Assembly: GCF_023638055.1 (NCBI RefSeq)
Contig: NZ_JAKRVY010000005.1
Coordinates: 124,001 to 188,000 of the forward strand
Direction: 5' to 3'
DNA: 64,000 nt
From: Natranaeroarchaeum aerophilus
GTDB taxonomy: Archaea; Halobacteriota; Halobacteria; Halobacteriales; Natronoarchaeaceae
A model generated the notes under the pieces. It made no database searches. It saw nothing but the letters and a program-made list of their open reading frames with translations, and was not told the origin of the DNA. Position numbers and translations under genes: made by a program. The stretch's first letter is position 1. Every line of letters begins with the position of its first letter. This document shows positions 1-64,000 of this stretch, one piece after another.

Positions 1-161
1 GTCCCCTCGACGGCGTCACCGATCCCCGCCGTCATGAGGATCTGTTTGTTGACCCGCCCGACCGCGACACCCAGCAAGAGACCGAGTACCAGTACCAGCA
101 ACCCGAGTACGATCGGCTGCTGAAGCAGGTGGCTAACCTCGACGAGCGTCTGGTCGAACAT
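1..161 (-). CDS. MscS-type mechanosensitive channel, N-terminal part (gene cut by window edge)
   Basis: Only the first 53 residues are present and the gene continues beyond base 1. They read MFDQTLVEVSHLLQQ, then one strongly hydrophobic membrane helix (about residues 18-38) of Leu, Val and Gly, then a polar turn VNKQILMTAGIGDAVEG. A short N-terminus leading straight into one membrane helix fits the compact haloarchaeal MscS-like channels. The start codon lies 2 bases after the dacZ stop, so the two are almost certainly one transcript. A small mechanosensitive channel beside dacZ is a known haloarchaeal arrangement, and it is the main support for the call. The diagnostic MscS pore and beta domain lie outside the window. 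Confidence 0.6.
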   Translation of the reverse strand, partial: MFDQTLVEVSHLLQQPIVLGLLVLVLGLLLGVAVGRVNKQILMTAGIGDAVEG

Positions 162-162
162 C

Positions 163-978
163 TCAGTAGTTCTCCGGATCGATCTCCAGGATCAGTTCGC
201 CGCCCTTGAACGCGCGCACCAGTCCGTCGCTCTCGCTCAACACGATCGCCGTCGCGTTCGTATCGCGGGTGATCGCTCCGGCCGCCATATGCCGTGCGCC
301 GAGCCCTTTTGGGATATCGACACCCTCCGCAGCCGGTTCGAGATACCGGTAGGCACTGACGATTTTCCCGGCGTCGCTGATGACAAAGGCGCCGTCGAGC
401 CGAGAGAACTCCTTGAGCATCACCGTCACGATCGGATCGCCGACGTGGACGTGGGACTTCTCGAAAGGGTTGTAGCTGAGCGGCCGGGACTTGTTCATCA
501 CCTTCCCGGCGTCGCCAACGACAAACAGTGCACCGACTGGTTTACCCTTCTGTCCCTTTTGCCCCAACTCGATAGCCACCTCGAAGACTGCTCGGATCAC
601 CGACGGCTCCGCCCGAGACTGGGTAAAGAGGTCGTAGATCCCCGAGTTCTCACCGGCGCTCGCCCGGACACGAGCGACCGTGTCGATATCGTCATCCGAG
701 AACAGTTTTGCGCCGCAGATCAGCTCGTCTCCCTCCTCAACGATGTCGTCGTCAAGCGCCCCCTCGATGGCGAAGGTTAGCTGGTCGGCAACATCCTCGA
801 ACGCCAGTGGGAGTTCGACGAACCGGTCCGCGCCGTGCTCGTTGTCCGGCGCGGCGACGATAACGTCGAGATCCTCCAAGTCGGTAAACGTCTGGTAGTA
901 CGAACTGCTCGGCGAGAACAGGACGATCCCGTCCGCGTCGGTAAAAAGGCCCCCGAATAACTCACTGACATCCGACAT
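163..978 (-). CDS. dacZ: Diadenylate cyclase DacZ (c-di-AMP synthase)
   Basis: This 271-residue protein should condense two ATP into cyclic di-AMP, the nucleotide that controls potassium and osmotic balance. The C-terminal DisA_N-type catalytic domain spans about residues 125-265. It has the DGA motif at 195-197 (SRLDGAFVISDAG) and the second motif as GARHMAA, with R229 and H230. The N-terminal half (1-120) is the archaeal DacZ regulatory domain. The chosen start gives MSDVSELF; a longer in-frame extension to 1074 would overlap the divergent promoter region of dys and looks non-coding. The second arginine of the bacterial RHR motif is Met231 here. The next gene downstream is a mechanosensitive channel, which suggests a turgor-signalling unit. 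Confidence 0.93.
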   Translation of the reverse strand: MSDVSELFGGLFTDADGIVLFSPSSSYYQTFTDLEDLDVIVAAPDNEHGADRFVELPLAFEDVADQLTFAIEGALDDDIVEEGDELICGAKLFSDDDIDTVARVRASAGENSGIYDLFTQSRAEPSVIRAVFEVAIELGQKGQKGKPVGALFVVGDAGKVMNKSRPLSYNPFEKSHVHVGDPIVTVMLKEFSRLDGAFVISDAGKIVSAYRYLEPAAEGVDIPKGLGARHMAAGAITRDTNATAIVLSESDGLVRAFKGGELILEIDPENY

Positions 979-1088
979 TGCTCGTACCCACTCCGCGTGA
1001 CGGCAAAAGGTTTTGGTCACTGATGCCCCGCGCTGCGCTTCTCGATCTAACTCAATCGATTCAAGGTCCGTCATTTCTTAGATCCGGT

Positions 1089-2060
1089 ATGACCGACGAC
1101 TCACGGGAGCACGTACTCCCCGATAGCGACGAAGAACTGGAGACCGCGGACGTCGAGGGATTCGATTTTACCGGCGACATCACCCTCGATACCGTCCTCG
1201 ATTCGTACGCGACGACCGGCTTTCAGGCGACTGCACTCGCCGACGCCATCGATATCGTCGAGCGGATGCAGGACGATGAGGCGACGATCTATCTTACCTG
1301 CACCTCAAACATCGTCTCCTCGGGACTGCGCGAGATCGTCGCGGCGCTGATCCGCGAGGGGCACGTCGACGTCCTGATCACCACCTCGGGCTCGCTGACC
1401 GAGGACGTCATCAAGACCGCGAAGCCGTTCAAAATGGGCTCGTGGGACGCCGACGAGGCCGAACTTCGCGAGAAGGGGATCAACCGTCTGGGCAACATCT
1501 ACGTCCCCTCGGATCGGTACGTCTGGCTCGAGGAGTATCTCAACGACTTCTTCGAGGACTTCTTCGCCGAGGAGCCGGTCCGGACGCCGACCGACTTTGC
1601 CGCCGAACTGGGTGCGACGCTCGATGATGAGAACTCCATCCTCAAACAGGCCGCCGACAACGACGTTCCTGTCTTCTGTCCGGCCCTGACTGACGCCGAG
1701 GTCGGTAACTTCCTCTACTACTACCGCCAGCAGGCAGAGGAAGATATCGGCATCGAGATTCTGGAGGACTACGAGACGCTGATCGAGGACGGCATGCTCG
1801 CGAACAAGACGGGCCTGATCGCGCTCGGCGACGGCGTCCCGAAACACCACGCCATCATGACGAACCTCTTCCGCGGCGGCGCGGATTATGCGGTCTACGT
1901 CTCCACCGGAATGGAAGGCGATGGATCGCTATCTGGCGCACCACCGGAAGAAGCCGTCTCGTGGGGGAAAATCAAGAACGCCGACAAGAACTACACGCAG
2001 GTCGAGGCCGAAGCGACACTCGTCGTGCCGCTGCTGGTCGCGCAAGCGTTCGAGTTCTGA
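1089..2060 (+). CDS. dys: Deoxyhypusine synthase
   Basis: This 323-residue enzyme transfers the aminobutyl group of spermidine (or, as proposed for haloarchaea, an agmatine-derived route) to a lysine of translation factor aIF5A, the first step to hypusine. The C-terminal signature is complete: GGADYAVYVSTGMEGDGS, then EEAVSWGKI, where Lys294 is the enzyme-intermediate lysine, then LVVPLLVAQAF. The NAD-binding region includes TCTSNIVSSG and ITTSGSLTED. Starting at MTDDSREH discards an in-frame extension that would overlap dacZ on the other strand. The gene diverges from dacZ across 110 bases and is followed closely by sbds, grouping two translation functions. Confidence 0.95.
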   Translation: MTDDSREHVLPDSDEELETADVEGFDFTGDITLDTVLDSYATTGFQATALADAIDIVERMQDDEATIYLTCTSNIVSSGLREIVAALIREGHVDVLITTSGSLTEDVIKTAKPFKMGSWDADEAELREKGINRLGNIYVPSDRYVWLEEYLNDFFEDFFAEEPVRTPTDFAAELGATLDDENSILKQAADNDVPVFCPALTDAEVGNFLYYYRQQAEEDIGIEILEDYETLIEDGMLANKTGLIALGDGVPKHHAIMTNLFRGGADYAVYVSTGMEGDGSLSGAPPEEAVSWGKIKNADKNYTQVEAEATLVVPLLVAQAFEF

Positions 2061-2072
2061 TCGGGAAACACC

Positions 2073-2080
2073 TTTTTATC
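2073..2080 (+). promoter_or_regulatory. TATA box of sbds
   Basis: TTTTTATC is centred about 24 bases before the sbds ATG at 2101. This spacing places transcription start at or next to the start codon, so the message is probably leaderless. Confidence 0.5.
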
Positions 2081-2100
2081 CCCGCCTGCTACTATCAGCC

Positions 2101-2826
2101 ATGATATCGCTCGACGAGGCAGTGACGGCACGGTTGGAATCGCACGGCGAACGCTTCGAGGTGCTCGTCGACCCTGACGCCGCCCTCTCGATCAAGCGCG
2201 ACGAGTTCGAGGGCGATCTGGAGGACGTGATTGCGGCCGAAGACGTCTTCGAGAACGCCAGCCGCGGTGACCGACCTGCAGAGGGTGATCTGGAGGAGGT
2301 CTTCGGCACGACCGAGCCACTGGAGATCATCCCCGAGGTCATCAAACGCGGGGAGATCCAGATAACGGCCGACCAGCGCCGCGAGATGCAAGAGCGCAAA
2401 CACAAACAACTGGTCAACCAGATCACGCGCAACGCGGTTAACCCGCAGATGGACGACGCGCCACATCCGCCGGATCGGATCGAGAGCGCGCTCGAAGACG
2501 CCGGGTTCAGCGTCGATCCGATGGAACCCGTCGAAGAGCAGATCGACGACGCGCTCGACGCCCTGCGCCCGGTTATCCCGATCCGGTTCGATGAGGTGAC
2601 CGTCGCGGTACAGGTTCCCGCCGATCACGCCGGGAGCGCTCAATCGAAGCTCCGTGATTTCGGCGACCTGGAACGCGAGGAGTGGCAGGCCGACGGCTCG
2701 TGGATCGGTGTACTAACGTTCCCCGCCGGGTTGCAAAACGAGTTCTTCGATCGTGCGAACGAGGTCACGAGTGGCGAGGCTGAAACCCAGATTATCAGGG
2801 ACGAAGACGATATCAAGACGCGGTAG
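2101..2826 (+). CDS. Ribosome assembly factor SBDS
   Basis: The 241-residue product matches archaeal SBDS (Shwachman-Bodian-Diamond protein), which helps release the anti-association factor aIF6 from the large subunit during 50S maturation. The N-terminal FYSH domain (about 1-85) carries the FEVLVDPDAAL and EDVIAAEDVFENASRG regions. The middle helical domain contains IIKRGEIQITADQRREMQ-like sequence (VIKRGEIQ, QITADQRR). The C-terminal ferredoxin-like domain includes RPVIPIRFDEVTVAVQVPA. Length is normal. The start chosen is the ATG behind the TATA box at 2073-2080; the longer frame upstream overlaps dys. A FUN14-type gene often follows sbds in haloarchaea, but here two inserted genes lie between. 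Confidence 0.95.
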   Translation: MISLDEAVTARLESHGERFEVLVDPDAALSIKRDEFEGDLEDVIAAEDVFENASRGDRPAEGDLEEVFGTTEPLEIIPEVIKRGEIQITADQRREMQERKHKQLVNQITRNAVNPQMDDAPHPPDRIESALEDAGFSVDPMEPVEEQIDDALDALRPVIPIRFDEVTVAVQVPADHAGSAQSKLRDFGDLEREEWQADGSWIGVLTFPAGLQNEFFDRANEVTSGEAETQIIRDEDDIKTR

Positions 2827-2940
2827 GTCGCTCCCGGCTAGCATCGAAATTGTCGCGCTTTCATCGAATGGTATTGTTACTACCAATTGGCTGTGTCAGT
2901 ACCCAATAGGCTTATCAGGTCACGGAGTAAATTCGGTACT

Positions 2941-3291
2941 ATGGGATCACGCGATCGCAACGACCAGGGCGAATACGCCGAAACGCTAACAGAACGGCGC
3001 GTCCTTGGCGTGTTCGAACGCGTCGATGGACCGGTGATTACGTCGAGCGATGTCGCGGACACACTCTCGTGTAGCACAGAAGCCGCACGACGCAAACTTT
3101 CGGGGCTGTACGAGCGGGGAATACTCGGTCGTCGTAAAACTGGCCGGACACTAATTTACTGGCTCGTTGAGCAAGGGGAAGCGACTCCGATCGATGCCGA
3201 GGATCCCTTCTTCGCTGCGGAGCCAGCGAGAGAGGGTGGTCCCGGTGATGTCGCCGCGAACGTCGACGAACACCTGTACGATAATGTCTGA
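2941..3291 (+). CDS. Winged-helix DNA-binding protein, putative antitoxin of the PIN pair
   Basis: This 116-residue protein has a winged-helix/MarR-like region at about residues 15-80: LTERRVLGVFERVDGPVITSSDVADTL, then STEAARRKLSGLYERGILGRRKTGR, with a wing before LIYWLVE. The rest is an acidic tail. The gene overlaps the downstream PIN-domain gene by 8 bases, a classic layout for an antitoxin that represses its own operon and neutralises a toxic RNase. A TATA-like GCTTATCA near 2908-2915 sits about 30 bases before the start. The pair lies between sbds and the FUN14 gene and looks like an insertion. The antitoxin role is inferred from position; it could be an unrelated regulator. Confidence 0.72.
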   Translation: MGSRDRNDQGEYAETLTERRVLGVFERVDGPVITSSDVADTLSCSTEAARRKLSGLYERGILGRRKTGRTLIYWLVEQGEATPIDAEDPFFAAEPAREGGPGDVAANVDEHLYDNV

Positions 3292-3724
3292 ACCGCGCCC
3301 ACCGCGGCCGCTGTTTCTGGACACGGGCGCACTCTACGCGCGATTCGATGCCGATGACGAACGACACGGTCGTGCACAACGTCTGTTCGAGCGAATCCGA
3401 TCTGGAAAGCGTCGGTTCCGTCCGCTGTACACGAGTCGGTTCGTCATCGGCGAGCTAGCGACGTTGCTGGAACGGAAAACGACACATGCCGATGCCGTCC
3501 GTGCGGTGAACGCAATCCGGGAGTCAGAGGCGATTCTGATTCTTGACCTGAGCGACGAGGGGTTCGACCGCACTTGCGAATCCTTCGCAAAGTACGACGA
3601 TCAAAGTATTTCCTTTGTCGATCACACGACTGCAATTCTGGCAGCTAAATACGAAATAGAGCACGTTTTTGCCTTCGACAGCGATTTCGAGACGCTGGGA
3701 TTGACGACAGTTCCAGAGGGATGA
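3284..3724 (+). CDS. PIN-domain ribonuclease, putative VapC-like toxin
   Basis: This 146-residue protein has the full PIN acidic set: Asp13 in LFLDTGALYARF, Glu57 in FVIGELATLL, Asp113 in SFVDHTTAILA, and Asp132/Asp134 in FAFDSDFETLGL. These coordinate Mg2+ for endoribonuclease activity in VapC toxins. The start overlaps the HTH gene by 8 bases (ATG inside GTCTGA-type overlap), so the two are translationally coupled. The stop lies 1 base from the stop of the convergent FUN14 gene. The toxin role is inferred from the paired arrangement; chromosomal PIN proteins can also act in RNA processing. Confidence 0.8.
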   Translation: MSEPRPPRPLFLDTGALYARFDADDERHGRAQRLFERIRSGKRRFRPLYTSRFVIGELATLLERKTTHADAVRAVNAIRESEAILILDLSDEGFDRTCESFAKYDDQSISFVDHTTAILAAKYEIEHVFAFDSDFETLGLTTVPEG

Positions 3725-3725
3725 G

Positions 3726-4031
3726 TCACCCACGCCGGTAACCGACCCAGAAACCGCCGACGAAGCCCGCACCGATCGACAGCGTCGATATGATAGGCAC
3801 GATCCAGCCCGGATCCTGCACCTGGTCGCGCGTCGCAACGAGTCCGTACGTTAGTCGATCGTAGTCGACTACCACAATACCCTTCGACTCAAGAAAGCGA
3901 AATAGGGCGAGTTGAACGCCGATAATAACCGCCAGTAGCTTGGCGATCCGCTTCGTGGCGTAGCCGATAATCCCACCGATCAGCGCGCCGCCACCGAACT
4001 CCATTGCCAGTTGCTGGGCCTCGATCTCCAT
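3726..4031 (-). CDS. FUN14-family membrane protein
   Basis: This 101-residue protein has three membrane-prone segments: FGGGALIGGIIGYATKRI (about 11-28), KLLAVIIGVQLALFRFLESKG (about 31-51) and VPIISTLSIGAGFVGGFWVGYR (about 79-100). The small Gly-rich layout, with KRI after the first helix and ESKGIVVVDYDRL after the second, fits archaeal FUN14-domain proteins, whose biochemical role is not known. It faces sbds but is separated from it by the HTH/PIN pair and is convergent with the PIN gene, with 1 base between stop codons. Confidence 0.8.
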   Translation of the reverse strand: MEIEAQQLAMEFGGGALIGGIIGYATKRIAKLLAVIIGVQLALFRFLESKGIVVVDYDRLTYGLVATRDQVQDPGWIVPIISTLSIGAGFVGGFWVGYRRG

Positions 4032-4162
4032 ACAGCAATGGAGGTAAGCCGATCATAATAAGCCCTTTGTGCCGGATCAGTTCGACTTTCCGCACGGGAT
4101 CGGAAAACGAATCGGAGAATCGGTCGAACAGATTTATGCTGGTACTAACCTATTCCATAGTA

Positions 4163-5614
4163 ATGACTACCGAAACGCCGCGCGTGAGCACTGGGATCGA
4201 TGGTGCGGACGATGTGTTGCACGGCGGCTTCGTATCCAACTCGTCGACGCTAGTCCGGGGTTCGCCGGGAGCAGGAAAGACGATTTTTGGGCTGCACTTT
4301 CTCGCGGAAGGCGTCGCGGGCGGAGAAGACACACTCTATATCAATCTGGGCGAGCCAAAGGAGTATCTCCGGCAGACTGCAGCGGCTTTCGGCCTGGATC
4401 TTGACACGGTAACGTTCCTCGACCTGTCCCCGTCTGCGGATCAGTTCCGGAAGTCGGAATCCTACGACCTCTTTTTGTCGAGCGAAGTCGAACAGCCAGC
4501 GCTGATAGATACACTCCGCAGTGAAGTCGAGTCAGTATCGCCCGATCGTGTCGTCGTCGATCCGGTAACCGAACTCAAATATCTCTCCTCGGAGGAACAC
4601 CAGTTTCGGACACAGATTTTGAGCCTGCTCGATCTGCTCAAATCGGAGGGCGCAACCGTCCTGCTCACCTCGCAGGCCGCGCCCTCTGTTGCGGACGATG
4701 ACCTACAGTTTCTCGCCGACGCGGTTATCAACCTCCACACGGAGAATGGTCGACGCCGACTACAGGTGCCGAAGCTTCGTGGCTCCGGATCGGAACGGGG
4801 ACCTCACACAGTCACGATCACCGGCACCGGAATGCACGTCTGGCCGCGGCTAGCACCGGCCGATCACGGTCGCGACGCTCCCCTTGGTCGACTTGCCTCG
4901 GGCGTTGACGGGCTCGATGGCTTGATAAACGGAGGTCTCACGACTGGGACAGTTACGTTCTTGAGCGGTCCCACAGGGGTCGGAAAGACGACACTCGGCC
5001 TGCAGTTCCTCACCGCCGCAGCGAGGGGGGACCGACGGGCAGTGCTCTATAGCTTCGAGGAAGCGCGCAAGACGATGCTCACACGGGCCGACGAGATCGG
5101 CATCCCAGCCCGTGAGATGGTGGAAGAAGGACTGCTCCGTATCGAATCGGTCGATCCCGACGAGCTCACGGTCGATGAGTTCACGTCGCAGCTCGAGACC
5201 CACGTCACGGAGGGGGACACGGAAGTCGTCATGATCGACGGTGTTACCGGATTCGCCCGGTCCCTTGGTGGGGTTGACGACGACGGTACCGAACAGCTCG
5301 TCAGGATCGGTCGCTATCTCCGAAATATGGGTGTCACCGCGATTATCTCTAACGAAGTCCACCAGATCACCGGATCGTTCCGGGCGACTGAACAGCAACT
5401 GAGTCACCTAGCGGACAACATTATCGTTCTCCGGCACGTGGAACACGACAGCGAACTTCGGAAAGTGATCGGTGTCTTGAAGATGCGAGCCAGCGACTGC
5501 GCGCCAACGATCCAGGAACTGATGATCTCCGAGGACGGTATTTCCGTCGGTGAGCCGCTGTCGGGCATGCGTGGGATCCTGACCGGAACGCCGGACTGGG
5601 ACGATGACGGCTGA
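4163..5614 (+). CDS. Two-domain KaiC-like RecA-family ATPase
   Basis: This 483-residue protein has two RecA/KaiC domains. Domain 1 (about 6-230) has Walker A GSPGAGKT at 33-40 and Walker B VVVDPVTE near 130-137. Domain 2 (about 240-475) has Walker A GPTGVGKT at 269-276, the adjacent catalytic-type glutamates SFEEAR at 299-300, and Walker B VVMIDGVTGF. Domain 1 has GEP where KaiC has EE, so hydrolysis may differ between the domains. KaiC is the core clock protein in cyanobacteria; archaeal KaiC-like proteins are mostly signalling ATPases. The gene overlaps the downstream PAS histidine kinase by 11 bases. A TATA-like TTTATG near 4132 lies about 30 bases before the start. Confidence 0.9.
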   Translation: MTTETPRVSTGIDGADDVLHGGFVSNSSTLVRGSPGAGKTIFGLHFLAEGVAGGEDTLYINLGEPKEYLRQTAAAFGLDLDTVTFLDLSPSADQFRKSESYDLFLSSEVEQPALIDTLRSEVESVSPDRVVVDPVTELKYLSSEEHQFRTQILSLLDLLKSEGATVLLTSQAAPSVADDDLQFLADAVINLHTENGRRRLQVPKLRGSGSERGPHTVTITGTGMHVWPRLAPADHGRDAPLGRLASGVDGLDGLINGGLTTGTVTFLSGPTGVGKTTLGLQFLTAAARGDRRAVLYSFEEARKTMLTRADEIGIPAREMVEEGLLRIESVDPDELTVDEFTSQLETHVTEGDTEVVMIDGVTGFARSLGGVDDDGTEQLVRIGRYLRNMGVTAIISNEVHQITGSFRATEQQLSHLADNIIVLRHVEHDSELRKVIGVLKMRASDCAPTIQELMISEDGISVGEPLSGMRGILTGTPDWDDDG

Positions 5615-7808
5615 TCAGCAACCTCCCGAGTGGACGGGGCTAGCGACAGGTCTGCAGGATACGTCGCCACCGCTGATCTACCCACTGCTGGCCGATAGCG
5701 GGAACGAACGAGTGCTGCGGCAGTGGCTCGACGAGCACGATGAGTACCGGGCTGTGGAGCCGGATGTCACGCTCGAGGACGCCGAGTTCGATCTCTGCAT
5801 CGTCGACCATCGGGCGCTGCAGCGAAACGAGGAGAGCCTGCGGCGGCTCAAGTCGGCTGCGAACCCGGTATTACTTCCAGTGCTCCTCTTGCTTCCCGAC
5901 CGCCGACTGGACGTCATCGACGTGGACGGCGGAGAGATCGCCGAGAACGTGTTCCAGACGACGGTCGACGAGATCGTTTCGCTGCCGATCAAACAGGCGG
6001 AACTCGGCTGGCGGGTGCAGGCCATGTTACGGCTCCGCAACCAGTCGCTGACTGTACAGGCACAGGCAAACGCCCTTCGACGGTTCAGGGAGGCCGTCGA
6101 GGCGTCCGGGCACGCGGTGTACATCACGAACTTGTCGGGCGAAATCGAGTACGTGAACCCGGCGTTCGAGGAGGTCACAGGCTATAGTGTCGACGAGGCA
6201 ATCGGTGCCACGCCGGAACTCTTCCACTCCGAGACGACCTCCGAAGCCTACATCGAGAGTATGTGGAATACGATCCTCGATGGCGACGTGTGGGAAGAAG
6301 AGATCGTCAACGAGCGGAAAGACGGGAGCACATACACAGCCTATCAGACGATCGCCCCAATCGTGAAAGGGGGTGAGCCGGTCGCCTTCGTGAGCGTACA
6401 GGCGGACGTGACCGAACAGAAAGAGCTCCGACGGGAGCTCGGTCGATCCGCCGCAATCATCGAGCGGCTCGACGATCCGATCATGATGCAAGATTGCGAG
6501 GGGAGGTTCAAGTTACTAAATGAGGCTGTGGCCGAGTACGCCGGGCTCTCGAAAACAGCACTACTGCGTAACGACGAAACGAAATTCATGGACGAGGCCA
6601 CTGCCGCGACAATCGAAGCGAAAAAATCCGAGGTACTCGAGACGGAAACGCCAGTCCAGTACGAGCTTTCGCCCACATTCCCGAGAACCGGTCGAGAGCC
6701 GACCTTTAGCACGAAGCGGTTCCCCTACTACGATCCGGACGGAAACCTCGCCGGGACAGTCGCGATCTGTCGTAATGTGACGGATCTGAAACAGCGCGAA
6801 CGGACGCTCCGACAGTACAAGCGTGCGATCACAGAGGCAAACGACCTGATCGCCGCGGTCGACCTCGACGGCGAGTATCTCTTTGCAAACCCGCAGTATC
6901 GCGAGTATCACGGGCTGTCCGCTGCAGAGGTATCCAGCCACTCACTGTCGGAACTGTTCGATGATGAGGAGTACGCCACGATCGTCGATTCGATCGAACG
7001 GACTCTAGATGGCGAGACCGTACAGTACAGAACGGTCAGACACCATCCCTCACGAGGAGAACGAGTGCTGGACGTACGCTATCATCCGCTTCGAGGGGAA
7101 GATGGCGAAGTGATCGGCGTCGTCGGCGTGCTCAGAGACGTAACTGAAAACGAAGAGAAGACCACACAGCTGCGGGTCGTCGATCAGATCCTGCGACACA
7201 ACCTGCGGAACAGCCTCCAGCTCGTCCGAGGGCAGGCCGAACGCATCAGTTCCGCTGGCGACGAGGATGTGGCCGAGATGGCAGCGGCAATCGTCGAGTG
7301 GTGTGACGAGCTACTCACGACTAGCCAGAAGTCGCGTGCGATCACCGAGAGCCTGAGCAAAACCGTGTCCGTCCGGGAAACGGCGGTCGACGAGGTCGTC
7401 GAGACGGCAGCGGCATCGGTCGCCGAATCGTATCCGAGTGCACGGATCGATCTGGACATCGAACGGCCTGCCACCGCCGCCGCGACGGAACAGCTCAATT
7501 CGGCGATCACCGAGCTGATCGAGAACGCAGTCTTCCACAGCGATCAGGAGGAGCCAACCGTTGAGGTGTGCGTCGAGCACGAGGGAGAGCGGATCCTGAT
7601 CCACATCGAAGACGACGGACCGGGGATCCCGGCGATGGATCGTGACGTGCTGGAGACCGGGAAGGCGACGGAGGATCTGTACCACGGTAGCGGGCTCGGA
7701 TTGTGGCTCGTCTACTGGATCCTCAGGCGGTCCGGTGGCTCCGTCAGTGTCGAGAACAGAGAGCCTCGCGGGAGCGTCGTCACGATCAGCCTCCCTGCCG
7801 TAGAGTGA
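5604..7808 (+). CDS. Hybrid sensor histidine kinase: degenerate receiver, three PAS domains, HisKA, HATPase
   Basis: This is a 734-residue soluble sensor kinase. Residues about 23-145 resemble a receiver domain ending in LPIKQAELGWRVQAMLRLR. Three PAS domains follow at about 158-275, 280-398 and 403-515, with S-box features such as VYITNLSGEIEYVNPAFEE and NVTDLKQRERTL. The phospho-acceptor is His532 in LRHNLRNSL. The ATPase domain has the N box (TELIENAV, Asn641), G1 (DDGPGIP, 670-676) and G2 (GSGLGLWL, 695-702). No membrane segment is visible, so it should sense a cytoplasmic cue. Translation overlaps the KaiC-like gene by 11 bases, so the two probably work together. No full response regulator lies beside it. 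Confidence 0.9.
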   Translation: MTADQQPPEWTGLATGLQDTSPPLIYPLLADSGNERVLRQWLDEHDEYRAVEPDVTLEDAEFDLCIVDHRALQRNEESLRRLKSAANPVLLPVLLLLPDRRLDVIDVDGGEIAENVFQTTVDEIVSLPIKQAELGWRVQAMLRLRNQSLTVQAQANALRRFREAVEASGHAVYITNLSGEIEYVNPAFEEVTGYSVDEAIGATPELFHSETTSEAYIESMWNTILDGDVWEEEIVNERKDGSTYTAYQTIAPIVKGGEPVAFVSVQADVTEQKELRRELGRSAAIIERLDDPIMMQDCEGRFKLLNEAVAEYAGLSKTALLRNDETKFMDEATAATIEAKKSEVLETETPVQYELSPTFPRTGREPTFSTKRFPYYDPDGNLAGTVAICRNVTDLKQRERTLRQYKRAITEANDLIAAVDLDGEYLFANPQYREYHGLSAAEVSSHSLSELFDDEEYATIVDSIERTLDGETVQYRTVRHHPSRGERVLDVRYHPLRGEDGEVIGVVGVLRDVTENEEKTTQLRVVDQILRHNLRNSLQLVRGQAERISSAGDEDVAEMAAAIVEWCDELLTTSQKSRAITESLSKTVSVRETAVDEVVETAAASVAESYPSARIDLDIERPATAAATEQLNSAITELIENAVFHSDQEEPTVEVCVEHEGERILIHIEDDGPGIPAMDRDVLETGKATEDLYHGSGLGLWLVYWILRRSGGSVSVENREPRGSVVTISLPAVE

Positions 7809-7861
7809 CTGCCGGTTGCGAATTATGAAACTCTTAAGCCGGGCCTGTACGGAGTGCCTGT

Positions 7862-8827
7862 ATGCGGACCACACCACTTGGGACGACCGGCGAAGAAGTC
7901 AGTTCGATCTGTCTCGGCCCGATGATTTTCGGCACCGAGGTCGACCGCGAAACGTCGTTCGAGCTACTCGATCGATACTACGAAGCCGGGGGGCGGTTTC
8001 TCGACACCGCAAACAACTACGCGACGTGGATCAAGGGGTACGACGAGCCACAGAGCGAACCGCTGCTCGGTGACTGGCTGGACGAGCGCGGCGTCCGCGA
8101 GGAGATGACCATCGCGACGAAACTCGGCTTCAACTACGGCGAGACGTCCCAGAGCCTTGCGCCCGAGATCGTCGAGCAGGAGATCGCTGGCAGTCTCGAC
8201 CGGCTCGGGATCGATCAGATCGACCTCCTGTACGCCCACGTCGATGACTTCGATACGCCACAGGAGGCGACGATGCGAGCGTTCCAGCGAGCCATCGACG
8301 CCGGTCACGTCCGACATCTGGGGGCGAGCAACTTCCTCGGCTGGCGACTGGCGCGAGCGAACCGGATCGCCGAGGAACAGGGGCTGACACCCTACCAGTG
8401 TGTCCAGCCACGCTTTTCGTACTACACCCCGAACCGCGGCGCTGATTTCGGTGGACAGGTAAGCGGAACCGACGAGTTACTCTCCTATGCCGCCCACGAC
8501 GATCTCACTGTTCTGCCGTACTCACCGACCCTGGGCGGCTGTTACGGCCGTGAAGACCGCGGAGTTCCCGAGGGCTACGTCAACACCGAGAATCGGGTCA
8601 AGCGCGATATCGTCGACGATATTGCCGATGAAAAGGATTTGAACGGCAACCAGATCGTTCTTGCGTGGCTGCTTGGCCGCGACCAGCCCACCGTACCGAT
8701 AATCGGCGTTAGTACGCAAGAACAACTCGATCAGAACCTCGCTGCACTTGATGTCGAGTTCACGGCCGACGAGCGTCGTCGGCTCGATTCCGTCGAGCAG
8801 ATGGGGATCTTCCCGTGGCGCGACTGA
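7862..8827 (+). CDS. Aldo/keto reductase
   Basis: This 321-residue NADPH-dependent oxidoreductase has a TIM-barrel aldo/keto reductase fold. The catalytic tetrad can be read as Asp48 and Tyr53 (FLDTANNYATW), Lys87 (IATKLGFNYG) and His126 (LLYAHVDDF). The usual LGASNF strand (HLGASNFLGWRL) and a C-terminal cofactor region VPIIGVSTQEQLDQNLAAL are present. The substrate cannot be inferred. A TATA-like TCTTAAG near 7830-7836 lies about 30 bases before the ATG. It stands alone between the sensor kinase and an IS remnant. Confidence 0.92.
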   Translation: MRTTPLGTTGEEVSSICLGPMIFGTEVDRETSFELLDRYYEAGGRFLDTANNYATWIKGYDEPQSEPLLGDWLDERGVREEMTIATKLGFNYGETSQSLAPEIVEQEIAGSLDRLGIDQIDLLYAHVDDFDTPQEATMRAFQRAIDAGHVRHLGASNFLGWRLARANRIAEEQGLTPYQCVQPRFSYYTPNRGADFGGQVSGTDELLSYAAHDDLTVLPYSPTLGGCYGREDRGVPEGYVNTENRVKRDIVDDIADEKDLNGNQIVLAWLLGRDQPTVPIIGVSTQEQLDQNLAALDVEFTADERRRLDSVEQMGIFPWRD

Positions 8828-8834
8828 GGGGGTA

Positions 8835-9078
8835 GTGTTCAACGCTTTTGCGTGGGAGATTGTTGATCCAGTTGCGTTGCTCGTATAGCTGATTGAGAGC
8901 CGCGTGTATAGCGGCTCCTGATCGATGACTCGAATCGTCGCAACCAGCGTGAATCGGCTCGGGGCTTAACCCCAAGGCGTTGCACGACGATACAACCCGA
9001 TTAACACAGCAGTTTCTGCAGGAACTCCGGGAGAATCACGACATCGAACATGCCGTAATTCTTTCTCGTCGCAGTCAT
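8835..9078 (+). mobile_element. Decayed insertion-sequence remnant (transposase fragment plus end-like sequence)
   Basis: No intact gene lies between the aldo/keto reductase and the sugar kinase. In frame from 9001 the sequence reads LTQQFLQELRENHDIEHAVIL and then loses frame. This matches the FxxELRExHDVxxAVFL stretch before the second catalytic Asp region of haloarchaeal DDE transposases (IS6-like). The left part begins GTAGTGTTCAACGCTTTTGCG, which resembles a terminal inverted repeat. Stops and frame breaks show it is inactive. Family assignment rests on recall of the motif. Confidence 0.55.
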
Positions 9079-9118
9079 ACTGTGTGTATATGAACAGCCC
9101 CCACAACCACGATGATCT

Positions 9119-10009
9119 ATGACCCGAGTACTGAGTGCTGGCCACGTCAACTGGGATGTGACGCTCCGACTCGACGAGTTACCGGAGCCGGACGGTGAGG
9201 CCCGGATCAGCGCCCAGTCGAGCGGCGGTGGGGGTAGCGCCGCGAACACGGCGGTCGCGCTGTCGAGTCTCGACGTCGAGGCAGGAGTCCTCGGAAGCGT
9301 CGGCGATGACGAGAACGGTCAGCGGGTTCGTGACGAACTCGCCCAGCGCGGACTTGATCTATCCGCACTCCGGGAGATCGAGGGGGGAACGACGGCAGTC
9401 AAGTATCTCCTGATCGCCGCGGATGGCACCGTGGCGGTGCTGGGCAACGACGGCTGTAACGAGGCGGTACGGCCGGACGACATTGATCCCGGCCGGCTCG
9501 ACGGGGTCGATCACCTTCACCTGACGAGTCAGCGCCCCGCAACGGCGCGTCGACTCGCCGAACTCGCGCGTTCCAGTGGTGGAACCGTAAGCTTCGATCC
9601 CGGTCGGCGGCTTCCCCACCGTGACTTTTCGGGTGCGCTCTCGCTTGCCGATCTGGTGTTCTGTAACGACCGCGAGGCCAGTGTTGTGGGCGAACTGGAG
9701 CCGGAACTACGGGCGGACTGTACGCTCGTCGTCAAACAGGGAAGCGAGGGGGCTCTGGCCATCGCGGGAGAGGAGGAGTACCACCACGCGGGGTTCGGTA
9801 TCGATTCAATCGACACGAGCGGCGCGGGAGACGCGTTTGCCGCCGGATTTCTCACAGAATGGCTCGACGGCGACGATATCGAGCGATGCCTGGCTGTCGG
9901 GAACGCCTGCGGTGCGCTCGCGGCAGAGCAGCAGGGGGCCAGAACGACCCCGACGCAGGAAGCAATCGAACAGCTACTCCATCGTGAGACTGGATCTGTG
10001 GATGAGTGA
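9119..10009 (+). CDS. PfkB-family carbohydrate/nucleoside kinase
   Basis: This 296-residue sugar kinase has the ribokinase fold. The N-terminal Gly-rich signature GGGGSAANTAVALSSL lies at about 37-51. The C-terminal PfkB signature DTSGAGDAFAAGF lies at 232-244, with Asp238 as catalytic base. The sequence GHVNWDVTLRLDELP at the start is normal for the family. Two genes downstream lies a nucleoside phosphorylase. Haloarchaea use a PfkB-type ribose-1-phosphate kinase in a non-carboxylating pentose bisphosphate pathway, so ribose-1-phosphate is a plausible substrate. That is inference; fructose or other sugars cannot be excluded. Confidence 0.88.
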   Translation: MTRVLSAGHVNWDVTLRLDELPEPDGEARISAQSSGGGGSAANTAVALSSLDVEAGVLGSVGDDENGQRVRDELAQRGLDLSALREIEGGTTAVKYLLIAADGTVAVLGNDGCNEAVRPDDIDPGRLDGVDHLHLTSQRPATARRLAELARSSGGTVSFDPGRRLPHRDFSGALSLADLVFCNDREASVVGELEPELRADCTLVVKQGSEGALAIAGEEEYHHAGFGIDSIDTSGAGDAFAAGFLTEWLDGDDIERCLAVGNACGALAAEQQGARTTPTQEAIEQLLHRETGSVDE

Positions 10010-10051
10010 GGACTTCGGACGAGTTTAGTATCCCCTGTCCCTGTTAGGAAT

Positions 10052-10507
10052 ATGCTCGGACTCGGTGCACCCTTTATGACGCTCTGGCTCTCGATAGCTG
10101 GCGCACTTATTGCTGCCGTAGCGCTGTTGCCGCTGCTGTACTTCATGAGTGAGGGACTGACACCCGCCTACGTGCTGGCAGCGCGGCGACGTGGCTGGTC
10201 GATCGAGGAGGTCTCCCTGCTACAGGCACTGTCTGCATACGTTCTTGCGACAGGAGTTCTTGGCGTGGTCTTCGGCGTCGCATACCTGCTTGTCGCCGCA
10301 ACCGGGATCGCGTGGCTGATTCCGTCCGTTGCGGCTGCAGCGACTGTCACGTCAGTGGCGTACTTCCTGTTTACCCGACTGGCGTTGCCCGACGCGGACC
10401 TCGAACTTCGTCGTGCCCGCCTGCTGAAGATCCAGCTGCTCTCGACCGCGTTCCTCTACGGGCTGGTACTGATGGTCCTCGTCCCGTCGCTCGCACTCGG
10501 CGTGTGA
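10052..10507 (+). CDS. Small multi-pass membrane protein, function unknown
   Basis: This 151-residue protein has about four hydrophobic helices: residues 7-31 (LWLSIAGALIAAVALLPLLYF), 57-83 (ALSAYVLATGVLGVVFGVAYLL), 85-107 (ATGIAWLIPSVAAAATVTSVAYFLF) and 128-149 (LLSTAFLYGLVLMVLVPSLAL). A basic loop AARRRGWSIEE lies between the first two. No known family is recognised. It starts 42 bases after the PfkB kinase gene and lies upstream of the phosphorylase gene, all on the same strand, so it may be part of a nucleoside-related operon, possibly as a membrane partner. Confidence 0.75.
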   Translation: MLGLGAPFMTLWLSIAGALIAAVALLPLLYFMSEGLTPAYVLAARRRGWSIEEVSLLQALSAYVLATGVLGVVFGVAYLLVAATGIAWLIPSVAAAATVTSVAYFLFTRLALPDADLELRRARLLKIQLLSTAFLYGLVLMVLVPSLALGV

Positions 10508-10575
10508 GTGAGGTCGTATACTCACACCCACCGCGATAGCGCGCGTTTTTTGACGGCCGTTGACGAACAACCGGT

Positions 10576-11301
10576 ATGGCAAAACAGCCCCACTTGCTCG
10601 TCGAACCGGGCGACCTGAACGAGATCGCGCTCCTTCCGGGCGATCCGGGCCGTGTCGATCGAATTGCAGGCCAGTGTGAAAACTCCGAAACTGTTGCGGA
10701 AAACCGCGAGTACAAACTCGTCAACGCCGAGTACGGCGGTACAGCCGTGACCATCTGTTCGACCGGGATTGGCTCGCCCTCTGCCGCAATTGCCGTCGAG
10801 GAGCTCGCCGCAGTCGGCGTCGAGACGTTCATCCGCGTCGGGACGACTGGTGCACTCCAGTCCGGCATCGAGATCGGCGACATGGTCGTCGCCACCGGCG
10901 CGGCCAAAGACGAGGGAACGACCGGGCGCTACGAATCGGAAACTGTGCCAGCAGTCCCCGAGTACGACGTTCTCTCGGCACTCGTTGACGGCGCGGAAGC
11001 GAACGACGAGGATGTCCACATCGGCCCCGTCGCCACGGACGACGCATTCTACGCCGAGACCGAGGAGTACGTCGAGGCGTGGGAGTCGGCGGGCGTCCTC
11101 GCCGTCGAGATGGAGGCTGCTGCGATCTTTACCCTCGCCCGACGGAAAGGACTCTCCGCGGGGGCGATCTGTACTGTCGACGGTAACCTCGTTGAGGGTA
11201 CACAGAAGGGCGAGACCGACGACGACGAACTCCCCGAGAAAGCGAAAAACAACGTCGAGCGCGCGATCACGATTTCGCTCGACGCCGCGACGTCGCTGTA
11301 G
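10576..11301 (+). CDS. udp: Uridine phosphorylase-type nucleoside phosphorylase
   Basis: This 241-residue enzyme cleaves nucleosides with phosphate to give the base and ribose-1-phosphate. PNP/UDP family features are clear: LLPGDPGRVDRI near the N-terminus (phosphate binding), ICSTGIGSPSAAIAVEELA, FIRVGTTGALQ, and LAVEMEAAAIFTLARRKG, where the MEAAA motif contacts the ribose. The C-terminal CTVDGNLVEG and the short length resemble uridine phosphorylase more than purine-specific enzymes. Substrate range cannot be fixed from sequence. Released ribose-1-phosphate could be taken up by the PfkB kinase encoded upstream. Confidence 0.9.
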   Translation: MAKQPHLLVEPGDLNEIALLPGDPGRVDRIAGQCENSETVAENREYKLVNAEYGGTAVTICSTGIGSPSAAIAVEELAAVGVETFIRVGTTGALQSGIEIGDMVVATGAAKDEGTTGRYESETVPAVPEYDVLSALVDGAEANDEDVHIGPVATDDAFYAETEEYVEAWESAGVLAVEMEAAAIFTLARRKGLSAGAICTVDGNLVEGTQKGETDDDELPEKAKNNVERAITISLDAATSL

Positions 11302-11361
11302 ACCGCTCTCCGGGTATCGAAGCCCTTATGGCTGCACTGGCCGTTCGTTGCCGTAACAACC

Positions 11362-11892
11362 ATGTCCGAGAAACCCGCCTCTATGTATCGGCAGATAGAC
11401 AAGCCCTCCTACACGCGCCGCGAGTATATGGGAGGAATTCCCGGCTCGAAGATCGCCCAGCATCAGATGGGCGACCTGCAGGCCGATCCCGACGACTACC
11501 CCGTCCAGATCAGTCTGGTCACCGAGGAAGCCGTCCAGTTGCGCCACGGCGCGCTCGAAAGCGCCCGCCTGTCGGCGAATCGCCACCTCATCAAGGAGTT
11601 CGGCGAGGGCAACTACAAGATGACCCTGCGCAAGTTCCCCCATCAGGTCCTGCGGGAGAACAAGCAGGCAACCGGTGCCGGGGCCGACCGTGTCTCCGAC
11701 GGGATGCGCCAGTCCTTCGGCAAGATCGTCGGCACCGCCGCCCGGATTCCCGAAGGCGACCGCATCTTCACCGCCTGGTGTGACGTCGACCAGGCTGCCG
11801 AGGTCAAAGAGGCCTTCCGGCGATCCTACAACAAGCTCTCGCCGCCGTGTCGCATCGTCGTCGAGCGCGGCGAAGAGGAACTCGTCTCCTGA
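11362..11892 (+). CDS. rpl10e: 50S ribosomal protein L10e (L16/uL16)
   Basis: This 176-residue protein is archaeal L10e, the counterpart of bacterial L16, which lies near the peptidyl-transferase centre and the A-site tRNA. Family hallmarks include [15 protein letters not shown] near the N-terminus, [39 protein letters not shown], and [11 protein letters not shown]. The length is normal. A TATA-like CCCTTATGG near 11324-11332 lies about 30 bases before the ATG, consistent with its own leaderless promoter. It is followed by a short zinc-finger gene. Confidence 0.97.
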
Positions 11893-12017
11893 GATCGGTC
11901 GGCCGGTTTTTTGTGCGAAACAGTATCAGTAACCGCTCCCTTACAGAGCTATCCCTCGCGTAATCAATCGCATAACTAATCGGTGGGTGATCATGTGTTG
12001 GAAACACGTGACAATAG

Positions 12018-12170
12018 ATGTCGATGCTTGGCCGAATGGTTGGGACGTTGCGCACAACTCGGGAACATACTCTGTTCTGTGAGTGCCGACAGTGCGGCAC
12101 GACGCTTGATCCGACCGATCTAACCTGTCCCGAATGCGGAAGCAGTGATCTCGTGACCTACGACCTGTGA
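12018..12170 (+). CDS. Small zinc-ribbon protein (50 residues)
   Basis: This short ORF encodes 50 residues with two CxxC-type knuckles: EC-R-QC (FCECRQCGTTL) and CPECGSSDLV, separated by about 15 residues, forming a plausible four-cysteine zinc ribbon. The N-terminus is MSMLGRMVGTLRTTREHTLF; a second ATG six bases downstream is an alternative start. Such mini zinc-finger proteins are numerous in haloarchaea and some affect motility or biofilm, but this one has no assigned role. Its stop lies 4 bases from the end of the convergent coiled-coil gene. Coding status rests on the regular Cys pattern. Confidence 0.7.
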   Translation: MSMLGRMVGTLRTTREHTLFCECRQCGTTLDPTDLTCPECGSSDLVTYDL

Positions 12171-12174
12171 GCAG

Positions 12175-14562
12175 TCACCGGGATCTCACGAAAGCGCCGA
12201 AACAAACGATCGCCAGTGCTGCAAACACGCCTGCCAGCACGAGCGCGTCAGCGACGGCCGCCCCGCCAGCGGCGAGCAGACCGAACGTCCCGGCACCTCC
12301 GAGAGCAGGCGCGAGCACGTGCTCGCGAGCGACGTCGCTAGCGATCTCACGGACCTCGTCATCGCTCGGGCCGTCATCTACGTCGATCACCGACTCGACC
12401 TGTGACTGCAACTTGTTCAGGTCAGAACGAAGCGCATCGACGTCGTCATCGTATCGTGTTTCCATCTCGTTGAGTGTGCCCTCCAGTTCCTCGACACGGT
12501 CACCCGTGCTTTCCAGCTCCGCAACGCGATCGAGTGTGCCCTCCAGTTCATCGACGCGCTCGTTGATCGTCTCCAGCTCCGCGATCCGCCGGTCCGCGTC
12601 TGCAAGTGAGGACTGGAGCGAGTCGAGCCGTTCGCCAGCGTCTTCGAGGGAGTCGGACAGATCATCGACGGTCGCGACTGCCCCTTCGATCGACTCGACG
12701 CGCTCGTCGATCGCTTCGTTCGACAACTCCACTGCCCCAATCCGTCCAGCCTGTTCGTCGACCGTCTCGTTGAGGTCGTCGACGCGATCGTCGGTCGAAG
12801 ACGCTTCCTGCTCGATGCGCTCGATCCGGGACTCAGTCTCCGAAACCCGTTCGCGTACAGTTTCGGTGTCGGCTTCGACGTCGTCGAGCCGCGAGACGAC
12901 CCCGTCGGTCCGCTCGATCGCGGTATCCGCTCGCGCTTCGACGTCGTCAAGGTGCGTTTCGAGGTCTTCGATCCGCTCAACGGCGCTGTCGAGGTCATCT
13001 CCAGTAGTTACAAGCGACTGATCGAGGGCCGCTACCTCCGACTGCAGGTCCTCCCGTGAGTCGAGCGTCGCTTCGATATCGTCGATCCGATCGAGGAGTT
13101 CGTCTGCAGGCTCGGTCACATCGGTTTCGAGTGCTTCGATTCGTGAGCGGCTCCCGTCGAACTCCTCGCGAAGCGCCGACAGCGCGTCGTCGAGCTCGGC
13201 GACGGTTTCCTCGAGGTCGCTGTCGGGTGTGTCCTCGAGTCGACTGTCGAGCGAATGCTGTCGTTCCGCGAGGTCGTCGTGGCGCTCTCGAAGCTGCTCG
13301 ACATCGTCGGCTACCGCATTCAGCTCCGAAGACAGCGATGCGAGCTCCGCATCTTCGATCTCGGCAAGCCGGGCATCGAGTCCATCGACCGCCTCGCCGA
13401 GATCAGACATCGCGGTCTGGTCGGCCTGTGCGTCGACGCGCTCGCGGAGGTCCGTGATGCGTTCGTCGAGGGCTTCGACTGTCGTGGTGCGGTCGGGTGG
13501 TACGGCGTTCTCGCCTGGGGGGCTGTCCGATCTGTCGCCTCCCGAATCGCTGGACGCCTGGCCCGAAGAAGTTGTTGCCGCCTCGCTGGCACTCCCCGAC
13601 TCGACTGCAGTGGCCGTTTCCACGGACGAACGCTCGACATCCGGAGCGAGGCGCGCCCCGCGGGCGACCGCAGTGATTGGGTCCTCGAGGACGCGGAGCT
13701 CCTCGATCTCGAACGACAGATCTGCCCCGGTGAGAAGTTCGTCAAGCGTCTCGCCGATACCCGCTGGCCGGGCCGCCGAACCTGCGACAACGACCGGCAG
13801 CACCGCACCGTCGATCTCGGTGTGTTCGAGCACCGCGTCTACGACGTACGAGAGGAGGTTCTCGTAGTACATCCCGAGAACGTCGCCGTCTCCGGTCGTG
13901 AGATCGTACGTCTCGCGTTCGTCGGCGACCGTGCTCGGATCACGATCCGTCGCATCGGCGACCTGTTTGTCGATCCAGTTGCCGCCGCGGCCCAGGCCGA
14001 ACTGAGCGACTGGCCGCCCATCGTCCAGCAGACAGACTTCGCTCGTCCCGGTGCCAAGCACCACCGCCACTCCGGTCGGCGCGTCGGTACCAAAGCCCGC
14101 GTAGCCTGCGGCGACGCCGCGCGTGACCGACTCCGATTCGTAGCCAAGCGACCCGAGTCGACTGTCGATCGTCCGCCGGTGAAACAGCATGTCGACGTCC
14201 CTGTCGACCGGTTCGGACGGCGCGGCGAACACTGCCCGTTCTTCCTCCTCGGCCGCTCCAAGGACCTGCTCGATCAGTAGCTCGGCCAGCACGGCGTCGA
14301 CGTCGCGCTCACCGGTGAGGACGCCACCCCGTAGCAGTGACTCGACTGGTGCGTCGAACATCCCCGCGAAGTCGGTCGCACCGTTGCCGACTGCATACAC
14401 CGTCCCATCACGTTCGACGTACTCGACCTCCCCGCTTGACAGCATATCGAGCACCATCTCATCGTCCGGTAGTTCGACGAAGTTCGTTCGCTCGGTCGTC
14501 GGTTCGACGCCGTCCCGTGCGACTGTGGTGAAGCGGTCGTCGATATCGAGTCCGATCGTCAT
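12175..14562 (-). CDS. Actin/Hsp70-like ATPase domain fused to a long coiled coil and C-terminal membrane anchor
   Basis: This is a 795-residue chimeric protein. Residues 1-305 look like an actin/Hsp70-fold nucleotide-binding domain: phosphate-1 loop GLDIDDRF (4-11), phosphate-2 loop VAVVLGTGTSEV (165-176), GRGGNWIDKQVAD (191-203) and an adenosine-type VVVAGSAARP (257-266). A Ser/Gly/Asp-rich linker covers about 307-358. Residues about 359-725 form a nearly continuous acidic coiled coil with heptad Leu/Ile/Val spacing. The last 40 residues are hydrophobic and Gly/Ala-rich, with two likely membrane helices (about 754-770 and 772-791) ending FVRSR. This suggests a membrane-tethered, ATP-responsive scaffold. 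Function is not known; Hsp70-like, MreB-like or segregation roles are possible. Confidence 0.8.
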   Translation of the reverse strand: MTIGLDIDDRFTTVARDGVEPTTERTNFVELPDDEMVLDMLSSGEVEYVERDGTVYAVGNGATDFAGMFDAPVESLLRGGVLTGERDVDAVLAELLIEQVLGAAEEEERAVFAAPSEPVDRDVDMLFHRRTIDSRLGSLGYESESVTRGVAAGYAGFGTDAPTGVAVVLGTGTSEVCLLDDGRPVAQFGLGRGGNWIDKQVADATDRDPSTVADERETYDLTTGDGDVLGMYYENLLSYVVDAVLEHTEIDGAVLPVVVAGSAARPAGIGETLDELLTGADLSFEIEELRVLEDPITAVARGARLAPDVERSSVETATAVESGSASEAATTSSGQASSDSGGDRSDSPPGENAVPPDRTTTVEALDERITDLRERVDAQADQTAMSDLGEAVDGLDARLAEIEDAELASLSSELNAVADDVEQLRERHDDLAERQHSLDSRLEDTPDSDLEETVAELDDALSALREEFDGSRSRIEALETDVTEPADELLDRIDDIEATLDSREDLQSEVAALDQSLVTTGDDLDSAVERIEDLETHLDDVEARADTAIERTDGVVSRLDDVEADTETVRERVSETESRIERIEQEASSTDDRVDDLNETVDEQAGRIGAVELSNEAIDERVESIEGAVATVDDLSDSLEDAGERLDSLQSSLADADRRIAELETINERVDELEGTLDRVAELESTGDRVEELEGTLNEMETRYDDDVDALRSDLNKLQSQVESVIDVDDGPSDDEVREIASDVAREHVLAPALGGAGTFGLLAAGGAAVADALVLAGVFAALAIVCFGAFVRSR

Positions 14563-14699
14563 TCGTGTCCGTGGTTCTCAGGGGGCCATTATGGGTGTTG
14601 TGCCGGTCGGTGGCTCACCACACGCGACCACCACCGCGTCCTGCGGTCGCGTCGAAACGAAGCCCTTAACACTCGAACTCTCCTCAGTCCGAATGCACT

Positions 14700-14770
14700 G
14701 GGACCGTGGGGTAGTGGTATCCTCTGCGGATGGGGTCCGTAGGACCCGAGTTCAATTCTCGGCGGTCCCA
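14700..14770 (+). tRNA. tRNA-Pro (anticodon GGG)
   Basis: A complete cloverleaf can be drawn over 71 bases without an intron. The acceptor stem GGGACCG pairs with CGGTCCC and the discriminator base is A. The D loop carries AGTGGTA. The anticodon stem TGCGG/CCGTA encloses the loop ATGGGGT, with U33 followed by anticodon GGG. The T arm is CCGAG-TTCAATT-CTCGG. The CCA end is not encoded. No repeat of the tRNA 3' end was seen downstream. Confidence 0.93.
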
Positions 14771-15083
14771 TATTCTGTCGCGAACAAAAACGTGAGCGAC
14801 AGTACTGTGGATGTCGACGAGAATTGAGCACGCAAGTCGCAGCCGACGAGTGACAGCGAGAATCGGCGCTTCTTGGCCATTCGCTTCTCGCAGATCGTGC
14901 CGAAGTGGTTCGCTCGTTCACTCCGGTTCATTGGTGGCTCTCCAGCGGTGATCGTTCCGAACGGTCGCCCGGACCACCACGATCATGAACCAACCCAGCA
15001 CGATCGAAGCGACCCACTCCCCGGAGACCGCGGATGTCGGTATCACCACCAAGCTTTTGCAGACTCCAGAGCAAGCAGTATGT
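14771..15083. other. Intergenic region between tRNA-Pro and the TA pair
   Basis: No convincing gene is seen in these 313 bases. A TATA-like AAGCTTTTGC near 15050-15059 lies about 30 bases before the antitoxin start at 15084. A longer in-frame antitoxin reading from 14985 exists, but the added residues look non-coding. Confidence 0.5.
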
Positions 15084-15236
15084 ATGAGCCTCACCACCGA
15101 CGATTTCGCCGAATTCCTTGCCGAGGATCCGGAGGACGATACCGATGTCCCGCTCGGAACGGCACTGAGCGAGCTGGCTGTTGATGTTGAGACTGACTCT
15201 GTCGAGGCGGTTCGAGATGTCCGCGAGCGGCTATGA
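15084..15236 (+). CDS. Small acidic protein, putative antitoxin of a VapBC-like pair
   Basis: The product is 50 residues: MSLTTDDFAEFLAEDP, then acidic sequence, then TALSELAVDVETDSVEAVRDVRERL. It is small, acidic and mostly helical. Its stop overlaps the ATG of a PIN-domain reading frame by 4 bases (ATGA), the usual antitoxin-toxin coupling. No DNA-binding motif such as AbrB or ribbon-helix-helix is evident, so the antitoxin assignment rests on position. The downstream toxin frame is broken, so the antitoxin may be a relic. Confidence 0.6.
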   Translation: MSLTTDDFAEFLAEDPEDDTDVPLGTALSELAVDVETDSVEAVRDVRERL

Positions 15237-15621
15237 AGCTCTTCCTCGATACGAACATTCTCGTCGCAGCCGTCACTGACGACACTGATCGATCCGAGCA
15301 GGCAACGAACTACTCGACGAGTTCGATGACATCTTTGTATCCGTTCTGAGCCTCATGGAACTCCGGAGCGTACTGACGAAGAAAAAGCAGTTCGAGCGCG
15401 AGCGAATTGAGCAGATAGAAAACCGCATCACCTCCCGTGCTACCATCTCGTTTCTCGATTCCTCCGACGTGATGGATGCAAACCGTCTCCAGTCCGAGAC
15501 GCTACTGTACCCGATGGATGCACTTCTTATCGCAGCTGCGGACGCCGTCGATGCGACACTGATTACGTTCGATAGCGAACTTCTCGAACACGGAGCAAAG
15601 CGACCACAAGACGTGGTATGA
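15233..15621 (+). pseudogene. PIN-domain toxin gene broken by a frameshift
   Basis: The frame opens with MKLFLDTNILVAAVTDDTDRS, containing the first PIN aspartate (Asp6), then runs into a stop after about 35 codons. Shifting frame near 15300-15305 restores a good PIN sequence: NELLDEFDDIFVSVLSLMELRSVL with the Glu, then [26 protein letters not shown] with the C-terminal acidic pair, ending at 15621. The frame offset equals one missing base (or two extra). With it repaired the protein would be about 129 residues, normal for VapC. It is either a real inactivating mutation or a sequencing error. It overlaps the putative antitoxin by 4 bases. Confidence 0.8.
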
Positions 15622-15799
15622 GTTAGAAGATGTCGCTGATCGCAATCTTCGACTGATCCGTCCCGCGATAATCCCCGCTGCCGTGCTGGACGTCGCCAGC
15701 ACGAACAGCGGAGCCAGCACTGCGTCGATCAGGTCGATACCATCCTCACGTCGGACCCCGTCAGGGATCCAGTTTGCATAGCGACGAGACCGGCCACGC

Positions 15800-16159
15800 G
15801 TGCCGCCGAAAAACGTCGGATTACCCTGGTTTGACCACCGTCTACCCGCTGGTTACAGCGCTGAGATCGTATTTATCGACGAGTACCGCGAGAGTTTCGA
15901 CGTCCCCGAGGATCGGTACGATGAGTGGATGGCGGTGATGGAAGAGCAACGAGAAGAGTGCGAAACTGGTGCGAACGGCAACGGGAGCGGCGACGATCCG
16001 AACGGGGACGACGATGGTCCAGATGAGAACGGGAACGACTCCGACGACAACTCACAGGACCAGATGCCCGGATTCGGACTCGGTGCTGCAATAACTGCAA
16101 TCGGCGGTGCTCTGGGTGCGAAACGGTATCTTTCTCGTAGAGACTCCGAACAGGAGTGA
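15800..16159 (+). pseudogene. C-terminal remnant of a PGF-CTERM surface protein
   Basis: This open frame ends with an acidic Gly/Asn/Asp linker (about residues 58-88) followed by QMPGFGLGAAITAIGGALGAKRYLSRRDSEQE. That is the tripartite PGF-CTERM signal: PGF motif, hydrophobic helix and basic cluster. It is recognised by archaeosortase A for lipid anchoring of secreted proteins. The preceding 55 residues ([37 protein letters not shown]) could be the end of a larger ectodomain. No signal peptide or upstream coding region is visible in frame, and the start is only a weak GTG. It is best read as the stranded tail of a truncated surface protein. Confidence 0.65.
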
Positions 16160-16678
16160 CTGACCACCAGAACGGGTTTGGATCGTTCAGCCCGCCACGC
16201 GGCTGCGGTGGCGTGCGCTGGCCCGGTTGGGGTGGCCGAGGCGCTGTCAGGCCACCTGAAAGGGCGGTGATTTCCGAGGAGTGCACGATCGAACGAATAG
16301 TCCACATCGTGCCAGAGAGCATGCCGAGTGGTTTCGAGAGGATGGCCCTCGGCGGAGGCACAACTCGCCCAGGGGGTCAGTCCCTGCCGCGGCATGGATG
16401 TGACGTTGTAAATAATGTCACAATGTCACATTGTGTACGGATATCTACCCACCAGCTGTTTCGAGCAGCAGGGCAAATCGAACCACTTGCGAATCGTTTG
16501 ATGGCACACTTGACGGCCGAATCCCGCTGAGCGACATCTCCAGTTTCGACGAAAAGAGTGCTTGAACCGCTGTCGGGGGTCCGGGCTGTGACACTGCTCG
16601 AGTACAAGTCGAAGAGCGGTGCCACTCGCTAGTTCTTTTTCTCTCAAAATATTCGAGGATCCGCTCGTGCCCTTCGAT
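16160..16678. other. Unresolved 0.5-kb stretch with short direct and inverted repeats
   Basis: No gene with recognisable features is found. Short frames on both strands have Arg/Pro/Gly-rich or low-complexity sequence and no family motif. Around 16412-16433 is a cluster of AATGTCAC repeats ending in AATGTCACATT, an 11-base odd palindrome, beside AT-rich sequence. It may be remnant DNA of the same decayed island as the PIN pseudogene and the PGF-CTERM tail, or it may hold an unrecognised RNA. Confidence 0.4.
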
Positions 16679-17002
16679 TCACTGCAACGGCTCTTCTATC
16701 GTAACTGTCCCTGCGCTTGAGACCGTGATCCGACAGCCCTGATATCGGAACGAAACGTCGACAGAGCTATCACTGGATTGTGGCGAAGCCATTAGATCGG
16801 CCAGCGCTCCGGGGTTGACGCTGTCGTATAGCGGGGGTAACTCCGTGACATCCACGTCGGTGAGGTCGGCAACGTGCTCGACGATAGTGAGAACAATATC
16901 GCTCTCCGGGTCCCCGGTCTCGTCGAACGGTATGGTCGTCTGATTCAGGGTGTCGTCGGATCGTGTGGGTTTGGATTCCGAGCGAATCATTTTGTTGCTC
17001 AT
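16679..17002 (-). CDS. HalOD1 output-domain protein
   Basis: This 107-residue protein is a single HalOD1 domain, the haloarchaeal output module often found near PAS and Bat-type regulators. After an unstructured 35-residue N-terminus comes DIVLTIVEHVADLTDVDVTELPPLYDSVNPGALADLM, the family helix pair with the typical PPLYD...P motif. The beta segment VDVSFRYQGCRITVSSAGTVTI closes it. The domain's ligand or partner is not known. It lies 41 bases downstream of the PAS/HTH_10 regulator on the same strand, so the two probably form a regulatory unit. Confidence 0.85.
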   Translation of the reverse strand: MSNKMIRSESKPTRSDDTLNQTTIPFDETGDPESDIVLTIVEHVADLTDVDVTELPPLYDSVNPGALADLMASPQSSDSSVDVSFRYQGCRITVSSAGTVTIEEPLQ

Positions 17003-17043
17003 GGAAACGCTACAGGACCGACCGGAATAAGGACAGAGACTGA

Positions 17044-18150
17044 CTAGTCAGTTTCACCAGTGGCGGACTTCTCGAAGAGATGTCGGAAGACCTCCTGCTG
17101 GGCTTTTCGGAGGTGTTGATTGAACGTCTGCCGGGTGACGCCGAAGCGCTCTGCAAGTTCTTTTCCGGTGCTGGTTCGTGGCGAGTCGAAGTACCCGCTA
17201 AAGTACGCCGCATCGAGGGTTGCAAGCTGGCGGTCGGTGAGGGCAGCCTCAACAATGTCATACAGCAGATGTGGCGAGTAGACGAGCTCCTCCGAGACGA
17301 GTTCGATGTCCGGGTGAAACTCCGCAATGCCGTCCGCTGCCAGCCGATGGTCGACATCTCCGGGAAGCACTCCCGAAAATCGGACCTCGTCTCTCATCAC
17401 CACGATATCCAGGGGCCGTCCCCCGAGCGACTGGAAGACTTCCGCGACCGTCGCGGACTCCGCACGCGCCTCGATGCGACTGTAGCCGTCGATCGTACTG
17501 AGTAGACGAACGTCGACGTAATGAGGCACTTCCTCGACGGCAGTGACGAAGTCACTTGCCGGCAGATCCGACGTGCCCATGTACTGAACCGTCGCACCGT
17601 CGGGCAGCGAGACGATTGATTCGACCTCGAACTGGTGCTCGCCGCGTTCGACCCGGAGTGACGGCGGCACTGCCGACCGGCTGGCTCTGAACTCGACGCG
17701 TTGCATGTGCTGGCTGCTGAGCCGCTCCTCCCGGCGTTTCAGCTCCGTGATGTCCTCGAATGCGACGAGAACGTACTCGACCGCTCCATCCTCCAGCAGC
17801 GGGGTCGCGTTGTGTGTAATCCAGCGCTGTGACCCGTCGGGACGTCCAATTCGATGTTCGTAGCCGTATTCCGGGTCACCGGTCTCAAATACGCGCGTAA
17901 CTGGATGGTTGTCAGCCGAAACTGGCCCGCCGCCCTGATAGATCTCCCAGTCCGGGGAATGGTACGTCCGACCGACCAGATCTCCCCGCGCGGTGTTGAG
18001 TATCTGCGTTGCGCGGTCGTTTGCGAACACGACTTCGCCGCTCCGTTCGATCACTGCGAGGCCGATTGGGCTCGCGAGGAATACCTGGCGAGCGAGGTCA
18101 GCAGGGAGTGCGGCGTCGTCGAAAGACGCGTTCTGTGGCGTGTCAGTCAT
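17044..18150 (-). CDS. PAS and HTH_10 (Bat-like) transcriptional regulator
   Basis: This 368-residue regulator has a PAS domain at about 18-130 (FLASPIGLAVIERSGEVVFANDRATQIL ... VLVAFEDITELKRRE). A middle bacterio-opsin-activator-type region spans about 145-295. A C-terminal HTH_10 domain covers 304-357: LTDRQLATLDAAYFSGYFDSPR, then GKELAERFGVTRQTFNQHLRKAQQEV. This is the architecture of Bat, the bacterio-opsin activator, and its many paralogues. Starting at MTDTPQNAS matches the first ordered region; 13 extra in-frame residues are possible. It lies between the HalOD1 gene and nitrogen genes and may control them, but that is inference. Confidence 0.88.
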   Translation of the reverse strand: MTDTPQNASFDDAALPADLARQVFLASPIGLAVIERSGEVVFANDRATQILNTARGDLVGRTYHSPDWEIYQGGGPVSADNHPVTRVFETGDPEYGYEHRIGRPDGSQRWITHNATPLLEDGAVEYVLVAFEDITELKRREERLSSQHMQRVEFRASRSAVPPSLRVERGEHQFEVESIVSLPDGATVQYMGTSDLPASDFVTAVEEVPHYVDVRLLSTIDGYSRIEARAESATVAEVFQSLGGRPLDIVVMRDEVRFSGVLPGDVDHRLAADGIAEFHPDIELVSEELVYSPHLLYDIVEAALTDRQLATLDAAYFSGYFDSPRTSTGKELAERFGVTRQTFNQHLRKAQQEVFRHLFEKSATGETD

Positions 18151-18286
18151 ACGGATATCCTGGCCATCCGCGCTTGTGTGCGGATACATCGCGGTACGAG
18201 TTCGCTGTACAAGTGCGTTTCACCGGGGTTGCAAAGCGGTCGACCGGGAGGGCTGTCGACAGGTTCTGGCCCGACCGGCCCTGTGA

Positions 18287-19252
18287 TCACTCTGTCTGGA
18301 ACACTCGCTCCGGGAGGTACGCCGAAACCGTCCAGTTCGGCGCATTAACGATCTGGTTGATTTTCAGGTCGACGGCTGCAGAGCAGAGTACGTACGCCTG
18401 CTCGCGCGCGAGGCCCCGCTCTTCGTGAAGATGTTCCACCATCGCGCGAACCGCGTCGGCACTCGCGGTGTACAGGTCGTCGCCGACACCCGTGGTCCCG
18501 AACATCCGTTCGTCACGCCCACTCGGCGTAAACGGCCCGTCGGTCTCGAACTGTGGCGCGTCGGTCGATCGCCCGGTCTCGACGTCGAATCGACAGGTAA
18601 CCGACATCGGTGCTTCGATGCCAGTCCCACAGACCTCGCCATCGCCCTGTGCGGCGTGACAGTCGCCGATGCTGAACAGGGCGTCCTCGACGTCGACAGG
18701 GAGGTACGCGGTCGACCCCGGAGTGAGGTGTTTGATGTCGATGTTACCACCCGTGGGCAGCGGGGGAAACGTCTCGAACGATCCCGACTCGGCCGGAGCG
18801 ACGCCGAGGATTCCCGGAAACGGGTCGATCGGCACCTCGATACCGTCGACGAACCGGGCGACGCCGTCGTCGAGGTTCCAGATGTGGAGCATCGGCTCGG
18901 GGAACTCCTCGGCCAGCAAACCGTGTTCCATCTCCCCTGGGAGAACGAGGGTGTAGCCCCAGCCCTGATGGGAGATGTCGAGAATCTCGATGGTCAGCAC
19001 GTCGCCGGGGGCAGCCCCCTGTATAGCCACCGGCCCGGTCAGCGCGTGAACCTGTTCGATATCCAGCCCGGCGAGATCGGCGACCGTCGAGTCGGCGTCA
19101 ATCTGTCCGTTCGTCGCATCACGACACGAAAATTCGACGACTTCCCCGGGTTCGATCGTACAAACGGGAGAAATCTCGTTGTTCCACGAGTGATGAACGC
19201 CGTCTTCCTCGGGTGTGATGCGATGATCGGTAGTCCTGTCGTCCTCGTCCAT
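18287..19252 (-). CDS. Acetamidase/formamidase family protein
   Basis: This 321-residue protein belongs to the FmdA/AmdA family, which hydrolyses short amides such as formamide or acetamide to ammonia and the acid. Family features include HHSWNNEISPVCTIEPGEVVEFSCRDA near the N-terminus, ALTGPVAIQGAAPGDVLTIEILDI, GGNIDIKHLTPGSTAYLPV and FSIGDCHAAQGDGEVCGTGIE, the conserved metal and active-site core. The length is normal. It sits beside nitrite and nitrate reductase genes and would add another ammonium source. The substrate is not proven from sequence. Confidence 0.92.
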   Translation of the reverse strand: MDEDDRTTDHRITPEEDGVHHSWNNEISPVCTIEPGEVVEFSCRDATNGQIDADSTVADLAGLDIEQVHALTGPVAIQGAAPGDVLTIEILDISHQGWGYTLVLPGEMEHGLLAEEFPEPMLHIWNLDDGVARFVDGIEVPIDPFPGILGVAPAESGSFETFPPLPTGGNIDIKHLTPGSTAYLPVDVEDALFSIGDCHAAQGDGEVCGTGIEAPMSVTCRFDVETGRSTDAPQFETDGPFTPSGRDERMFGTTGVGDDLYTASADAVRAMVEHLHEERGLAREQAYVLCSAAVDLKINQIVNAPNWTVSAYLPERVFQTE

Positions 19253-19318
19253 ATGGCAGCACTACGCCGACCAACAGTAAATACACTAGTTGAATAATTG
19301 AACTGATGGTGCAGTCGA

Positions 19319-19432
19319 CTACAGGAATAGCTCGGGGGCGACGTCGGCCGAGACGTGTTCGTTCGTCGCCGACTGGGGCGGCCTCTCGGACGAGGTAGCA
19401 GTGCCAGCCCCGTCACGGGTCGGATCAGTCAT
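19319..19432 (-). CDS. Possible 37-residue protein coupled to nirA
   Basis: The ATG of this short frame lies inside the last codons of nirA, overlapping by 8 bases (ATGACTGA). It encodes MTDPTRDGAGTATSS, then ERPPQSATNEHVSADVAPELFL before a TAG stop. The composition (acidic, Thr/Ser/Ala-rich, few basic residues) is haloarchaeal, unlike the Arg/Pro-rich other frames here. No known family is recognised. The overlap would allow translational coupling. It could equally be fortuitous. Confidence 0.35.
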   Translation of the reverse strand: MTDPTRDGAGTATSSERPPQSATNEHVSADVAPELFL

Positions 19433-21182
19433 CCGCGGATGCAGCACCCCGTGCACCCTCGGCGTCCTCGTCGGCAAACGGATACCAGGACTGCTTGGCG
19501 TCGGTCAGACACGGATCTTCGTAGGTCGTCTCTTCGGGCTCGCTGAGTTCGATGAGCGCTTCCGATCCCGTGGCGTCGACCCACTGGCGGAAGGTCTGTC
19601 CGGGCTCCCGATGGGCTGCGAACGCTTCGACCAGATTCTTGATCGCGCCGGGGGCCTCGTCGGCGGGGATCCGCTGTCTGATGTACTCGACAAACGATGG
19701 GTTCTCGCCGATGCCGCCGCCGACGCCGAGGTCGACCGCTTCGACCATTTCGCCGTCCTTGCGTGCACGCATGCCGAGCAGGCCGATATCGGCGGTGTTT
19801 GCGTGCCCGCAGTCTGCCGTGCAGCCGGAAAAATGCATCTTCAGCTGTGTTACGTCCTCGGGCAGTTCGACGTTGTCCCGAAGCCACCGGAGCATCACCG
19901 CCATCCGGGCCTTGGTCTCGACGAGGGCCAGCGAGCAGAACTCGGTGCCCGTACAGGCCATCCCGCCGCGGACGAACGGGTTGGGTTCGGGCTTGTGTGT
20001 TTCCAGCAGTGGCTCGTAGAGCAGTTCGTTGACGCGGTCGGCGTCAACGTCGACGATAATGGGATTCTGGCGACGGGTCAGCCGAACCTCGCCGGAACCG
20101 TATTCGTCGGCGAGGTCTGCGAGTTCGATGGCTTCCTCGGCCACGAGTCGCCCCACGGCGACGTTGATACCGACGTAGTAGTCCCCGTCGTTCTGTTCGT
20201 GGACTCCGAGGTAGTCGTGGTTGCCGTCCTCGGCAGGACGACCGGCGTTGTACGTGTACTCCTCGCGCATGTCCTCGCCCGCAGTCCGCAACTCGAAGTC
20301 GACGTACTCCGCTTCGAGCAGGTCGCGGATCCAGTCGGTTCCGTGCTCGTCGACGAAAAACCGTGTGCGGTTCTTCGAGCGGACCTCCCGATCCCCGTGT
20401 TCGTGGTAGAGTTCGACGAACCCACGGACAACGTCGAAGGCTTCGTCCTCGGTAACGAACACGTCGAGCGGTCGGGCGACCCGGGGCTCGTGACCACCGA
20501 GTCCACCGCCAACGCGGACGTTGAACCCGATGACATCCTCACCATCGATCTCCTTTTCGGCGGGTTCCAGCCCGATGTCGTTGATCGAGTCCTGTGCGCT
20601 CCCGTCCGGTGTCCCGGAGATGCTGATGTTGAACTTTCGGGGCATATTACAGAGCGCATTGTCCCCGCGGATCTCCTCCTGAAACCGGTCGAGCAGGGCC
20701 AGCGTGTCGACGACCTCGTTTTGTTCCTTGCCCGCGACGGGGCTACCGGTGATGTTTCGCATGGTGTCTCCACCTGCCGACCGGGATGTAACGCCGACCG
20801 ACTCCAGTTTCTCCCAGATCTCCGGGATATCTTCGAGCTTGATCCAGTGGAGCTGGATCGACTGGCGGGTCGTCAGATCGATCCAGCCGTTGCCGTACTC
20901 CGGATTCGAGACGGGGCCCTTCGCGTAGTCCCTCGCGACCTCTCCGATCGCGCGGAGCTGTCCCGGTTCGAGGCGGCCGTTGCAGTTGGTGAGCCGCATC
21001 ATGAAGTAGCTCTCCTGCCCGGAGCGCTGGTGGAAGACGCCACAGAACTTGAACCGGGAGAACCACGCCTCGCGCTCGTCCTGGGGGATCGATTCGAACC
21101 CCTCCTCGGCGAACTCGATCAGTTTCTCGCGAACCTCGTCGCTGTACAGTTCGTCTTTGAACTTCTCTTTTTTGTGAACCAT
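19425..21182 (-). CDS. nirA: Ferredoxin-dependent assimilatory nitrite reductase
   Basis: This 585-residue enzyme reduces nitrite to ammonium with six electrons from ferredoxin, using siroheme and a [4Fe-4S] cluster. The cluster and siroheme ligands are Cys410 and Cys416 (ACTGTEFCSLA) and Cys454 and Cys458 (FSGCTADCGHAN). Two ferrodoxin-like half domains are visible, with LTTRQSIQLHWIKLEDIP near 103-120 and LTRRQNPIIVDVD near 368-380. Sulfite reductase shares the fold, but nasA and a nitrate transporter next door favour nitrite. The gene is transcribed away from nasA across a 0.5-kb AT-rich region. Confidence 0.95.
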   Translation of the reverse strand: MVHKKEKFKDELYSDEVREKLIEFAEEGFESIPQDEREAWFSRFKFCGVFHQRSGQESYFMMRLTNCNGRLEPGQLRAIGEVARDYAKGPVSNPEYGNGWIDLTTRQSIQLHWIKLEDIPEIWEKLESVGVTSRSAGGDTMRNITGSPVAGKEQNEVVDTLALLDRFQEEIRGDNALCNMPRKFNISISGTPDGSAQDSINDIGLEPAEKEIDGEDVIGFNVRVGGGLGGHEPRVARPLDVFVTEDEAFDVVRGFVELYHEHGDREVRSKNRTRFFVDEHGTDWIRDLLEAEYVDFELRTAGEDMREEYTYNAGRPAEDGNHDYLGVHEQNDGDYYVGINVAVGRLVAEEAIELADLADEYGSGEVRLTRRQNPIIVDVDADRVNELLYEPLLETHKPEPNPFVRGGMACTGTEFCSLALVETKARMAVMLRWLRDNVELPEDVTQLKMHFSGCTADCGHANTADIGLLGMRARKDGEMVEAVDLGVGGGIGENPSFVEYIRQRIPADEAPGAIKNLVEAFAAHREPGQTFRQWVDATGSEALIELSEPEETTYEDPCLTDAKQSWYPFADEDAEGARGAASADD

Positions 21183-21690
21183 CAGCGGACGCCCCGATGT
21201 TCCAACTGTAATGATTCTCCCAAACTACTGAACGAATGTGCTGTTGACATGGGTTTTGATTTGCATACGGGAATAAAAAGTTGGCTGTTTAACAAATTCA
21301 AAAATATTGGTTGGAGGAACGCGTCCGACAACATCCGCTGGTATCTGCCACATATTCCAACCAATCGAAGACGAAATTTAAATGCACAAGAAAGAGTCGC
21401 GAATTACTCGACAATCGGGAACTCGTGGTAGAACTGTAACATTTGTTCAGACCTCACCAAATACGCGTGTGAACGAACGCGCACGTTATTTCGAAGAATA
21501 GCTGATATTTTTTAAATAATGCACTCATCGGAACAGTTATCCCCATCAGTTCCGCATATTCGTGCAAGACCAGTACAGTAATGAGGAGGATCATACGTCG
21601 GGACGCCGATGCGATCGCGGATCGGGACGTCAGGGGTAGTACGAGTAGCAACGTGGGCAGGAGTACTCATCTCGACGAGCAAGATAGACG
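21183..21690. promoter_or_regulatory. Divergent nirA/nasA control region
   Basis: This 508-base region is markedly AT-rich against the rest of the window. Two strong TATA-like boxes read toward nasA: AAATTTAAAT at 21374-21383 and TTTAAATA at 21511-21518. A 10-base inverted repeat, ATTGGTTGGA at 21306-21315 and TCCAACCAAT at 21356-21365, has 40 bases between its arms and could bind a dimeric regulator or form a looped operator. The downstream TATA box would give a leader of about 150 nt for nasA that contains a short reading frame. Confidence 0.6.
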
Positions 21691-21694
21691 ATGA
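21581..21694 (+). CDS. Possible 37-codon leader ORF overlapping nasA start
   Basis: An ATG at 21581 opens a 37-codon frame, MRRIIRRDADAIADRDVRG followed by a Ser/Thr-rich tail ending EQDRR. Its TGA overlaps the nasA ATG as ATGA. It lies in the transcribed leader if the TATA box at 21511-21518 is used. No strong Shine-Dalgarno sequence precedes nasA, so translation could depend on coupling from this frame. The peptide matches no family known to me. It may be a regulatory uORF or chance. Confidence 0.35.
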   Translation: MRRIIRRDADAIADRDVRGSTSSNVGRSTHLDEQDRR

Positions 21695-23745
21695 GTCGCT
21701 GGATACCGACCACCTGTATGCGGTGTGCGGTCGGCTGTGGACATCTGCAACGAGGGGTAGATAAAGGGTACGGACTGGATACGGTCCGTGGGGATGCCAG
21801 TCATCCGGTTAATAATGGTCTTGCCTGTCAACGTGGGGTCAACGAAACCGCGAACCCGGATGGAGAGTGGTTAACTCGGCCGCTAATTCGGAAAGACGAC
21901 GAACTCGTCCCGACCAGCTGGGATACAGCACTCGGCGTGGTCGTCGAGCGGTTCCGCGCCGCGCTCGATACCAATCCGGACGGTATCGCCGTTCTCGGGA
22001 GCGGCCAACAGACCAACGAGGCGGCCTACGCCCTGGGGAAACTGGCCCGGGGCGGCTTCGGAACGCGGTACTACGACGCCAATACGACGCTGTGTATGGC
22101 CTCGGCGGTCACAGCCTACTATCAGGCGTTCGGGAGCGATGCGCCCCCGCCGACCTACGATGACATTCCCGAAGCGAAGACACACCTCGTCTGGGGAGCG
22201 AACCCGGCCGCGGCCCATCCGGTAATGTACCGCTGGATCGCCGATAGCGCTGCGGACGACGACAGCCAGATGATCGTCGTCGATCCTGTTGCGAGCGAAA
22301 CTGTCGACGACGCTGACGAGCACGTCCAGCTGGAGCCCGGGACGGACCTTGCCTTTGCCCGGGCCATCCTCGCCCAGCTCGTCGAGGACGACGCGATCGA
22401 CGAATCGTTCATCGAGTCGGCGACGGTTGGCTTCGACAGATTGCGCGAGGAACTACCTCCCGTGGAGAGCGCTGCGGCCACCGCAGGCGTCTCGGTCGAG
22501 ACGGTCGAGCGCGTCGCGGCGGCGTTCGAGGATCCGACACTCGTCTACTGGGGGATGGGGATCAACCAGAGCGTGCAGGGAACCGCCACGGCACGGGCGC
22601 TCATCGACCTCTGTCTGGCAACCGGTAATCTCCGCCCGGGGAGCGGTCCATTCTCACTGACCGGACAGGCCAACTCGATGGGGACCCGACTCTGTTCCTC
22701 GAAGGGGACGTGGCCGGGCCACCGTCCATTCGACGCGCCGGAACACCGGGAAACGGTCGCCGAGACGTGGGGCGTACCCGTCGACCGGCTGCCGGATGAT
22801 CCGGGTCCCGGGCCGGTCGGCATCGTCGACGCACTGGCCGAGGACGGTCCGGAGGCCTGCTGGACGGTGGCGACGAACCCCGTTGCGGGGATGCCCGATG
22901 CCGACCGGGTCAACGAGACGCTCTCCGACACGTTCCTCGTCGTCCAGGACGCGTTCATGACCGAGACCGCAGAACTCGCAGATGTCGTCCTTCCAGCGGC
23001 GACGTGGGGAGAGTCGGAGGGGACCGTCACCAACATGGAGCGGACCGTCTCGCGGGTTCGAGCAGCGACCGAAACACCCCCGAAAGTGCGGCAGGACATC
23101 GATATCATCGCGACCATCGGCCACCGGCTCGACGACGACCTGTTCGAGCGACCGGTTCTCGAACCGGAATCGGCGTACGAGGAGTTTCGAGAGCTGACGG
23201 CGGACACTCCCGCGGATCTTTCCGGGATCACGTACGAGCGTCTGGAGTCCGAGTTGGCTGTTCGCTGGCCCGCTCCCGGGACCGATTCGCAGGGCGGCTA
23301 TCGGTACTATTCCGAGGACGGCTGGAGGTTCCCGACCGACTCGGGGCGGGCACAGTTCTCTACCGGTATGCACGGTGGGCTTGCAGAGCCGGCCGACGAA
23401 CAGTATCCCCTGACACTGACCACCGGCCGAGAGCCCGACGCATACAACACCGGCGTCCGAACCCGTGGCGAGGAGACCACAGACCTACCGGTCGCGCGGA
23501 TCCATCCGGAGACGACGATGAGCCACAGCGAGGCCTTCGAGCGCGGGGAGACTGTTGTCGCCTCGCGCCGGGCGTCAGTGACAGTCTCGGTCCAGCCGGA
23601 CGAGGGCATCCCGGAGGGCGTGATCTGGCTGCCGATCCACCATCCGGCGGTCAATACGCTCACGCTCCCGACCGTCGATCCGGAGTCCGACGAACCGAAC
23701 TTCAAACAGTGTGCTGTTAGATTGCGTGCACCAGCTGACAACTGA
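21691..23745 (+). CDS. nasA: Assimilatory nitrate reductase (molybdopterin enzyme)
   Basis: This 684-residue enzyme reduces nitrate to nitrite in the cytoplasm. The N-terminal [4Fe-4S] motif is Cys9, Cys12, Cys16 and Cys46 (TCMRCAVGC ... GLACQRG). Molybdopterin-binding regions follow, including LGSGQQTNEAAYALGKLARGG, WGANPAAAHPV, TGNLRPGSGPFSLTGQANSMG and the C-terminal GREPDAYNTGVRTRG with LPIHHPAVNTLTLP. No Tat signal is present, which fits an assimilatory enzyme. It is shorter than bacterial NasA, as usual in haloarchaea. The gene diverges from nirA and is followed by a nitrate transporter. Confidence 0.95.
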   Translation: MSRWIPTTCMRCAVGCGHLQRGVDKGYGLDTVRGDASHPVNNGLACQRGVNETANPDGEWLTRPLIRKDDELVPTSWDTALGVVVERFRAALDTNPDGIAVLGSGQQTNEAAYALGKLARGGFGTRYYDANTTLCMASAVTAYYQAFGSDAPPPTYDDIPEAKTHLVWGANPAAAHPVMYRWIADSAADDDSQMIVVDPVASETVDDADEHVQLEPGTDLAFARAILAQLVEDDAIDESFIESATVGFDRLREELPPVESAAATAGVSVETVERVAAAFEDPTLVYWGMGINQSVQGTATARALIDLCLATGNLRPGSGPFSLTGQANSMGTRLCSSKGTWPGHRPFDAPEHRETVAETWGVPVDRLPDDPGPGPVGIVDALAEDGPEACWTVATNPVAGMPDADRVNETLSDTFLVVQDAFMTETAELADVVLPAATWGESEGTVTNMERTVSRVRAATETPPKVRQDIDIIATIGHRLDDDLFERPVLEPESAYEEFRELTADTPADLSGITYERLESELAVRWPAPGTDSQGGYRYYSEDGWRFPTDSGRAQFSTGMHGGLAEPADEQYPLTLTTGREPDAYNTGVRTRGEETTDLPVARIHPETTMSHSEAFERGETVVASRRASVTVSVQPDEGIPEGVIWLPIHHPAVNTLTLPTVDPESDEPNFKQCAVRLRAPADN

Positions 23746-23954
23746 GAGTCCGTATCGGATTCGTCTTTGAGGGCAGTTTGCCTATTTCTCTGCCCACGGG
23801 TATGTTCGACAGCTCGGGACAGGAGTTTACCTGTCGCTCTCTGGAAGCCAGGAAGTCAACCCGAGAGTCGGAAGGCTCATACCGAACGGATCCTGACCGG
23901 AAAATCACACGCCAACGAGGGAGCAGCAAGCTGCCTACGCGAGGGTGATAGTGT

Positions 23955-25310
23955 ATGAAACTCACGTCGTTACTGTACGGTAAGTACCGGAACCTGCTAC
24001 TGGCGACGGCGATGTTCAACCTCGGGTTCGTCATCTGGTTCTCCTTTGCCCCGTTCACGGGAGAGATTGCCCAGGAGTTCGATCTCTCAGTGGCGGATCT
24101 GGGCATCGTCGCGAGCGCTGCAATCGTCGCCGTCCCGCTTGGCCGGATCATCATCGGCCCGCTAACTGACAGGTTCGGCGCGGACGTGACCGCAAGCGTT
24201 ACGCTCGTGACCGTGGGAACGTTCGCGATCATCAGCGCGTTCGCACAGAGCTACGAGGTGTTCACGGTCTCGCGGATCATCGCCTCGCTGGCCGGGATCA
24301 CCTTCGTAATCGGTATCCAGCACGTCGCCGAGTGGTTCGAAGAGGAGAATCTCGGGACTGCAGAGGGGATTTTCGCCGGTGTCGGCAACGCCGGGGCTGG
24401 CCTGGGCGCGTACTTCACGCTCCCACGGATCTTCGGGGAGGGGTACACTGACCCGATCTTCGGCTCGGCGTTTCTCGCGACGTCCTCGAACTGGCGCGCC
24501 GCCTTCTTTTATACTGGCGTGCTCGCTATCGTGCTCGGAATCGTCTACTATGTGTTCGGGGACGCCGCAAAGTCAAAGGAAAAACGCGAGGCGACCAGAG
24601 CCGGAATCAGCTGGGACCAGTGGAAGTTCATTGCGACCCGCTACGGCGCGGTTGTACTCTCGGTCGCATACATCATGACCTTTGGTCTTGAACTGGCAAT
24701 GAACGGCTGGCTCGGTACCTACTACCGCGAGGCGTTCGGCCAGGGAGACATCGTTATCGCGGCGACGTTCGCGGCGACGTTCTCGATCGCTGCCGGATTG
24801 CTCAGACCCATCGGCGGCTACGTCAGCGACCTCGTCGCACGCAAAGAGGTGGACATCCTCCCCTGGTTCGAGGGCGAGTACCGCAACCAGTGGACGTTGA
24901 CGACGCTTGTCTTCGTCATGCTGACGATGTTTGGGATGACTCTCGCAGGGCTCACTGGAAACATCTACATCGCCGTCGTTGCGGGCTTTTTCGTCGGGAT
25001 GGGATGTGCTTTCTCCGAGGGGGCGATCTTCGCACAGGTGCCCGCGATGTTCCCGAACAACTCGGGGTCCGTTGCGGGAATCGTCGGCGGCGTCGGTACT
25101 GTAGGCGGGGTCGTCTACCCACTTGCCTTCTCGGCAGCGTTCCTCCCGAACTACCACGTCGGCTACGCCATCGTCGGCGCGTCGATGATCCCGATCATCG
25201 GACTGACTGCGTGGGTGTTCCAGCCCAGGATCTCAGAAGTCGCCAACGAGGCTGGCTTCCTCGTCAGTACTGACCCGCGCTCTCCGAAGGAGATCCCTTC
25301 GGACGACTGA
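23955..25310 (+). CDS. Nitrate/nitrite transporter of the major facilitator superfamily (NarK-type)
   Basis: This 451-residue protein has about twelve membrane helices. The nitrate/nitrite porter signature is seen in FVIWFSFAPFTGEIAQEFDLS in helix 1, PLGRIIIGPLTDRFGA after helix 2, GVGNAGAGLGAYFTLPR (the first nitrate-signature glycine stretch) and GGVGTVGGVVYPLAFSAAF (the second). It should import nitrate for NasA and NirA. A 209-base gap separates it from nasA. The clean Gly-rich signature makes other MFS substrates unlikely. Confidence 0.92.
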   Translation: MKLTSLLYGKYRNLLLATAMFNLGFVIWFSFAPFTGEIAQEFDLSVADLGIVASAAIVAVPLGRIIIGPLTDRFGADVTASVTLVTVGTFAIISAFAQSYEVFTVSRIIASLAGITFVIGIQHVAEWFEEENLGTAEGIFAGVGNAGAGLGAYFTLPRIFGEGYTDPIFGSAFLATSSNWRAAFFYTGVLAIVLGIVYYVFGDAAKSKEKREATRAGISWDQWKFIATRYGAVVLSVAYIMTFGLELAMNGWLGTYYREAFGQGDIVIAATFAATFSIAAGLLRPIGGYVSDLVARKEVDILPWFEGEYRNQWTLTTLVFVMLTMFGMTLAGLTGNIYIAVVAGFFVGMGCAFSEGAIFAQVPAMFPNNSGSVAGIVGGVGTVGGVVYPLAFSAAFLPNYHVGYAIVGASMIPIIGLTAWVFQPRISEVANEAGFLVSTDPRSPKEIPSDD

Positions 25311-25329
25311 TCAACGACGCGAATTCGTT

Positions 25330-26358
25330 TTATTTTTGTCCCGAAATCGGGTCATCGATACGGACTGTCGTCGCTTCGCCGGCGTCGTCTACTCGACACT
25401 CGATCCCGAACCGCTCTAGCAGTTCAACGCTCGATTTGACGTGATCGGTCGTCTGCGGAATCGTAATACTGCCGCCCGCGATGGCCATCGGGAGCAGTAA
25501 CTGATCCGCGAGGTGTTCGCCAACAGCAGCGTCGCTTCGCTCGAACTCCCGAAGTGCAGCCACGGCGTCCGAGCCGACCTCCTCTGCGGGTTTTCCGCGC
25601 TCGCCGAACGCTGTGAACCCTGCGCATCCATTCTCGTACGCCGCAGCGATGACGGTTGCTGATCCCGGCGAATCCGCGGCCGCAACCGTCGAGACGCGCT
25701 CGGCAACCGACGCGTCCGCAGGAAGCGCCTCGCTCACTGTCTTTGCCTGTCGCGGTGCCACGTCGGCGTCGTCAAGGTGCTCGGAGGCGACCGAGTAGAT
25801 CCGAATGTGACGGCGCTCACCCCGATTGGTCGCCCGGATCGGTGCAAGCGTTGACGGCGCAGTACGGAGCCGTGCTCTCCCGCCGCCTGCGGGATAGAAT
25901 CCGCGCCGAGCCGGGTCGATAGCTGCCTGCAATCCATACCGACGGAGGAACGGAAGTTTCACCCGCCGGTAGTAATCGAGCGGCGGCGACCACTTCACGT
26001 CGGTTCCGCCGCCAACCGTGACCGAGAGCGGCTCGTCGATCACGGTAGCGAGCGGCAGTACCGTGTCGAACACGAGCGTGATGCTCCCGGCCGTCCCGAT
26101 CATCGTCTCGTAGTCGCCACCCGAAACTCGTCCGGGATCGAACGCTATCCCTGTTGCGCCGAGCTCCACCCCCGTGACGTCGGCAGCAGCGATCTCCGCA
26201 GCGAGCTCGACCGCACTGCAATGCTGGTGTTTCAGACCGGGATTCGGACGATCCCCCCGGACATCTTCGATTCGGATCGGCGTGTCAGTAAGGATCGAGA
26301 GAGTGATCGACGAGCGAACGATCTGCCCTCCGCCACGGCTCCCGTCGATATCGATCAT
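25330..26358 (-). CDS. rtcA: RNA 3'-terminal phosphate cyclase
   Basis: This 342-residue enzyme converts RNA 3'-phosphate ends to 2',3'-cyclic phosphate through an adenylated histidine. The start MIDIDGSRGGGQIVRSSITLSI is the family N-terminal signature. RGDRPNPGLKHQH follows, and the catalytic histidine is His282 in VGEHLADQLLLPMA. The length and all core motifs match RtcA. It is transcribed on the minus strand with the DUF456 gene and tmcA upstream, a small RNA-metabolism group, and is convergent with the nitrate transporter with 19 bases between. Confidence 0.95.
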   Translation of the reverse strand: MIDIDGSRGGGQIVRSSITLSILTDTPIRIEDVRGDRPNPGLKHQHCSAVELAAEIAAADVTGVELGATGIAFDPGRVSGGDYETMIGTAGSITLVFDTVLPLATVIDEPLSVTVGGGTDVKWSPPLDYYRRVKLPFLRRYGLQAAIDPARRGFYPAGGGRARLRTAPSTLAPIRATNRGERRHIRIYSVASEHLDDADVAPRQAKTVSEALPADASVAERVSTVAAADSPGSATVIAAAYENGCAGFTAFGERGKPAEEVGSDAVAALREFERSDAAVGEHLADQLLLPMAIAGGSITIPQTTDHVKSSVELLERFGIECRVDDAGEATTVRIDDPISGQK

Positions 26359-26398
26359 ATCGGGCGTACGAGTGCCAACAAAATAAGGGAGGGGAAAA

Positions 26399-26878
26399 TC
26401 AGGCGACAGAGAGGACGAATCCGAGGAGTACCAGAAACGTCAACAGTACCTGTGCGATCGACGACCCGAAGATCCCGATCGTCGTGTACGTCGCCGCCTT
26501 CACCCCCCGTGAGACGTCGTCGTGGCGACGTAGTTCGAGCAGGAAGACCAGCAGACTCACACCGACGATCATCAGCAACGGCCCAGTGACAAAAAGCAGT
26601 GCAACGCCTGCAACACCGGCGATTCCCGTAACCCGCCATGACGCGCCGCCTGCTCGGGCCGAAAGCGCACTCGCGACGAACTCGACAACAAAGGCCAGCA
26701 GCGCGACGACGATCAGCCCAACGAGGGCGAGCGTCGAGGGTTCAGCGTAGCCCGTCGACCACCAGTAGCCGACAACCCCCAGGATCGAGAGAAAGGGACC
26801 GGGGATCATCGGGACGACGCTGCCGATGATGCCCGCAATCAACAGGGTGACGGCGAGGGCGAAGGCGAGGTCAACCAT
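26399..26878 (-). CDS. DUF456-family membrane protein
   Basis: This 159-residue protein has four to five membrane helices. The N-terminal segment LLIAGIIGSVVPMIPGPFLSILGVVGYWW has the VVPxxPGPxLxxxG motif typical of DUF456. A further helix pair, LALVGLIVVALLAFVVEFVASAL and GIAGVAGVALLFVTGPLLMIVGVSLLVFLLE, is followed by a short acidic loop and a final helix. The biochemical role is not known. It lies between tmcA and rtcA on the same strand, with gaps of about 40 bases on both sides, so co-transcription is likely. Confidence 0.85.
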   Translation of the reverse strand: MVDLAFALAVTLLIAGIIGSVVPMIPGPFLSILGVVGYWWSTGYAEPSTLALVGLIVVALLAFVVEFVASALSARAGGASWRVTGIAGVAGVALLFVTGPLLMIVGVSLLVFLLELRRHDDVSRGVKAATYTTIGIFGSSIAQVLLTFLVLLGFVLSVA

Positions 26879-26917
26879 ACGATCCGTTAGCCGTGTCTAC
26901 AAATGTCGGTTTCGACG

Positions 26918-29188
26918 TCAGTCCCTGTATCGCGCCCGCTCTTCGAGCGCCGTCTCGGTACCGTACCGGTCGACGAGGGGCTGGAACACCGCACCGACAG
27001 CGCGTTTGCACTCACCGGTCGAGTGATAGCCAAGTCGTTCCGTGACCGTCTCCCAGTCGGTGGCCTGCAGGACACGCAAGACCAGCAGGCGCTCTTGCCG
27101 GTCGGCCAGTCGTGCCGTTCCAGTCGGTGACTCTACGAAGTACGCGAGTGCGAGACGGCGGAACGGTCGCGGGGAGACGTCGTAGAGCCCCGGCCCGTAT
27201 GCCGCACCGACGACGACGCGCCACTCCCAGTCAGTGAGGTCAGTCGAGACTGATCCCGGAATCGTGCGCAGGGTCGCCCGCACGATATCGGGATCGGCGT
27301 CGTCGAGCGCATCCGAGAGAACACTGGCGATGCGCCCGCGGAATCGCTCCGCCGTTCGATCACGAAGTGCGTGCCCTGCCTCCGAAAGCGGGTCGATCAT
27401 GATCGCGGAGTGCTCGCCGCTGGTGTCGTTTCTCGTCGTCGAGAGATGAAGCGTCGAGAACCCGTTGGTCTCCCAGAAGTGGAGAAGTTCGGGTGTCGCA
27501 CCGTAGGCGACACCGAGCCAGTCCAGCCCCTCGTCGATCGCGTGCTCCCGAACAGCATCGAGCAGCGCCGAGCCGAGGCCACGGGATCTGGCCGCGTGGT
27601 GTGTGGCGATCCGGAGGACTCGCCAGCCGGTCGGCACGGCAGCATGCTCGTCGCGCAACTGGGTCGTCACCAGGTCCGGTAACAGATTCCCCCGGACACG
27701 TTCGCCGTCGTACATTCGCGCTCGTTGCTCGGCCGACAGCCCGCCCTCCCGCGCCAGAAGGGCAACCGAGACGACGTGTCCGTCGAAGAGGAGGGCATGA
27801 GCGGTCAGGTTCGGCGCGTCAAGCAATCGCACGAGGTCGCTGGGCTCGGTCCGGTAGTGAGCCAGCACCAGCAATCCGAACGTCTCCCGGAACAGTATCT
27901 CGTCAGCCAGAAGCTCCGTGGCCGAGAGCGCCCGGTGTTCGACACGCTCGGGCGTGGCGTCCCCTGCAAGCGGATCGACCGCGGGGCGGGCGTCGAGCAA
28001 CAGGGCGTCGAATGCCCACACTTCCACAGGATCGCCCGGCGCGTACCTGATCGGATCGGTCAAGGAGACGTCGGTGACCTCGTGGACGCTCTCGTCGAGC
28101 CGGTCCCGGAAGCGAACCGAAAAGCCCCGACCAGCACCTTCGTAGCCGTGCACCGTCGTCGCGAAGGCGACCCTGTCGGCCGCGAGGAACCGTTCGAGGA
28201 GTCCGACTGGGAAGGCGGCTGCTTCGTCGACGACGAGGACATCAGCCGTTTCCGCGCGCCCGGCGGCCGTGGTTGGGTCCGCGAACCGCAGTGATCCCCC
28301 CTCGTCGAGGTCGATCCGGCGCGGCACGTTGCTGTGGGTGGGCGCATCCCGCGGCTCCCTCTCCACCCCCAGCACGTCGAGTAACTCGCTCGCCCGCGCG
28401 AACAGCTCCTCCGCACTCCGGAACTCGGGAGCTGTAACGAGCACGTCATCACCCTGCGCTGCGAGACTCCCGGCTGCCAGTCCTGCAGCACTGGACTTCC
28501 CGCGACCGCGGTCCGCCTCGACGACGACTGCCTGTGACGCCTCAGCAAGGGATTCGAGGCTCCGGACGGCGGCAGCCTGATCGTCGGTCAAACAGGCATC
28601 GTAGGCACCGTCGGGGAAGACGTCTCCACGCGGAGTGGTTCGCTCCCGTGAGTCGACGAGCCGTGGAGCCGTGTCAGTCAACCCGTCGCACTCCACATGC
28701 CCAGTGTCGACGTCAAGGATGGCGATGCCGCGGTGAGAATGGGATCGCTCGACGAACCGCTGGCGGAAGTTCCCCGTGACGTCGTCGGCGCTAAAGGGCG
28801 GGACAGCAAGAGCCTCGTCGAACGGATCCGGTTGGGTCGGCCAGTCCTCGAGCGGCGGCGTACAGAGCACGAGAAGCCCGCCACCATCGACCGCGCCCAC
28901 GATTCGGCCGAGCGCGTTCGGCGGCAGTCCGTCGTGGGCGTCGAAGACGATCGCCTCGCGGGTCCGGCCGAGCAGTTCGTCGGCGTTCCGGTGGGCAACG
29001 CGTTCACAGCCCAGCGCATCAGCGGAGCCGACGAGCGTCGTTTCGCTACGGTGTATCCCGGCTGCGTCAAGCGCACTCGCCGCGGCGTCGTGACAGGCGG
29101 ACTGCTCCCCGGAGAGCACCAGCAGCCGGCGCTCGTTCGTCTCCGTCGCCTCGCGTCGCAATGCACTCGCGACCGCTCCCACGTCCAT
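26918..29188 (-). CDS. tmcA: tRNA(Met) cytidine acetyltransferase TmcA
   Basis: This enzyme of about 756 residues forms N4-acetylcytidine in RNA, using acetyl-CoA and an ATP-driven helicase module. The N-terminal domain (to about 190) precedes a RecA-like ATPase with Walker A EADRGRGKSSA near residue 225 and a Walker-B-like VLVVDEAAAFP. The GNAT acetyltransferase core follows, with VLRIATHHAARSRGLGSALL and LGVAYGATPELLHFWETNGF. The C-terminal tail domain ends ALEERARYRD. In archaea TmcA acetylates many RNAs, and ac4C rises with heat in some. Starting at MDVGAVAS is preferred; an ATG four codons upstream (29200) is possible. Confidence 0.93.
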   Translation of the reverse strand: MDVGAVASALRREATETNERRLLVLSGEQSACHDAAASALDAAGIHRSETTLVGSADALGCERVAHRNADELLGRTREAIVFDAHDGLPPNALGRIVGAVDGGGLLVLCTPPLEDWPTQPDPFDEALAVPPFSADDVTGNFRQRFVERSHSHRGIAILDVDTGHVECDGLTDTAPRLVDSRERTTPRGDVFPDGAYDACLTDDQAAAVRSLESLAEASQAVVVEADRGRGKSSAAGLAAGSLAAQGDDVLVTAPEFRSAEELFARASELLDVLGVEREPRDAPTHSNVPRRIDLDEGGSLRFADPTTAAGRAETADVLVVDEAAAFPVGLLERFLAADRVAFATTVHGYEGAGRGFSVRFRDRLDESVHEVTDVSLTDPIRYAPGDPVEVWAFDALLLDARPAVDPLAGDATPERVEHRALSATELLADEILFRETFGLLVLAHYRTEPSDLVRLLDAPNLTAHALLFDGHVVSVALLAREGGLSAEQRARMYDGERVRGNLLPDLVTTQLRDEHAAVPTGWRVLRIATHHAARSRGLGSALLDAVREHAIDEGLDWLGVAYGATPELLHFWETNGFSTLHLSTTRNDTSGEHSAIMIDPLSEAGHALRDRTAERFRGRIASVLSDALDDADPDIVRATLRTIPGSVSTDLTDWEWRVVVGAAYGPGLYDVSPRPFRRLALAYFVESPTGTARLADRQERLLVLRVLQATDWETVTERLGYHSTGECKRAVGAVFQPLVDRYGTETALEERARYRD

Positions 29189-29200
29189 AGGATCCCTCAC

Positions 29201-29691
29201 TTCGGGACGTACATAGGAGTTCGTTCCCAGTAGTTCGAGCGATCGGCCGCCCCATGGAATTGTGAGACCGTCGAAAAAGCGGGTCCTGATAAACAGAGTG
29301 TCTCCTTGCAGGCGACCGGATGTTACTATCCATCCGCATCTGAGGGCGCGGCTACGCGCTCACAATGTGTATCACGATACTTTCGACGAACCCCATCGGA
29401 GCGCGTCTACTACACGTCGCGATTCGTGTGGGAGTTCGAAGACACGATACAGACGATCCGGAACCGCGTCGAATCGGAACACTCCCTGTGAGGGCTCACC
29501 ACACCCTCAGACGTTTGAAAGCGCTTTTATGGAGTGGTGTGCAACGGATGTGTACAGCCTGCGCGGGGTTGATGATGCTCCTAGCTATACAGGACTTTCG
29601 CCGGTCGCCGTCGGGTGATCGGACCGGGTGCCCAAACAGGGCGGCCCGGACAGCAGGGGAGCGCGAGCCCACGTGCGGGAGGTGACTAACA
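29201..29691. promoter_or_regulatory. Region upstream of the L7Ae operon, with TATA box and long leader
   Basis: No secure gene occupies these 491 bases. A short frame ending at 29491 (RVYYTSRFVWEFEDTIQTIRNRVESEHSL) looks protein-like but lacks a good start and may be a relic. A TGAGGG/CCCTCA hairpin spans 29489-29509. A TATA-like CTTTTATGG lies near 29524-29532, implying a leader of about 135 nt before the L7Ae start. That leader contains TTGATGATG near 29569-29577, similar to a box C (UGAUGA). A strong ribosome-binding site GGAGGTGA (29679-29686) precedes the start. Confidence 0.5.
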
Positions 29692-30054
29692 ATGCCAGTA
29701 TACGTAGATTTCGACGTACCAGCCGACCTCCAGGACGACGCCGTCGAGGCCCTGGAAGTCGCACGAGACACCGGAGCTGTAAAGAAAGGAACAAACGAAA
29801 CCACCAAAGCGATCGAGCGTGGCAACGCCGATCTCGTCTTCGTCGCCGAGGACGTCCAGCCCGAAGAGATCGTGATGCATCTTCCCGAGCTCGCAGACGA
29901 GAAGGGCATCCCGGTCATCTTCATCGAGACGCAGGACGACGTCGGCCACGCGGCCGGTCTCGAAGTCGGGAGCGCCGCCGCGGCGATCGTCGACGCTGGC
30001 GAGGCGTCCGACGATGTCGACGAGATCGCAACCAAGGTCGAGGACCTTCAGTAG
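29692..30054 (+). CDS. rpl7ae: 50S ribosomal protein L7Ae
   Basis: This 120-residue protein binds kink-turn RNA in 23S rRNA, box C/D and H/ACA guide RNAs and archaeal RNase P RNA. Family hallmarks are [47 protein letters not shown], including the RNA-binding KKGTNE motif, and the loop before [26 protein letters not shown] strong Shine-Dalgarno sequence GGAGGTGA lies 5 bases before the ATG, unusual for a window rich in leaderless genes, and fits the long leader. It heads the conserved L7Ae-S28e-L24e-Ndk operon. Confidence 0.97.
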
Positions 30055-30146
30055 AGATCTCCCATGAGTACGAGAAGACATTCCGGCTCGCTTCGCATCG
30101 CGGGCTGTGACTTCCCTACTAATGCTCGCCACGCGGGGTGGCTCGC

Positions 30147-30371
30147 ATGAGCGCAGAAGAGTCTGAAAGCGGATCCACGCCCGCAGAAGTCATCGAGATC
30201 GTGGGAAAGACCGGGATGCACGGCGAGGCCATGCAGGTCAAATGCCGCATCCGGGAGGGCGAAAACCAGGGCCGGATCATCACCCGGAACGTTCTCGGCC
30301 CCGTCCGAGAGGGCGACGTCCTTCAGCTCCGTGAAACTGCCCGCGAAGCCGATTCGATCGGAGGTCAGTAA
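30147..30371 (+). CDS. rps28e: 30S ribosomal protein S28e
   Basis: This 74-residue protein is S28e, a small OB-fold protein near the mRNA exit region of the small subunit. The core reads [24 protein letters not shown], then [28 protein letters not shown], which is the family signature. The N-terminal [10 protein letters not shown] extension is typical of haloarchaea. Starting at the ATG at 30147 removes a three-residue upstream alternative. It lies 92 bases after L7Ae and 2 bases before L24e. Confidence 0.96.
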
Positions 30372-30373
30372 CA

Positions 30374-30712
30374 ATGGTGCAGCACCGAACGTGTGATTAC
30401 AGCGGTAAAGAGATCGAGCCCGGTACGGGTATCATGTACGTCCGTACCGACGGTACCGTGCTCCACTTCGCCGACTCGAAGTGCGAGAAAAACTACTTCC
30501 TCGGACGCGAACCGCGCGACCTCGAATGGACCAGAGAAGGCGGTAACTGGGCCGACAAGGAGGACGCCGAGGAAGATGTCGAGGCTGAGGAAGACGCCGA
30601 GGCTGACGAGGCCGAAGAAGTCGAGGAAGACGTTGAGTCCGACGAAGACGCCGAAGCTGAGGAAGATGTCGAGGCCGAGGAAGACGCCGAAGCTGACGAG
30701 GACGAACAATGA
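30374..30712 (+). CDS. rpl24e: 50S ribosomal protein L24e with acidic tail
   Basis: The first 60 residues are L24e: [48 protein letters not shown]. Usual archaeal L24e has a zinc site of four cysteines (CxxC and CxxxC). Here Cys7 and Cys37 remain, but the other two positions are Ser10 and Ala33, so zinc binding is probably lost. From about residue 62 to 112 there is a tail made almost only of Glu, Asp, Ala and Val in short repeats ([14 protein letters not shown]-like). The stop overlaps the ndk start (ATGA). The fold call is firm; the tail is the odd part. Confidence 0.93.
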
Positions 30713-31176
30713 GCGAACAGCGCGAGCGAACGTTCGTAATGGTCAAACCTGACGCGTTCCAGCGGGGACTCGTCGGCGAAATTATCGGCCGGTTCGAGGA
30801 TCGTGGCCTGAAGCTCGTGGGTGCGAAAGTCACTCGACTCTCCCAGAAGCAGGCCGAAGACCACTACGGCGAGCACGAGGACAAGCCCTTTTTCGACGAC
30901 CTCGTCGAGTTCATCACGTCCGGTCCCGTCGTCCCGATGGTCTGGGAGGGCGAGGACGCGACGCGACAGGTCCGGCAGATGATCGGTGCGACTGATCCTG
31001 CCGAGGCCGCGCCCGGAACGATCCGCGGCGACTACGCCGTCGACCTCGGGCGCAACGTCGTCCACGCGGCCGACCACGAGGACGAGGGTGCCAACGAACG
31101 CGAGATCGCGCTGTTCTTCGACGACGACGAACTCGTCGAATACGACTTCCACGAGTCGACCTGGCTCTACGATTGA
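30709..31176 (+). CDS. ndk: Nucleoside-diphosphate kinase
   Basis: This 155-residue enzyme moves phosphate from ATP to other nucleoside diphosphates by way of a phosphohistidine. The family core is [29 protein letters not shown], ending with the active-site histidine His119 in [23 protein letters not shown]. The start overlaps the L24e stop by 4 bases, closing the ribosomal operon. Its TGA stop falls within the first bases of the IS1341-type element end (TTGACATCC), so the insertion appears to supply or abut the stop codon. The normal length suggests function is intact. Confidence 0.97.
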
Positions 31177-32560
31177 CATCCTCCCCGCGCTGAAGCGCGA
31201 GGATTCCCACGGCTCCGCACCGCTGGGTTGGGATATTGTGGTTTACGACGTGACCTGTTCTTGAGGCGTGAATGCGCCAGTTTCCTTGTCAAATAGGAAC
31301 GTCGATGGCTGTGCCAACCAGCCGTTACTCCTATTCACCGACAGATTCGGTGAACTCGGAGATACTTTCTGCCGAATGTTCTCGGCTCCGTTCACGTCTG
31401 CGTTCGCCGTCGTTCCGCACTCGTCACAGACGTACAGTCCCCGCTCGACACGATTTGCATCCCGCTTGCGACCGCAACACGAACACGACTTCGACGTGTC
31501 ACGCTCAGACACCTGCTTAACCGTGATGCCTTCCATCTCGGCTTTGTAGGTGAGCAGCTCGGTGAAGCGGTCGAACGCCCACGAGTGGAGATCGAGGTTC
31601 CCGTGCTTACCCCAGTTCTTCGACTCCTCGGTTTCATCGTCCTCGCGGATGTCAGAGAGATCACCGATCACGATTGTCCCAACGCCTTCCTCAGCACACC
31701 GCGTTGTGATGTGCTTCGAGAGCGTGTGGAAGTAGTGTGTGCGACGCTCTGACTTCTTCTGGTTCAGCCGCGTAGCTTGCTCGGAGTTCGAATCGTCACA
31801 CCGAGCGATCCGCTTGCTGAAGTAGTAGTCGTCCTGCTTCAGACAGTTCAACGGGTACAATTCGCTGTGACCGTCCTCGTAGGCGAGCGCGGCGAAGTTG
31901 TTGATCCCGAGATCAATACCGGCGGTCTTCTCGCCGGGCGACTCAGATACCACAACCTCAACCTTACAGACGAAGTGAAGTTCCCACTCGTCGCCTGTCC
32001 AAACCGCCTTCACTTGTTGGACGTTTTCCACGGCGGAGAGGTCAACATCAGGCCGTGTTTGGAATTTGCAGAGGATGAAGTCTGACCAGTAGTCCTTGAG
32101 GTTTGAGCCTTGGGAGAGTCGAACGCGGTTGTACTGGGCATCGAGTTTGAAGCCAGCGACTTTGAACGTCACCGTCGAACGTGGGTGTTCGTCGCCGTGT
32201 TTACGGTAGCCGGGCGGGTTCGCTCTCATGTCTCCGTTGCGTCGTTTACCGTACCAGCCGTTGAACGCCTCAGCGAGTTCTTGAAGGACTCGCTGGCTTG
32301 ACTGAGAATGTAGGTCATCATAGCGTTTGTGCGACTTCAGGTACGCGGTGAGTTCGGCGTGATTTGGAACGTGACCGATTTCGTCCCAAATCCGGCTGCA
32401 CGTCCACCGTCCGACGTTCCAGAGTTTCGAGGCTGCGAACCCGAGGGCGTCAAGATCGTCAGACACCCGCTGCTGATTCCGAATGGAAGCAGTGTAGGTG
32501 CGTGTGACGACCTGTTTCGCCATACATAACCTATGACAATACTCCTACTTAAACGCGGGT
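31174..32560 (-). mobile_element. IS1341-type (IS200/IS605 superfamily) element with tnpB only
   Basis: The element is read on the minus strand. Its right end lies at 31174-31205, where GCGCTTCAGCGC (stem 31186-31190/31195-31199, TGAA/TTCA loop) is followed by GGGGAGGATGTCAA, the usual haloarchaeal IS1341 end. No tnpA is present. The left end is not sharply defined; the promoter of tnpB (TTTAAGTA, about 32546-32553) marks its minimum extent. The right end with its flank should also encode the 3' part of an omega (guide) RNA. Confidence 0.75.
31243..32523 (-). CDS. tnpB: TnpB-family RNA-guided nuclease homologue
   Basis: This 426-residue protein is the accessory TnpB of IS1341-type elements, ancestral to Cas12. 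The RuvC parts are GIDLGINNFAAL (Asp204), VIGDLSDIRED, and NADVNGAENI (Asp376). A zinc ribbon has Cys347, Cys350, Cys366 and Cys369 (SCSCCGRKRDANRVERGLYVCDECG). The N-terminal helical domain begins MAKQVVTRTYTASIRNQQ. At the position of the usual catalytic glutamate (E in VIEDL-type motifs) there is Gly287, so nuclease activity is uncertain unless another acid substitutes. A TATA box about 25-30 bases upstream makes the transcript near-leaderless. Length is full. Confidence 0.93.
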   Translation of the reverse strand: MAKQVVTRTYTASIRNQQRVSDDLDALGFAASKLWNVGRWTCSRIWDEIGHVPNHAELTAYLKSHKRYDDLHSQSSQRVLQELAEAFNGWYGKRRNGDMRANPPGYRKHGDEHPRSTVTFKVAGFKLDAQYNRVRLSQGSNLKDYWSDFILCKFQTRPDVDLSAVENVQQVKAVWTGDEWELHFVCKVEVVVSESPGEKTAGIDLGINNFAALAYEDGHSELYPLNCLKQDDYYFSKRIARCDDSNSEQATRLNQKKSERRTHYFHTLSKHITTRCAEEGVGTIVIGDLSDIREDDETEESKNWGKHGNLDLHSWAFDRFTELLTYKAEMEGITVKQVSERDTSKSCSCCGRKRDANRVERGLYVCDECGTTANADVNGAENIRQKVSPSSPNLSVNRSNGWLAQPSTFLFDKETGAFTPQEQVTS

Positions 32561-32619
32561 ATGGCGTGGCGTGGAATATCCTGCCGTGCTATCAGGCGGT
32601 GGAATGTGGAGGAATTGTC

Positions 32620-32655
32620 GGATTCATCCCCGCGCTGAAGCGCGAGGCTTTCTCC
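32620..32655 (-). repeat. Second copy of the IS1341 right-end hairpin
   Basis: On the plus strand CATCCCCGCGCTGAAGCGCGAGG repeats, with three bases missing, the end sequence at 31178-31202, in the same orientation. The same 5-base-pair stem and TGAA loop are present (32631-32635/32640-32644). It lies upstream of tnpB and appears to be the end of an older, otherwise lost element, or a duplicated end. Confidence 0.6.
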
Positions 32656-32846
32656 TTGATTCTCCGTAAGTCGACTTTCGGTTTTCTGTCTCTCCCGCAG
32701 ATGCTGGTAGGCGCACAACCGATTCACCAGCACGTGCTGTAGTTCTCGCGACGACCATGACCTGTTGATCCCCGGTCAAGAAGCAGTAATGACTGAAACC
32801 AAGAATTACGTGTAACCGTGATGACGTACAATCGGGGACAGATTCA

Positions 32847-33098
32847 ATGAGCACACTCCCGCAACTGAACAGATACGGAATACTGTTTGCGCTGAGTCTA
32901 CTCGCCGCCCTTGGACTTGCGATAATTGACGGATTCGGCACGTCGGCAACGGCGGCAGCCGTCTTCGCTGTGTTCGTCCTCTCCGTCGCGATGTATCGGA
33001 ACGACAACGAGTCCGAACCAAACACCTCCGACCGGGACGACGGAACATCGGACCGTGACAAGGAAGCGATGGTCGGCCCCGCAGAGGGGGACCTCTAA
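32847..33098 (+). CDS. Small membrane protein with acidic tail, function unknown
   Basis: This 83-residue protein has two adjacent membrane helices, FALSLLAALGLAIIDGFG (about 13-30) and ATAAAVFAVFVLSVAMY (about 34-50). An acidic, Ser/Thr-rich cytoplasmic tail follows (NDNESEPNTSDRDDGTSDRD). No family is recognised. It stands between IS debris and a convergent small membrane gene. Composition and hydrophobic periodicity support coding, but expression is unproven. Confidence 0.55.
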   Translation: MSTLPQLNRYGILFALSLLAALGLAIIDGFGTSATAAAVFAVFVLSVAMYRNDNESEPNTSDRDDGTSDRDKEAMVGPAEGDL

Positions 33099-33143
33099 CA
33101 CCTCAGATAGCCCGACGAGTACCGTCGGACGCGACGCGTCCTT

Positions 33144-33317
33144 TCAATTTGCCAGGGCAGCGCTAACACCGACGAGCCCAATCAACAGGCTGGCAACGAT
33201 CCAGATGAAACTCTCGATACTCGTTCCAAAGACCATCAGCTGAATCGCGAACAACAGGACAACGAGACACTGGAGGTCGGTGTGGAGACGTGCAGGGTAG
33301 TTGTCAGTTCGGCCCAT
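33144..33317 (-). CDS. Small two-helix membrane protein, function unknown
   Basis: This 57-residue protein reads MGRTDNYPARLHTDLQ, followed by helices LVVLLFAIQLMVFGTSI (about 18-34) and FIWIVASLLIGLVGVSAAL (about 37-55), and ends at AN. It resembles many tiny haloarchaeal membrane proteins without assigned function. It is convergent with the preceding small membrane gene, with 45 bases between. Confidence 0.55.
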   Translation of the reverse strand: MGRTDNYPARLHTDLQCLVVLLFAIQLMVFGTSIESFIWIVASLLIGLVGVSAALAN

Positions 33318-33409
33318 GATCGAAACTGCGTACGACCGGATTTCAATCTTTACAGGCAAGGGAGATAGAAAAAGGGATCCAGAGTCGTGTCTCCGAATTC
33401 TGGGGCTGT

Positions 33410-33679
33410 TCAGCCGGAGATTCGGGTCGCCCGCCAGCCGGGATCCTGACCCGTCCGATCGATCATCTCCGCCCGGCAGGCAGGGCAGTAATCCGGACTC
33501 TCCGTTTCGCCGTCGGGAACGTAGACCGCGCCGCCGCATTCGATGCACTCGTTGTCGACGACCGTTACACACTCCGCACAGAGGTTGAAGTCGTCGACTG
33601 TGAGTTCGCGCAGGGGTTCGAGTTGTTTGTCCAGTATGTACTCGTCAATGACCGCCTGACAGCTGTGGCACGGTTTCAT
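33410..33679 (-). CDS. Cys-rich zinc-binding small protein
   Basis: This 89-residue protein contains four CxxC-type knuckles: CHSC near residue 4, CAEC near 34, CIEC near 45 and CPAC near 65. That is enough for two zinc sites. The sequence MKPCHSCQAVIDEYILDKQLEPLRELTVDDFNLC is regular and acidic. It resembles uncharacterised haloarchaeal zinc-ribbon proteins; no function can be given. The ATG start at 33679 directly precedes the first knuckle. Confidence 0.7.
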   Translation of the reverse strand: MKPCHSCQAVIDEYILDKQLEPLRELTVDDFNLCAECVTVVDNECIECGGAVYVPDGETESPDYCPACRAEMIDRTGQDPGWRATRISG

Positions 33680-33820
33680 AGCGATGCGGATGGTGGTATG
33701 TGATCACATCACAAGTATCTGTCCCCGATGGCAAACACCGCCAGTCGGGTGCGGGACGGCGTGTCGTGGCAACGTTGCTTCGCAAGTGTTATCAGGCATA
33801 CGCTCCTCGGGTAGTATGTA

Positions 33821-34027
33821 ATGGCAGAAGGTACGGTCGACTTCTTTAACGACACAGGCGGCTACGGTTTCATTTCGACAGACAGCGACGACGTCGACGA
33901 CGACGAAGACGTCTTCTTCCACATGGAAGATGTCGGCGGTCCCGACCTCGAAGAGGGGCAGGACGTCGAGTTCGATATTGAATCATCCCCCAAGGGACCC
34001 CGCGCGACGAACCTCGTCCGACTGTAG
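33821..34027 (+). CDS. Cold-shock domain protein
   Basis: This 68-residue protein is a single cold-shock (OB-fold) domain binding single-stranded RNA or DNA. RNP-1 is GGYGFIST (about 13-20) and RNP-2 is DVFFHMED (about 30-37). An acidic loop DSDDVDDDED lies between them, a haloarchaeal feature. It begins MAEGTVDFFNDTG and ends GPRATNLVRL, both typical. A TATA-like GTTATC near 33788 lies about 30 bases before the ATG. Confidence 0.93.
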   Translation: MAEGTVDFFNDTGGYGFISTDSDDVDDDEDVFFHMEDVGGPDLEEGQDVEFDIESSPKGPRATNLVRL

Positions 34028-34071
34028 ACGAGCGTTACCGAGACGGGTTTGATTTTTTAGCGCACCAATCG

Positions 34072-35757
34072 TCAGAGAGCGCCAGCGCCGCGATACTCGC
34101 CGAACTCCTCTCGAAGGACGTCACAGATCTCGCCGACGGTTGCGTAGGCTTTGACCGCCTCGATAATCGCCGGGAGCAGGTTCTCCTCACTCTGTGCGGT
34201 CTCCCGGAGTGCATCGAGGGTCGCCTCGACGGTAGCCGCGTCGCGCTCCTCCCTGAGCGATGCTAGCCGTTCTTGCTGTCGGCGTTCGTCTTCCTCGGTG
34301 ACTTCCTCCAGATCCATCTCCTGTCCCCCCTCGTCGATCTCGAACTCGTTGACGCCGACGACGATGCGATCGCCCGACTCAGTTTCCTGCTGACGATCGT
34401 AGGCCACGTCCTGAATCTGGCGCTGGACCCACTGGTCTTCGATGGCCCGGAGCATGCCACCCCGTTCGTCCACCGAGTCGAGGATCTCCAGCGCTTCCGC
34501 TTCGAGTTCGTCGGTCAGCGACTCGACGTAGTAACTCCCACCGAGCGGATCAACAGTATCCGCGGCTCCCGACTCGTGGGCGAGGATCTGCTGTGTTCGC
34601 AGGGCGGTCCGGACCGACTCTTCGGTGGGGAGTGCCAGTGCCTCGTCTTTGCCGTTCGTGTGCAGACTCTGGGTCCCACCCAGCACCGCAGCGAGTGCCT
34701 GGTAGGCTACCCGGACCACGTTGTTGTCGACCTGCTGGGCGGTCAGGGTCGAGCCGGCTGTCTGCGTGTGGAACTTCAACTGCTTCGAGGCCGCTTTCTC
34801 GGCCCCGAACCGTTCGTCCATGATCCGGGCCCACATTCGGCGGGCGGCGCGGAACTTCGCGACCTCTTCGAGGATGTTGTTGTGCGCGGCAAAAAAGAAG
34901 GACAGCTGTGGGGCAAAGTCGTCGACGTCGAGGCCGGTCTCGACGGCTGCCTCGACGTATTCGATCCCGTTCCCGAGGGTGAAGGCTAGCTCCTGGGCGG
35001 CGGTTGCCCCCGCCTCGCGAACGTGATAGCCGGAGATCGAAATCGTATTGAAATTCGGCACCTCCTCGGCACAGAACTCGAAAATATCCGTGATGAGCCG
35101 CATCGAAGGTTCGGGCGGGTAAATGTAGGTGTTCCGGGCGATGTATTCTTTGAGTACGTCGTTTTGAATCGTCCCGCGAAGCTCCTCGCGGGGGACCCCT
35201 TGCTGGTCGCCGAGCGCGATGTACATCGCGAGCAGCACCGACGCGGGGGCGTTGATCGTCATACTCGTCGAGACGTCATCGAGCGGGATGCCGTCGAAGA
35301 CGGTCTCGAAATCCCGCAATGAGTCGATCGCGACGCCGGATTTGCCGACCTCCCCCTGTGCCATCGGGTTATCGGAGTCATATCCCATCTGGGTCGGCAG
35401 ATCAAACGCCATCGAGAGCCCGGTCTGGCCCTCGTCGAGCAGGTAGTGAAATCGCTCGTTGGTCTCCTCGGCCGTTCCCATTCCCGCATACTGGCGCATC
35501 GTCCAGAGCCGCCCCCGGTACATCGTCGGGTAGACGCCCCGCGTGTACGGCTCCTCTGCGGGAAACCCGAGGTCCTCGGCGTAGTCGTGGTCGGGGATAT
35601 CGGCGGGCGTGTAGAGCCGGTCGACCGACTGCCCCCCCGTATCCGTGGTAAACCCCTCTCGACGCTCTCCGAAGCGGTCGAGCGTCGGCCTGACCTGCTC
35701 GCGTTCCCACTCGTCCTTTCCTGAGCGGATCGCCTCCAGCTCCTCGGGGTCGAACAT
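34072..35757 (-). CDS. Acyl-CoA (methylmalonyl-CoA) mutase, large subunit
   Basis: This 561-residue protein is the substrate-binding TIM-barrel subunit of a B12-dependent acyl-CoA mutase. Family regions include [86 protein letters not shown] and the [19 protein letters not shown] segment. The B12-binding domain is absent, as in haloarchaea where it is a separate small subunit. It may interconvert methylmalonyl- and succinyl-CoA for propionate use. The start MFDPEELEA is chosen because the upstream extension is Arg-rich and non-coding in appearance. Confidence 0.92.
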
Positions 35758-35851
35758 CGTTTCCCACGTTGGGGGCGTCGAGTATAAGAGTTGGCGACGA
35801 CGTTCCGTAGACCGCGTCGTTTTTGATCGTGTGGCACGGATCCCGAACACG

Positions 35852-36082
35852 ATGAGTGCGCCCATCCCCGAGACTGACGACGACTCGCCGGGAACGAGCC
35901 GGCTCAGGGCAGCCCTCTACATTCTTCCCTTCCTCTTGCTCGGGATCGGGAACATTATTCTGGTCCAGATCTGGGGTGCAGAACCGCTGTGGGTATTCGT
36001 CATGCTCCCGCCGATCATCTTCGTCACCGTGATCGGCTGGATCGCGTTCAAATACGGCGTCGGCGAGAGCCACGAGGCGTGA
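35852..36082 (+). CDS. Small two-helix membrane protein, function unknown
   Basis: This 76-residue protein has a polar, acidic N-terminus ([16 protein letters not shown]) followed by membrane helices [22 protein letters not shown] (about 20-41) and [23 protein letters not shown] (about 46-68). No family is recognised. It diverges from the acyl-CoA mutase gene with 94 bases between start codons and is convergent with the acetyltransferase gene. Confidence 0.65.
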
Positions 36083-36101
36083 TGTTCAGGGGGCGGTACA
36101 C

Positions 36102-36686
36102 CTAGCTCGTGTCGTACTTGTAGGTCGCAGTATCGGGATCGATCCCGAAGTCCTCGGCTGGTTCGTCGGCATCGTCAGGCTCGTCAGCACCGTCTTCTCG
36201 CGCGGTCTTGAACCGCTCGCGCAGGTCCGCCGGCATCCCGAACTCGCCCACCTCGATCGCCAGCGGGACGGCGTCGGGAGCGATGTTGCCTCGTTTCGTT
36301 TCGAGTCGGTCCTGTAGCTTTGCCGGTAGTTCGTCGGTCGAGATTCCCCGGAAGCCAAACTGTGTGAGATAGCCCGGCTCGTCGGTGAGGCTGTAGACCC
36401 GCTCGAACCCCTCATCGCGAGCGTGTTCGATAAGTCGTTCGACGACGTGCGCACCGACGCCCTGTCCGCGCCAGCCATCGAGGACGCCGATGCTCGTTAG
36501 CTCGCAGAGTTCGCCGCCCTCGGTTCGGTGGATACGGATCCGACCGAAGCCCGCTTTCGTCCCGGATTGCTCGTCGAGTGCGATGACGTAATCCCGCGAG
36601 CGAAACGCCGTCTCGTCCAGTCCCATCGCCTCGATATGGTCCAGTAGCCAGACCTCCTCTCGGTTTTTCGCGTCCCGGACGTACAT
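36102..36686 (-). CDS. GNAT-family N-acetyltransferase
   Basis: This 194-residue protein has the GNAT core: FGRIRIHRTEGGELCELTSIGVLDGWRGQGVGAHVVERLIEHAR, where WRGQGVG is the acetyl-CoA pyrophosphate loop, followed by GFERVYSLTDEPGYLTQFGFRGI. The arrangement resembles ArgA/ArgB-like and other small-molecule acetyltransferases, but the substrate cannot be told. An acidic disordered tail (EDGADEPDDADEPAEDFG) ends the protein. Starting at MYVRDAKNREE avoids an upstream extension that overlaps the divergent gene. Confidence 0.85.
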   Translation of the reverse strand: MYVRDAKNREEVWLLDHIEAMGLDETAFRSRDYVIALDEQSGTKAGFGRIRIHRTEGGELCELTSIGVLDGWRGQGVGAHVVERLIEHARDEGFERVYSLTDEPGYLTQFGFRGISTDELPAKLQDRLETKRGNIAPDAVPLAIEVGEFGMPADLRERFKTAREDGADEPDDADEPAEDFGIDPDTATYKYDTS

Positions 36687-36775
36687 ATCGGTTCCTAGCC
36701 GGTCGCCGGGTAAATGCGTTGTGTGCAGCCAGTCCGTATCGCAAGTTTGGTGCCGACCGGGGATCATCGATATGT

Positions 36776-37144
36776 ATGACGTCGCAAAATCGGAGTACGC
36801 TGGCCCAGTCGGTGGCGTTGTTGGCCACCTTCTTTGCAATCGCGGTCGTCGGGATTTACGCGCTGGTGACGGGCGAAGAATGGGCGGTACGGACGGCTCG
36901 TGGACTGATATTCGTCGGTGCAGCGATTCTGGGTCTGATGGAAGTAACCCGCGGCGAGTCGAGCTACGAACTCGTCGGCGGCGGGATGTTATTCATCGGG
37001 AGCGGCTACGGCGTGGTGCTCGAACTGCTCGGCACGAGCGGCTTTAGCAACACCGCCGTGGCCGTGCTCGTGTTCTTCGGTATCGCACTCACGTGGCTGG
37101 CCCCAACCATGGAGGGATCCGACGACGATTCCGGGGGCGAGTAA
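36776..37144 (+). CDS. Membrane protein with four helices, function unknown
   Basis: This 122-residue protein has helices at about 9-31 (AQSVALLATFFAIAVVGIYALV), 41-58 (GLIFVGAAILGLMEV), 67-86 (VGGGMLFIGSGYGVVLELL) and 92-111 (NTAVAVLVFFGIALTWLAP), and an acidic C-terminus. No family is recognised. It is divergent from the acetyltransferase gene and lies 68 bases upstream of the FAD oxidoreductase, possibly in one transcript. Confidence 0.7.
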   Translation: MTSQNRSTLAQSVALLATFFAIAVVGIYALVTGEEWAVRTARGLIFVGAAILGLMEVTRGESSYELVGGGMLFIGSGYGVVLELLGTSGFSNTAVAVLVFFGIALTWLAPTMEGSDDDSGGE

Positions 37145-37212
37145 CGCTCTGCTCACGGCACCGGGGCTCGTCAGGGACGTGGTTTTTCTTCGGTCGACCC
37201 CTAGAAGCATTG

Positions 37213-38250
37213 ATGACAGATATCGGTATTGTCGGCGCTGGCGCGGCGGCTGCGGCGGCGGCCCACGTGATCGACGGCGCGCGGCCCGATGCGGACGTAA
37301 CGATTCTCGAAAAGTCCCGCGGCGTCTGCGGACGCGCGGCGACGCGTCGCCACGGATCAGTCACCTACGACTACGGCGCGAACTACGTCAAATCCGACGA
37401 CGAACGGGTCGTCGAACTCCTGACCAATACCCTTGACGACGAGGGGCTGGTCGACATCGCGGAACCGATCTGGACGTTCACCGAGGACGGGGAGATCTCG
37501 GTGGGTCGAGACGCTGACGAGCACAAGTGGACATACCGAGCCGGACTGACACAGATAGCAAAGCGACTGCTCGATGGGACCGATGCGACGGTTCACAACG
37601 AAACGCGTGCCGAAACGCTCAGCCGGGACGAGGACGGCTGGCGAGTCATCGACACGGACGGCAAGTCCTGGGGGCCGTTCGACGCTCTCGTGCTGAACCC
37701 GCCAGCGCCACAGACCGCGGACCTGCTGGAAGATGCCGACTGGGACACTGATGTCCACGCCGACCTCCTCGATGCGGTCCGTGACGTCGACTACAGTTCC
37801 GTCTGGACCGCCGCCCTGCACTACCCCTTCGAGATCGACCGCCCCTACTACGCGCTGATCAACACCGACAAAGAACACGAGATCGGCTGGGTTGCTCGCG
37901 AGGAGTGCAAGCTGGGCCACGTCCCCGACGGCGAGTCACTGCTCATTGTTCAGGCCGGTCACGAGTGGTCGGCCGACAACTACGACGAACCGGCCGATCG
38001 GAACGTCGAAGAACTGACTGACCTGACCGCTGAGCTGTTCGAAGACGAACGACTCACGGAACCCGACTGGACTGACCACCAGGGCTGGCGGTACGCACTA
38101 CCCGAACAGGGCGTTCTCGGCGGGCCGGTGCAGTCGGCCGAAGATCACGGGCTCTACTGCGTCGGTGACTGGGTCGCAGGCGAGGGACGAGTCCACGCCG
38201 CCCTGCGAAATGGGATGGATACCGGCGAGCGAATCGTTTACGGGATCTGA
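37213..38250 (+). CDS. FAD-dependent amine-oxidase-like oxidoreductase
   Basis: This 345-residue protein has an N-terminal Rossmann dinucleotide motif GIVGAGAAAAAAAHVI (residues 4-19) followed by VTILEKSRGVCGRAATRR, the FAD-binding ELEKxxxxGGR-type region. The C-terminus has the second FAD contact, HGLYCVGDWVAGEGRVHAALRNGMDTGERI. This is the layout of renalase-like flavoproteins with an amine-oxidase fold. The substrate is not known. The start MTDIGIVGAG places the motif at the N-terminus as usual. Confidence 0.87.
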   Translation: MTDIGIVGAGAAAAAAAHVIDGARPDADVTILEKSRGVCGRAATRRHGSVTYDYGANYVKSDDERVVELLTNTLDDEGLVDIAEPIWTFTEDGEISVGRDADEHKWTYRAGLTQIAKRLLDGTDATVHNETRAETLSRDEDGWRVIDTDGKSWGPFDALVLNPPAPQTADLLEDADWDTDVHADLLDAVRDVDYSSVWTAALHYPFEIDRPYYALINTDKEHEIGWVAREECKLGHVPDGESLLIVQAGHEWSADNYDEPADRNVEELTDLTAELFEDERLTEPDWTDHQGWRYALPEQGVLGGPVQSAEDHGLYCVGDWVAGEGRVHAALRNGMDTGERIVYGI

Positions 38251-38318
38251 CGCCGCGACGAACCGTCTTGATCGTCCCGCGGCGAACCTTCTTAATCGTT
38301 CGTGTAGAATCGCGGAGT

Positions 38319-40322
38319 ATGCCGTCTCTCAGCGACGTCGACGAGATCGTTCACGAGCCCTCGCCGGAGTTCGTCGAGTCGACGAACGTTACCGCCTTTA
38401 TGCACGAGTACGGGATCGACGACTACGAGGAGTTGATCGCCCGAACGACCAGGAAGATCGAAGGCGAGCCCAACTCGGGCGTCGACTGGTTCTGGGACGA
38501 GCTCGTCGAGTATCTCGACATCGACTTCTTCGAGCCCCACGACACGGTCCGGGACGACTCGGATGGCCCCCAGTTCACCGACTGGTATCCCGGCGGGCGC
38601 ATCAACGCCGCGCACAACGTGGTGGACCGGCACGCGGCCGACGAGGCGTCCCGCGAGGACACCGCGATCATCTGGGAGAGCGAACCGGGCGAGGGTCGCG
38701 AGATCACCTTCGAAGAGCTTGCTGTGGAGACAGGGCGTGTCGCGAACGCTCTCGACGACCGGGGCGTCGACCCCGGTGACACCGTTGCGCTGTACATGCC
38801 CATGGTACCCGAGGTCGTTTCGATCCTCTATGGCTGTCTGGCAGCGGGTGCGATCGCCGTCCCGATCTTCTCCGGATTCGGCACGGACGCCGTCGCGACG
38901 CGGATCGAGGACGCTGACCCTGACGTACTGTTTACCGCCGACGGCTTCTACCGGCGCGGCGAGCCGGTGGCGCTCAAACCGACCGCGGACGATGCGCTTT
39001 CAGAGACTGACGGCGTCGAGACCGTGATCGTCCACGATCGGCTGGGCAGTCGGAACGACGACGGACTGGATCTGTCATGGACCGACGGGCGTGACGAATG
39101 GTGGGACGACGCCGTGATGTCAGCGGATGATGAGTACGAGACGAGATCGCCCCCCGCCGATCACCCCGCGATGCTGTTGTACTCCTCGGGGACCACCGGC
39201 AAGCCAAAAGGGATCGTCCAGACACATGCTGGCGCACTCGTGCAGTCGGCCAAGGAGATATACTTCGGCTTCGACCACCAGCCCGACGACCGGTTTTTCT
39301 GGCTCTCGGATATCGGCTGGATGATGGGGCCGTGGACCTTGCTCGGCAACCACACCTTTGGCGGGACGGTCGTGCTCTACGAGGGTGCGCCCGATCATCC
39401 GGAACCGGACCGCCTCTGGGAACTGATCGACCGCCACGACGTGACGACCTTCGGTATCTCGCCAACGGCGATCCGTGCACTCCGAAAGCACGGCGATGAG
39501 TGGCTCGACGACCACGACCTGTCGAGTCTACGGCTGCTCGGCTCGACCGGGGAGCCGTGGGATCCCGAGTCCTGGCGGTGGTTCTACGAACGCGTCGGCG
39601 GGGGGGAGTGCCCGATTATCAACATATCCGGCGGGACCGAAATCATGGGCTGCTTTCTCATGCCGATGCCGATCCAGCGGCTCAAACCCTGCACCCTCGG
39701 TGGTCCCGGGCTGGGGATGGACATCGACATCGTCGATAGCGCGGGCGACTCCATTGCCGACGAGCACGAACGCGGCTATCTGGTTGCCCGCGATTCCTGT
39801 CCCTCGATGACGAAATCCCTGTGGAGCGGCGACGAGCGGTACATTGAGGAGTACTGGTCGACGTGGGAGGGCCTCTGGGACCACGGCGACTGGGCGCAGA
39901 TCGACGAGGACGGCTTCTGGTTTCTCCACGGGCGGGCCGACGACGCGCTCAACGTCGCCGGACGAAAGGTCGGTCCTGCCGAGGTCGAGGGGGCACTGAT
40001 CGACCACAATGCCGTCAATCAGGCTGCTGCCGTCGGCGTCCCGGACGAGACGACGGGGCAAGCGGTGGTAGCGTACGCCGTACTCGACGCCGACGCGGAG
40101 CCCAGCGAGGAGCTACAGGCGGTGCTCCGCGAGCGCGTCGGCGCGGAGCTGGGGAAACCGTTCATGCCGCGAGAGATACTGTTCGTCGAGGAGTTTCCGA
40201 AAACACAGAGCGGCAAGATCGTCCGTCGGGCCATCGCAGCCGCCTACACCGGCGAGGATCTCGGCGACCTCGAAAGCGTGGAGAACCCCGAAGCTATCGA
40301 CGCCATCGAAGCCCCACGATAG
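38319..40322 (+). CDS. Acyl-CoA synthetase (AMP-forming, acetyl-CoA-synthetase type)
   Basis: This 667-residue enzyme activates a short or medium carboxylic acid to its CoA thioester through an acyl-adenylate. The ACS N-terminal domain includes DWFWDELVEYLDIDFFEPHDTV and WYPGGRINAAHNVVDRHA. The P-loop is YSSGTTGKPKGI, with WLSDIGWMMGPW and INISGGTEIMG for acid binding, and HGRADDALNVAGRKVGPAEVE as the hinge. The C-terminal lysine is in KTQSGKIVRRAI. The substrate may be acetate or propionate; an acyl-CoA mutase lies 3 kb away. A truncated relative follows on the opposite strand. Confidence 0.92.
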   Translation: MPSLSDVDEIVHEPSPEFVESTNVTAFMHEYGIDDYEELIARTTRKIEGEPNSGVDWFWDELVEYLDIDFFEPHDTVRDDSDGPQFTDWYPGGRINAAHNVVDRHAADEASREDTAIIWESEPGEGREITFEELAVETGRVANALDDRGVDPGDTVALYMPMVPEVVSILYGCLAAGAIAVPIFSGFGTDAVATRIEDADPDVLFTADGFYRRGEPVALKPTADDALSETDGVETVIVHDRLGSRNDDGLDLSWTDGRDEWWDDAVMSADDEYETRSPPADHPAMLLYSSGTTGKPKGIVQTHAGALVQSAKEIYFGFDHQPDDRFFWLSDIGWMMGPWTLLGNHTFGGTVVLYEGAPDHPEPDRLWELIDRHDVTTFGISPTAIRALRKHGDEWLDDHDLSSLRLLGSTGEPWDPESWRWFYERVGGGECPIINISGGTEIMGCFLMPMPIQRLKPCTLGGPGLGMDIDIVDSAGDSIADEHERGYLVARDSCPSMTKSLWSGDERYIEEYWSTWEGLWDHGDWAQIDEDGFWFLHGRADDALNVAGRKVGPAEVEGALIDHNAVNQAAAVGVPDETTGQAVVAYAVLDADAEPSEELQAVLRERVGAELGKPFMPREILFVEEFPKTQSGKIVRRAIAAAYTGEDLGDLESVENPEAIDAIEAPR

Positions 40323-40330
40323 CGGCCCGT

Positions 40331-41071
40331 TCAGAGATCGATATCTGAGATATCGAGCCACCGGTCGGTGGCTGGCTCCTCGTCGGCCACGATTTCGGCG
40401 TCGGCGTCCGATCCATCGGCACCAAGCTGGACAGCTCCCCCGGCGAGCAACGGTGCGAGCACGCCCGCAGCGACGGTTCGGGGATCGGCGAGCGGTGCCC
40501 GAACCGCGACCATCTCGCCTGGAGCCAGCGAAAGCCGGTCGACCGTATCGAAGGCCGTGCGGAGCAGGCGTTCGTGGCTATAGGCAGCGTCGTCGGTCAC
40601 GAGGACAGCCGCTCCGGGATCCCGATCCTCCGGCGGGACGGTCGGGTTCTCGCTCCAGACGTTCTCCTCGAAGTAGCGAACGGTCGGCTCGTTGGGGTTC
40701 GCCCCGTAGCCAACTCTCTGGCCGCCTGGCGGGAGTTCATACAGATCGATCCTGTCGGTCGGAGCGAGGACGACTCTGGCATCGATCGCTTCCGGCGGGT
40801 CCAGCCGCACCTGTGCGCCGAGCAGCGCCGCGCCGAACAGTCCGAGCAGGGGCTGGGGGCGCGGCTCCGCGACGATACCGACGGTAACACCCTCACGAAC
40901 GCCCAGATGCCGAAAGAAGTTCCCCGTCTTCCACGCGGTCGTGAGAAAGCGCTGGTAGGTGTAGACGTGATCGGTGTCACCGTCGGCACGGACCGCGACC
41001 GCCCCCGACCGCCGCTCGCGGGGGAGCAGATCGCCGAGCGTCCGCACCGTGTCTTCGTCGAGCCGTTCCAT
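40331..41071 (-). CDS. Truncated AMP-binding (ANL-family-like) protein
   Basis: This 246-residue protein resembles only the N-terminal half of acyl-CoA synthetases: TYQRFLTTAWKTGNFFRHLGVREGVTVGIV, LLGLFGAALLGAQVRLDPPEAIDARVVLAP, then AAVLVTDDAAYSHERLLRTAFDTVDRLSLAPGEMVAVRAPLADP. The S/T-G-T-T-G-K-P-K phosphate loop is replaced, and the whole C-terminal catalytic domain is missing. It is therefore probably not a ligase; it may act as a regulator or partner of the full synthetase encoded 9 bases away in convergent orientation. Such short paralogues occur in haloarchaea. Confidence 0.7.
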   Translation of the reverse strand: MERLDEDTVRTLGDLLPRERRSGAVAVRADGDTDHVYTYQRFLTTAWKTGNFFRHLGVREGVTVGIVAEPRPQPLLGLFGAALLGAQVRLDPPEAIDARVVLAPTDRIDLYELPPGGQRVGYGANPNEPTVRYFEENVWSENPTVPPEDRDPGAAVLVTDDAAYSHERLLRTAFDTVDRLSLAPGEMVAVRAPLADPRTVAAGVLAPLLAGGAVQLGADGSDADAEIVADEEPATDRWLDISDIDL

Positions 41072-41171
41072 GGACTGGGCTATGGACCCACCGTTCAAAA
41101 AGACGGAGTTTCGTGTGTGTCGTGTCGGTTTCGTGTATTCCGCGTGGAGTGGCCGACACGGCACCCATAGG

Positions 41172-41654
41172 CTACGGCGACAGTCCTCGGGCCGTTCGCC
41201 AGTCGTGGCTCGTCTCGAGCCGAACCGTCCGATCGACCAACTCCGTGAACATCTGTCGGACGGCCGGATCAGCCGCCTCGTCGAGGGTGCACACGAGCCG
41301 ACCGCCCGTCGCAGTAACGCGGTGGCGGACCAACAACAGGAACCTGAACACCGGTAGCGGAACGCCAGACTGGCCCGAGCCAAGTCGCGTCAGGTCGAGC
41401 AGGACATCCGGCGCAGTGAGCTCATCCACCCGACGTGAGAGACCGATCCCCACCTCGGTAAGCGCTCTGGTGTCCCCCTCGATCGCTGGCACGACGCTCG
41501 ACGCGTCGAGCGTGGTCGTTGAAATCCCCTCAGACGGGGCGATCACCGTCGGTCCAGGTCCGAGTAGCTCTCCGGCCCGGTCGTACCGGTCCGGTGCTGG
41601 TCCCGTCACGAGAATACTGTTACTCCCTACGAGGCTGTCGCAGTCGGCATCCAT
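41172..41654 (-). CDS. Degenerate RecA/KaiC-like protein (DUF7504-like)
   Basis: This 160-residue protein has a compact alpha/beta layout: SNSILVTGPAPDRYDRAGELL, where a Walker A would normally lie, then TVIAPSEGISTTTLDASSV and APDVLLDLTRLGSGQSGVPLPVFRFLLLVRHRVTATGGRLVCTLD. These resemble strands of the KaiC/RadA fold, but the P-loop lysine is absent. Haloarchaea have many such small, ATPase-derived proteins of unknown role. The family assignment is from general resemblance only. It stands alone between dnaJ and the AMP-binding-like gene. Confidence 0.5.
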   Translation of the reverse strand: MDADCDSLVGSNSILVTGPAPDRYDRAGELLGPGPTVIAPSEGISTTTLDASSVVPAIEGDTRALTEVGIGLSRRVDELTAPDVLLDLTRLGSGQSGVPLPVFRFLLLVRHRVTATGGRLVCTLDEAADPAVRQMFTELVDRTVRLETSHDWRTARGLSP

Positions 41655-41749
41655 CGTCGTACGTGCACCCGATACGTTCCGAGCAGGTGGAGTACCTTGG
41701 TTACGATCCGTTTACTTGCTGGTAGGTACTGTTTACTTGCCAAGCGGGC

Positions 41750-42916
41750 TCAAAAGGAACTCTTGATCTTCTCGAAAAAGCCCTTCTCGACGTCGATCTC
41801 CTCGCCACCGGCCTCGGCGAACTGTTCGAGCGCCTCCCGCTGTTCCTCGTTGAGGCTCCCGGGAGTAACGACCTGCACCTGCACGTAGAGGTCGCCCTGT
41901 CCGCGCCCGCGGAGTCGGGGCATCCCTTTGTTCCGCAGGCGGAACGTCTCGCCACTCTGTGTCCCTGCGGGCACGTCCATCTCGACGTCACCGTCGAACG
42001 TCGAAATCTCGATCGTGTCGCCGAAGACGGCCTGCGGGAACGAGATGGCCTTGTTCAGTTGCAGGTCGTCGCCGTCGCGCTCGAAGTCGGGATGGTCCGC
42101 GACCGATACCTCGATCAGCAGGTCGCCGTTGGGTCCGCGGCCCTCGGAGGGCGCGCCCTCGCCGTCCATCCGGAGCGTCTGGCCGTCCTTGATCCCGGCA
42201 GGCACCTCGACGGTCAGCGTCGCTTCCCTGTTGACGCGACCGTCGCCGCCACAGTCCGAACACCGCTCCGAGTAGATCTCACCATCACCCTCACAGCGGG
42301 GGCAGGTCTGGGTCTGTTGCATCCGGCCGAGTGGGGTCTGTGAGACCTGCGTGACCTGTCCCTGTCCGTTACATTCAGGGCAGGTCCGCGAGTCGGCATC
42401 CTCGGGGTGGCCCTCGCCGTTACACGTCTCACACGCCTCCGGACGGCGGATCGTGATCTCTTTGTCGACGCCCTCGTAGACGTCCTCGAGGTCTAGCCGG
42501 AGCCGCGTTCGGAGATCCGATCCCTTGCGATCTCGACGGCTTCGGCCGCCCTGTCCACCGAAGAACTGCTCGAAGATGTCTCCCATGCCGCCTCCACCAC
42601 CTGCGCCGCCGAACGGTCCGCCAGCTCCCCCTCCGAACGGACCTCCTGCGCCCCCTGCGCCACGGTTGCCGTCGAATCCGCCGCGTTTGTTTGCCTGCTC
42701 GAACCGGTCGTGACCCATCCGGTCGTAGGCCTGTCGTTTCTCCTCGTCAGTGAGTACCTCCTTGGCTTTCTGGAGCTTCTTGAACTTCTCCTCGGCGTTC
42801 GGATCGTCGCTCACGTCCGGATGATACTCGCTCGCTTTCTTCCGGTAGGCCTGCTTGATCTCGTCCTCGGTGGCATCGCGGCTCACACCGAGTACGTCGT
42901 AGAAGTCCTCGCTCAT
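41750..42916 (-). CDS. dnaJ: Chaperone protein DnaJ
   Basis: This 388-residue type-I J-protein stimulates DnaK ATPase and holds unfolded clients. The J domain (1-70) has HPD at EYHPDVSDD. A Gly/Phe-rich region (GGAGGPFGGGAGGPFGG) follows. Four CxxCxGxG zinc repeats are CETCNGEG, CPECNGQG, CPRCEGDG and CSDCGGDG. The C-terminal client domains include VPAGIKDGQTLRMDGEGAPSEG. It lacks a neighbouring dnaK or grpE here. It is transcribed with the NRDE gene upstream on the same strand. Confidence 0.97.
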   Translation of the reverse strand: MSEDFYDVLGVSRDATEDEIKQAYRKKASEYHPDVSDDPNAEEKFKKLQKAKEVLTDEEKRQAYDRMGHDRFEQANKRGGFDGNRGAGGAGGPFGGGAGGPFGGAGGGGGMGDIFEQFFGGQGGRSRRDRKGSDLRTRLRLDLEDVYEGVDKEITIRRPEACETCNGEGHPEDADSRTCPECNGQGQVTQVSQTPLGRMQQTQTCPRCEGDGEIYSERCSDCGGDGRVNREATLTVEVPAGIKDGQTLRMDGEGAPSEGRGPNGDLLIEVSVADHPDFERDGDDLQLNKAISFPQAVFGDTIEISTFDGDVEMDVPAGTQSGETFRLRNKGMPRLRGRGQGDLYVQVQVVTPGSLNEEQREALEQFAEAGGEEIDVEKGFFEKIKSSF

Positions 42917-42989
42917 TCGTTATGCCGCAGTAGTCGGTTGAGACACTTGAAAAGACCGGGTTCGACCTGCGGTAGCTGTCACTGCGCGC

Positions 42990-43730
42990 TCAGTTCCCGA
43001 TATCGACGTCACGATACGTCGTCTCGCAGGGCGGACCATCGGCGAATCGATAGGATGCACCGTCCTCCCCGAGCGCGATGATCGACGACGAGCGCGTCCC
43101 GAAACCATCGCCGTGGATACAGACGCCGTACTCGTGGTTGCCGAGGACGGACTCGGCACGCGACCGCCATCCATCCAGACCCTCTCCCGGCGCGACCGAG
43201 AGTACCTCACGGATTCTGTCTGCGTTCTCGGCCTGCTGCTTGCCCGCCGATTTTCGGTCGATCGGAATCGTGTACCGACCGTCAGCGCCGACGTTCACCA
43301 CGACGTGGACGCCCGGTTCAAACTGGCGAAACTGCAGTCGGCCGTCCCACTCGTAGTAGAGCGCACTGTTCCGGTCGACAACCACGAGGTTGAACCCGGC
43401 GTACTCGTGATCACGAACCGTCCGTTCGACGTATCGGGCCGCGGCTTCCGCGGACTCCCGGTCTAGCGCGTCCCGGACGAGCAACCCACGCGAGCGCTCC
43501 CCGGCGAGGTCGGCGTCGTTCCAGCGGTTCGTGATCCCGACCACCACACCGTGCTCGTTGTAGCCGATCCACGTTCCCGAGGCCTCCTCATCCTGCGGGG
43601 CCACGATCTGTGGATCGGTGTCGAGCACACCGGGGGCGGCCGAGGGACGATCGAGCACCTCGTCGCGGTTCGCAGCCACAGCTACCGGCGCGCCCTCGAA
43701 GACCTGCCATGCGAGCGTCAGTGTGCACAC
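42990..43730 (-). CDS. NRDE (TANGO2-like) family protein
   Basis: This 246-residue protein is of the NRDE/TANGO2 type, with NRDE in VAVAANRDEVLDRPS and later ASGTWIGYNEHGVVVGITNR. TANGO2 has been linked to heme and lipid metabolism in eukaryotes; the prokaryotic role is unclear. The start is a GTG that gives MCTLTLAWQVFEGAP. This was preferred over a longer frame because TANGO2 proteins begin Met-Cys, and a Cys at position 2 is an Ntn-like candidate nucleophile. It is upstream of dnaJ on the same strand. Confidence 0.85.
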   Translation of the reverse strand: MCTLTLAWQVFEGAPVAVAANRDEVLDRPSAAPGVLDTDPQIVAPQDEEASGTWIGYNEHGVVVGITNRWNDADLAGERSRGLLVRDALDRESAEAAARYVERTVRDHEYAGFNLVVVDRNSALYYEWDGRLQFRQFEPGVHVVVNVGADGRYTIPIDRKSAGKQQAENADRIREVLSVAPGEGLDGWRSRAESVLGNHEYGVCIHGDGFGTRSSSIIALGEDGASYRFADGPPCETTYRDVDIGN

Positions 43731-43767
43731 GTGTGTTACTTGGAGGGATCCGGAATAAAATCGCGGG

Positions 43768-45348
43768 TTACTCCGGGTTTCCGAGGCGCACCTGTACGGC
43801 AGTCCGGTCGACGGTTCCCGACGGCGTTCGCGGCAACGCGTCCGCAAACTCGATAGTACGTGGGAGCTTGTAGCCTGCCAACCGGTCGCGACAGTATGCT
43901 CGAAGCGCCTCGGAGTCAGGGCGCTCCAGTTCCGCCGTTTCTCCGTCGCTCACCACCACGAGCGCGCCGACACGCTCGCCCCACTCCTCATCGTCGAGAC
44001 CCACCACTGCGGCGTCCGCGACGGCGGGATGGGAGCAAAGCGCCTCGCGAACCTCCACCGGGTCGACGTTCTCGCCGCCGGTGACGATCCGATCGGATCG
44101 CCGACCGGTGATCCAGAGACGGTTCCCGTCGTCCCGATAGCCCAGATCACCGGTGTGTAGCCCGCGAGGGCCGAACGATCGCTCGGTCACGGCGTCGTCC
44201 AGATAGCCCGGCGTCACGGTCGGTCCCGAGACGACGACCTCGCCGACGTCGCCCGCTTCGACCGGCGTCCCCTGCTCGTCGACGATGGACACGTCGGTGC
44301 CGAGGAGTGGGCGACCAACCGTACCTTCGTGGGCAACTGCCTCGGCGGGCCGCGCGGTCGCGATCTGGGACGCTGTCTCGGTCATCCCGTAGGTAGGACA
44401 GACGGGGACGCCCGCGCTGTCGGCTCGCTCGACAAGTACCGGGTCGGCCCGCCCGCCTCCGAGGAGAACGAAGCGAAGACTGTCGGGGAGGTCGGCGTCC
44501 CCATCGAGGATCCGCGCCAGCATCGTCGGGACCAGCGAGAGGCCGGTCACCTCGTGGGTGCGGGCTACCGCAGGCGTATACTCCGCGTCGAACGTGGACT
44601 GCAGAACCACGCAGGTGCCGTACAGCGTCGAGCGGAACACCGGAGCAAGGCCGCCCATATGGTACATCGGTAACGCACAGAGCCACCGATCGTCGGGGAC
44701 CACGCCGAGGCGGAACGCTGATCCGACGGCTGACGCGACCAGATTGCCGGTCGTCAACGGGACCGCTTTCGGCTTCCCCGTGGTCCCCGACGTAAAGAGG
44801 ACGAGTCGCCGATCCGCAGGCGAGCGCTCGACTCGGGGTAGCGAGTCAGCAGGGTCGTGAGACCAGACGCGTACCGGATCAGTGTCGGCGCTCTCGCCGT
44901 TCCCGTGTTCGTCGTCCACGCGTCCGATCGTGAGGTCGATATCGAGTTCCTCGGCAACTGCCGTCGCCTGCTCAACTTGCTCGGCGTCACAGAGCAGCGT
45001 CTCGACGCCAACGCGCTCACAGTGCCCGCTGAGTTCGCCGCCGGTGAGCCTGACGTTCAGCGGGACTAGCACCGCACCCAGTCGACCGAGCGCGTGGACG
45101 ACCGTGATGAACGGCAGGCCCGTATTGAGCAGTGTGGCGACGTGAGTACCGGGACAGACCCCGAGCGTCGAGAGTCGGCGTGCGAGATCATCGACGAGGG
45201 CGTCGAGGTCGGCATAGGTCAGTCGGTCGGCATTATCCGGCTCGTTCCGTGACGCCGCCGACCCATCGCCCGCATGGATCACCGCGAGCGCCTCCGGCGA
45301 CGTCGCGGCCCACACCGCGAGCAGATCCGCATCCGGCCAGCCAGTCAC
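43768..45348 (-). CDS. menE: 2-Succinylbenzoate-CoA ligase MenE
   Basis: This 526-residue AMP-forming ligase converts o-succinylbenzoate to its CoA ester in menaquinone synthesis. It has the ANL P-loop LFTSGTTGKPKAVPLT, CALPMYHMGGL, PTYGMTETASQIA, HTGDLGYRDDGNRLWITGR and the C-terminal hinge GGENVDPVEVREAL with Lys in RTPSGTVDR-type sequence. Other acyl-CoA ligases share these motifs; the assignment to MenE rests on its overlap with menC (ATGA) in a men cluster. Confidence 0.9.
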   Translation of the reverse strand: MTGWPDADLLAVWAATSPEALAVIHAGDGSAASRNEPDNADRLTYADLDALVDDLARRLSTLGVCPGTHVATLLNTGLPFITVVHALGRLGAVLVPLNVRLTGGELSGHCERVGVETLLCDAEQVEQATAVAEELDIDLTIGRVDDEHGNGESADTDPVRVWSHDPADSLPRVERSPADRRLVLFTSGTTGKPKAVPLTTGNLVASAVGSAFRLGVVPDDRWLCALPMYHMGGLAPVFRSTLYGTCVVLQSTFDAEYTPAVARTHEVTGLSLVPTMLARILDGDADLPDSLRFVLLGGGRADPVLVERADSAGVPVCPTYGMTETASQIATARPAEAVAHEGTVGRPLLGTDVSIVDEQGTPVEAGDVGEVVVSGPTVTPGYLDDAVTERSFGPRGLHTGDLGYRDDGNRLWITGRRSDRIVTGGENVDPVEVREALCSHPAVADAAVVGLDDEEWGERVGALVVVSDGETAELERPDSEALRAYCRDRLAGYKLPRTIEFADALPRTPSGTVDRTAVQVRLGNPE

Positions 45349-46421
45349 CGCCCATCACCTCGCTCCCACGGCCCCCGCGTTCCGACCCCGGCGTCCCGGG
45401 GAACCATCGCGTTGCCGTCCTCGATCGGTGCGGGATCCGTCGCGAGGTCTTCGGCGAGCATCCCACCCGTCGCCAGCCCACAGGCGTCGATTCCCGGGAG
45501 AGAGGCGGCGAGATGTACTGCACCGGTCCGGGCGACGACCGCGTCGATAGTCGTCGTGACCACCGGACGAACCCCCTCGCGCCGGGCGTCCCGCGCGATC
45601 CGTCTGGCACGGTCGAGTCCCCCGAGCGCCATCGGCTTGAGAACGAGCGCGTCCGCGGCGTCTTCCTCTCGAATCTCCTCGAAAGAGTGACTCGCCAGCG
45701 ATTCGTCGAGCGCGATGTCGACCCCGGTCACGCGCCGTAGTTCGGCGTGGCCCGTCAGGTCTTCGGTGTCGATGGGCTGTTCGACGTAGTCCAGCATCGT
45801 CCCCGAGAGCAATGTCAGCGCGTGCCGGGCCTGCTCGCGACCCCACGCGCCGTTCGCGTCGACGCGGAGAGCGACGTTCGGACCAACCGCTTCCCGCACC
45901 GCCTCGACGCGTTCGACGTCCTCGCCGATCGACCGATTCCCGACTTTCAGTTTGATCGTCGTGAACCCTTCCGTAAGCGCCTCGCGGGCCGCCGCCGCTG
46001 CATCCTCAGCGTCGTCGTCCCCGATGGTCGCGTTGACTGGGACGCGTGTGGTCCGGCCAACGCTCCCGAGCCACCGGTACAGAGGCTCGTTGCTCTCGGT
46101 TGCACGCAGGTCAGCGAGGGCAGACGAGACGGCGTGGCGGGCTGCGGGCTGCCCCTCGACGGCGGCGAGGGCACCGGCAGGGTCGTCGTCGTTCAGTCGC
46201 TCAAGCGCGTCGAAGAGGCCATCCCGACACTCCGCAAGGGACTCGGTCCAGACCGGTAGCGGAGTTGCCTCACCGACGCCCACGGCACTCCCGGTGTCGA
46301 CGCCCGCGTCTCCATCCGACTCGATCCGGAGCGCGACTCCCTCACGACGCTCGATCGTCCCCGCTGCGGTCGAGAGCGGCGAGGAAAGCGGGAGATCGAA
46401 CTCCGTGGACTCGGCGCGCAT
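45345..46421 (-). CDS. menC: o-Succinylbenzoate synthase MenC
   Basis: This 358-residue enolase-superfamily enzyme dehydrates SHCHC to o-succinylbenzoate. The barrel contains TIKLKVGN, where the KxK lysines act as base, LRVDANGAWG for the first metal aspartate, VEQPIDTEDL for the glutamate, IALDESLAS for the third metal ligand, and LVLKPMALGG for the opposite-face lysine. The arrangement is complete. The start is adjacent to the menA stop, and the stop overlaps menE (ATGA), so menA-C-E are translationally coupled. Confidence 0.94.
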   Translation of the reverse strand: MRAESTEFDLPLSSPLSTAAGTIERREGVALRIESDGDAGVDTGSAVGVGEATPLPVWTESLAECRDGLFDALERLNDDDPAGALAAVEGQPAARHAVSSALADLRATESNEPLYRWLGSVGRTTRVPVNATIGDDDAEDAAAAAREALTEGFTTIKLKVGNRSIGEDVERVEAVREAVGPNVALRVDANGAWGREQARHALTLLSGTMLDYVEQPIDTEDLTGHAELRRVTGVDIALDESLASHSFEEIREEDAADALVLKPMALGGLDRARRIARDARREGVRPVVTTTIDAVVARTGAVHLAASLPGIDACGLATGGMLAEDLATDPAPIEDGNAMVPRDAGVGTRGPWERGDGR

Positions 46422-47372
46422 TCAGATCACCATTCCGAGTGCGAACAGCACTGCAAACCCGGCCAGCAGTTTCCCGGTCTGTTCGAGCGCAGGGTTCAGC
46501 GCCTCGCCGTCGGTTCGCGTAAGCATCGTGTGCGTCACCAGCCACGCGTAGGGCAGCGTTGCCAGCGGCAGGAGTATTGCCGGGCCGAACTCGCCGCTCG
46601 CGAAAAAGTACGCAGGGACGGCGTACGCAAGCGAGAGCAGGGCGACGAACTCGACGCGGCTCCACCGGTAGCCCAGGATAACCGCCAGCGAGCGCTTTCC
46701 GGCCTCGCGATCGGTTTCGAGATCCCGGACGTTGTTCACGACGAGGATGTTCGTCGAGATGCCAGCGATCGGCAAGCTGGCGAGCACCGCTGTCGTCGTG
46801 ATCGTCCCTTCGGGTATGGTCGTCGCAAGCGGGGCGGCGATGACGTCCGCGGCCTGCACGTAGAAGGTTCCGACGACGGCAATCACGCCGAAGAAGACGA
46901 ACACGAACAGATCTCCGAGGCCGTGAGAGCCAAGCGGGAACGGGCCGCCGGCGTAGGCGTAGCCGCTGACGAGGCTCGCTAGCCCGATCACGAGGATCGG
47001 CAGGCCGCCGACGTAGACCAGATAGGTGCCGACGAGCAGCGCCGCGGCGAAGGTGAGGACCATTGCGCGCTTGACCTGCTCGGCGGGGATCAATCCGGAG
47101 TTGGTCACCCGCGTGAACCCCTGTCGGTCCTCCGAGTCGACACCCTTGACCGCGTCGTAGTAGTCGTTCGCGAAGTTGGTGCCGATCTGGATCAACATCG
47201 CACCGACAAGCGCGGCGAGAGCGGGCCAGACGGAGAACAGCCCTGCGTCGTAGGCCAGTCCGACGCCGACGATCACCGGCGCTACGGCTGCCGGAAGCGT
47301 CTGCGGACGGCTGGCGATCAGCCACGCCTTCACGCGGGATATCTCGGGCTCTTCGGTTGCTGTCGCCGTCAT
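46422..47372 (-). CDS. menA: 1,4-Dihydroxy-2-naphthoate polyprenyltransferase MenA
   Basis: This 316-residue UbiA-family membrane enzyme attaches the polyprenyl tail and decarboxylates DHNA to demethylmenaquinone. About eight to nine helices are predicted. The first Asp-rich motif is in IQIGTNFANDYYDAVKGVDSEDR; the second is NVRDLETDREAGKRSLAVILG. The N-terminal ISRVKAWLIASRPQTLPAAVAPVIVG is a MenA hallmark. The MTATATEEPE start is chosen because the upstream extension overlaps menB and is Arg-rich. The ATG overlaps the menB stop by one base. Confidence 0.95.
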   Translation of the reverse strand: MTATATEEPEISRVKAWLIASRPQTLPAAVAPVIVGVGLAYDAGLFSVWPALAALVGAMLIQIGTNFANDYYDAVKGVDSEDRQGFTRVTNSGLIPAEQVKRAMVLTFAAALLVGTYLVYVGGLPILVIGLASLVSGYAYAGGPFPLGSHGLGDLFVFVFFGVIAVVGTFYVQAADVIAAPLATTIPEGTITTTAVLASLPIAGISTNILVVNNVRDLETDREAGKRSLAVILGYRWSRVEFVALLSLAYAVPAYFFASGEFGPAILLPLATLPYAWLVTHTMLTRTDGEALNPALEQTGKLLAGFAVLFALGMVI

Positions 47373-48259
47373 CAGTAGCGCCACGGGACGTCCTCGAAGT
47401 CCGGTTTCCGGCCCTCGACGAAGGCGTCCCGTCCCTCCGCGGCCTCGTCGGTCATGTAGGCAAGCCGCGTTGCCTCGCCAGCAAACACCTGCTGGCCGAC
47501 CATGCCGTCCGAATCGAGGTTGAACGCATACTTGAGCATCCGCATCGCGGTGGGGCTCTTCTCGTTGATCCGCTCGCCCCACTCTACCGCATGCTCTTCG
47601 AGTTCCTCGTGGGGAACCGCCTCGTTGACCATCCCTATGTCAGCGGCCTCCTCCGCGCTGTAGGTTTTCCCGAGGAAAAAGACCTCGCGGGCCTTCTTCT
47701 GACCGATCTGTCGGGCGAGATAGGCAGATCCGAAGCCGCCGTCGAAACTGCCGACGTCCGGATCGGTCTGGAGGAACTTTGCGTGCTCCTCGCTGGCGAT
47801 AGTCAGATCGCAGACGACGTGGAGGCTGTGGCCGCCGCCGACCGCCCAGCCCGGAACGACTGCGATGACCACCTTCGGGATGTGGCGGATCAGCCGCTGG
47901 ACTTCGAGGATGTGCAGGCGGCCGTGCTCGCTTGCGGCCTCCTCGTCGCCCTCGTACTCGTAGCCGTCAGCGCCGCGGATGTCCTGATCCCCACCCGAGG
48001 AAAACGCCCAGCCGCCGTCTTTCGGCGAGGGACCGTTTCCGGTCAGGAGGACACAGCCCACGTCTGTCTGGCGCTTGGCATGATCGAGCGCGTCGTACAG
48101 TTCGTCGACCGTCTTCGGCCGGAAGGCGTTCCGAACCGCCGGTCGGTCGAACGCGATCCGGACGGTGTGTCCCGACACGGACCGGTGGTAGGTCACATCG
48201 TCAAAGTCGAATTCCTCGACCGCCTCCCAGCGATCGTCCTGCATGAGTTCCGAAACCAT
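47372..48259 (-). CDS. menB: 1,4-Dihydroxy-2-naphthoyl-CoA synthase MenB
   Basis: This 295-residue crotonase-fold enzyme closes the naphthoate ring. MenB features are AFSSGGDQDIRGADGY for the oxyanion region, VIAVVPGWAVGGGHSLHVVCDLTIASEEHAKF, and DPDVGSFDGGFGSAYLARQIGQKKAREVFFLG with the catalytic aspartate. The C-terminus DFEDVPWRY is typical. It is first in the menB-A-C-E run on the minus strand. The unrelated 48.3-50.3 kb genes separate it from menD and menF. Confidence 0.95.
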   Translation of the reverse strand: MVSELMQDDRWEAVEEFDFDDVTYHRSVSGHTVRIAFDRPAVRNAFRPKTVDELYDALDHAKRQTDVGCVLLTGNGPSPKDGGWAFSSGGDQDIRGADGYEYEGDEEAASEHGRLHILEVQRLIRHIPKVVIAVVPGWAVGGGHSLHVVCDLTIASEEHAKFLQTDPDVGSFDGGFGSAYLARQIGQKKAREVFFLGKTYSAEEAADIGMVNEAVPHEELEEHAVEWGERINEKSPTAMRMLKYAFNLDSDGMVGQQVFAGEATRLAYMTDEAAEGRDAFVEGRKPDFEDVPWRY

Positions 48260-48345
48260 TTGTCCGAACTCGGGCCGTCATGGTGAAATAGGTTCCCGTC
48301 GCGCGCCGGACCAGCCTTTTGTCAGCTGCCGCCGAACACGGTCAT

Positions 48346-48729
48346 GTGGAAAGTGAACAGATTGCACGCAAGCTGACAGGTGCCGTTGCCGGAGGGCTCG
48401 GCGTCACACCGGATTACGAGCGCGGACGGGTCCCGTGCGCGTTATGTCGAGCCGAAGGGGACGCCGCGCTTGCAGCCGGAGACCGCGTGACAGCGGCGCT
48501 TCGAAACTATGAGGGCCACACCTGGGAACCGGTCGCCGTCTACTGTCGATCCCACGGCATCGACCAGGTGACGGACGTGATGGAGGTCCTCGCCGAGGAG
48601 CAAGTAATCCTCGCGGCCACCCTCGAACCGACGGGCTATCTCGATCCGCTCTCCGGATACCATCCGAACGCGCTCTCCTTTGGCGGCGTCGAGTTGCTCG
48701 ATTACAGCCCCACCGCTGCGGGGTACTAG
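48346..48729 (+). CDS. Hypothetical protein with paired cysteines
   Basis: This protein of 127 residues is not recognised. With the GTG start it reads MESEQIARKLTGAVAGGLG, then VPCALCRAEGDAALAAGDRVTAAL, and later VAVYCRSHGIDQVTD. The CxxC plus a downstream Cys/His (C-R-S-H) could form one zinc site. A TTG codon nine residues upstream is an alternative start. It lies between menB and a PH-domain gene with which its end overlaps by 4 bases in convergent orientation. It resembles uncharacterised haloarchaeal proteins only. Confidence 0.65.
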   Translation: MESEQIARKLTGAVAGGLGVTPDYERGRVPCALCRAEGDAALAAGDRVTAALRNYEGHTWEPVAVYCRSHGIDQVTDVMEVLAEEQVILAATLEPTGYLDPLSGYHPNALSFGGVELLDYSPTAAGY

Positions 48730-49277
48730 ACGGACTGTCTCGCGCCGTTTCGCTCGCGTCCCCGGTCGCTCAACAGCTGTGTGAGCGTCTGTTTGACCCG
48801 CTCGGGATTGGGGACGCTCCGGAAGGTCACGTCCTCGGTACTGGTCCCCGCGGTGTAGATGTTCACGTCGCCGTAGGAGAGAAACCGTTCGGGGATCGAC
48901 TGCTCGTAGGCAGTGTTTTGCACCCGATCGAGCCGGATCTGTGTGACGTCACGGCTGATCAGCCCGTGTTTGACGTAGATCTGCTCGTCCGTGATCACGT
49001 ACAGCAGGCGGAGCCAGTCGAGATAGACCCATATTGCCCAGCCGATGCCCGCGAACATCACGACCAGCGGTAGTGCACTCGCCCAGCTCGGCAGGTCCGT
49101 CCACGCCGCCAGCAGCGCCGACGCCCCAAAGCCGAGTACGGTGACAAGTGCCGCCAGCCCGAGCGCAACTGCGATTGTGAACTTCGATGGCCGTCCCGTC
49201 CAGCGGATCTCCTCTCCCTCCCCCAGATGGAGCCAGTCGGCATCCTCAACGGTTTCCGCGAACAGTGAACTCCTCAT
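48726..49277 (-). CDS. PH-domain (bPH2/YdbS-type) membrane protein
   Basis: This 183-residue protein begins with a short cytosolic part (DADWLHLGEGEEIRWTGRPS), then two helices, TIAVALGLAALVTVLGFGASALL and ALPLVVMFAGIGWAIWVYL. A bacterial PH-like domain follows: LLYVITDEQIYVKHGLISRDVTQIRLDRVQNTAYEQSIPERFLSYGDVNIYTAG, the classic bPH2 signature. Such proteins are found widely, with no settled function. It is convergent with the 48346 gene and divergent from the J-domain gene. Confidence 0.85.
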   Translation of the reverse strand: MRSSLFAETVEDADWLHLGEGEEIRWTGRPSKFTIAVALGLAALVTVLGFGASALLAAWTDLPSWASALPLVVMFAGIGWAIWVYLDWLRLLYVITDEQIYVKHGLISRDVTQIRLDRVQNTAYEQSIPERFLSYGDVNIYTAGTSTEDVTFRSVPNPERVKQTLTQLLSDRGRERNGARQSV

Positions 49278-49386
49278 ATGTGACTATCCGAAGCCTCGCT
49301 TGTATACCTCACAGGTGGGTTGAAACCTGCCACCCCACAGCCGAACGCTTTTGTCGATCCCATCGAAACTGTCGCCGAACAGCCAG

Positions 49387-50289
49387 ATGGCAGAGGATTT
49401 CTACGACGTGCTTGACGTCTCCGAGGACGCCACCCAGGAGGAGATCACCGCCGCCTACCGCGAGAAAGTCAAGGAGTACCATCCAGACCAGAGCGACCGG
49501 GAAGATGCCAGCGACCGATTCAAGGAGGTCGTCGACGCCGAGGAGGTGCTCGGTGACGAGGACGAGCGCGAGCGCTACGACCGGATCGGCCATGCCGCTT
49601 ACGTGGGTACTGAGACCGTCGAAGAGACCACGCCGACCCCGGAGGACGTCGAGTTCGATGGCGTGGACTGGGAAGCGGCCAGTCGCGACCCCTCCGATGG
49701 CTGGTGGGAGAGCCACCACGCGAGACATCGACGACGGCGTGACCGACAGACATCGGCATGGGAGTGGGCAGAGCAATCGAGCGGTGCGACCGCCGGAGCG
49801 TCGACGCCCGGTGCGAAGACAGGCGGATCGGCGACCGGCGGCACGGCGTCAAATTCGGCCCGCGGGACGGCAACTAGTGGGGCCAACCCTCGACAGGCCG
49901 GTGGGGGGAGTTCGTTCGCGGTCACCGATTCGAGCACCGATCCGTCGAGTGGCGGCTTCTTGACACCAGCGCTCACACAGGAGACGGTCTTTCTGGTCGC
50001 CGTGTCGCTGCTCATCTACCCGATGCTACTCGTGTCGACGATCGTGGATCTCTTTTTGTTCCCGATTCGTGTCACCACCGGGGTGTTGTTGTTCCTCACC
50101 GCTGGCTACCTGCTGACGGTCCCCGGCATCGGCGTCCTCGTGTTCGGCACGCTGAGCGTGTTCGTCCCGGCGATACTGTTCACGACCGGACTACTGTTCC
50201 CGCTGACGATGCGGGTCGTCTTCGCTGTGTTGCTGATCTGGATACCCTTCGGGTACGCGGTCGCAGTGGCAAGCGTCGTGGGGCGCTGA
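49387..50289 (+). CDS. Membrane-anchored J-domain protein
   Basis: This 300-residue protein starts with a J domain (3-68), MAEDFYDVLDVSEDATQEEITAAYREKVKEYHPDQSDRED, with an intact HPD. A poorly ordered Gly/Ser/Thr-rich linker follows to about residue 190. Then come three to four membrane helices (about 200-295: FLVAVSLLIYPMLLVSTIVDLFLFPIRV and later segments). It would recruit DnaK to the membrane. Such haloarchaeal J-TM proteins are uncharacterised. It lies convergent with menD by 5 bases. Confidence 0.85.
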   Translation: MAEDFYDVLDVSEDATQEEITAAYREKVKEYHPDQSDREDASDRFKEVVDAEEVLGDEDERERYDRIGHAAYVGTETVEETTPTPEDVEFDGVDWEAASRDPSDGWWESHHARHRRRRDRQTSAWEWAEQSSGATAGASTPGAKTGGSATGGTASNSARGTATSGANPRQAGGGSSFAVTDSSTDPSSGGFLTPALTQETVFLVAVSLLIYPMLLVSTIVDLFLFPIRVTTGVLLFLTAGYLLTVPGIGVLVFGTLSVFVPAILFTTGLLFPLTMRVVFAVLLIWIPFGYAVAVASVVGR

Positions 50290-50294
50290 GCCGT

Positions 50295-52088
50295 TCAGGC
50301 CATCCGGCGTAGCCGTTCACAGACCGACTCCTGAAGCGCCGCCCGTCGGTCGTGGCTTTCCTCGCTCCCGATCCGGAACTCGATCACCTGCGTGCCGTCG
50401 CTGTCGAGACTCGCCCCGTACACGTCGGCGAACTCGTCCAGTCGGTCGACGCTGGCAAAGGAGAGACCGTATAGCTCCGCGGTCGGGGCAAAGTCCAGCC
50501 CGTGGGGGGTCCTGAACTGGTCGGTAAAGGGCGGGTCGAACGACTCAATGGGGAGCATGTGGAAGATGCCGCCGCCATCGTTATTAATGAGAACGATCGT
50601 CGCGTCGACGCCACAGCGACCGAGCGCGAGCAGGCCGTTCATGTCGTGATAGAAGGCCAGATCGCCGGTGATCGCCACGAGCGGCTCGTCGGTCGCGCTC
50701 CCAGCGCCGAGTGCTGTACTGACGATGCCGTCGATCCCGCTCGCGCCGCGGTTTCCGAGCACGGTCAACTCGGCAGTTGCGGGACGCGCAAAGCGATCGA
50801 GATCACGGACCGGCATCGAGTTCGAGACGAAGATCGTGGCGGGGTCGGGCGCGCCCTCCACGGCCGTGGCGACAACCGCCCCCTCGAATCGCTCGCCGTT
50901 TCTGGCATCCTCGCGGGCCGTCCCGATCCGGTCCCAGTAGGCCGCTTCGGCGTCGAGCCAGCGCGAGCGCCAGTCGGGGCTGGCCCCCGCCTCACCGCCC
51001 AGTCGGTCGACTACCGCCTCGATGAGCGCGGTCGGGTCGGCTTCGAGCAGGTCTGTCGCGGTGAACTCAGCTTCGCGCCACCCTCCGGCGGGATCGACAA
51101 TATACTGGCGTGCGCCAGTCCGTGCGAGATACTTCCGCAGCGGCTTCGAGGTCGGCGACGCGCCAACCCGGACCACGACCTCGGGGTCGGGCCAGTCACG
51201 GGTGACGCGCTCGTCTAGGTAGGCGTCGTAGCCACCGATCACGGGGGTCTCGGCGACGTGCTCGCCGAAGCGAAGCCCGGAGAGGGGATCGGCAAGGATC
51301 GGGAACCCGGTCGTATCGGCGAACGCAGCGAGCGCCTCGCGATCGATATCGGGGATGGGCGGATCCGAGGGACCGGCGACGATCAGCCCGCGGGAGGATT
51401 CGCTGACCGTTTTGGCGAGGGTGGCAACCGTCGCATCATCCGGTTCGATCCGCCCACCGGACGTCCGAACGAACGGCCCCTCGCGCCCGTCTGCCCCCAG
51501 CGGGGCTCGCTCCGCGAGGTCGTCGGGGACATCGCCCGGAACCTCGACGGGTTCGAGCGGTTTGCGAAACGGGACGTTCAGGTGAACAGGCCCCGAGGGA
51601 TGGCCGACTGACTTCGCAACCGCGCGGGCGGCGTCGGTACGGAGTCGCCGGAGCTTTCTCCCGGTCGGCTCCGGCTCGGGCAGGTCGCGGTACCACCGCA
51701 CCGCGTCGCCGTAGAGCTTCTCCTGATCGATCGTCTGATTTGCGCCGCTGTCCCTGAGTTCGGGTGGGCGATCAGCCGTGAGTAGAATCATCGGGACGCG
51801 GGCCTGATTCGCCTCGATCACTGCGGGGTGGAAGTTCGCCGCCGCAGTCCCGGAGGTACAGATCAGTGGCGTCGGTTTGCCGGTCCGCCGGGCGCGACCG
51901 AGCGCAAAGTAGGCTGCGGAGCGCTCGTCGAGATGCGAGAAGACGGTCAGATCGGGATGGCTCGCGGCAGCGACGGTCAGGGGCGTCGAGCGACTCCCCG
52001 GCGCGACACAGGCCGCCTCGACTCCGCTCGCGACGAGTTCGTCGATCAGCGTCTCCGCCCAGAGCGTGTTGCGGTTGGGTGCAGTCAT
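50295..52088 (-). CDS. menD: SEPHCHC synthase MenD
   Basis: This 597-residue thiamine-diphosphate enzyme adds 2-oxoglutarate to isochorismate. It starts TLWAETLIDELVASGVEAACVAPGSRSTPLTVAAASHPDL, with the invariant glutamate in LDERSAAYFALGRARRTGKP. The ThDP-binding C-terminal region includes GNRGASGIDGIVSTALGA and TGDLAFYHDMNGLL, then VLINNDGGGIFHMLP. The length is normal. The start is 2 bases from the menF stop, so menF-menD are co-transcribed. Confidence 0.96.
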   Translation of the reverse strand: MTAPNRNTLWAETLIDELVASGVEAACVAPGSRSTPLTVAAASHPDLTVFSHLDERSAAYFALGRARRTGKPTPLICTSGTAAANFHPAVIEANQARVPMILLTADRPPELRDSGANQTIDQEKLYGDAVRWYRDLPEPEPTGRKLRRLRTDAARAVAKSVGHPSGPVHLNVPFRKPLEPVEVPGDVPDDLAERAPLGADGREGPFVRTSGGRIEPDDATVATLAKTVSESSRGLIVAGPSDPPIPDIDREALAAFADTTGFPILADPLSGLRFGEHVAETPVIGGYDAYLDERVTRDWPDPEVVVRVGASPTSKPLRKYLARTGARQYIVDPAGGWREAEFTATDLLEADPTALIEAVVDRLGGEAGASPDWRSRWLDAEAAYWDRIGTAREDARNGERFEGAVVATAVEGAPDPATIFVSNSMPVRDLDRFARPATAELTVLGNRGASGIDGIVSTALGAGSATDEPLVAITGDLAFYHDMNGLLALGRCGVDATIVLINNDGGGIFHMLPIESFDPPFTDQFRTPHGLDFAPTAELYGLSFASVDRLDEFADVYGASLDSDGTQVIEFRIGSEESHDRRAALQESVCERLRRMA

Positions 52089-52090
52089 CG

Positions 52091-53431
52091 TTACTCCAGT
52101 GCATCCAGCATCGGGCCGTACTTGAGCTGTACCTCGTCCCACTCGCGGTCCGGATCGCTATCCGCAACGATCCCAGCGCCCGCAAACAGCGTCGCCCGGT
52201 CGGCCTCGGCGACCGCGGAACGAATCCCGACTGCGAACGCTCCGTCGCCCGCAGCGTCGAACCATCCCACCGGAGATGCGTACCAGCCCCGATCGAACGC
52301 CTCGGTCTCTTTGATCGTTTCCCAGGCGGCGTCCGGCGGTAAGCCGCCGACTGCGGGTGTCGGATGTAGCGCTTCGACGAGTGTGAGGACGTGTTCGGCG
52401 TCGTCGAGTTCGGCCGTGATCGGCGTCTGGAGGTGCTGGACCGTCGGCAGCTTTCGCACCGTGCGCTGGCCAGTTTGCACCGAACTCGCGTACGGCGACA
52501 GCTGCGTCCGCACGGCATCGGCGACCAGTTCGTGTTCGTGGATATCCTTCTTGCTGTCGAGTAGCTCCGCGGCGAGCCACTCGTCTTCCTCGGTGGTGTC
52601 ACCCCGGCCGGTCGACCCCGCGAGCGCAACTGTTTCGACGGTTCGACCGGACACCGAAACGAGCCGTTCCGGGGTCGCGCCGAAAAAGACCGGCCCGTCT
52701 CCTGGCTGGACGAGGAACCGCTGACAGTCCGGGTAGGCGATGTCAAGCCGGGCGATGACGTCCGGCAAGGAAAGCTCCCGCTCCAGCTCGACCGACAGCG
52801 ACTGCGCGAGAACGACCTTCTGCAGGTCGCCGCCGCTGATCCGGTCGATGGCGGCCCGAACCTGTTCGCGCCAGCGCTCCCGTGACGGGCACCGCTTCCG
52901 GCTAGTGACTCCCGGCGGCTCGGAGATTCTGCCGGACGGAGTCGCATCCTCGATCTCGGCGAGCGCGTCTTCGACCCGGTCGTCGACGGCGGCCGGATCG
53001 TCCGGACCGACCGCGTTCGCAGTTAGCCAGGCACTATCGTCGGTCCAGGTCAACTGTAGCTGAGGCAGTACGAACCGTGCACTGTCGAAGCCGGTCCACG
53101 GCGGGTCGGGCTGGTGGGCATCGTGAAACGAGATGCCTCCGACGAGCCGTGGTCGTGTGCCCTGTGGCGCATCGTCGGCGTCAATGTGGGCGAACAGACG
53201 GTCGGCCGATACCTGTAGCTGCGTTAGTCGGTTCCGACCGTCCGCCGACAGCGTCGCCGCGGCACCCCAGCCGACAAAGGACGGGTCGTCCGGCGGCGTC
53301 CAGACCGCCCGCGGTGGCCCGAACGCGTCGAGAACGGCTCGACGCGAGACGGCGTCAAGTTCGCGGCGTCGCGTCACAAGCGGCGCGTCACCGCGTCCGC
53401 TGGCGTCGCCCCCACTGCCCAGGGATTCCAT
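52091..53431 (-). CDS. menF: Isochorismate synthase MenF
   Basis: This 446-residue chorismate-binding enzyme converts chorismate to isochorismate, the committed step to menaquinone. The chorismate-utilising core is at about 190-440 with LQKVVLAQSLSVELERELS, FFGATPERLVSVSGRTVETVALAGSTGRGDTTEEDEWLAAELL, KDIHEHELV and PTPAVGGLPPDAAWETIKETEAFDRGWYASPVGWFDAAGDGAFAVGIRSA. These are the family hallmarks. The gene heads menF-menD and is divergent from a flippase gene. Confidence 0.94.
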   Translation of the reverse strand: MESLGSGGDASGRGDAPLVTRRRELDAVSRRAVLDAFGPPRAVWTPPDDPSFVGWGAAATLSADGRNRLTQLQVSADRLFAHIDADDAPQGTRPRLVGGISFHDAHQPDPPWTGFDSARFVLPQLQLTWTDDSAWLTANAVGPDDPAAVDDRVEDALAEIEDATPSGRISEPPGVTSRKRCPSRERWREQVRAAIDRISGGDLQKVVLAQSLSVELERELSLPDVIARLDIAYPDCQRFLVQPGDGPVFFGATPERLVSVSGRTVETVALAGSTGRGDTTEEDEWLAAELLDSKKDIHEHELVADAVRTQLSPYASSVQTGQRTVRKLPTVQHLQTPITAELDDAEHVLTLVEALHPTPAVGGLPPDAAWETIKETEAFDRGWYASPVGWFDAAGDGAFAVGIRSAVAEADRATLFAGAGIVADSDPDREWDEVQLKYGPMLDALE

Positions 53432-53543
53432 TGATAACCGTTCAGGAGCGCGGGTTCTTCAGCCTGTCCCTCTCCCGTAGCGGGGCAACAGCCGGCAGCG
53501 CAAGCGACCGATTTTTGTCCCGGCACTGCCCGAGAGGTGACAC

Positions 53544-55073
53544 GTGTATCGAGACGACGAGTCGATTCCGGACGACGAACGCGAGGCACTCCTGACGATA
53601 GCGCACGGCGCAGTCGTTACCTCAGGCGGAGTCTCCGCGCAGCGTGCGCTGATCTCGGCTGTCGAGATTATCCTCGCACGGGGGCTGGGACCTGCCGCGT
53701 ACGGTGTATACGCCCTGGCGTGGCGCATCGCCCAGGTTCTGGTCCGGCTCGTCACGTTTGGAAGCGTCCCGGCGCTCCAGCGGTACGTCCCCGAGTACGA
53801 AAGTGATCCACGCCGTCGATCCGCGGTCGTGGGGCTGGCCTACGCCACGACGGTCGGCTTCGGGGCCGCGCTCGCGGTCGGCGTCTGGCTGGCCGCGCCA
53901 CGGATCAACGAACTCACTATCGAGCAGGCCGCGTTCGTCCCGACATTGCGCGCGTTTGGACTCCTGGTGGGACTCCTGGGCGTCATCATGATCGTTGCGG
54001 GCGTCTTCCGGGCAGTCGGCTCCGCGCGGGGAGAAGTGGTGTTCAACAAGCTGCTCCGGCCGGGCGTCCGGCTGATCGCGGCGGTCGCCGCGCTCGCGCT
54101 GGGCTACTCCGTGGTAGGCGTTGCAGGCGCAATCGTCGTCGGAACGGCGATACTTGTCGTGGTCGCCGCCCCCCTGTCTGTTCGGTCGACCGGGATTCGA
54201 CCCTCGCTACGAGGCACGAAAGGAGAGGCCGGACGCTTCTACAATCATGCTGGTCCGGTCGCGATGAGTAGTTTCGGAAAGGTGTTCCAGAACCGGGTCG
54301 ACGTCCTGCTCGTCGGGGCGCTCCTGAGCGCGGTCGCCGCGGGCGTGTACAACGCCTTGCTCGTGCTGGTCGCGATCGCGTGGATCCCGTTGTTGTCGTT
54401 CAACCAGCTGCTTCCACCAGTCGCTTCCGATCTCTACGCCAGCGACCGGACGGCGACGCTCAATGCGATCTACACTGCCGTAACGCGGCTGATCATCACG
54501 ACTGTCGTCCCCTTCCTTGCAGTGCTCGTCGTGTACGGTCAGGAGCTACTGGGCCTGTTCGGCCCGGCGTATACTGAGGGATACGTGCCGCTGGTCGTCT
54601 ATCTCGGCGGCGTCTTCGTCGGGAGCGCGGTCGGCGCGACCGGCTGGTTGTTGATGATGACCGACCACCAGTACGCGCGAATGATTCTCGACTGGCTGCT
54701 CGCCGTCCTCAACGTCGTTCTGACGTACACGTTCATCGTGGAGTTCGGACTGGTCGGAGCGGCGCTCGGGACCTCGCTCGCTATCGCCGTACAGAACGGG
54801 ATTCAGGTAGTACTGTTACGACAGTTCGAGGGCCTGTGGCCGTTCGACCGAACGTTTCTCACACCGATCTTCGCGGGCGGGATCGCCATGGTGGCGATGT
54901 GGTTACTCGGCACCGTCGTTTCGGGCGGTGTCGCGGTCATAATCGGCGTCCCGCTCGGGCTCGCCGTCTACGTCGGGGCGCTCCGGCTCATCGGCGTCGA
55001 TCCGCGCGACCGGTTCGTCGTCCGCGAACTGTACGCGAGCTATCGGTCGAACCTGCGGACTCGGATCGCGTGA
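53544..55073 (+). CDS. Polysaccharide/lipid-linked oligosaccharide flippase (PST/MATE-like)
   Basis: This 509-residue protein has about 12-14 membrane helices, starting SAQRALISAVEIILARGLGPAAYGVYALAWRIAQVL, the hallmark of the Wzx/PST exporters. Later segments, such as FGKVFQNRVDVLLVGALLSAVAAGVYNALLVLVAIAWIPLLSFNQLLPPVASDLYA, repeat the pattern. It probably flips lipid-linked glycans for S-layer glycosylation or exopolysaccharide. The start is GTG at 53544, giving MYRDDESIPDDERE. No glycosyltransferase lies next to it. Confidence 0.87.
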   Translation: MYRDDESIPDDEREALLTIAHGAVVTSGGVSAQRALISAVEIILARGLGPAAYGVYALAWRIAQVLVRLVTFGSVPALQRYVPEYESDPRRRSAVVGLAYATTVGFGAALAVGVWLAAPRINELTIEQAAFVPTLRAFGLLVGLLGVIMIVAGVFRAVGSARGEVVFNKLLRPGVRLIAAVAALALGYSVVGVAGAIVVGTAILVVVAAPLSVRSTGIRPSLRGTKGEAGRFYNHAGPVAMSSFGKVFQNRVDVLLVGALLSAVAAGVYNALLVLVAIAWIPLLSFNQLLPPVASDLYASDRTATLNAIYTAVTRLIITTVVPFLAVLVVYGQELLGLFGPAYTEGYVPLVVYLGGVFVGSAVGATGWLLMMTDHQYARMILDWLLAVLNVVLTYTFIVEFGLVGAALGTSLAIAVQNGIQVVLLRQFEGLWPFDRTFLTPIFAGGIAMVAMWLLGTVVSGGVAVIIGVPLGLAVYVGALRLIGVDPRDRFVVRELYASYRSNLRTRIA

Positions 55074-55183
55074 GAGAGGCTCCTTCATTACTATCGAGGA
55101 GAGTGATCCGTAGTGGTGATTCGATCGCCGACGATACGGTCCACAGATTTAATTCGTCTCCTCCCTTCCATCAGAGCGACGCA

Positions 55184-56683
55184 ATGGCTTACGGTACGTC
55201 GCTCGATCTCCTCTCGATTCCCGGAGCGAGCAGCTACCTCTCCGCCACCGCAATAGAAGATGCACTCGAGTATTTCGACCCGGAGGTGATCTGTCTTACC
55301 GGCGAGTTCGATCCCTCGCTGTACGGTGGTGTCCGCACTGTCACGGACGTCCCGGTAATCGCCCCATCGGCAGGGATGGGAGACGTCACCCATCATCGGC
55401 GACTGGATGACGGCTCAGTTGTGGAGGCAAATACTATCGATACCCCCGGGGCGACGCACGATCTCCTGACAGTTCGAGATCGACGCGTTCTCGACGACCT
55501 TCCGGCGGAGTTCTCGGATGGCCAGGACTCGGCGGCCGACACTGCCACAGTTCTCGTCGTTCCCAATCTCGGCGTCGAGTACGATCCGACGACTCTGAGT
55601 GCTCGATTGCCGGGGATAGACGCACTGGCAGCGATCCAGGAAGCGGCTACCGGACCGTTGACCGTCCTTGCTGGCCGACAGCCTGCGAACTATCATCACG
55701 TCTGGGAGAGCGACTACGGCGCGCCCAGAGTGACTGTACACGGAATGGGGGCGGGGACGGAGAAGGAGACTGAATTGACGCTGCTTTCCTGTACGGAAAC
55801 CGGCACAGCCGCCGGCGAGTCCGTTGCGGCCGACAGCTTCGGTCTCAGTGCGATCCAGGGGATCGGATCGAAGACGGGAGAGACGCTCCGTAACCGGGGC
55901 ATTACGACCCGAACCGATCTCGTCGAAACGTCGATCTCCGCGCTATCCGAACTTCCCGGTGTCGGTCGGGAGTCGGCCGAGACGATGCACGCCCACGCGG
56001 ACGTGATCGACACCGGCGATCCGTTACGGTTGACAAACGAGTCCCTCCCTGCGGCGCGAAACGGCCGGTCACCGATCTGTCTCGACATCGAGACAGACGG
56101 GCTCTCGCCGACCGTGGTCTGGCAGTTCGGAATCTACAATCCCGAGACTGACGAGTACACCGCGTTCGTCGAGGACGAGACGCCGACCGAGCCCGGCCGG
56201 AACGTCCGGCGGTTCTGTGACTACCTCTTTGGCACTCACGCAGATCGGACGCTTCTGACGTGGAACGGCGACGGCTTCGATTATCCAGTCATCGAGCGGT
56301 TTCTCCGCCAGCATGCCCCCGAGTACGTCGACGCGTGGGACGACCTCTGGAAACACGATCTCTACTCGTGGGCGGTCAGAGAGAGCAACGCGCTCTTGCC
56401 TGGACGGACAAACAAACTCGACGATGTGGCCCGCGCGCTCGGGTACGAGGACGCGGAGACGGGACTGACAGGTGCACAGACGGCCGCAGCATACCAGCGA
56501 TTCATGCGCACGCCCGACGATCCGGCCGCGAAACCCGACTGGGAGCGCCACCGACGGTACTGCGAAGACGACTGCCGAGCGCTCTGGCACGTCTGGCAGG
56601 CGATCGAAGACGCCAGACGCCGCGACCCGAGCGACAGTGCGACCGACACCGGCGGCCAGCAGACCGGACTCACTGAGTTCTAA
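55184..56683 (+). CDS. RNase H-fold 3'-5' exonuclease, MrfB/YprB-like, with PIP-like C-terminus
   Basis: This 499-residue protein has an N-terminal domain of unknown type (1-215), a helix-hairpin-helix region (about 218-275: IQGIGSKTGETLRNRGI ... LSELPGVGRESAETM), and a DEDD exonuclease domain (296-475). The acidic residues are Asp301 and Glu303 (ICLDIETDGL), Asp366 (WNGDGFDYPVI) and Asp462/463 with Tyr459 (RRYCEDDCRALW). The last seven residues are QTGLTEF, which fits the PCNA-binding PIP box (QxxLxxF). Its stop overlaps the helicase start (TAATG). The pair resembles B. subtilis MrfB/MrfA, which repair mitomycin damage. The MAYGTSLDLL start follows a TATA-like TTTAAT near 55148. Confidence 0.87.
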   Translation: MAYGTSLDLLSIPGASSYLSATAIEDALEYFDPEVICLTGEFDPSLYGGVRTVTDVPVIAPSAGMGDVTHHRRLDDGSVVEANTIDTPGATHDLLTVRDRRVLDDLPAEFSDGQDSAADTATVLVVPNLGVEYDPTTLSARLPGIDALAAIQEAATGPLTVLAGRQPANYHHVWESDYGAPRVTVHGMGAGTEKETELTLLSCTETGTAAGESVAADSFGLSAIQGIGSKTGETLRNRGITTRTDLVETSISALSELPGVGRESAETMHAHADVIDTGDPLRLTNESLPAARNGRSPICLDIETDGLSPTVVWQFGIYNPETDEYTAFVEDETPTEPGRNVRRFCDYLFGTHADRTLLTWNGDGFDYPVIERFLRQHAPEYVDAWDDLWKHDLYSWAVRESNALLPGRTNKLDDVARALGYEDAETGLTGAQTAAAYQRFMRTPDDPAAKPDWERHRRYCEDDCRALWHVWQAIEDARRRDPSDSATDTGGQQTGLTEF

Positions 56684-59352
56684 TGACTAGCGACCCATCC
56701 ACAACGACCATCGATATCGAGCGCCTGATCGAGACGTTCCCGCGAGAGGGTGTCTCACTCGACTCGCAGTCTATCACGTACCGGCCACTTCCGCCCCGTG
56801 AGGCCGATACAGTCCCGGCAAGCGAGGTACTCCGCCCCGGTCTCTCCGACCGATACCCCTACGAGCCGTTCAGTCATCAGGCGGACGCGCTCTCCCTGCT
56901 CGACAGCGGTGAGAACGTCACCGTCGCCACATCAACGTCATCGGGAAAGACCGACATCTACGCGCTGCAGATCGCCCGGAACCTACTGGATGCTGGCGTG
57001 ATCTCGCCCGATGGTTCTCGAACCGGTGAGGACGGCGCGACGGCACTGTGTATCTACCCGACGAAGGCGCTGGCGGCCGACCAGCACGAGGCGCTGGAGG
57101 ATCTCTACGACGAGATGGACCTCGACATCCGGATCGGGCGATACGACGGGGACACCCCGCAGGCCGACCGCCGGGAGATTCGAGGGCGGGCAGACGTGAT
57201 CCTGACGAACCCGATGGGCGTGAGCACGTATTTGCACGACCACGACCGCTGGAGCCGGTTCTACTCGGGACTCGACCTCGTAGTACTCGACGAATCCCAC
57301 ACTCATACCGGCGTGCAGGGGATGCACGTCGCCTGGATACTCCGGCGTCTTCGCCGCGTCGTCGACCACTGGGGCGGGAACCCACAGTACGTGTTGACTT
57401 CGGCAACGATCGGTAACCCTGCGGATCACTCCGAACAGCTGCTCGATGAGTCCGTGACGGTCGTCGACGAGGACGGCTCGCCACGCGGACCGCGCGACCT
57501 GTTACTGTGGAATCCACCACCGACAGATGGCGGCGATACGCACAGCGACGGGACGGTCTTTGCAGCGGACGAACCGCCGACCGCGCCGGGCGTCGACGGT
57601 GGTATCGCTTCACGGCTCCCCGCCTCGGTCGATGCACCGCGCGTCTGGAACCACCTCACCTACCACGGCGTCGACTCCCTGTTGTTCTGTCCGAGCCGAA
57701 AGCTCACCGAGATTGCAGTTCAACGGGCCAATGAGCATCGAGAGTCAGCCGGGAGCCAGTACGCGCCGCCACGGCCAGAACTTGCGGCGTACAATGCGGG
57801 GATGGGCCGGGTCACGCGTCAGGATCGGGAGGCGTCGTTCAAAGACGGCTCAATAGCTGGTCTCGCGACCACTTCTGCACTGGAACTCGGTATCGACATC
57901 GGAGACCTTGACGGCGTCGTCCTGCTCGGCTATCCAGGCCAGCGCCAGCGGTTCTGGCAGCGGATCGGCCGCGCGGGACGAGCGGGGTCCCGAAGCATCG
58001 GCGTGCTCGTGGCCGACCACCGCACTCTCGACCAGTACGTTATCGACAACCCCGAGTACCTCCTCGATACCGATGTCGAGGATGCAGTCGTGGATACCGG
58101 CAACGACGCCGTCTTCGCTCAGCATCTACTCTGTGCGGCCGACGAGATTGCCCTGGACGAGTCGGATATCGGCCCGTTCGCGGGTGAAGAGCGGCTCCGC
58201 GCTGGCGTCAGGATGTGGCGACGCACCGGCCGACTGACCGGCTATCTCGACGCTGTGGTCCATTACGCCGGTGCGCGCCGTCCGCAGACCGAGGTGAGTA
58301 TCTACGGGACCGGTGGGGACGAGTACGAACTCCGACTCGCAGATGGGGTCGACGAGTCGGCAGTCGTCGAGTTCGATGCCGAGAACGTGGCCCAAAATCG
58401 CGCGTACCGGGACTACCACGAGGGCGCAGTGCGGCTGTTCGACGGCGAGCAGTTCGAGGTCACGGGGGTCCACGACGACCGCCCCCAGCCCAGCATCGAA
58501 CTCAAACCGGTCGACCGGGAGTACTACACCCGAACGCTCACCGACGTGAACGTCGTCGATGCCGAATCCGAACAATCCCGCGAGGTCAACGGGTTTCGGC
58601 TTCACTTCGGCACCGGGACCGTCCTCGTGCATCACCACTCTTACGACCAGGTGTATATCGAGTCCAACGAGCCAAAAGAGCGGATGCTCCCGACCAACCG
58701 CCCACCAATCTCTATGGAGACACAGCTGTGCTGGGTCGAAGTCCCCGAGAACGTCGAACAGGGTCTGCTTGCGAAGTACCGCGAGTCCGGCACGGAGACA
58801 GGAGTCGATCTCGAGCGTGCGGATGCACCCCAGATCGGCTACGTCGCCGGGCTGCATGCCGCCGAGCACGCGATGATCAAGGCCGCGCCGCTCGAACTCC
58901 TGGTCGATCAGAACGACCTCGGGGGGCTCTCGACGCTCGTGCTCGACAGCCACTACGCGAGTCCCGAACACGACGAACTTGGAGCGACCGCGTCCCAGTC
59001 CATGGATGCGGTCGAAGCGGTCATCGCCAACCGGGCCGCTGAGTCGGATGGAACCGCCTCCGGCTGGTTCCTCTACGACGGCGTCGAGGGAGGGATCGGC
59101 TTCGCACGGGCAATCTACGAAGAATTCGAGACGCTGTCTGCCCACGCCCGGGATCGGCTCGAAGACTGCGAGTGTGGCCGCCCCGACGGCTGTCCAGCCT
59201 GCACGTACTCGGAGAACTGTGGGAACGACAACGCGCCGTTGCTACGCGACTCGGCCATCGACGTCTTCGAGCACTTGCTGGGCGAGCGGTCGCCTGAGGA
59301 CCTCGACGAGGGCGACGAGTCGGAGCGACGGCCCGCGCTGTTTTACGCGTGA
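56683..59352 (+). CDS. DEAD/DEAH-box helicase, MrfA/YprA-like, with C-terminal four-Cys domain
   Basis: This 889-residue helicase has Walker A TSTSSGKT (83-90), motif Ib IYPTKALAADQ, DESH as motif II (203-206), motif III SATIGNP and motif VI QRIGRAGRAGS. The MrfA-type C-terminal region (DUF1998) ends with cysteines at 829, 831, 837, 840 and 846 (CECGRPDGCPACTYSENC), which coordinate zinc or an Fe-S cluster. The start codon overlaps the nuclease stop by one base. Together they match the MrfAB helicase-nuclease pair known for nucleotide excision of mitomycin adducts. Confidence 0.92.
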   Translation: MTSDPSTTTIDIERLIETFPREGVSLDSQSITYRPLPPREADTVPASEVLRPGLSDRYPYEPFSHQADALSLLDSGENVTVATSTSSGKTDIYALQIARNLLDAGVISPDGSRTGEDGATALCIYPTKALAADQHEALEDLYDEMDLDIRIGRYDGDTPQADRREIRGRADVILTNPMGVSTYLHDHDRWSRFYSGLDLVVLDESHTHTGVQGMHVAWILRRLRRVVDHWGGNPQYVLTSATIGNPADHSEQLLDESVTVVDEDGSPRGPRDLLLWNPPPTDGGDTHSDGTVFAADEPPTAPGVDGGIASRLPASVDAPRVWNHLTYHGVDSLLFCPSRKLTEIAVQRANEHRESAGSQYAPPRPELAAYNAGMGRVTRQDREASFKDGSIAGLATTSALELGIDIGDLDGVVLLGYPGQRQRFWQRIGRAGRAGSRSIGVLVADHRTLDQYVIDNPEYLLDTDVEDAVVDTGNDAVFAQHLLCAADEIALDESDIGPFAGEERLRAGVRMWRRTGRLTGYLDAVVHYAGARRPQTEVSIYGTGGDEYELRLADGVDESAVVEFDAENVAQNRAYRDYHEGAVRLFDGEQFEVTGVHDDRPQPSIELKPVDREYYTRTLTDVNVVDAESEQSREVNGFRLHFGTGTVLVHHHSYDQVYIESNEPKERMLPTNRPPISMETQLCWVEVPENVEQGLLAKYRESGTETGVDLERADAPQIGYVAGLHAAEHAMIKAAPLELLVDQNDLGGLSTLVLDSHYASPEHDELGATASQSMDAVEAVIANRAAESDGTASGWFLYDGVEGGIGFARAIYEEFETLSAHARDRLEDCECGRPDGCPACTYSENCGNDNAPLLRDSAIDVFEHLLGERSPEDLDEGDESERRPALFYA

Positions 59353-59353
59353 G

Positions 59354-59770
59354 TCACTGTTCAAGGATTTCGACGAGGTTCCCCTCCGGGTCGCGCAGGA
59401 AACAGATCCGGGTCCCGCTTTCGGTCGTCTGGGGCGGGCTGATCGTCTCGACGTCCTCGGGAAGCCTCTCGTAGAACAGATCGATGTCGTCGACTTCGAG
59501 TCCAAGATGGGTCGCGCCGGGACGGTTGAGCGTGACATCCTCTATTATCTCCTCTTCAGGCTCGTACTCCACGAGTTCCACACGGATGCCGTCGGCGTCA
59601 AGATGGGCGAAGTTACCGGTTGCCCCCTCGACACCGACGCCGGTTGAAAACGCTTCGCCGGTAACAGTAAACTGAGAGAGGATATCCAGTCCAAGGACGT
59701 CCCGGTAGAACGGCAGGACGTCGTCGAGTGATGAGACGGTGATGCCGACGTGATGTGCGGTCGCAGTCAT
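59354..59770 (-). CDS. VOC-family (glyoxalase-like) protein
   Basis: This 138-residue protein has two beta-alpha-beta-beta-beta modules: TAHHVGITVSSLDDVLPFYRDVLGLDIL at the start and ATHLGLEVDDIDLFYERLPEDVETI in the second half. Metal ligand candidates are His7, Glu near VELVEYEP, His in GATHLGLEV and Glu in LVEILEQ. This is the glyoxalase/dioxygenase fold; some haloarchaeal relatives are annotated as methylmalonyl-CoA epimerases, but the substrate is not settled. The MTATAHHVG start places the first strand at the N-terminus. It is convergent with the helicase gene by 1 base. Confidence 0.87.
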   Translation of the reverse strand: MTATAHHVGITVSSLDDVLPFYRDVLGLDILSQFTVTGEAFSTGVGVEGATGNFAHLDADGIRVELVEYEPEEEIIEDVTLNRPGATHLGLEVDDIDLFYERLPEDVETISPPQTTESGTRICFLRDPEGNLVEILEQ

Positions 59771-59840
59771 ATGCGAACGAGCGCGTGCCTGTCGCAAAAG
59801 CCCATCGGAGAAGCGAGTGAGATTGTCTATGCGATCCGAG

Positions 59841-60236
59841 CTACACTTCTGCAGCCCAGAGCCGATAGTCCTCCCCGCGATCGTAGACCTGGCGGAAGAC
59901 GTCCTCGACGAACTGTGCGATCCGCTCGTCGTCGGTACGGGCAAGCACGCGCGCATTCGTTCCTTCAGCCTCCTCGGGGCGGACGAGCTCGTCGACGCTG
60001 AACGAACGGTACTCGTCAAGCAGGGACTTGAGCCGGTCGAGTTCGGCGTCAGTGCAATCGAGGTTCAGGGTGTCCTCGGAAAGCTGGATCCACGGTGGGA
60101 CGGCGTCCTCACCCGCACTCTCAGGGAGTTCCGCTTCGAGTGTGAGGAACGGACTCGTCCGCTCGCGGTGTGCGACAATAGCGTCCTCAACGAGTGCTCG
60201 GCGTTCTTCGGCGGTCTCGGCGTCGAATCGGGTCAT
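59841..60236 (-). CDS. Acidic haloarchaeal protein of unknown function
   Basis: This 131-residue protein is predicted to be largely helical and very acidic. It reads MTRFDAETAEERRALVEDAIVAHRERTSPFLTLEAELPESAG, then PPWIQLSEDTLNLDCTDAELDRLKSLLDEYRSFSVDELVRPEEAEGTNARVLARTDDERIAQFVEDVFRQVYDRGEDYRLWAAEV in outline. No catalytic motif is seen. The MTRFDAETAEE start was preferred over a nine-residue longer one. It diverges from adk across 77 bases. Confidence 0.75.
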   Translation of the reverse strand: MTRFDAETAEERRALVEDAIVAHRERTSPFLTLEAELPESAGEDAVPPWIQLSEDTLNLDCTDAELDRLKSLLDEYRSFSVDELVRPEEAEGTNARVLARTDDERIAQFVEDVFRQVYDRGEDYRLWAAEV

Positions 60237-60294
60237 GATCGTAGGTTTTCGCCCGGCGCTCAAAGTCGGACCGGTTTCTTCAAAGCTTTAACTC

Positions 60295-60310
60295 GGGAGG
60301 CTAACCTCCC
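60295..60310 (+). promoter_or_regulatory. Palindrome between TATA box and adk start
   Basis: GGGAGG-CTAA-CCTCCC is a perfect 6-base-pair inverted repeat ending 3 bases before the adk ATG. A TATA-like GCTTTAACT (60284-60292) lies just upstream, placing transcription start at about 60312-60316. The palindrome therefore lies between TATA and start site, fitting a repressor operator. If transcription began further upstream it would instead form a hairpin that hides the GGAGG. Confidence 0.45.
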
Positions 60311-60313
60311 AGT

Positions 60314-60949
60314 ATGGCCAGTCCAAACGTACTGCTACTCGGAGCCCCCGGAGCAGGTAAAGGTACACAGAGCACACGAATCCACGAGGAGTTCGATGTC
60401 GAGCACGTCACAACCGGTGATGCGTTGCGCGCGAACAAGGGGATGGACATCAGCCATCTCGATACGGAGTACGAGACGCCGGGCGAGTACATGGATCAGG
60501 GTGAACTCGTCCCCGACGAGGTCGTCAACGAGATCGTCAAGACAGCACTTCAGGAAGCGGACGGCTACGTCCTCGACGGCTATCCGCGCAATCTCGATCA
60601 GGCCGAGTACCTCGACGAGATTACCGATCTTGACGCCGTTTTGCTGCTCGATGTCGGCACTGAGGAGCTGCTCCGGCGGCTCACCGGTCGCCGTGTTGAC
60701 CCCGAAACTGGTGACGTCTACCATACCGAATTCGACATGCCCGACGACGAGGAGGTCCGCGAGCGACTCGTCCAGCGCGAGGACGACACCGAGGAGACCG
60801 CTCGCGAGCGCCTGAGCGTCTTCGAGGAGAACACCCAGCCGGTAGTCGATCACTTCGAGACGGAGGGGACGCTGGTCCGGATCGACGGCGAACAGTCTCC
60901 CGACGAGGTCTGGGCGGACGTCGAAGCGGCCATCAAGGACGCAGTATAG
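60314..60949 (+). CDS. adk: Adenylate kinase
   Basis: This 211-residue enzyme interconverts ATP, AMP and ADP. The P-loop is [11 protein letters not shown] (10-20), the AMP-binding helix region [15 protein letters not shown] follows, then [19 protein letters not shown], and the LID portion [25 protein letters not shown] without zinc cysteines. It begins a run adk, DUF106, cmk, cbf5 found together in many haloarchaea. The ATG follows the palindrome at 60295-60310. Confidence 0.97.
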
Positions 60950-61035
60950 CCGGCTCTGTTTCGCGTCGAACGCAAGGCCCACTGCCCAACTGGATCACAA
61001 CTGTTGAATACCCCGCCCCGCCTAGTTGCGAGCAA

Positions 61036-61938
61036 ATGGTTCGGACAGCGGAGAAAGTAGAGTCTCTCGTCGAGGAAGACGAGAGTTTCGCGGACGCCAT
61101 CGCGGCGATCAAAGGCGTCGCCGACGAGAACGGCGGCCACGTCGAGTGGACCGACGTCGAGGACGATGTCACCAGCGGCCAGTGGGGTCGTCTCATCGAG
61201 AAGGGAGTTCTCCGGAGCAGTGACGATGGGTTCGAGTTCTCCGATCCCGACGGCGTCGAGGACGTCATCGACGAAGACGGCGATGTCTCGTTCCCCGACG
61301 CGGATACTCCGGAAATCGAAGAGGAGAGTTCCTGGACACAGTGGGACAAGATAGCCGGCCTCGCGACGATTGCGATGATGGTCGGCTACTACTTCGACCC
61401 AGTGCGAGACATTATCGGTGGAACGATCAACCTCTTTCTGGGTCCGATCGACGCCGTCTTGCCGTTCTATGCAGTGATCCTGATTGCTGCGATGCTGACC
61501 GGGATGTACTCGACGCTGCTGCAGGCCAACCTGATGGACATGGAGAAGATGTCCAAGTACCAGGAACAGATGAAGGCTCTGCAGGACCGTCGTGAGGAGG
61601 CCAAAGAGCGCGGCGACGACGAGGCGCTCGAACGCATTCAGGAAGAACAGATGGAGGCGATGGGCGACCAGATCGGGATGTTCAAAGAGCAGTTCCGCCC
61701 GATGGTCTGGATCATGGTGCTTACTATCCCGATCTTCCTGTGGATCTACTGGGCAGTCAACGCGGGACAGCTGACGGCCGCCGAACAGACCATGATCATG
61801 CCCTTCGCCGGCGAGGTGACCCTCGCCTCGGGCATCGTCGGTCCGATGCAGTCCTGGATCGTCTGGTACTTCCTGTGTTCGCTCGGATTTACCCAGCTGA
61901 TCCGGAAGGCGCTGAATATCAACACGACGCCGTCCTGA
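61036..61938 (+). CDS. DUF106 membrane insertase-like protein (EMC3/TMCO1 family)
   Basis: This 300-residue protein belongs to DUF106, archaeal members of the Oxa1 superfamily related to EMC3 and TMCO1. A soluble acidic N-terminal region (1-95) precedes a helix at about 107-122 (IAGLATIAMMVGYYFD). The core has a helix (VLPFYAVILIAAMLTGMYSTLL), a charged helical coiled coil (MEKMSKYQEQMKALQDRREEAKERGDDEALERIQEEQMEAMGDQ) and further membrane helices to about 290. It would insert membrane proteins. It lies in the conserved adk-cmk-cbf5 cluster. Confidence 0.9.
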   Translation: MVRTAEKVESLVEEDESFADAIAAIKGVADENGGHVEWTDVEDDVTSGQWGRLIEKGVLRSSDDGFEFSDPDGVEDVIDEDGDVSFPDADTPEIEEESSWTQWDKIAGLATIAMMVGYYFDPVRDIIGGTINLFLGPIDAVLPFYAVILIAAMLTGMYSTLLQANLMDMEKMSKYQEQMKALQDRREEAKERGDDEALERIQEEQMEAMGDQIGMFKEQFRPMVWIMVLTIPIFLWIYWAVNAGQLTAAEQTMIMPFAGEVTLASGIVGPMQSWIVWYFLCSLGFTQLIRKALNINTTPS

Positions 61939-62007
61939 CGACCCGACCGCCCGCCAGAACTGACCCAAGTTCAAAACCTCTTTTACCGGCAATCACCGAG
62001 ATGGGAT

Positions 62008-62583
62008 ATGTTACTAACAGTCTCCGGCCCGCCGGGGAGCGGGAAGAGCACTACTGCGGCGGCGCTGGCCGACGAGTTCGGCATCGAGCACGTGAGTGGC
62101 GGCGATATCTTCCGCTCGCTGGCCGATGAACGAGGCTACTCGCTCGCCGAATTCAACGAACTCGCCGAGGAAGACGATCAGATCGACCGCGATCTCGACC
62201 GACGACTCCAGACGATCGCTCGCGAACGCGACGATATTGTGCTCGAATCACGGCTGTCCGGCTGGCTCGCTGCCGACGAGGCTGACGTCCGAATCTGGCT
62301 CGACGCACCACTCCATGTTCGTGCTGTCCGGATCGCCGACCGGGAGGACAAATCGGTCGAGCAGGCCAAACGCGAGACGGAAGAACGGGAGGCCAGCGAG
62401 CGCGAACGGTATCTTGACTACTACGATATCGACATCGCCGATCTATCGATCTACGATCTGAGTATCAACACCGCTCGCTGGGACGAGGCGACGGTGTTCG
62501 ACCTCCTCGTCGAATCCGTCGAGGGGTATGACACCGCGAGCGACGAAGGCAAGCTACAAATTACCGCCGACTACGAGTTCTAA
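62008..62583 (+). CDS. cmk: Cytidylate kinase
   Basis: This 191-residue kinase phosphorylates CMP and dCMP. The P-loop is [14 protein letters not shown] (7-20), then [65 protein letters not shown], and [20 protein letters not shown]. This is the short archaeal-type cytidylate kinase signature. The stop codon is 3 bases from the cbf5 start. Confidence 0.95.
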
Positions 62584-62586
62584 CCC

Positions 62587-63489
62587 ATGCGTGGTCCGCC
62601 AGCGGAACGATCGCCCGCCGAGTTACTTAGCTTCGGCGTCATTAATCTCGACAAGCCTCCCGGCCCCTCCGCACATCAGGTGACCGGCGACCTCCGGGAT
62701 GCGGTCGGTGAACACGTCCCGGAGGACGCGTACGCCGGTGAGTGGGGCGCGGCCCACTCGGGGACGCTTGACCCGAAAGTAACCGGCTGTCTGCCGGTGC
62801 TACTTGGGGACGCGACCCGGCTCGCACAGGTGTTTCTCGAAGGAAGCAAAGAGTATGTCGCGGTCCTGGAACTTCACGACGATCCGCCCAGCGATATCGA
62901 GGCTGTCGTCTCCGAGTTCGAGGGACGACTGTACCAGAAGCCGCCGAAAAAGAGCGCCGTCTCGCGTCGTCTGAGAGTTCGTGAGATCTACGATCTCGAT
63001 CTCCTGGAGGTACGAGAACGACAGGCACTCCTGCGGATCCGGTGTGAGAGCGGAACCTACATCCGCAAGCTCTGTCACGATATTGGGCTAGCTCTGGGAA
63101 CCGGCGGACATATGGGTCATCTTCGCCGGACAGCTACCGACCCGTTCGACGACACCGATCTACACACCATGCACGATCTCGTCGACGCGCTCGCGGCACT
63201 CGATGAGGGCGAGCAAGAGCAGCTGCGCGACGTCATCTCGCCAGCAGAACGTGCCCTCACTCACATCCCACGTGTAACGATTGCTCATTCTGCCGCTCAG
63301 GAAGTAGCAGAAGGCGCACCGGTGTACGCGCCTGGCGTGATCGATGTCGACGGTGTGGATGAGAAGACGGCGGAGCCACTGGTCGCGTGTTACACGCCGG
63401 ACGGTGCGGCGGTCTGTCTCGGACACCTGGTCGGCGATCCCGACGCCGAACGCGGGATCGTGGTCGAACTCGAACGCGTCCTCGTGTAG
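62587..63489 (+). CDS. cbf5: Pseudouridine synthase Cbf5 (H/ACA RNP catalytic subunit, TruB family)
   Basis: This 300-residue protein is the catalytic subunit of the H/ACA guide RNP, which converts uridine to pseudouridine in rRNA. The active site is Asp62 in HSGTLDPKVTGCLPVLLG. Family features are LDKPPGPSAHQVTGDLRDAV, KEYVAVLELH, YQKPPKKSAVSRRLRVREIYDLDLLE and RIRCESGTYIRKLCHDIGLALG. A C-terminal PUA domain covers about 225-300. Cbf5 can also act without guide on tRNA U55 in archaea. The ATG at 62587 is chosen. Confidence 0.96.
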   Translation: MRGPPAERSPAELLSFGVINLDKPPGPSAHQVTGDLRDAVGEHVPEDAYAGEWGAAHSGTLDPKVTGCLPVLLGDATRLAQVFLEGSKEYVAVLELHDDPPSDIEAVVSEFEGRLYQKPPKKSAVSRRLRVREIYDLDLLEVRERQALLRIRCESGTYIRKLCHDIGLALGTGGHMGHLRRTATDPFDDTDLHTMHDLVDALAALDEGEQEQLRDVISPAERALTHIPRVTIAHSAAQEVAEGAPVYAPGVIDVDGVDEKTAEPLVACYTPDGAAVCLGHLVGDPDAERGIVVELERVLV

Positions 63490-63526
63490 GCGACAGGTTT
63501 CAGTAGCTCGCGTCCCGAATTCCAGT

Positions 63527-64000
63527 ATGACCAATCGACCGACTGCGCTGTCGATGCGCTGGGAGGACGTACTCTTTGCTCACTGGCCGGTCGAGCCTGC
63601 TCTCGTCCAGCCGACGCTCCCGGACGGCCTCGAAGTCGATGAGTTCGAGGGGCAGGCGTATCTGAGCGTTGTCGCGTTCGTCATGAGCGATATCAGCCCG
63701 CGGGGCGTCCCGGTCGGGCTCTCCTTCCCCGAGCTGAACCTGCGTACCTACGTTACCCACGGGGAGGGACCACCGGGCATCTACTTCTACAATCTCGATG
63801 CCGACGACCGGATCGGCGTCCCAGTTGCCCGCACACTGTTCGGGCTCCCGTACTACAGAGCCAAGATGGACATCGCCCGGTTTCACGAGGGGATCCGATT
63901 CCGAAGCCGCCGAACTCACGACGGCGTTCCACCCGCATCCTTCGACGCCACGTATCGACCGACCGGAGAACCATATCAGCCGGGGGCGGGAACGCTGGAG
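63527..64000 (+). CDS. DUF2071-family protein (partial, runs off the window)
   Basis: The first 158 residues are visible and the frame is open at base 64000. The start MTNRPTALSMRWEDVLFAHWPVEPALVQPTLPDGLEVDEFEGQAYLSVVAFVM is the DUF2071 (YqjF-like) signature, followed by LNLRTYVTHGEGPPGIYFYNLDAD and LFGLPYYRAKMDIARFHEGIRFRSRR. The family has no settled function, though it resembles an acetoacetate-decarboxylase fold. It starts 37 bases after cbf5 and may be co-transcribed. Confidence 0.85.
   Translation, partial: MTNRPTALSMRWEDVLFAHWPVEPALVQPTLPDGLEVDEFEGQAYLSVVAFVMSDISPRGVPVGLSFPELNLRTYVTHGEGPPGIYFYNLDADDRIGVPVARTLFGLPYYRAKMDIARFHEGIRFRSRRTHDGVPPASFDATYRPTGEPYQPGAGTLE

Follow-up and report, generated by a model that had tools for sequence, protein, structure and literature searches.

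Identity of the gene pair

A 64,000-nucleotide stretch of Natranaeroarchaeum aerophilus DNA (the window) carries two adjacent genes that a first-pass annotation labelled MrfAB-like. In the literature on Bacillus, MrfAB is specific for mitomycin damage and independent of UvrABC. The label fits the helicase only; the nuclease is set apart by its catalytic type (DEDDy), by the lack of TPR and by its tree grouping, although formal testing does not reject a kinship with MrfB. As first annotated, the two genes overlap by one base, which belongs to the stop codon of one and the start codon of the other (Table 1). Chance is excluded as a source of the nuclease and helicase assignments because of the Pfam scores and of the conservation across 36 sequences. 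The pair is flanked by housekeeping genes (VOC, adk and EMC3-like) in an arrangement common to a same-genus genome, and uvrA is found in the genome that carries it.

Table 1. Features of the nuclease-helicase locus (positions in the window).
Feature	Position	Strand	Basis or detail
Nuclease gene, 499 aa (MPE-like domain, HhH, DEDDy exonuclease, PIP box)	55184..56683	+	stop TAA
N-terminal domain, residues 1-215, probable metallophosphoesterase (MPE)-like fold without catalytic motifs	55184..55828	+	AF2 model and Foldseek
Helix-hairpin-helix (HhH) domain, residues 221-270	55844..55993	+	PF14520 5.3e-10
DEDDy exonuclease domain, residues 298-472 (D301, E303, D366, Y459, D463)	56075..56599	+	PF13482 4.9e-26, invariant residues, Foldseek
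Candidate C-terminal PIP box QTGLTEF, residues 493-499	56660..56680	+	Q493 and L496 invariant, motif counts
TAATG stop/start overlap, base 56683 common to both genes	56681..56685	+	sequence
MrfA/YprA-family SF2 helicase gene, 889 aa	56683..59352	+	start ATG
RecA1/DEAD domain, residues 64-244 (TSTSSGKT, LDESH, TSAT)	56872..57414	+	PF00270 2.2e-26
RecA2/Helicase_C domain, residues 331-435 (QRIGRAGR)	57673..57987	+	PF00271 4.4e-15
MZB (MrfA Zn-binding) domain, CxCx5Cx2Cx5C cluster, residues 727-847	58861..59223	+	PF09369 3.6e-16

The helicase

The helicase is a member of the MrfA/YprA family. It has all SF2 DEAD/DEAH motifs, matches both Pfam helicase domains, and its MZB domain scores 60 bits against a cut-off of 24.2. 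The MrfA-type C-terminal cysteine cluster placed by the annotation at residues 829-846 is confirmed, C829, C831, C837, C840 and C846 being invariant across 35 helicases. MrfA (6znp) is the top PDB match by sequence as well as by fold: Foldseek aligns the structure model (pLDDT 80) to it over 869 columns with E 6.8e-59 and TMt 0.73. The SF2 core and the C-terminal Zn-binding domain are common to the window protein, to MrfA/YprA of Bacillus subtilis and to the DUF1998/MZB helicases. In contrast to Bacillus MrfA, with which it shares ~27% identity, the window helicase has a fifth cysteine, 140 additional residues and a disordered insert at about 283-309; window-type helicases form a clade separate from the Bacillus protein. 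MrfA relatives are 3'-5' ssDNA translocases/unwinders, an activity known for the relatives only.

Domain architecture of the nuclease

Pfam assigns RNase_H_2 and HHH_5 domains to the nuclease, the latter detected in 36/36 homologues. The catalytic residues D301, E303, D366, Y459 and D463 are invariant in the same 36 proteins, and the modelled structure matches the PolB/T7/ExoI/TREX1 exonucleases in Foldseek. The annotation of a DEDD exonuclease with HhH is therefore upheld by domain profiles, by residue conservation and by the DEDD fold seen in the AF2 model. The last catalytic aspartate, which had been given as Asp462/463, is D463; D462 is not the conserved one. The fifth catalytic residue, Y459, had not been named, and its presence in all 36 homologues makes these enzymes DEDDy exonucleases.

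The N-terminal domain is absent from MrfB, in agreement with the first description of it as unlike the bacterial protein. Its AF2 model has a pLDDT of 88, and Foldseek with the nuclease model gives calcineurin-like phosphoesterase matches in two libraries (PDB and BFVD), listed without aligned coordinates. Sequence profiles give no metallophosphoesterase support for this domain among the 36 homologues. Profile-profile comparison with haloarchaeal metallophosphoesterases yields no signal, nor does global alignment with metallophosphoesterases when judged against shuffles and 150 unrelated ORFs. The catalytic D-x-H, GD, GNH/D, H and GH-x-H motifs have no counterpart among the residues conserved in the 36 members. 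From the structural matches and the domain order of a haloarchaeal relative (L078, see below), the domain probably resembles a dead metallophosphoesterase fold.

A hypervariable linker leads to the carboxyl terminus, where Q493 and L496 are invariant. Tails of QxxLx[DE][FWY] type, counted with the strict motif, are found in 33/36 nuclease homologues versus ~1.6% of other ORFs, and a search for a PIP-type tail in MrfB and other relatives found none. The general PIP motif, QXXhXXaa, frequently sits at the C-terminus of PCNA clients; QTGLTEF has one aromatic residue instead of its two, fitting the haloarchaeal form QxxLxxFx reported for the PIP box of H. volcanii (PMC7776575). NreA encoded by the same genome ends in the same kind of tail, QSQLSDF. 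In Haloferax volcanii, the C-terminal QxxLxxF PIP box of NreA is required for a PCNA-dependent mitomycin repair (PMC4929162), although NreA belongs to an unrelated protein family, works with UvrABC and has no known helicase partner. The nuclease tail, which the first-pass annotation did not mention, is a conserved candidate PIP box and probably a hook onto the PCNA sliding clamp.

Two other groups of proteins resemble the nuclease. The HhH-exonuclease half of the TM0106 family (TIGR03491; RecB-like nuclease, HhH and RNase_H_2) aligns with it at 8e-16, and proteins of the window family include the two best TIGR03491 matches of the phylum sample. The window nuclease lacks, however, the RecB-like N-terminal half and scores 58 bits against a cut-off of 97.45, matching model positions 207-458 alone, which places it below full-length membership. 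The MPE-HhH-DEDDy proteins of haloarchaeal replicons (L078, L232-L234) have the same domain order and a DEDDy exonuclease, and are the nearest group in the tree. Unlike the window nuclease they have intact metallophosphoesterase motifs (PF00149 5.6e-9), no PIP box and no adjacent pair helicase.

Relationship to MrfB

A rival reading takes the locus for a plain archaeal MrfAB, in which a diverged MrfB orthologue serves as the nuclease and mitomycin-type adducts are repaired exactly as in Bacillus. The helicase family and the RNase_H_2 superfamily are indeed common to both systems: Bacillus MrfB/YprB and the MrfB of methanogen-side genomes (L222-L231, L236, L237) are, as in the window, RNase_H_2 DEDD exonucleases with an MrfA helicase partner. 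The methanogen-side proteins also have HhH and the nuclease-first order of the window pair, which is reversed relative to Bacillus. The nuclease profile matches MrfB 8un9 weakly (E 0.022), a tree constrained to group the haloarchaeal nucleases with MrfB is not rejected (AU p 0.072), and when the MPE proteins are left out the two fall together on one side of a branch (95/89).

The catalytic type argues against orthology. DEDDy in 36/36 haloarchaeal nucleases contrasts with DEDDh, which has a His at the fourth position ahead of the last Asp, in 12/12 methanogen and 14/15 Bacillales MrfB, the remaining Bacillales protein being unmatched by the motif pattern. No TPR family is listed for the 36 haloarchaeal nucleases, whereas the Bacillus MrfB control, which has a C-terminal TPR, gives TPR matches. 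MrfB of Bacillus and of the methanogen side has neither the PIP box nor the MPE-like N-terminus, and in the exonuclease tree the haloarchaeal nucleases join the MPE-HhH-DEDDy proteins with support of 100/99. True MrfB does exist in archaea, DEDDh MrfB-type partners adjoining MrfA helicases in the methanogen-side genomes of the same phylum. We consider the identification of the nuclease as MrfB not sustained, and a plain archaeal MrfAB unlikely.

Conservation and distribution of the pair

Of the haloarchaeal loci fetched, 37 have a full-length nuclease, and in each of them a YprA-type helicase lies directly downstream; the spacing is at most 23 bases in 31/36 homologous pairs. The nuclease and helicase trees have 27/32 splits in common, with a mirror-tree r of 0.92 versus ≤0.28 when permuted (a value without species-tree control), and paralogues within one genome each keep their matched partner. 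Adjacency in these haloarchaeal loci and the matching trees bear out the annotation's view that the partnership, rather than a single gene, is conserved. The homologues came from a genome search, a scan of the genome contigs with the nuclease alone giving no match.

The pair is patchily distributed, being present in 35/98 haloarchaeal genomes, and is frequently located on plasmids (47 plasmid records with a match), as in Halobacterium salinarum R1, a species grown in the laboratory (pHS3, OE_RS12870 and OE_RS12865). Such a distribution is unusual for a core repair pathway and was counted against a PCNA-tethered repair module.

Patchiness and mobility would suit an antiviral or anti-plasmid defence pair akin to the YprA-family systems DISARM, Dpd, Druantia and ARMADA, and a PADLOC search aligns stretches of the helicase with profiles such as DruE, as partial matches only. 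The matched DruE profiles span, however, 1460-2055 positions versus the 889 aa of the helicase, and the nuclease has no PADLOC match. The pair lacks a defence context of several genes (methyltransferase, PLD or Vsr nuclease): a search for a larger conserved operon found none, no third gene being common to more than 8/37 loci. One paper, moreover, assigns helicases that are linked to MrfB or consist of YprA only to a repair branch of their own. Phage records searched with the nuclease gave no match. A defence role appears very improbable.

The plasmid records, together with the PIP box, could instead point to a replication or plasmid-maintenance module devoted to 3'-end trimming and fork restart at PCNA, not to excision of chemical adducts. 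On haloarchaeal replicons the MPE-HhH-DEDDy cousin of the nuclease has Orc1/Cdc6-like, PolB-like and SRAP genes around it, which is in line with this role. Yet the window pair and many others lie on large chromosomal contigs, the former next to its conserved housekeeping neighbours, and the characterised MrfA relative works in adduct repair; we hold this explanation to be improbable, if less so than defence.

Proposed function

We privilege the hypothesis, with a probability of about 0.6, that the pair works in haloarchaea as a helicase-exonuclease module tethered to PCNA, which follows the MrfA plan with a different nuclease and excises or processes damaged DNA. MrfAB provides the precedent for a helicase working with a 3'-5' exonuclease (PMC11194089). 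By analogy with their families, the MrfA-type helicase would open and peel the damaged or stalled strand, and the HhH-DEDDy nuclease, as its obligate partner, would degrade the exposed 3' end in the 3'-5' direction. The PIP box would keep the nuclease attached to the clamp, PCNA, at forks or sites of repair synthesis, while the HhH and dead MPE-like domains may supply contacts to DNA or to partners in a putative complex. Bulky adducts and cross-link intermediates are the probable substrates, removed or processed alongside UvrABC. As to origin, we would more tentatively envisage that a haloarchaeal MrfA-type helicase took or kept a non-MrfB DEDDy exonuclease in which a PIP box is combined with a dead metallophosphoesterase domain, yielding a clamp-tethered excision machine.

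Compared with the repair pair known from bacteria, the locus is an archaeal version in its own right. If the proposed role is correct, it would be the counterpart, coupled to PCNA, of bacterial MrfAB, and its degenerate phosphoesterase domain would recall the eukaryotic replicative polymerases with their inactive MPE subunits. Haloarchaeal mitomycin repair involves UvrABC, Hef, Hjc, Mre11-Rad50 and NreA (PMC4929162), to which a PCNA-linked helicase-exonuclease module would add a further, uncharacterised route. The data also suggest that the exonuclease partner of the MrfA helicase differs from lineage to lineage, raising the question of whether the helicase alone sets the choice of lesion.

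The gene pair and its helicase

The two overlapping genes encode a nuclease with Pfam domains HHH_5 and RNase_H_2 and a helicase with domains DEAD, Helicase_C and MZB (Table). The DEDD residues and cysteine cluster read by the first-pass annotation are confirmed by these Pfam matches and by their invariance: D301, E303, D366 and D463 are conserved throughout an alignment of 36 haloarchaeal nuclease homologues, as are the nucleotide-binding motifs and five C-terminal cysteines in 35 helicase homologues.

The helicase is a member of the MrfA family, in agreement with the type first assigned. In a sequence search of the PDB, the top hit is MrfA of Bacillus (6znp, 1.8e-83), to which its AlphaFold2 model (pLDDT 80) is also matched at 6.8e-59 across 869 columns. 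It shares 27% identity with B. tequilensis MrfA in an almost end-to-end alignment. Helicases of haloarchaeal pairs form a single clade of the tree, beside the MrfA of both Bacillus and methanogens, as well as two YprA of haloarchaea that are unpaired.

Table. Coordinates of the gene pair and of related features in the compared loci (MPE, metallophosphoesterase)
Feature	Location	Strand	Remark
Nuclease gene	window 55184-56683	+	shares one base with the helicase gene in TAATG
Helicase gene	window 56683-59352	+	starts within the TAATG overlap
Tail QTGLTEF	window 56660-56680		residues 493-499, C-terminal end of the nuclease
Inserted segment	L073:9682-11031		~1.35 kb, apparently protein-coding, between nuclease and helicase
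YprA-family helicase	L076:10427-12943	-	second of the window's genome, unpaired
YprA-family helicase	L048:9904-12381	-	immediately upstream of a nuclease-helicase pair
MPE-HhH-DEDDy gene	L078:9323-10765	-	
MPE-HhH-DEDDy gene	L232:8573-10018		
MPE-HhH-DEDDy gene	L233:9738-11183	-	
MPE-HhH-DEDDy gene	L234:9561-11006	-	
MPE-HhH-DEDDy remnant	L079:8674-9096	-	140 residues; window's own genome, G000:C11
DEDDy exonuclease	L235:5945-7201	-	MPE-tail-like start, then phage-integrase-like stretch; possible domain fusion or frameshift
SRAP (HMCES-like) gene	L078:10919-11635	+	PIP-box-like tail QSGLGEF plus 2-4 residues; near MPE-HhH-DEDDy cluster
SRAP (HMCES-like) gene	L079:15086-15853	+	as preceding

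The nuclease and its relation to MrfB

The nuclease is a DEDDy exonuclease. Foldseek matches its model (pLDDT 88, pTM 0.85) to the proofreading domains of polymerases (family B and T7) and to ExoI and TREX1. Its fifth catalytic residue is Tyr459, four positions before Asp463, in 36/36 homologues, whereas MrfB of Bacillus is of the DEDDh type, its His258 established by experiment (PMC11194089). The match between the two proteins is weak (direct blastp 7e-4 across 116 residues), and in NCBIfam the HhH-exonuclease half comes closest to the TM0106 family (8e-16, under the family cut-off). Methanogen-side genomes of the same phylum code for HhH-RNase_H_2 proteins with the motif H-N-x-x-D, found by phmmer from Bacillus MrfB at 62-88 bits. 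All 12 have the histidine of DEDDh enzymes, and an MrfA helicase adjoins the gene in 10 of the 12 loci (L222-L231, L236, L237), in nuclease-first order. These are likely the true archaeal MrfB.

In the exonuclease-domain tree the haloarchaeal nucleases (36 rows) form one group with support 100/98, which joins the MPE-HhH-DEDDy proteins (100/99) apart from MrfB. However, the AU test does not reject a tree constrained to group them with MrfB (p 0.072), and once the MPE proteins are removed, they and MrfB together make up one side of a branch. The nuclease is therefore not established as MrfB: the DEDD site and HhH of the proposed counterpart stand, its MrfB identity is not supported. By sequence it differs from MrfB in a defining residue, and the two may share a common origin.

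The amino-terminal 215 residues give no consistent Pfam match among the 36 homologues. Foldseek with the full nuclease model returns, among the polymerase matches, calcineurin-like phosphoesterases: SMPDL3B (probability 1.00), a COG0622 phosphoesterase (0.97), a Tupanvirus phosphoesterase (1.00), phage SbcD (0.97) and a phage metallo-phosphatase (0.84). The query was full-length and aligned positions are not reported; the amino-terminal domain would be the sole part able to match this fold. The cousins from other haloarchaea (L078, L232-L234) have an intact phosphoesterase (PF00149, 5.6e-9) at the same position before HhH and DEDDy. No metallophosphoesterase catalytic motif is left in the alignment of the 36 homologues, and sequence-profile comparison of the two domains gives no link. 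We privilege the hypothesis of a dead metallophosphoesterase-like domain, which we consider fairly probable. The cousins themselves hold two nuclease-type active sites in a single chain and are encoded in regions of replicons that also carry Orc1/Cdc6-like, PolB-like and SRAP genes.

A putative PCNA-interacting tail

After a linker highly variable in length and sequence, all 36 nuclease homologues end in Q-x-x-L-x-[DE] with an aromatic residue one or two positions further on. The strict pattern (at most three trailing residues) is found in 33, the remaining three having QGTLGD[IAV]Y. MrfB proteins lack it (15 from Bacillales, 12 from methanogens), as do 11 small HhH-RNase_H_2 proteins and 5 metallophosphoesterase relatives, and it fits 7 of ~440 other ORFs of the same loci. 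Known PCNA clients of haloarchaea carry QxxLxxFx (PMC7776575), and NreA of the window's genome ends in QSQLSDF; in H. volcanii, NreA without its PIP box phenocopies NreA loss in mitomycin repair (PMC4929162). Since the tail is conserved and resembles these motifs, binding of the nuclease to PCNA is strongly predicted.

Inheritance and distribution

Adjacency in Halobacteria, a point raised by the first-pass annotation, holds: a YprA-type helicase lies directly downstream in all 37 retrieved haloarchaeal loci that encode a full-length nuclease, counting one with an inserted gene and one helicase split across two frames. In 31 of 36 pairs the two genes lie no more than 23 bases apart. Nuclease and helicase trees have 27/32 splits in common and correlate at r 0.92 against a permuted maximum of 0.28, permutation being the sole control. 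The pair is probably inherited as a block, as argued by the three two-copy genomes, where the subclade of every nuclease corresponds to that of its helicase.

Across 295 genomes of the phylum, the full architecture was seen in the haloarchaeal order only, and its distribution is patchy (35/98 genomes). Matches occur in 47 plasmid records, 20 covering at least 80% of the query, and in none of the phage records searched; among the named carriers are Halobacterium salinarum R1, on its plasmid pHS3, as well as Natronorubrum bangense and Haloarcula sinaiiensis. No further gene widely common to the neighbourhoods was found in the 37 loci. On one side of the window pair is a polysaccharide flippase, on the other a block of housekeeping genes (VOC-adk-EMC3); a same-genus genome has the block at this site, not the flippase.

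Proposed role

By analogy with MrfAB, the helicase would unwind the DNA at lesions or stalled 3' ends, and the strand exposed in this way would be removed by the exonuclease. The PIP box would place the nuclease on the clamp that repair synthesis uses next. These enzymatic steps are suggested by the protein families; the order of events and lesion type are guesses. Besides the second, unpaired YprA, uvrA is present in the genome, which leads us to expect redundancy in single deletions. The MrfAB branch has already been described, together with its helicases that are linked or fused to MrfB (PMC12458937; PMC11194089). In the open-licence papers searched, we found no description of the haloarchaeal pair, of its DEDDy nuclease or of the PIP box.
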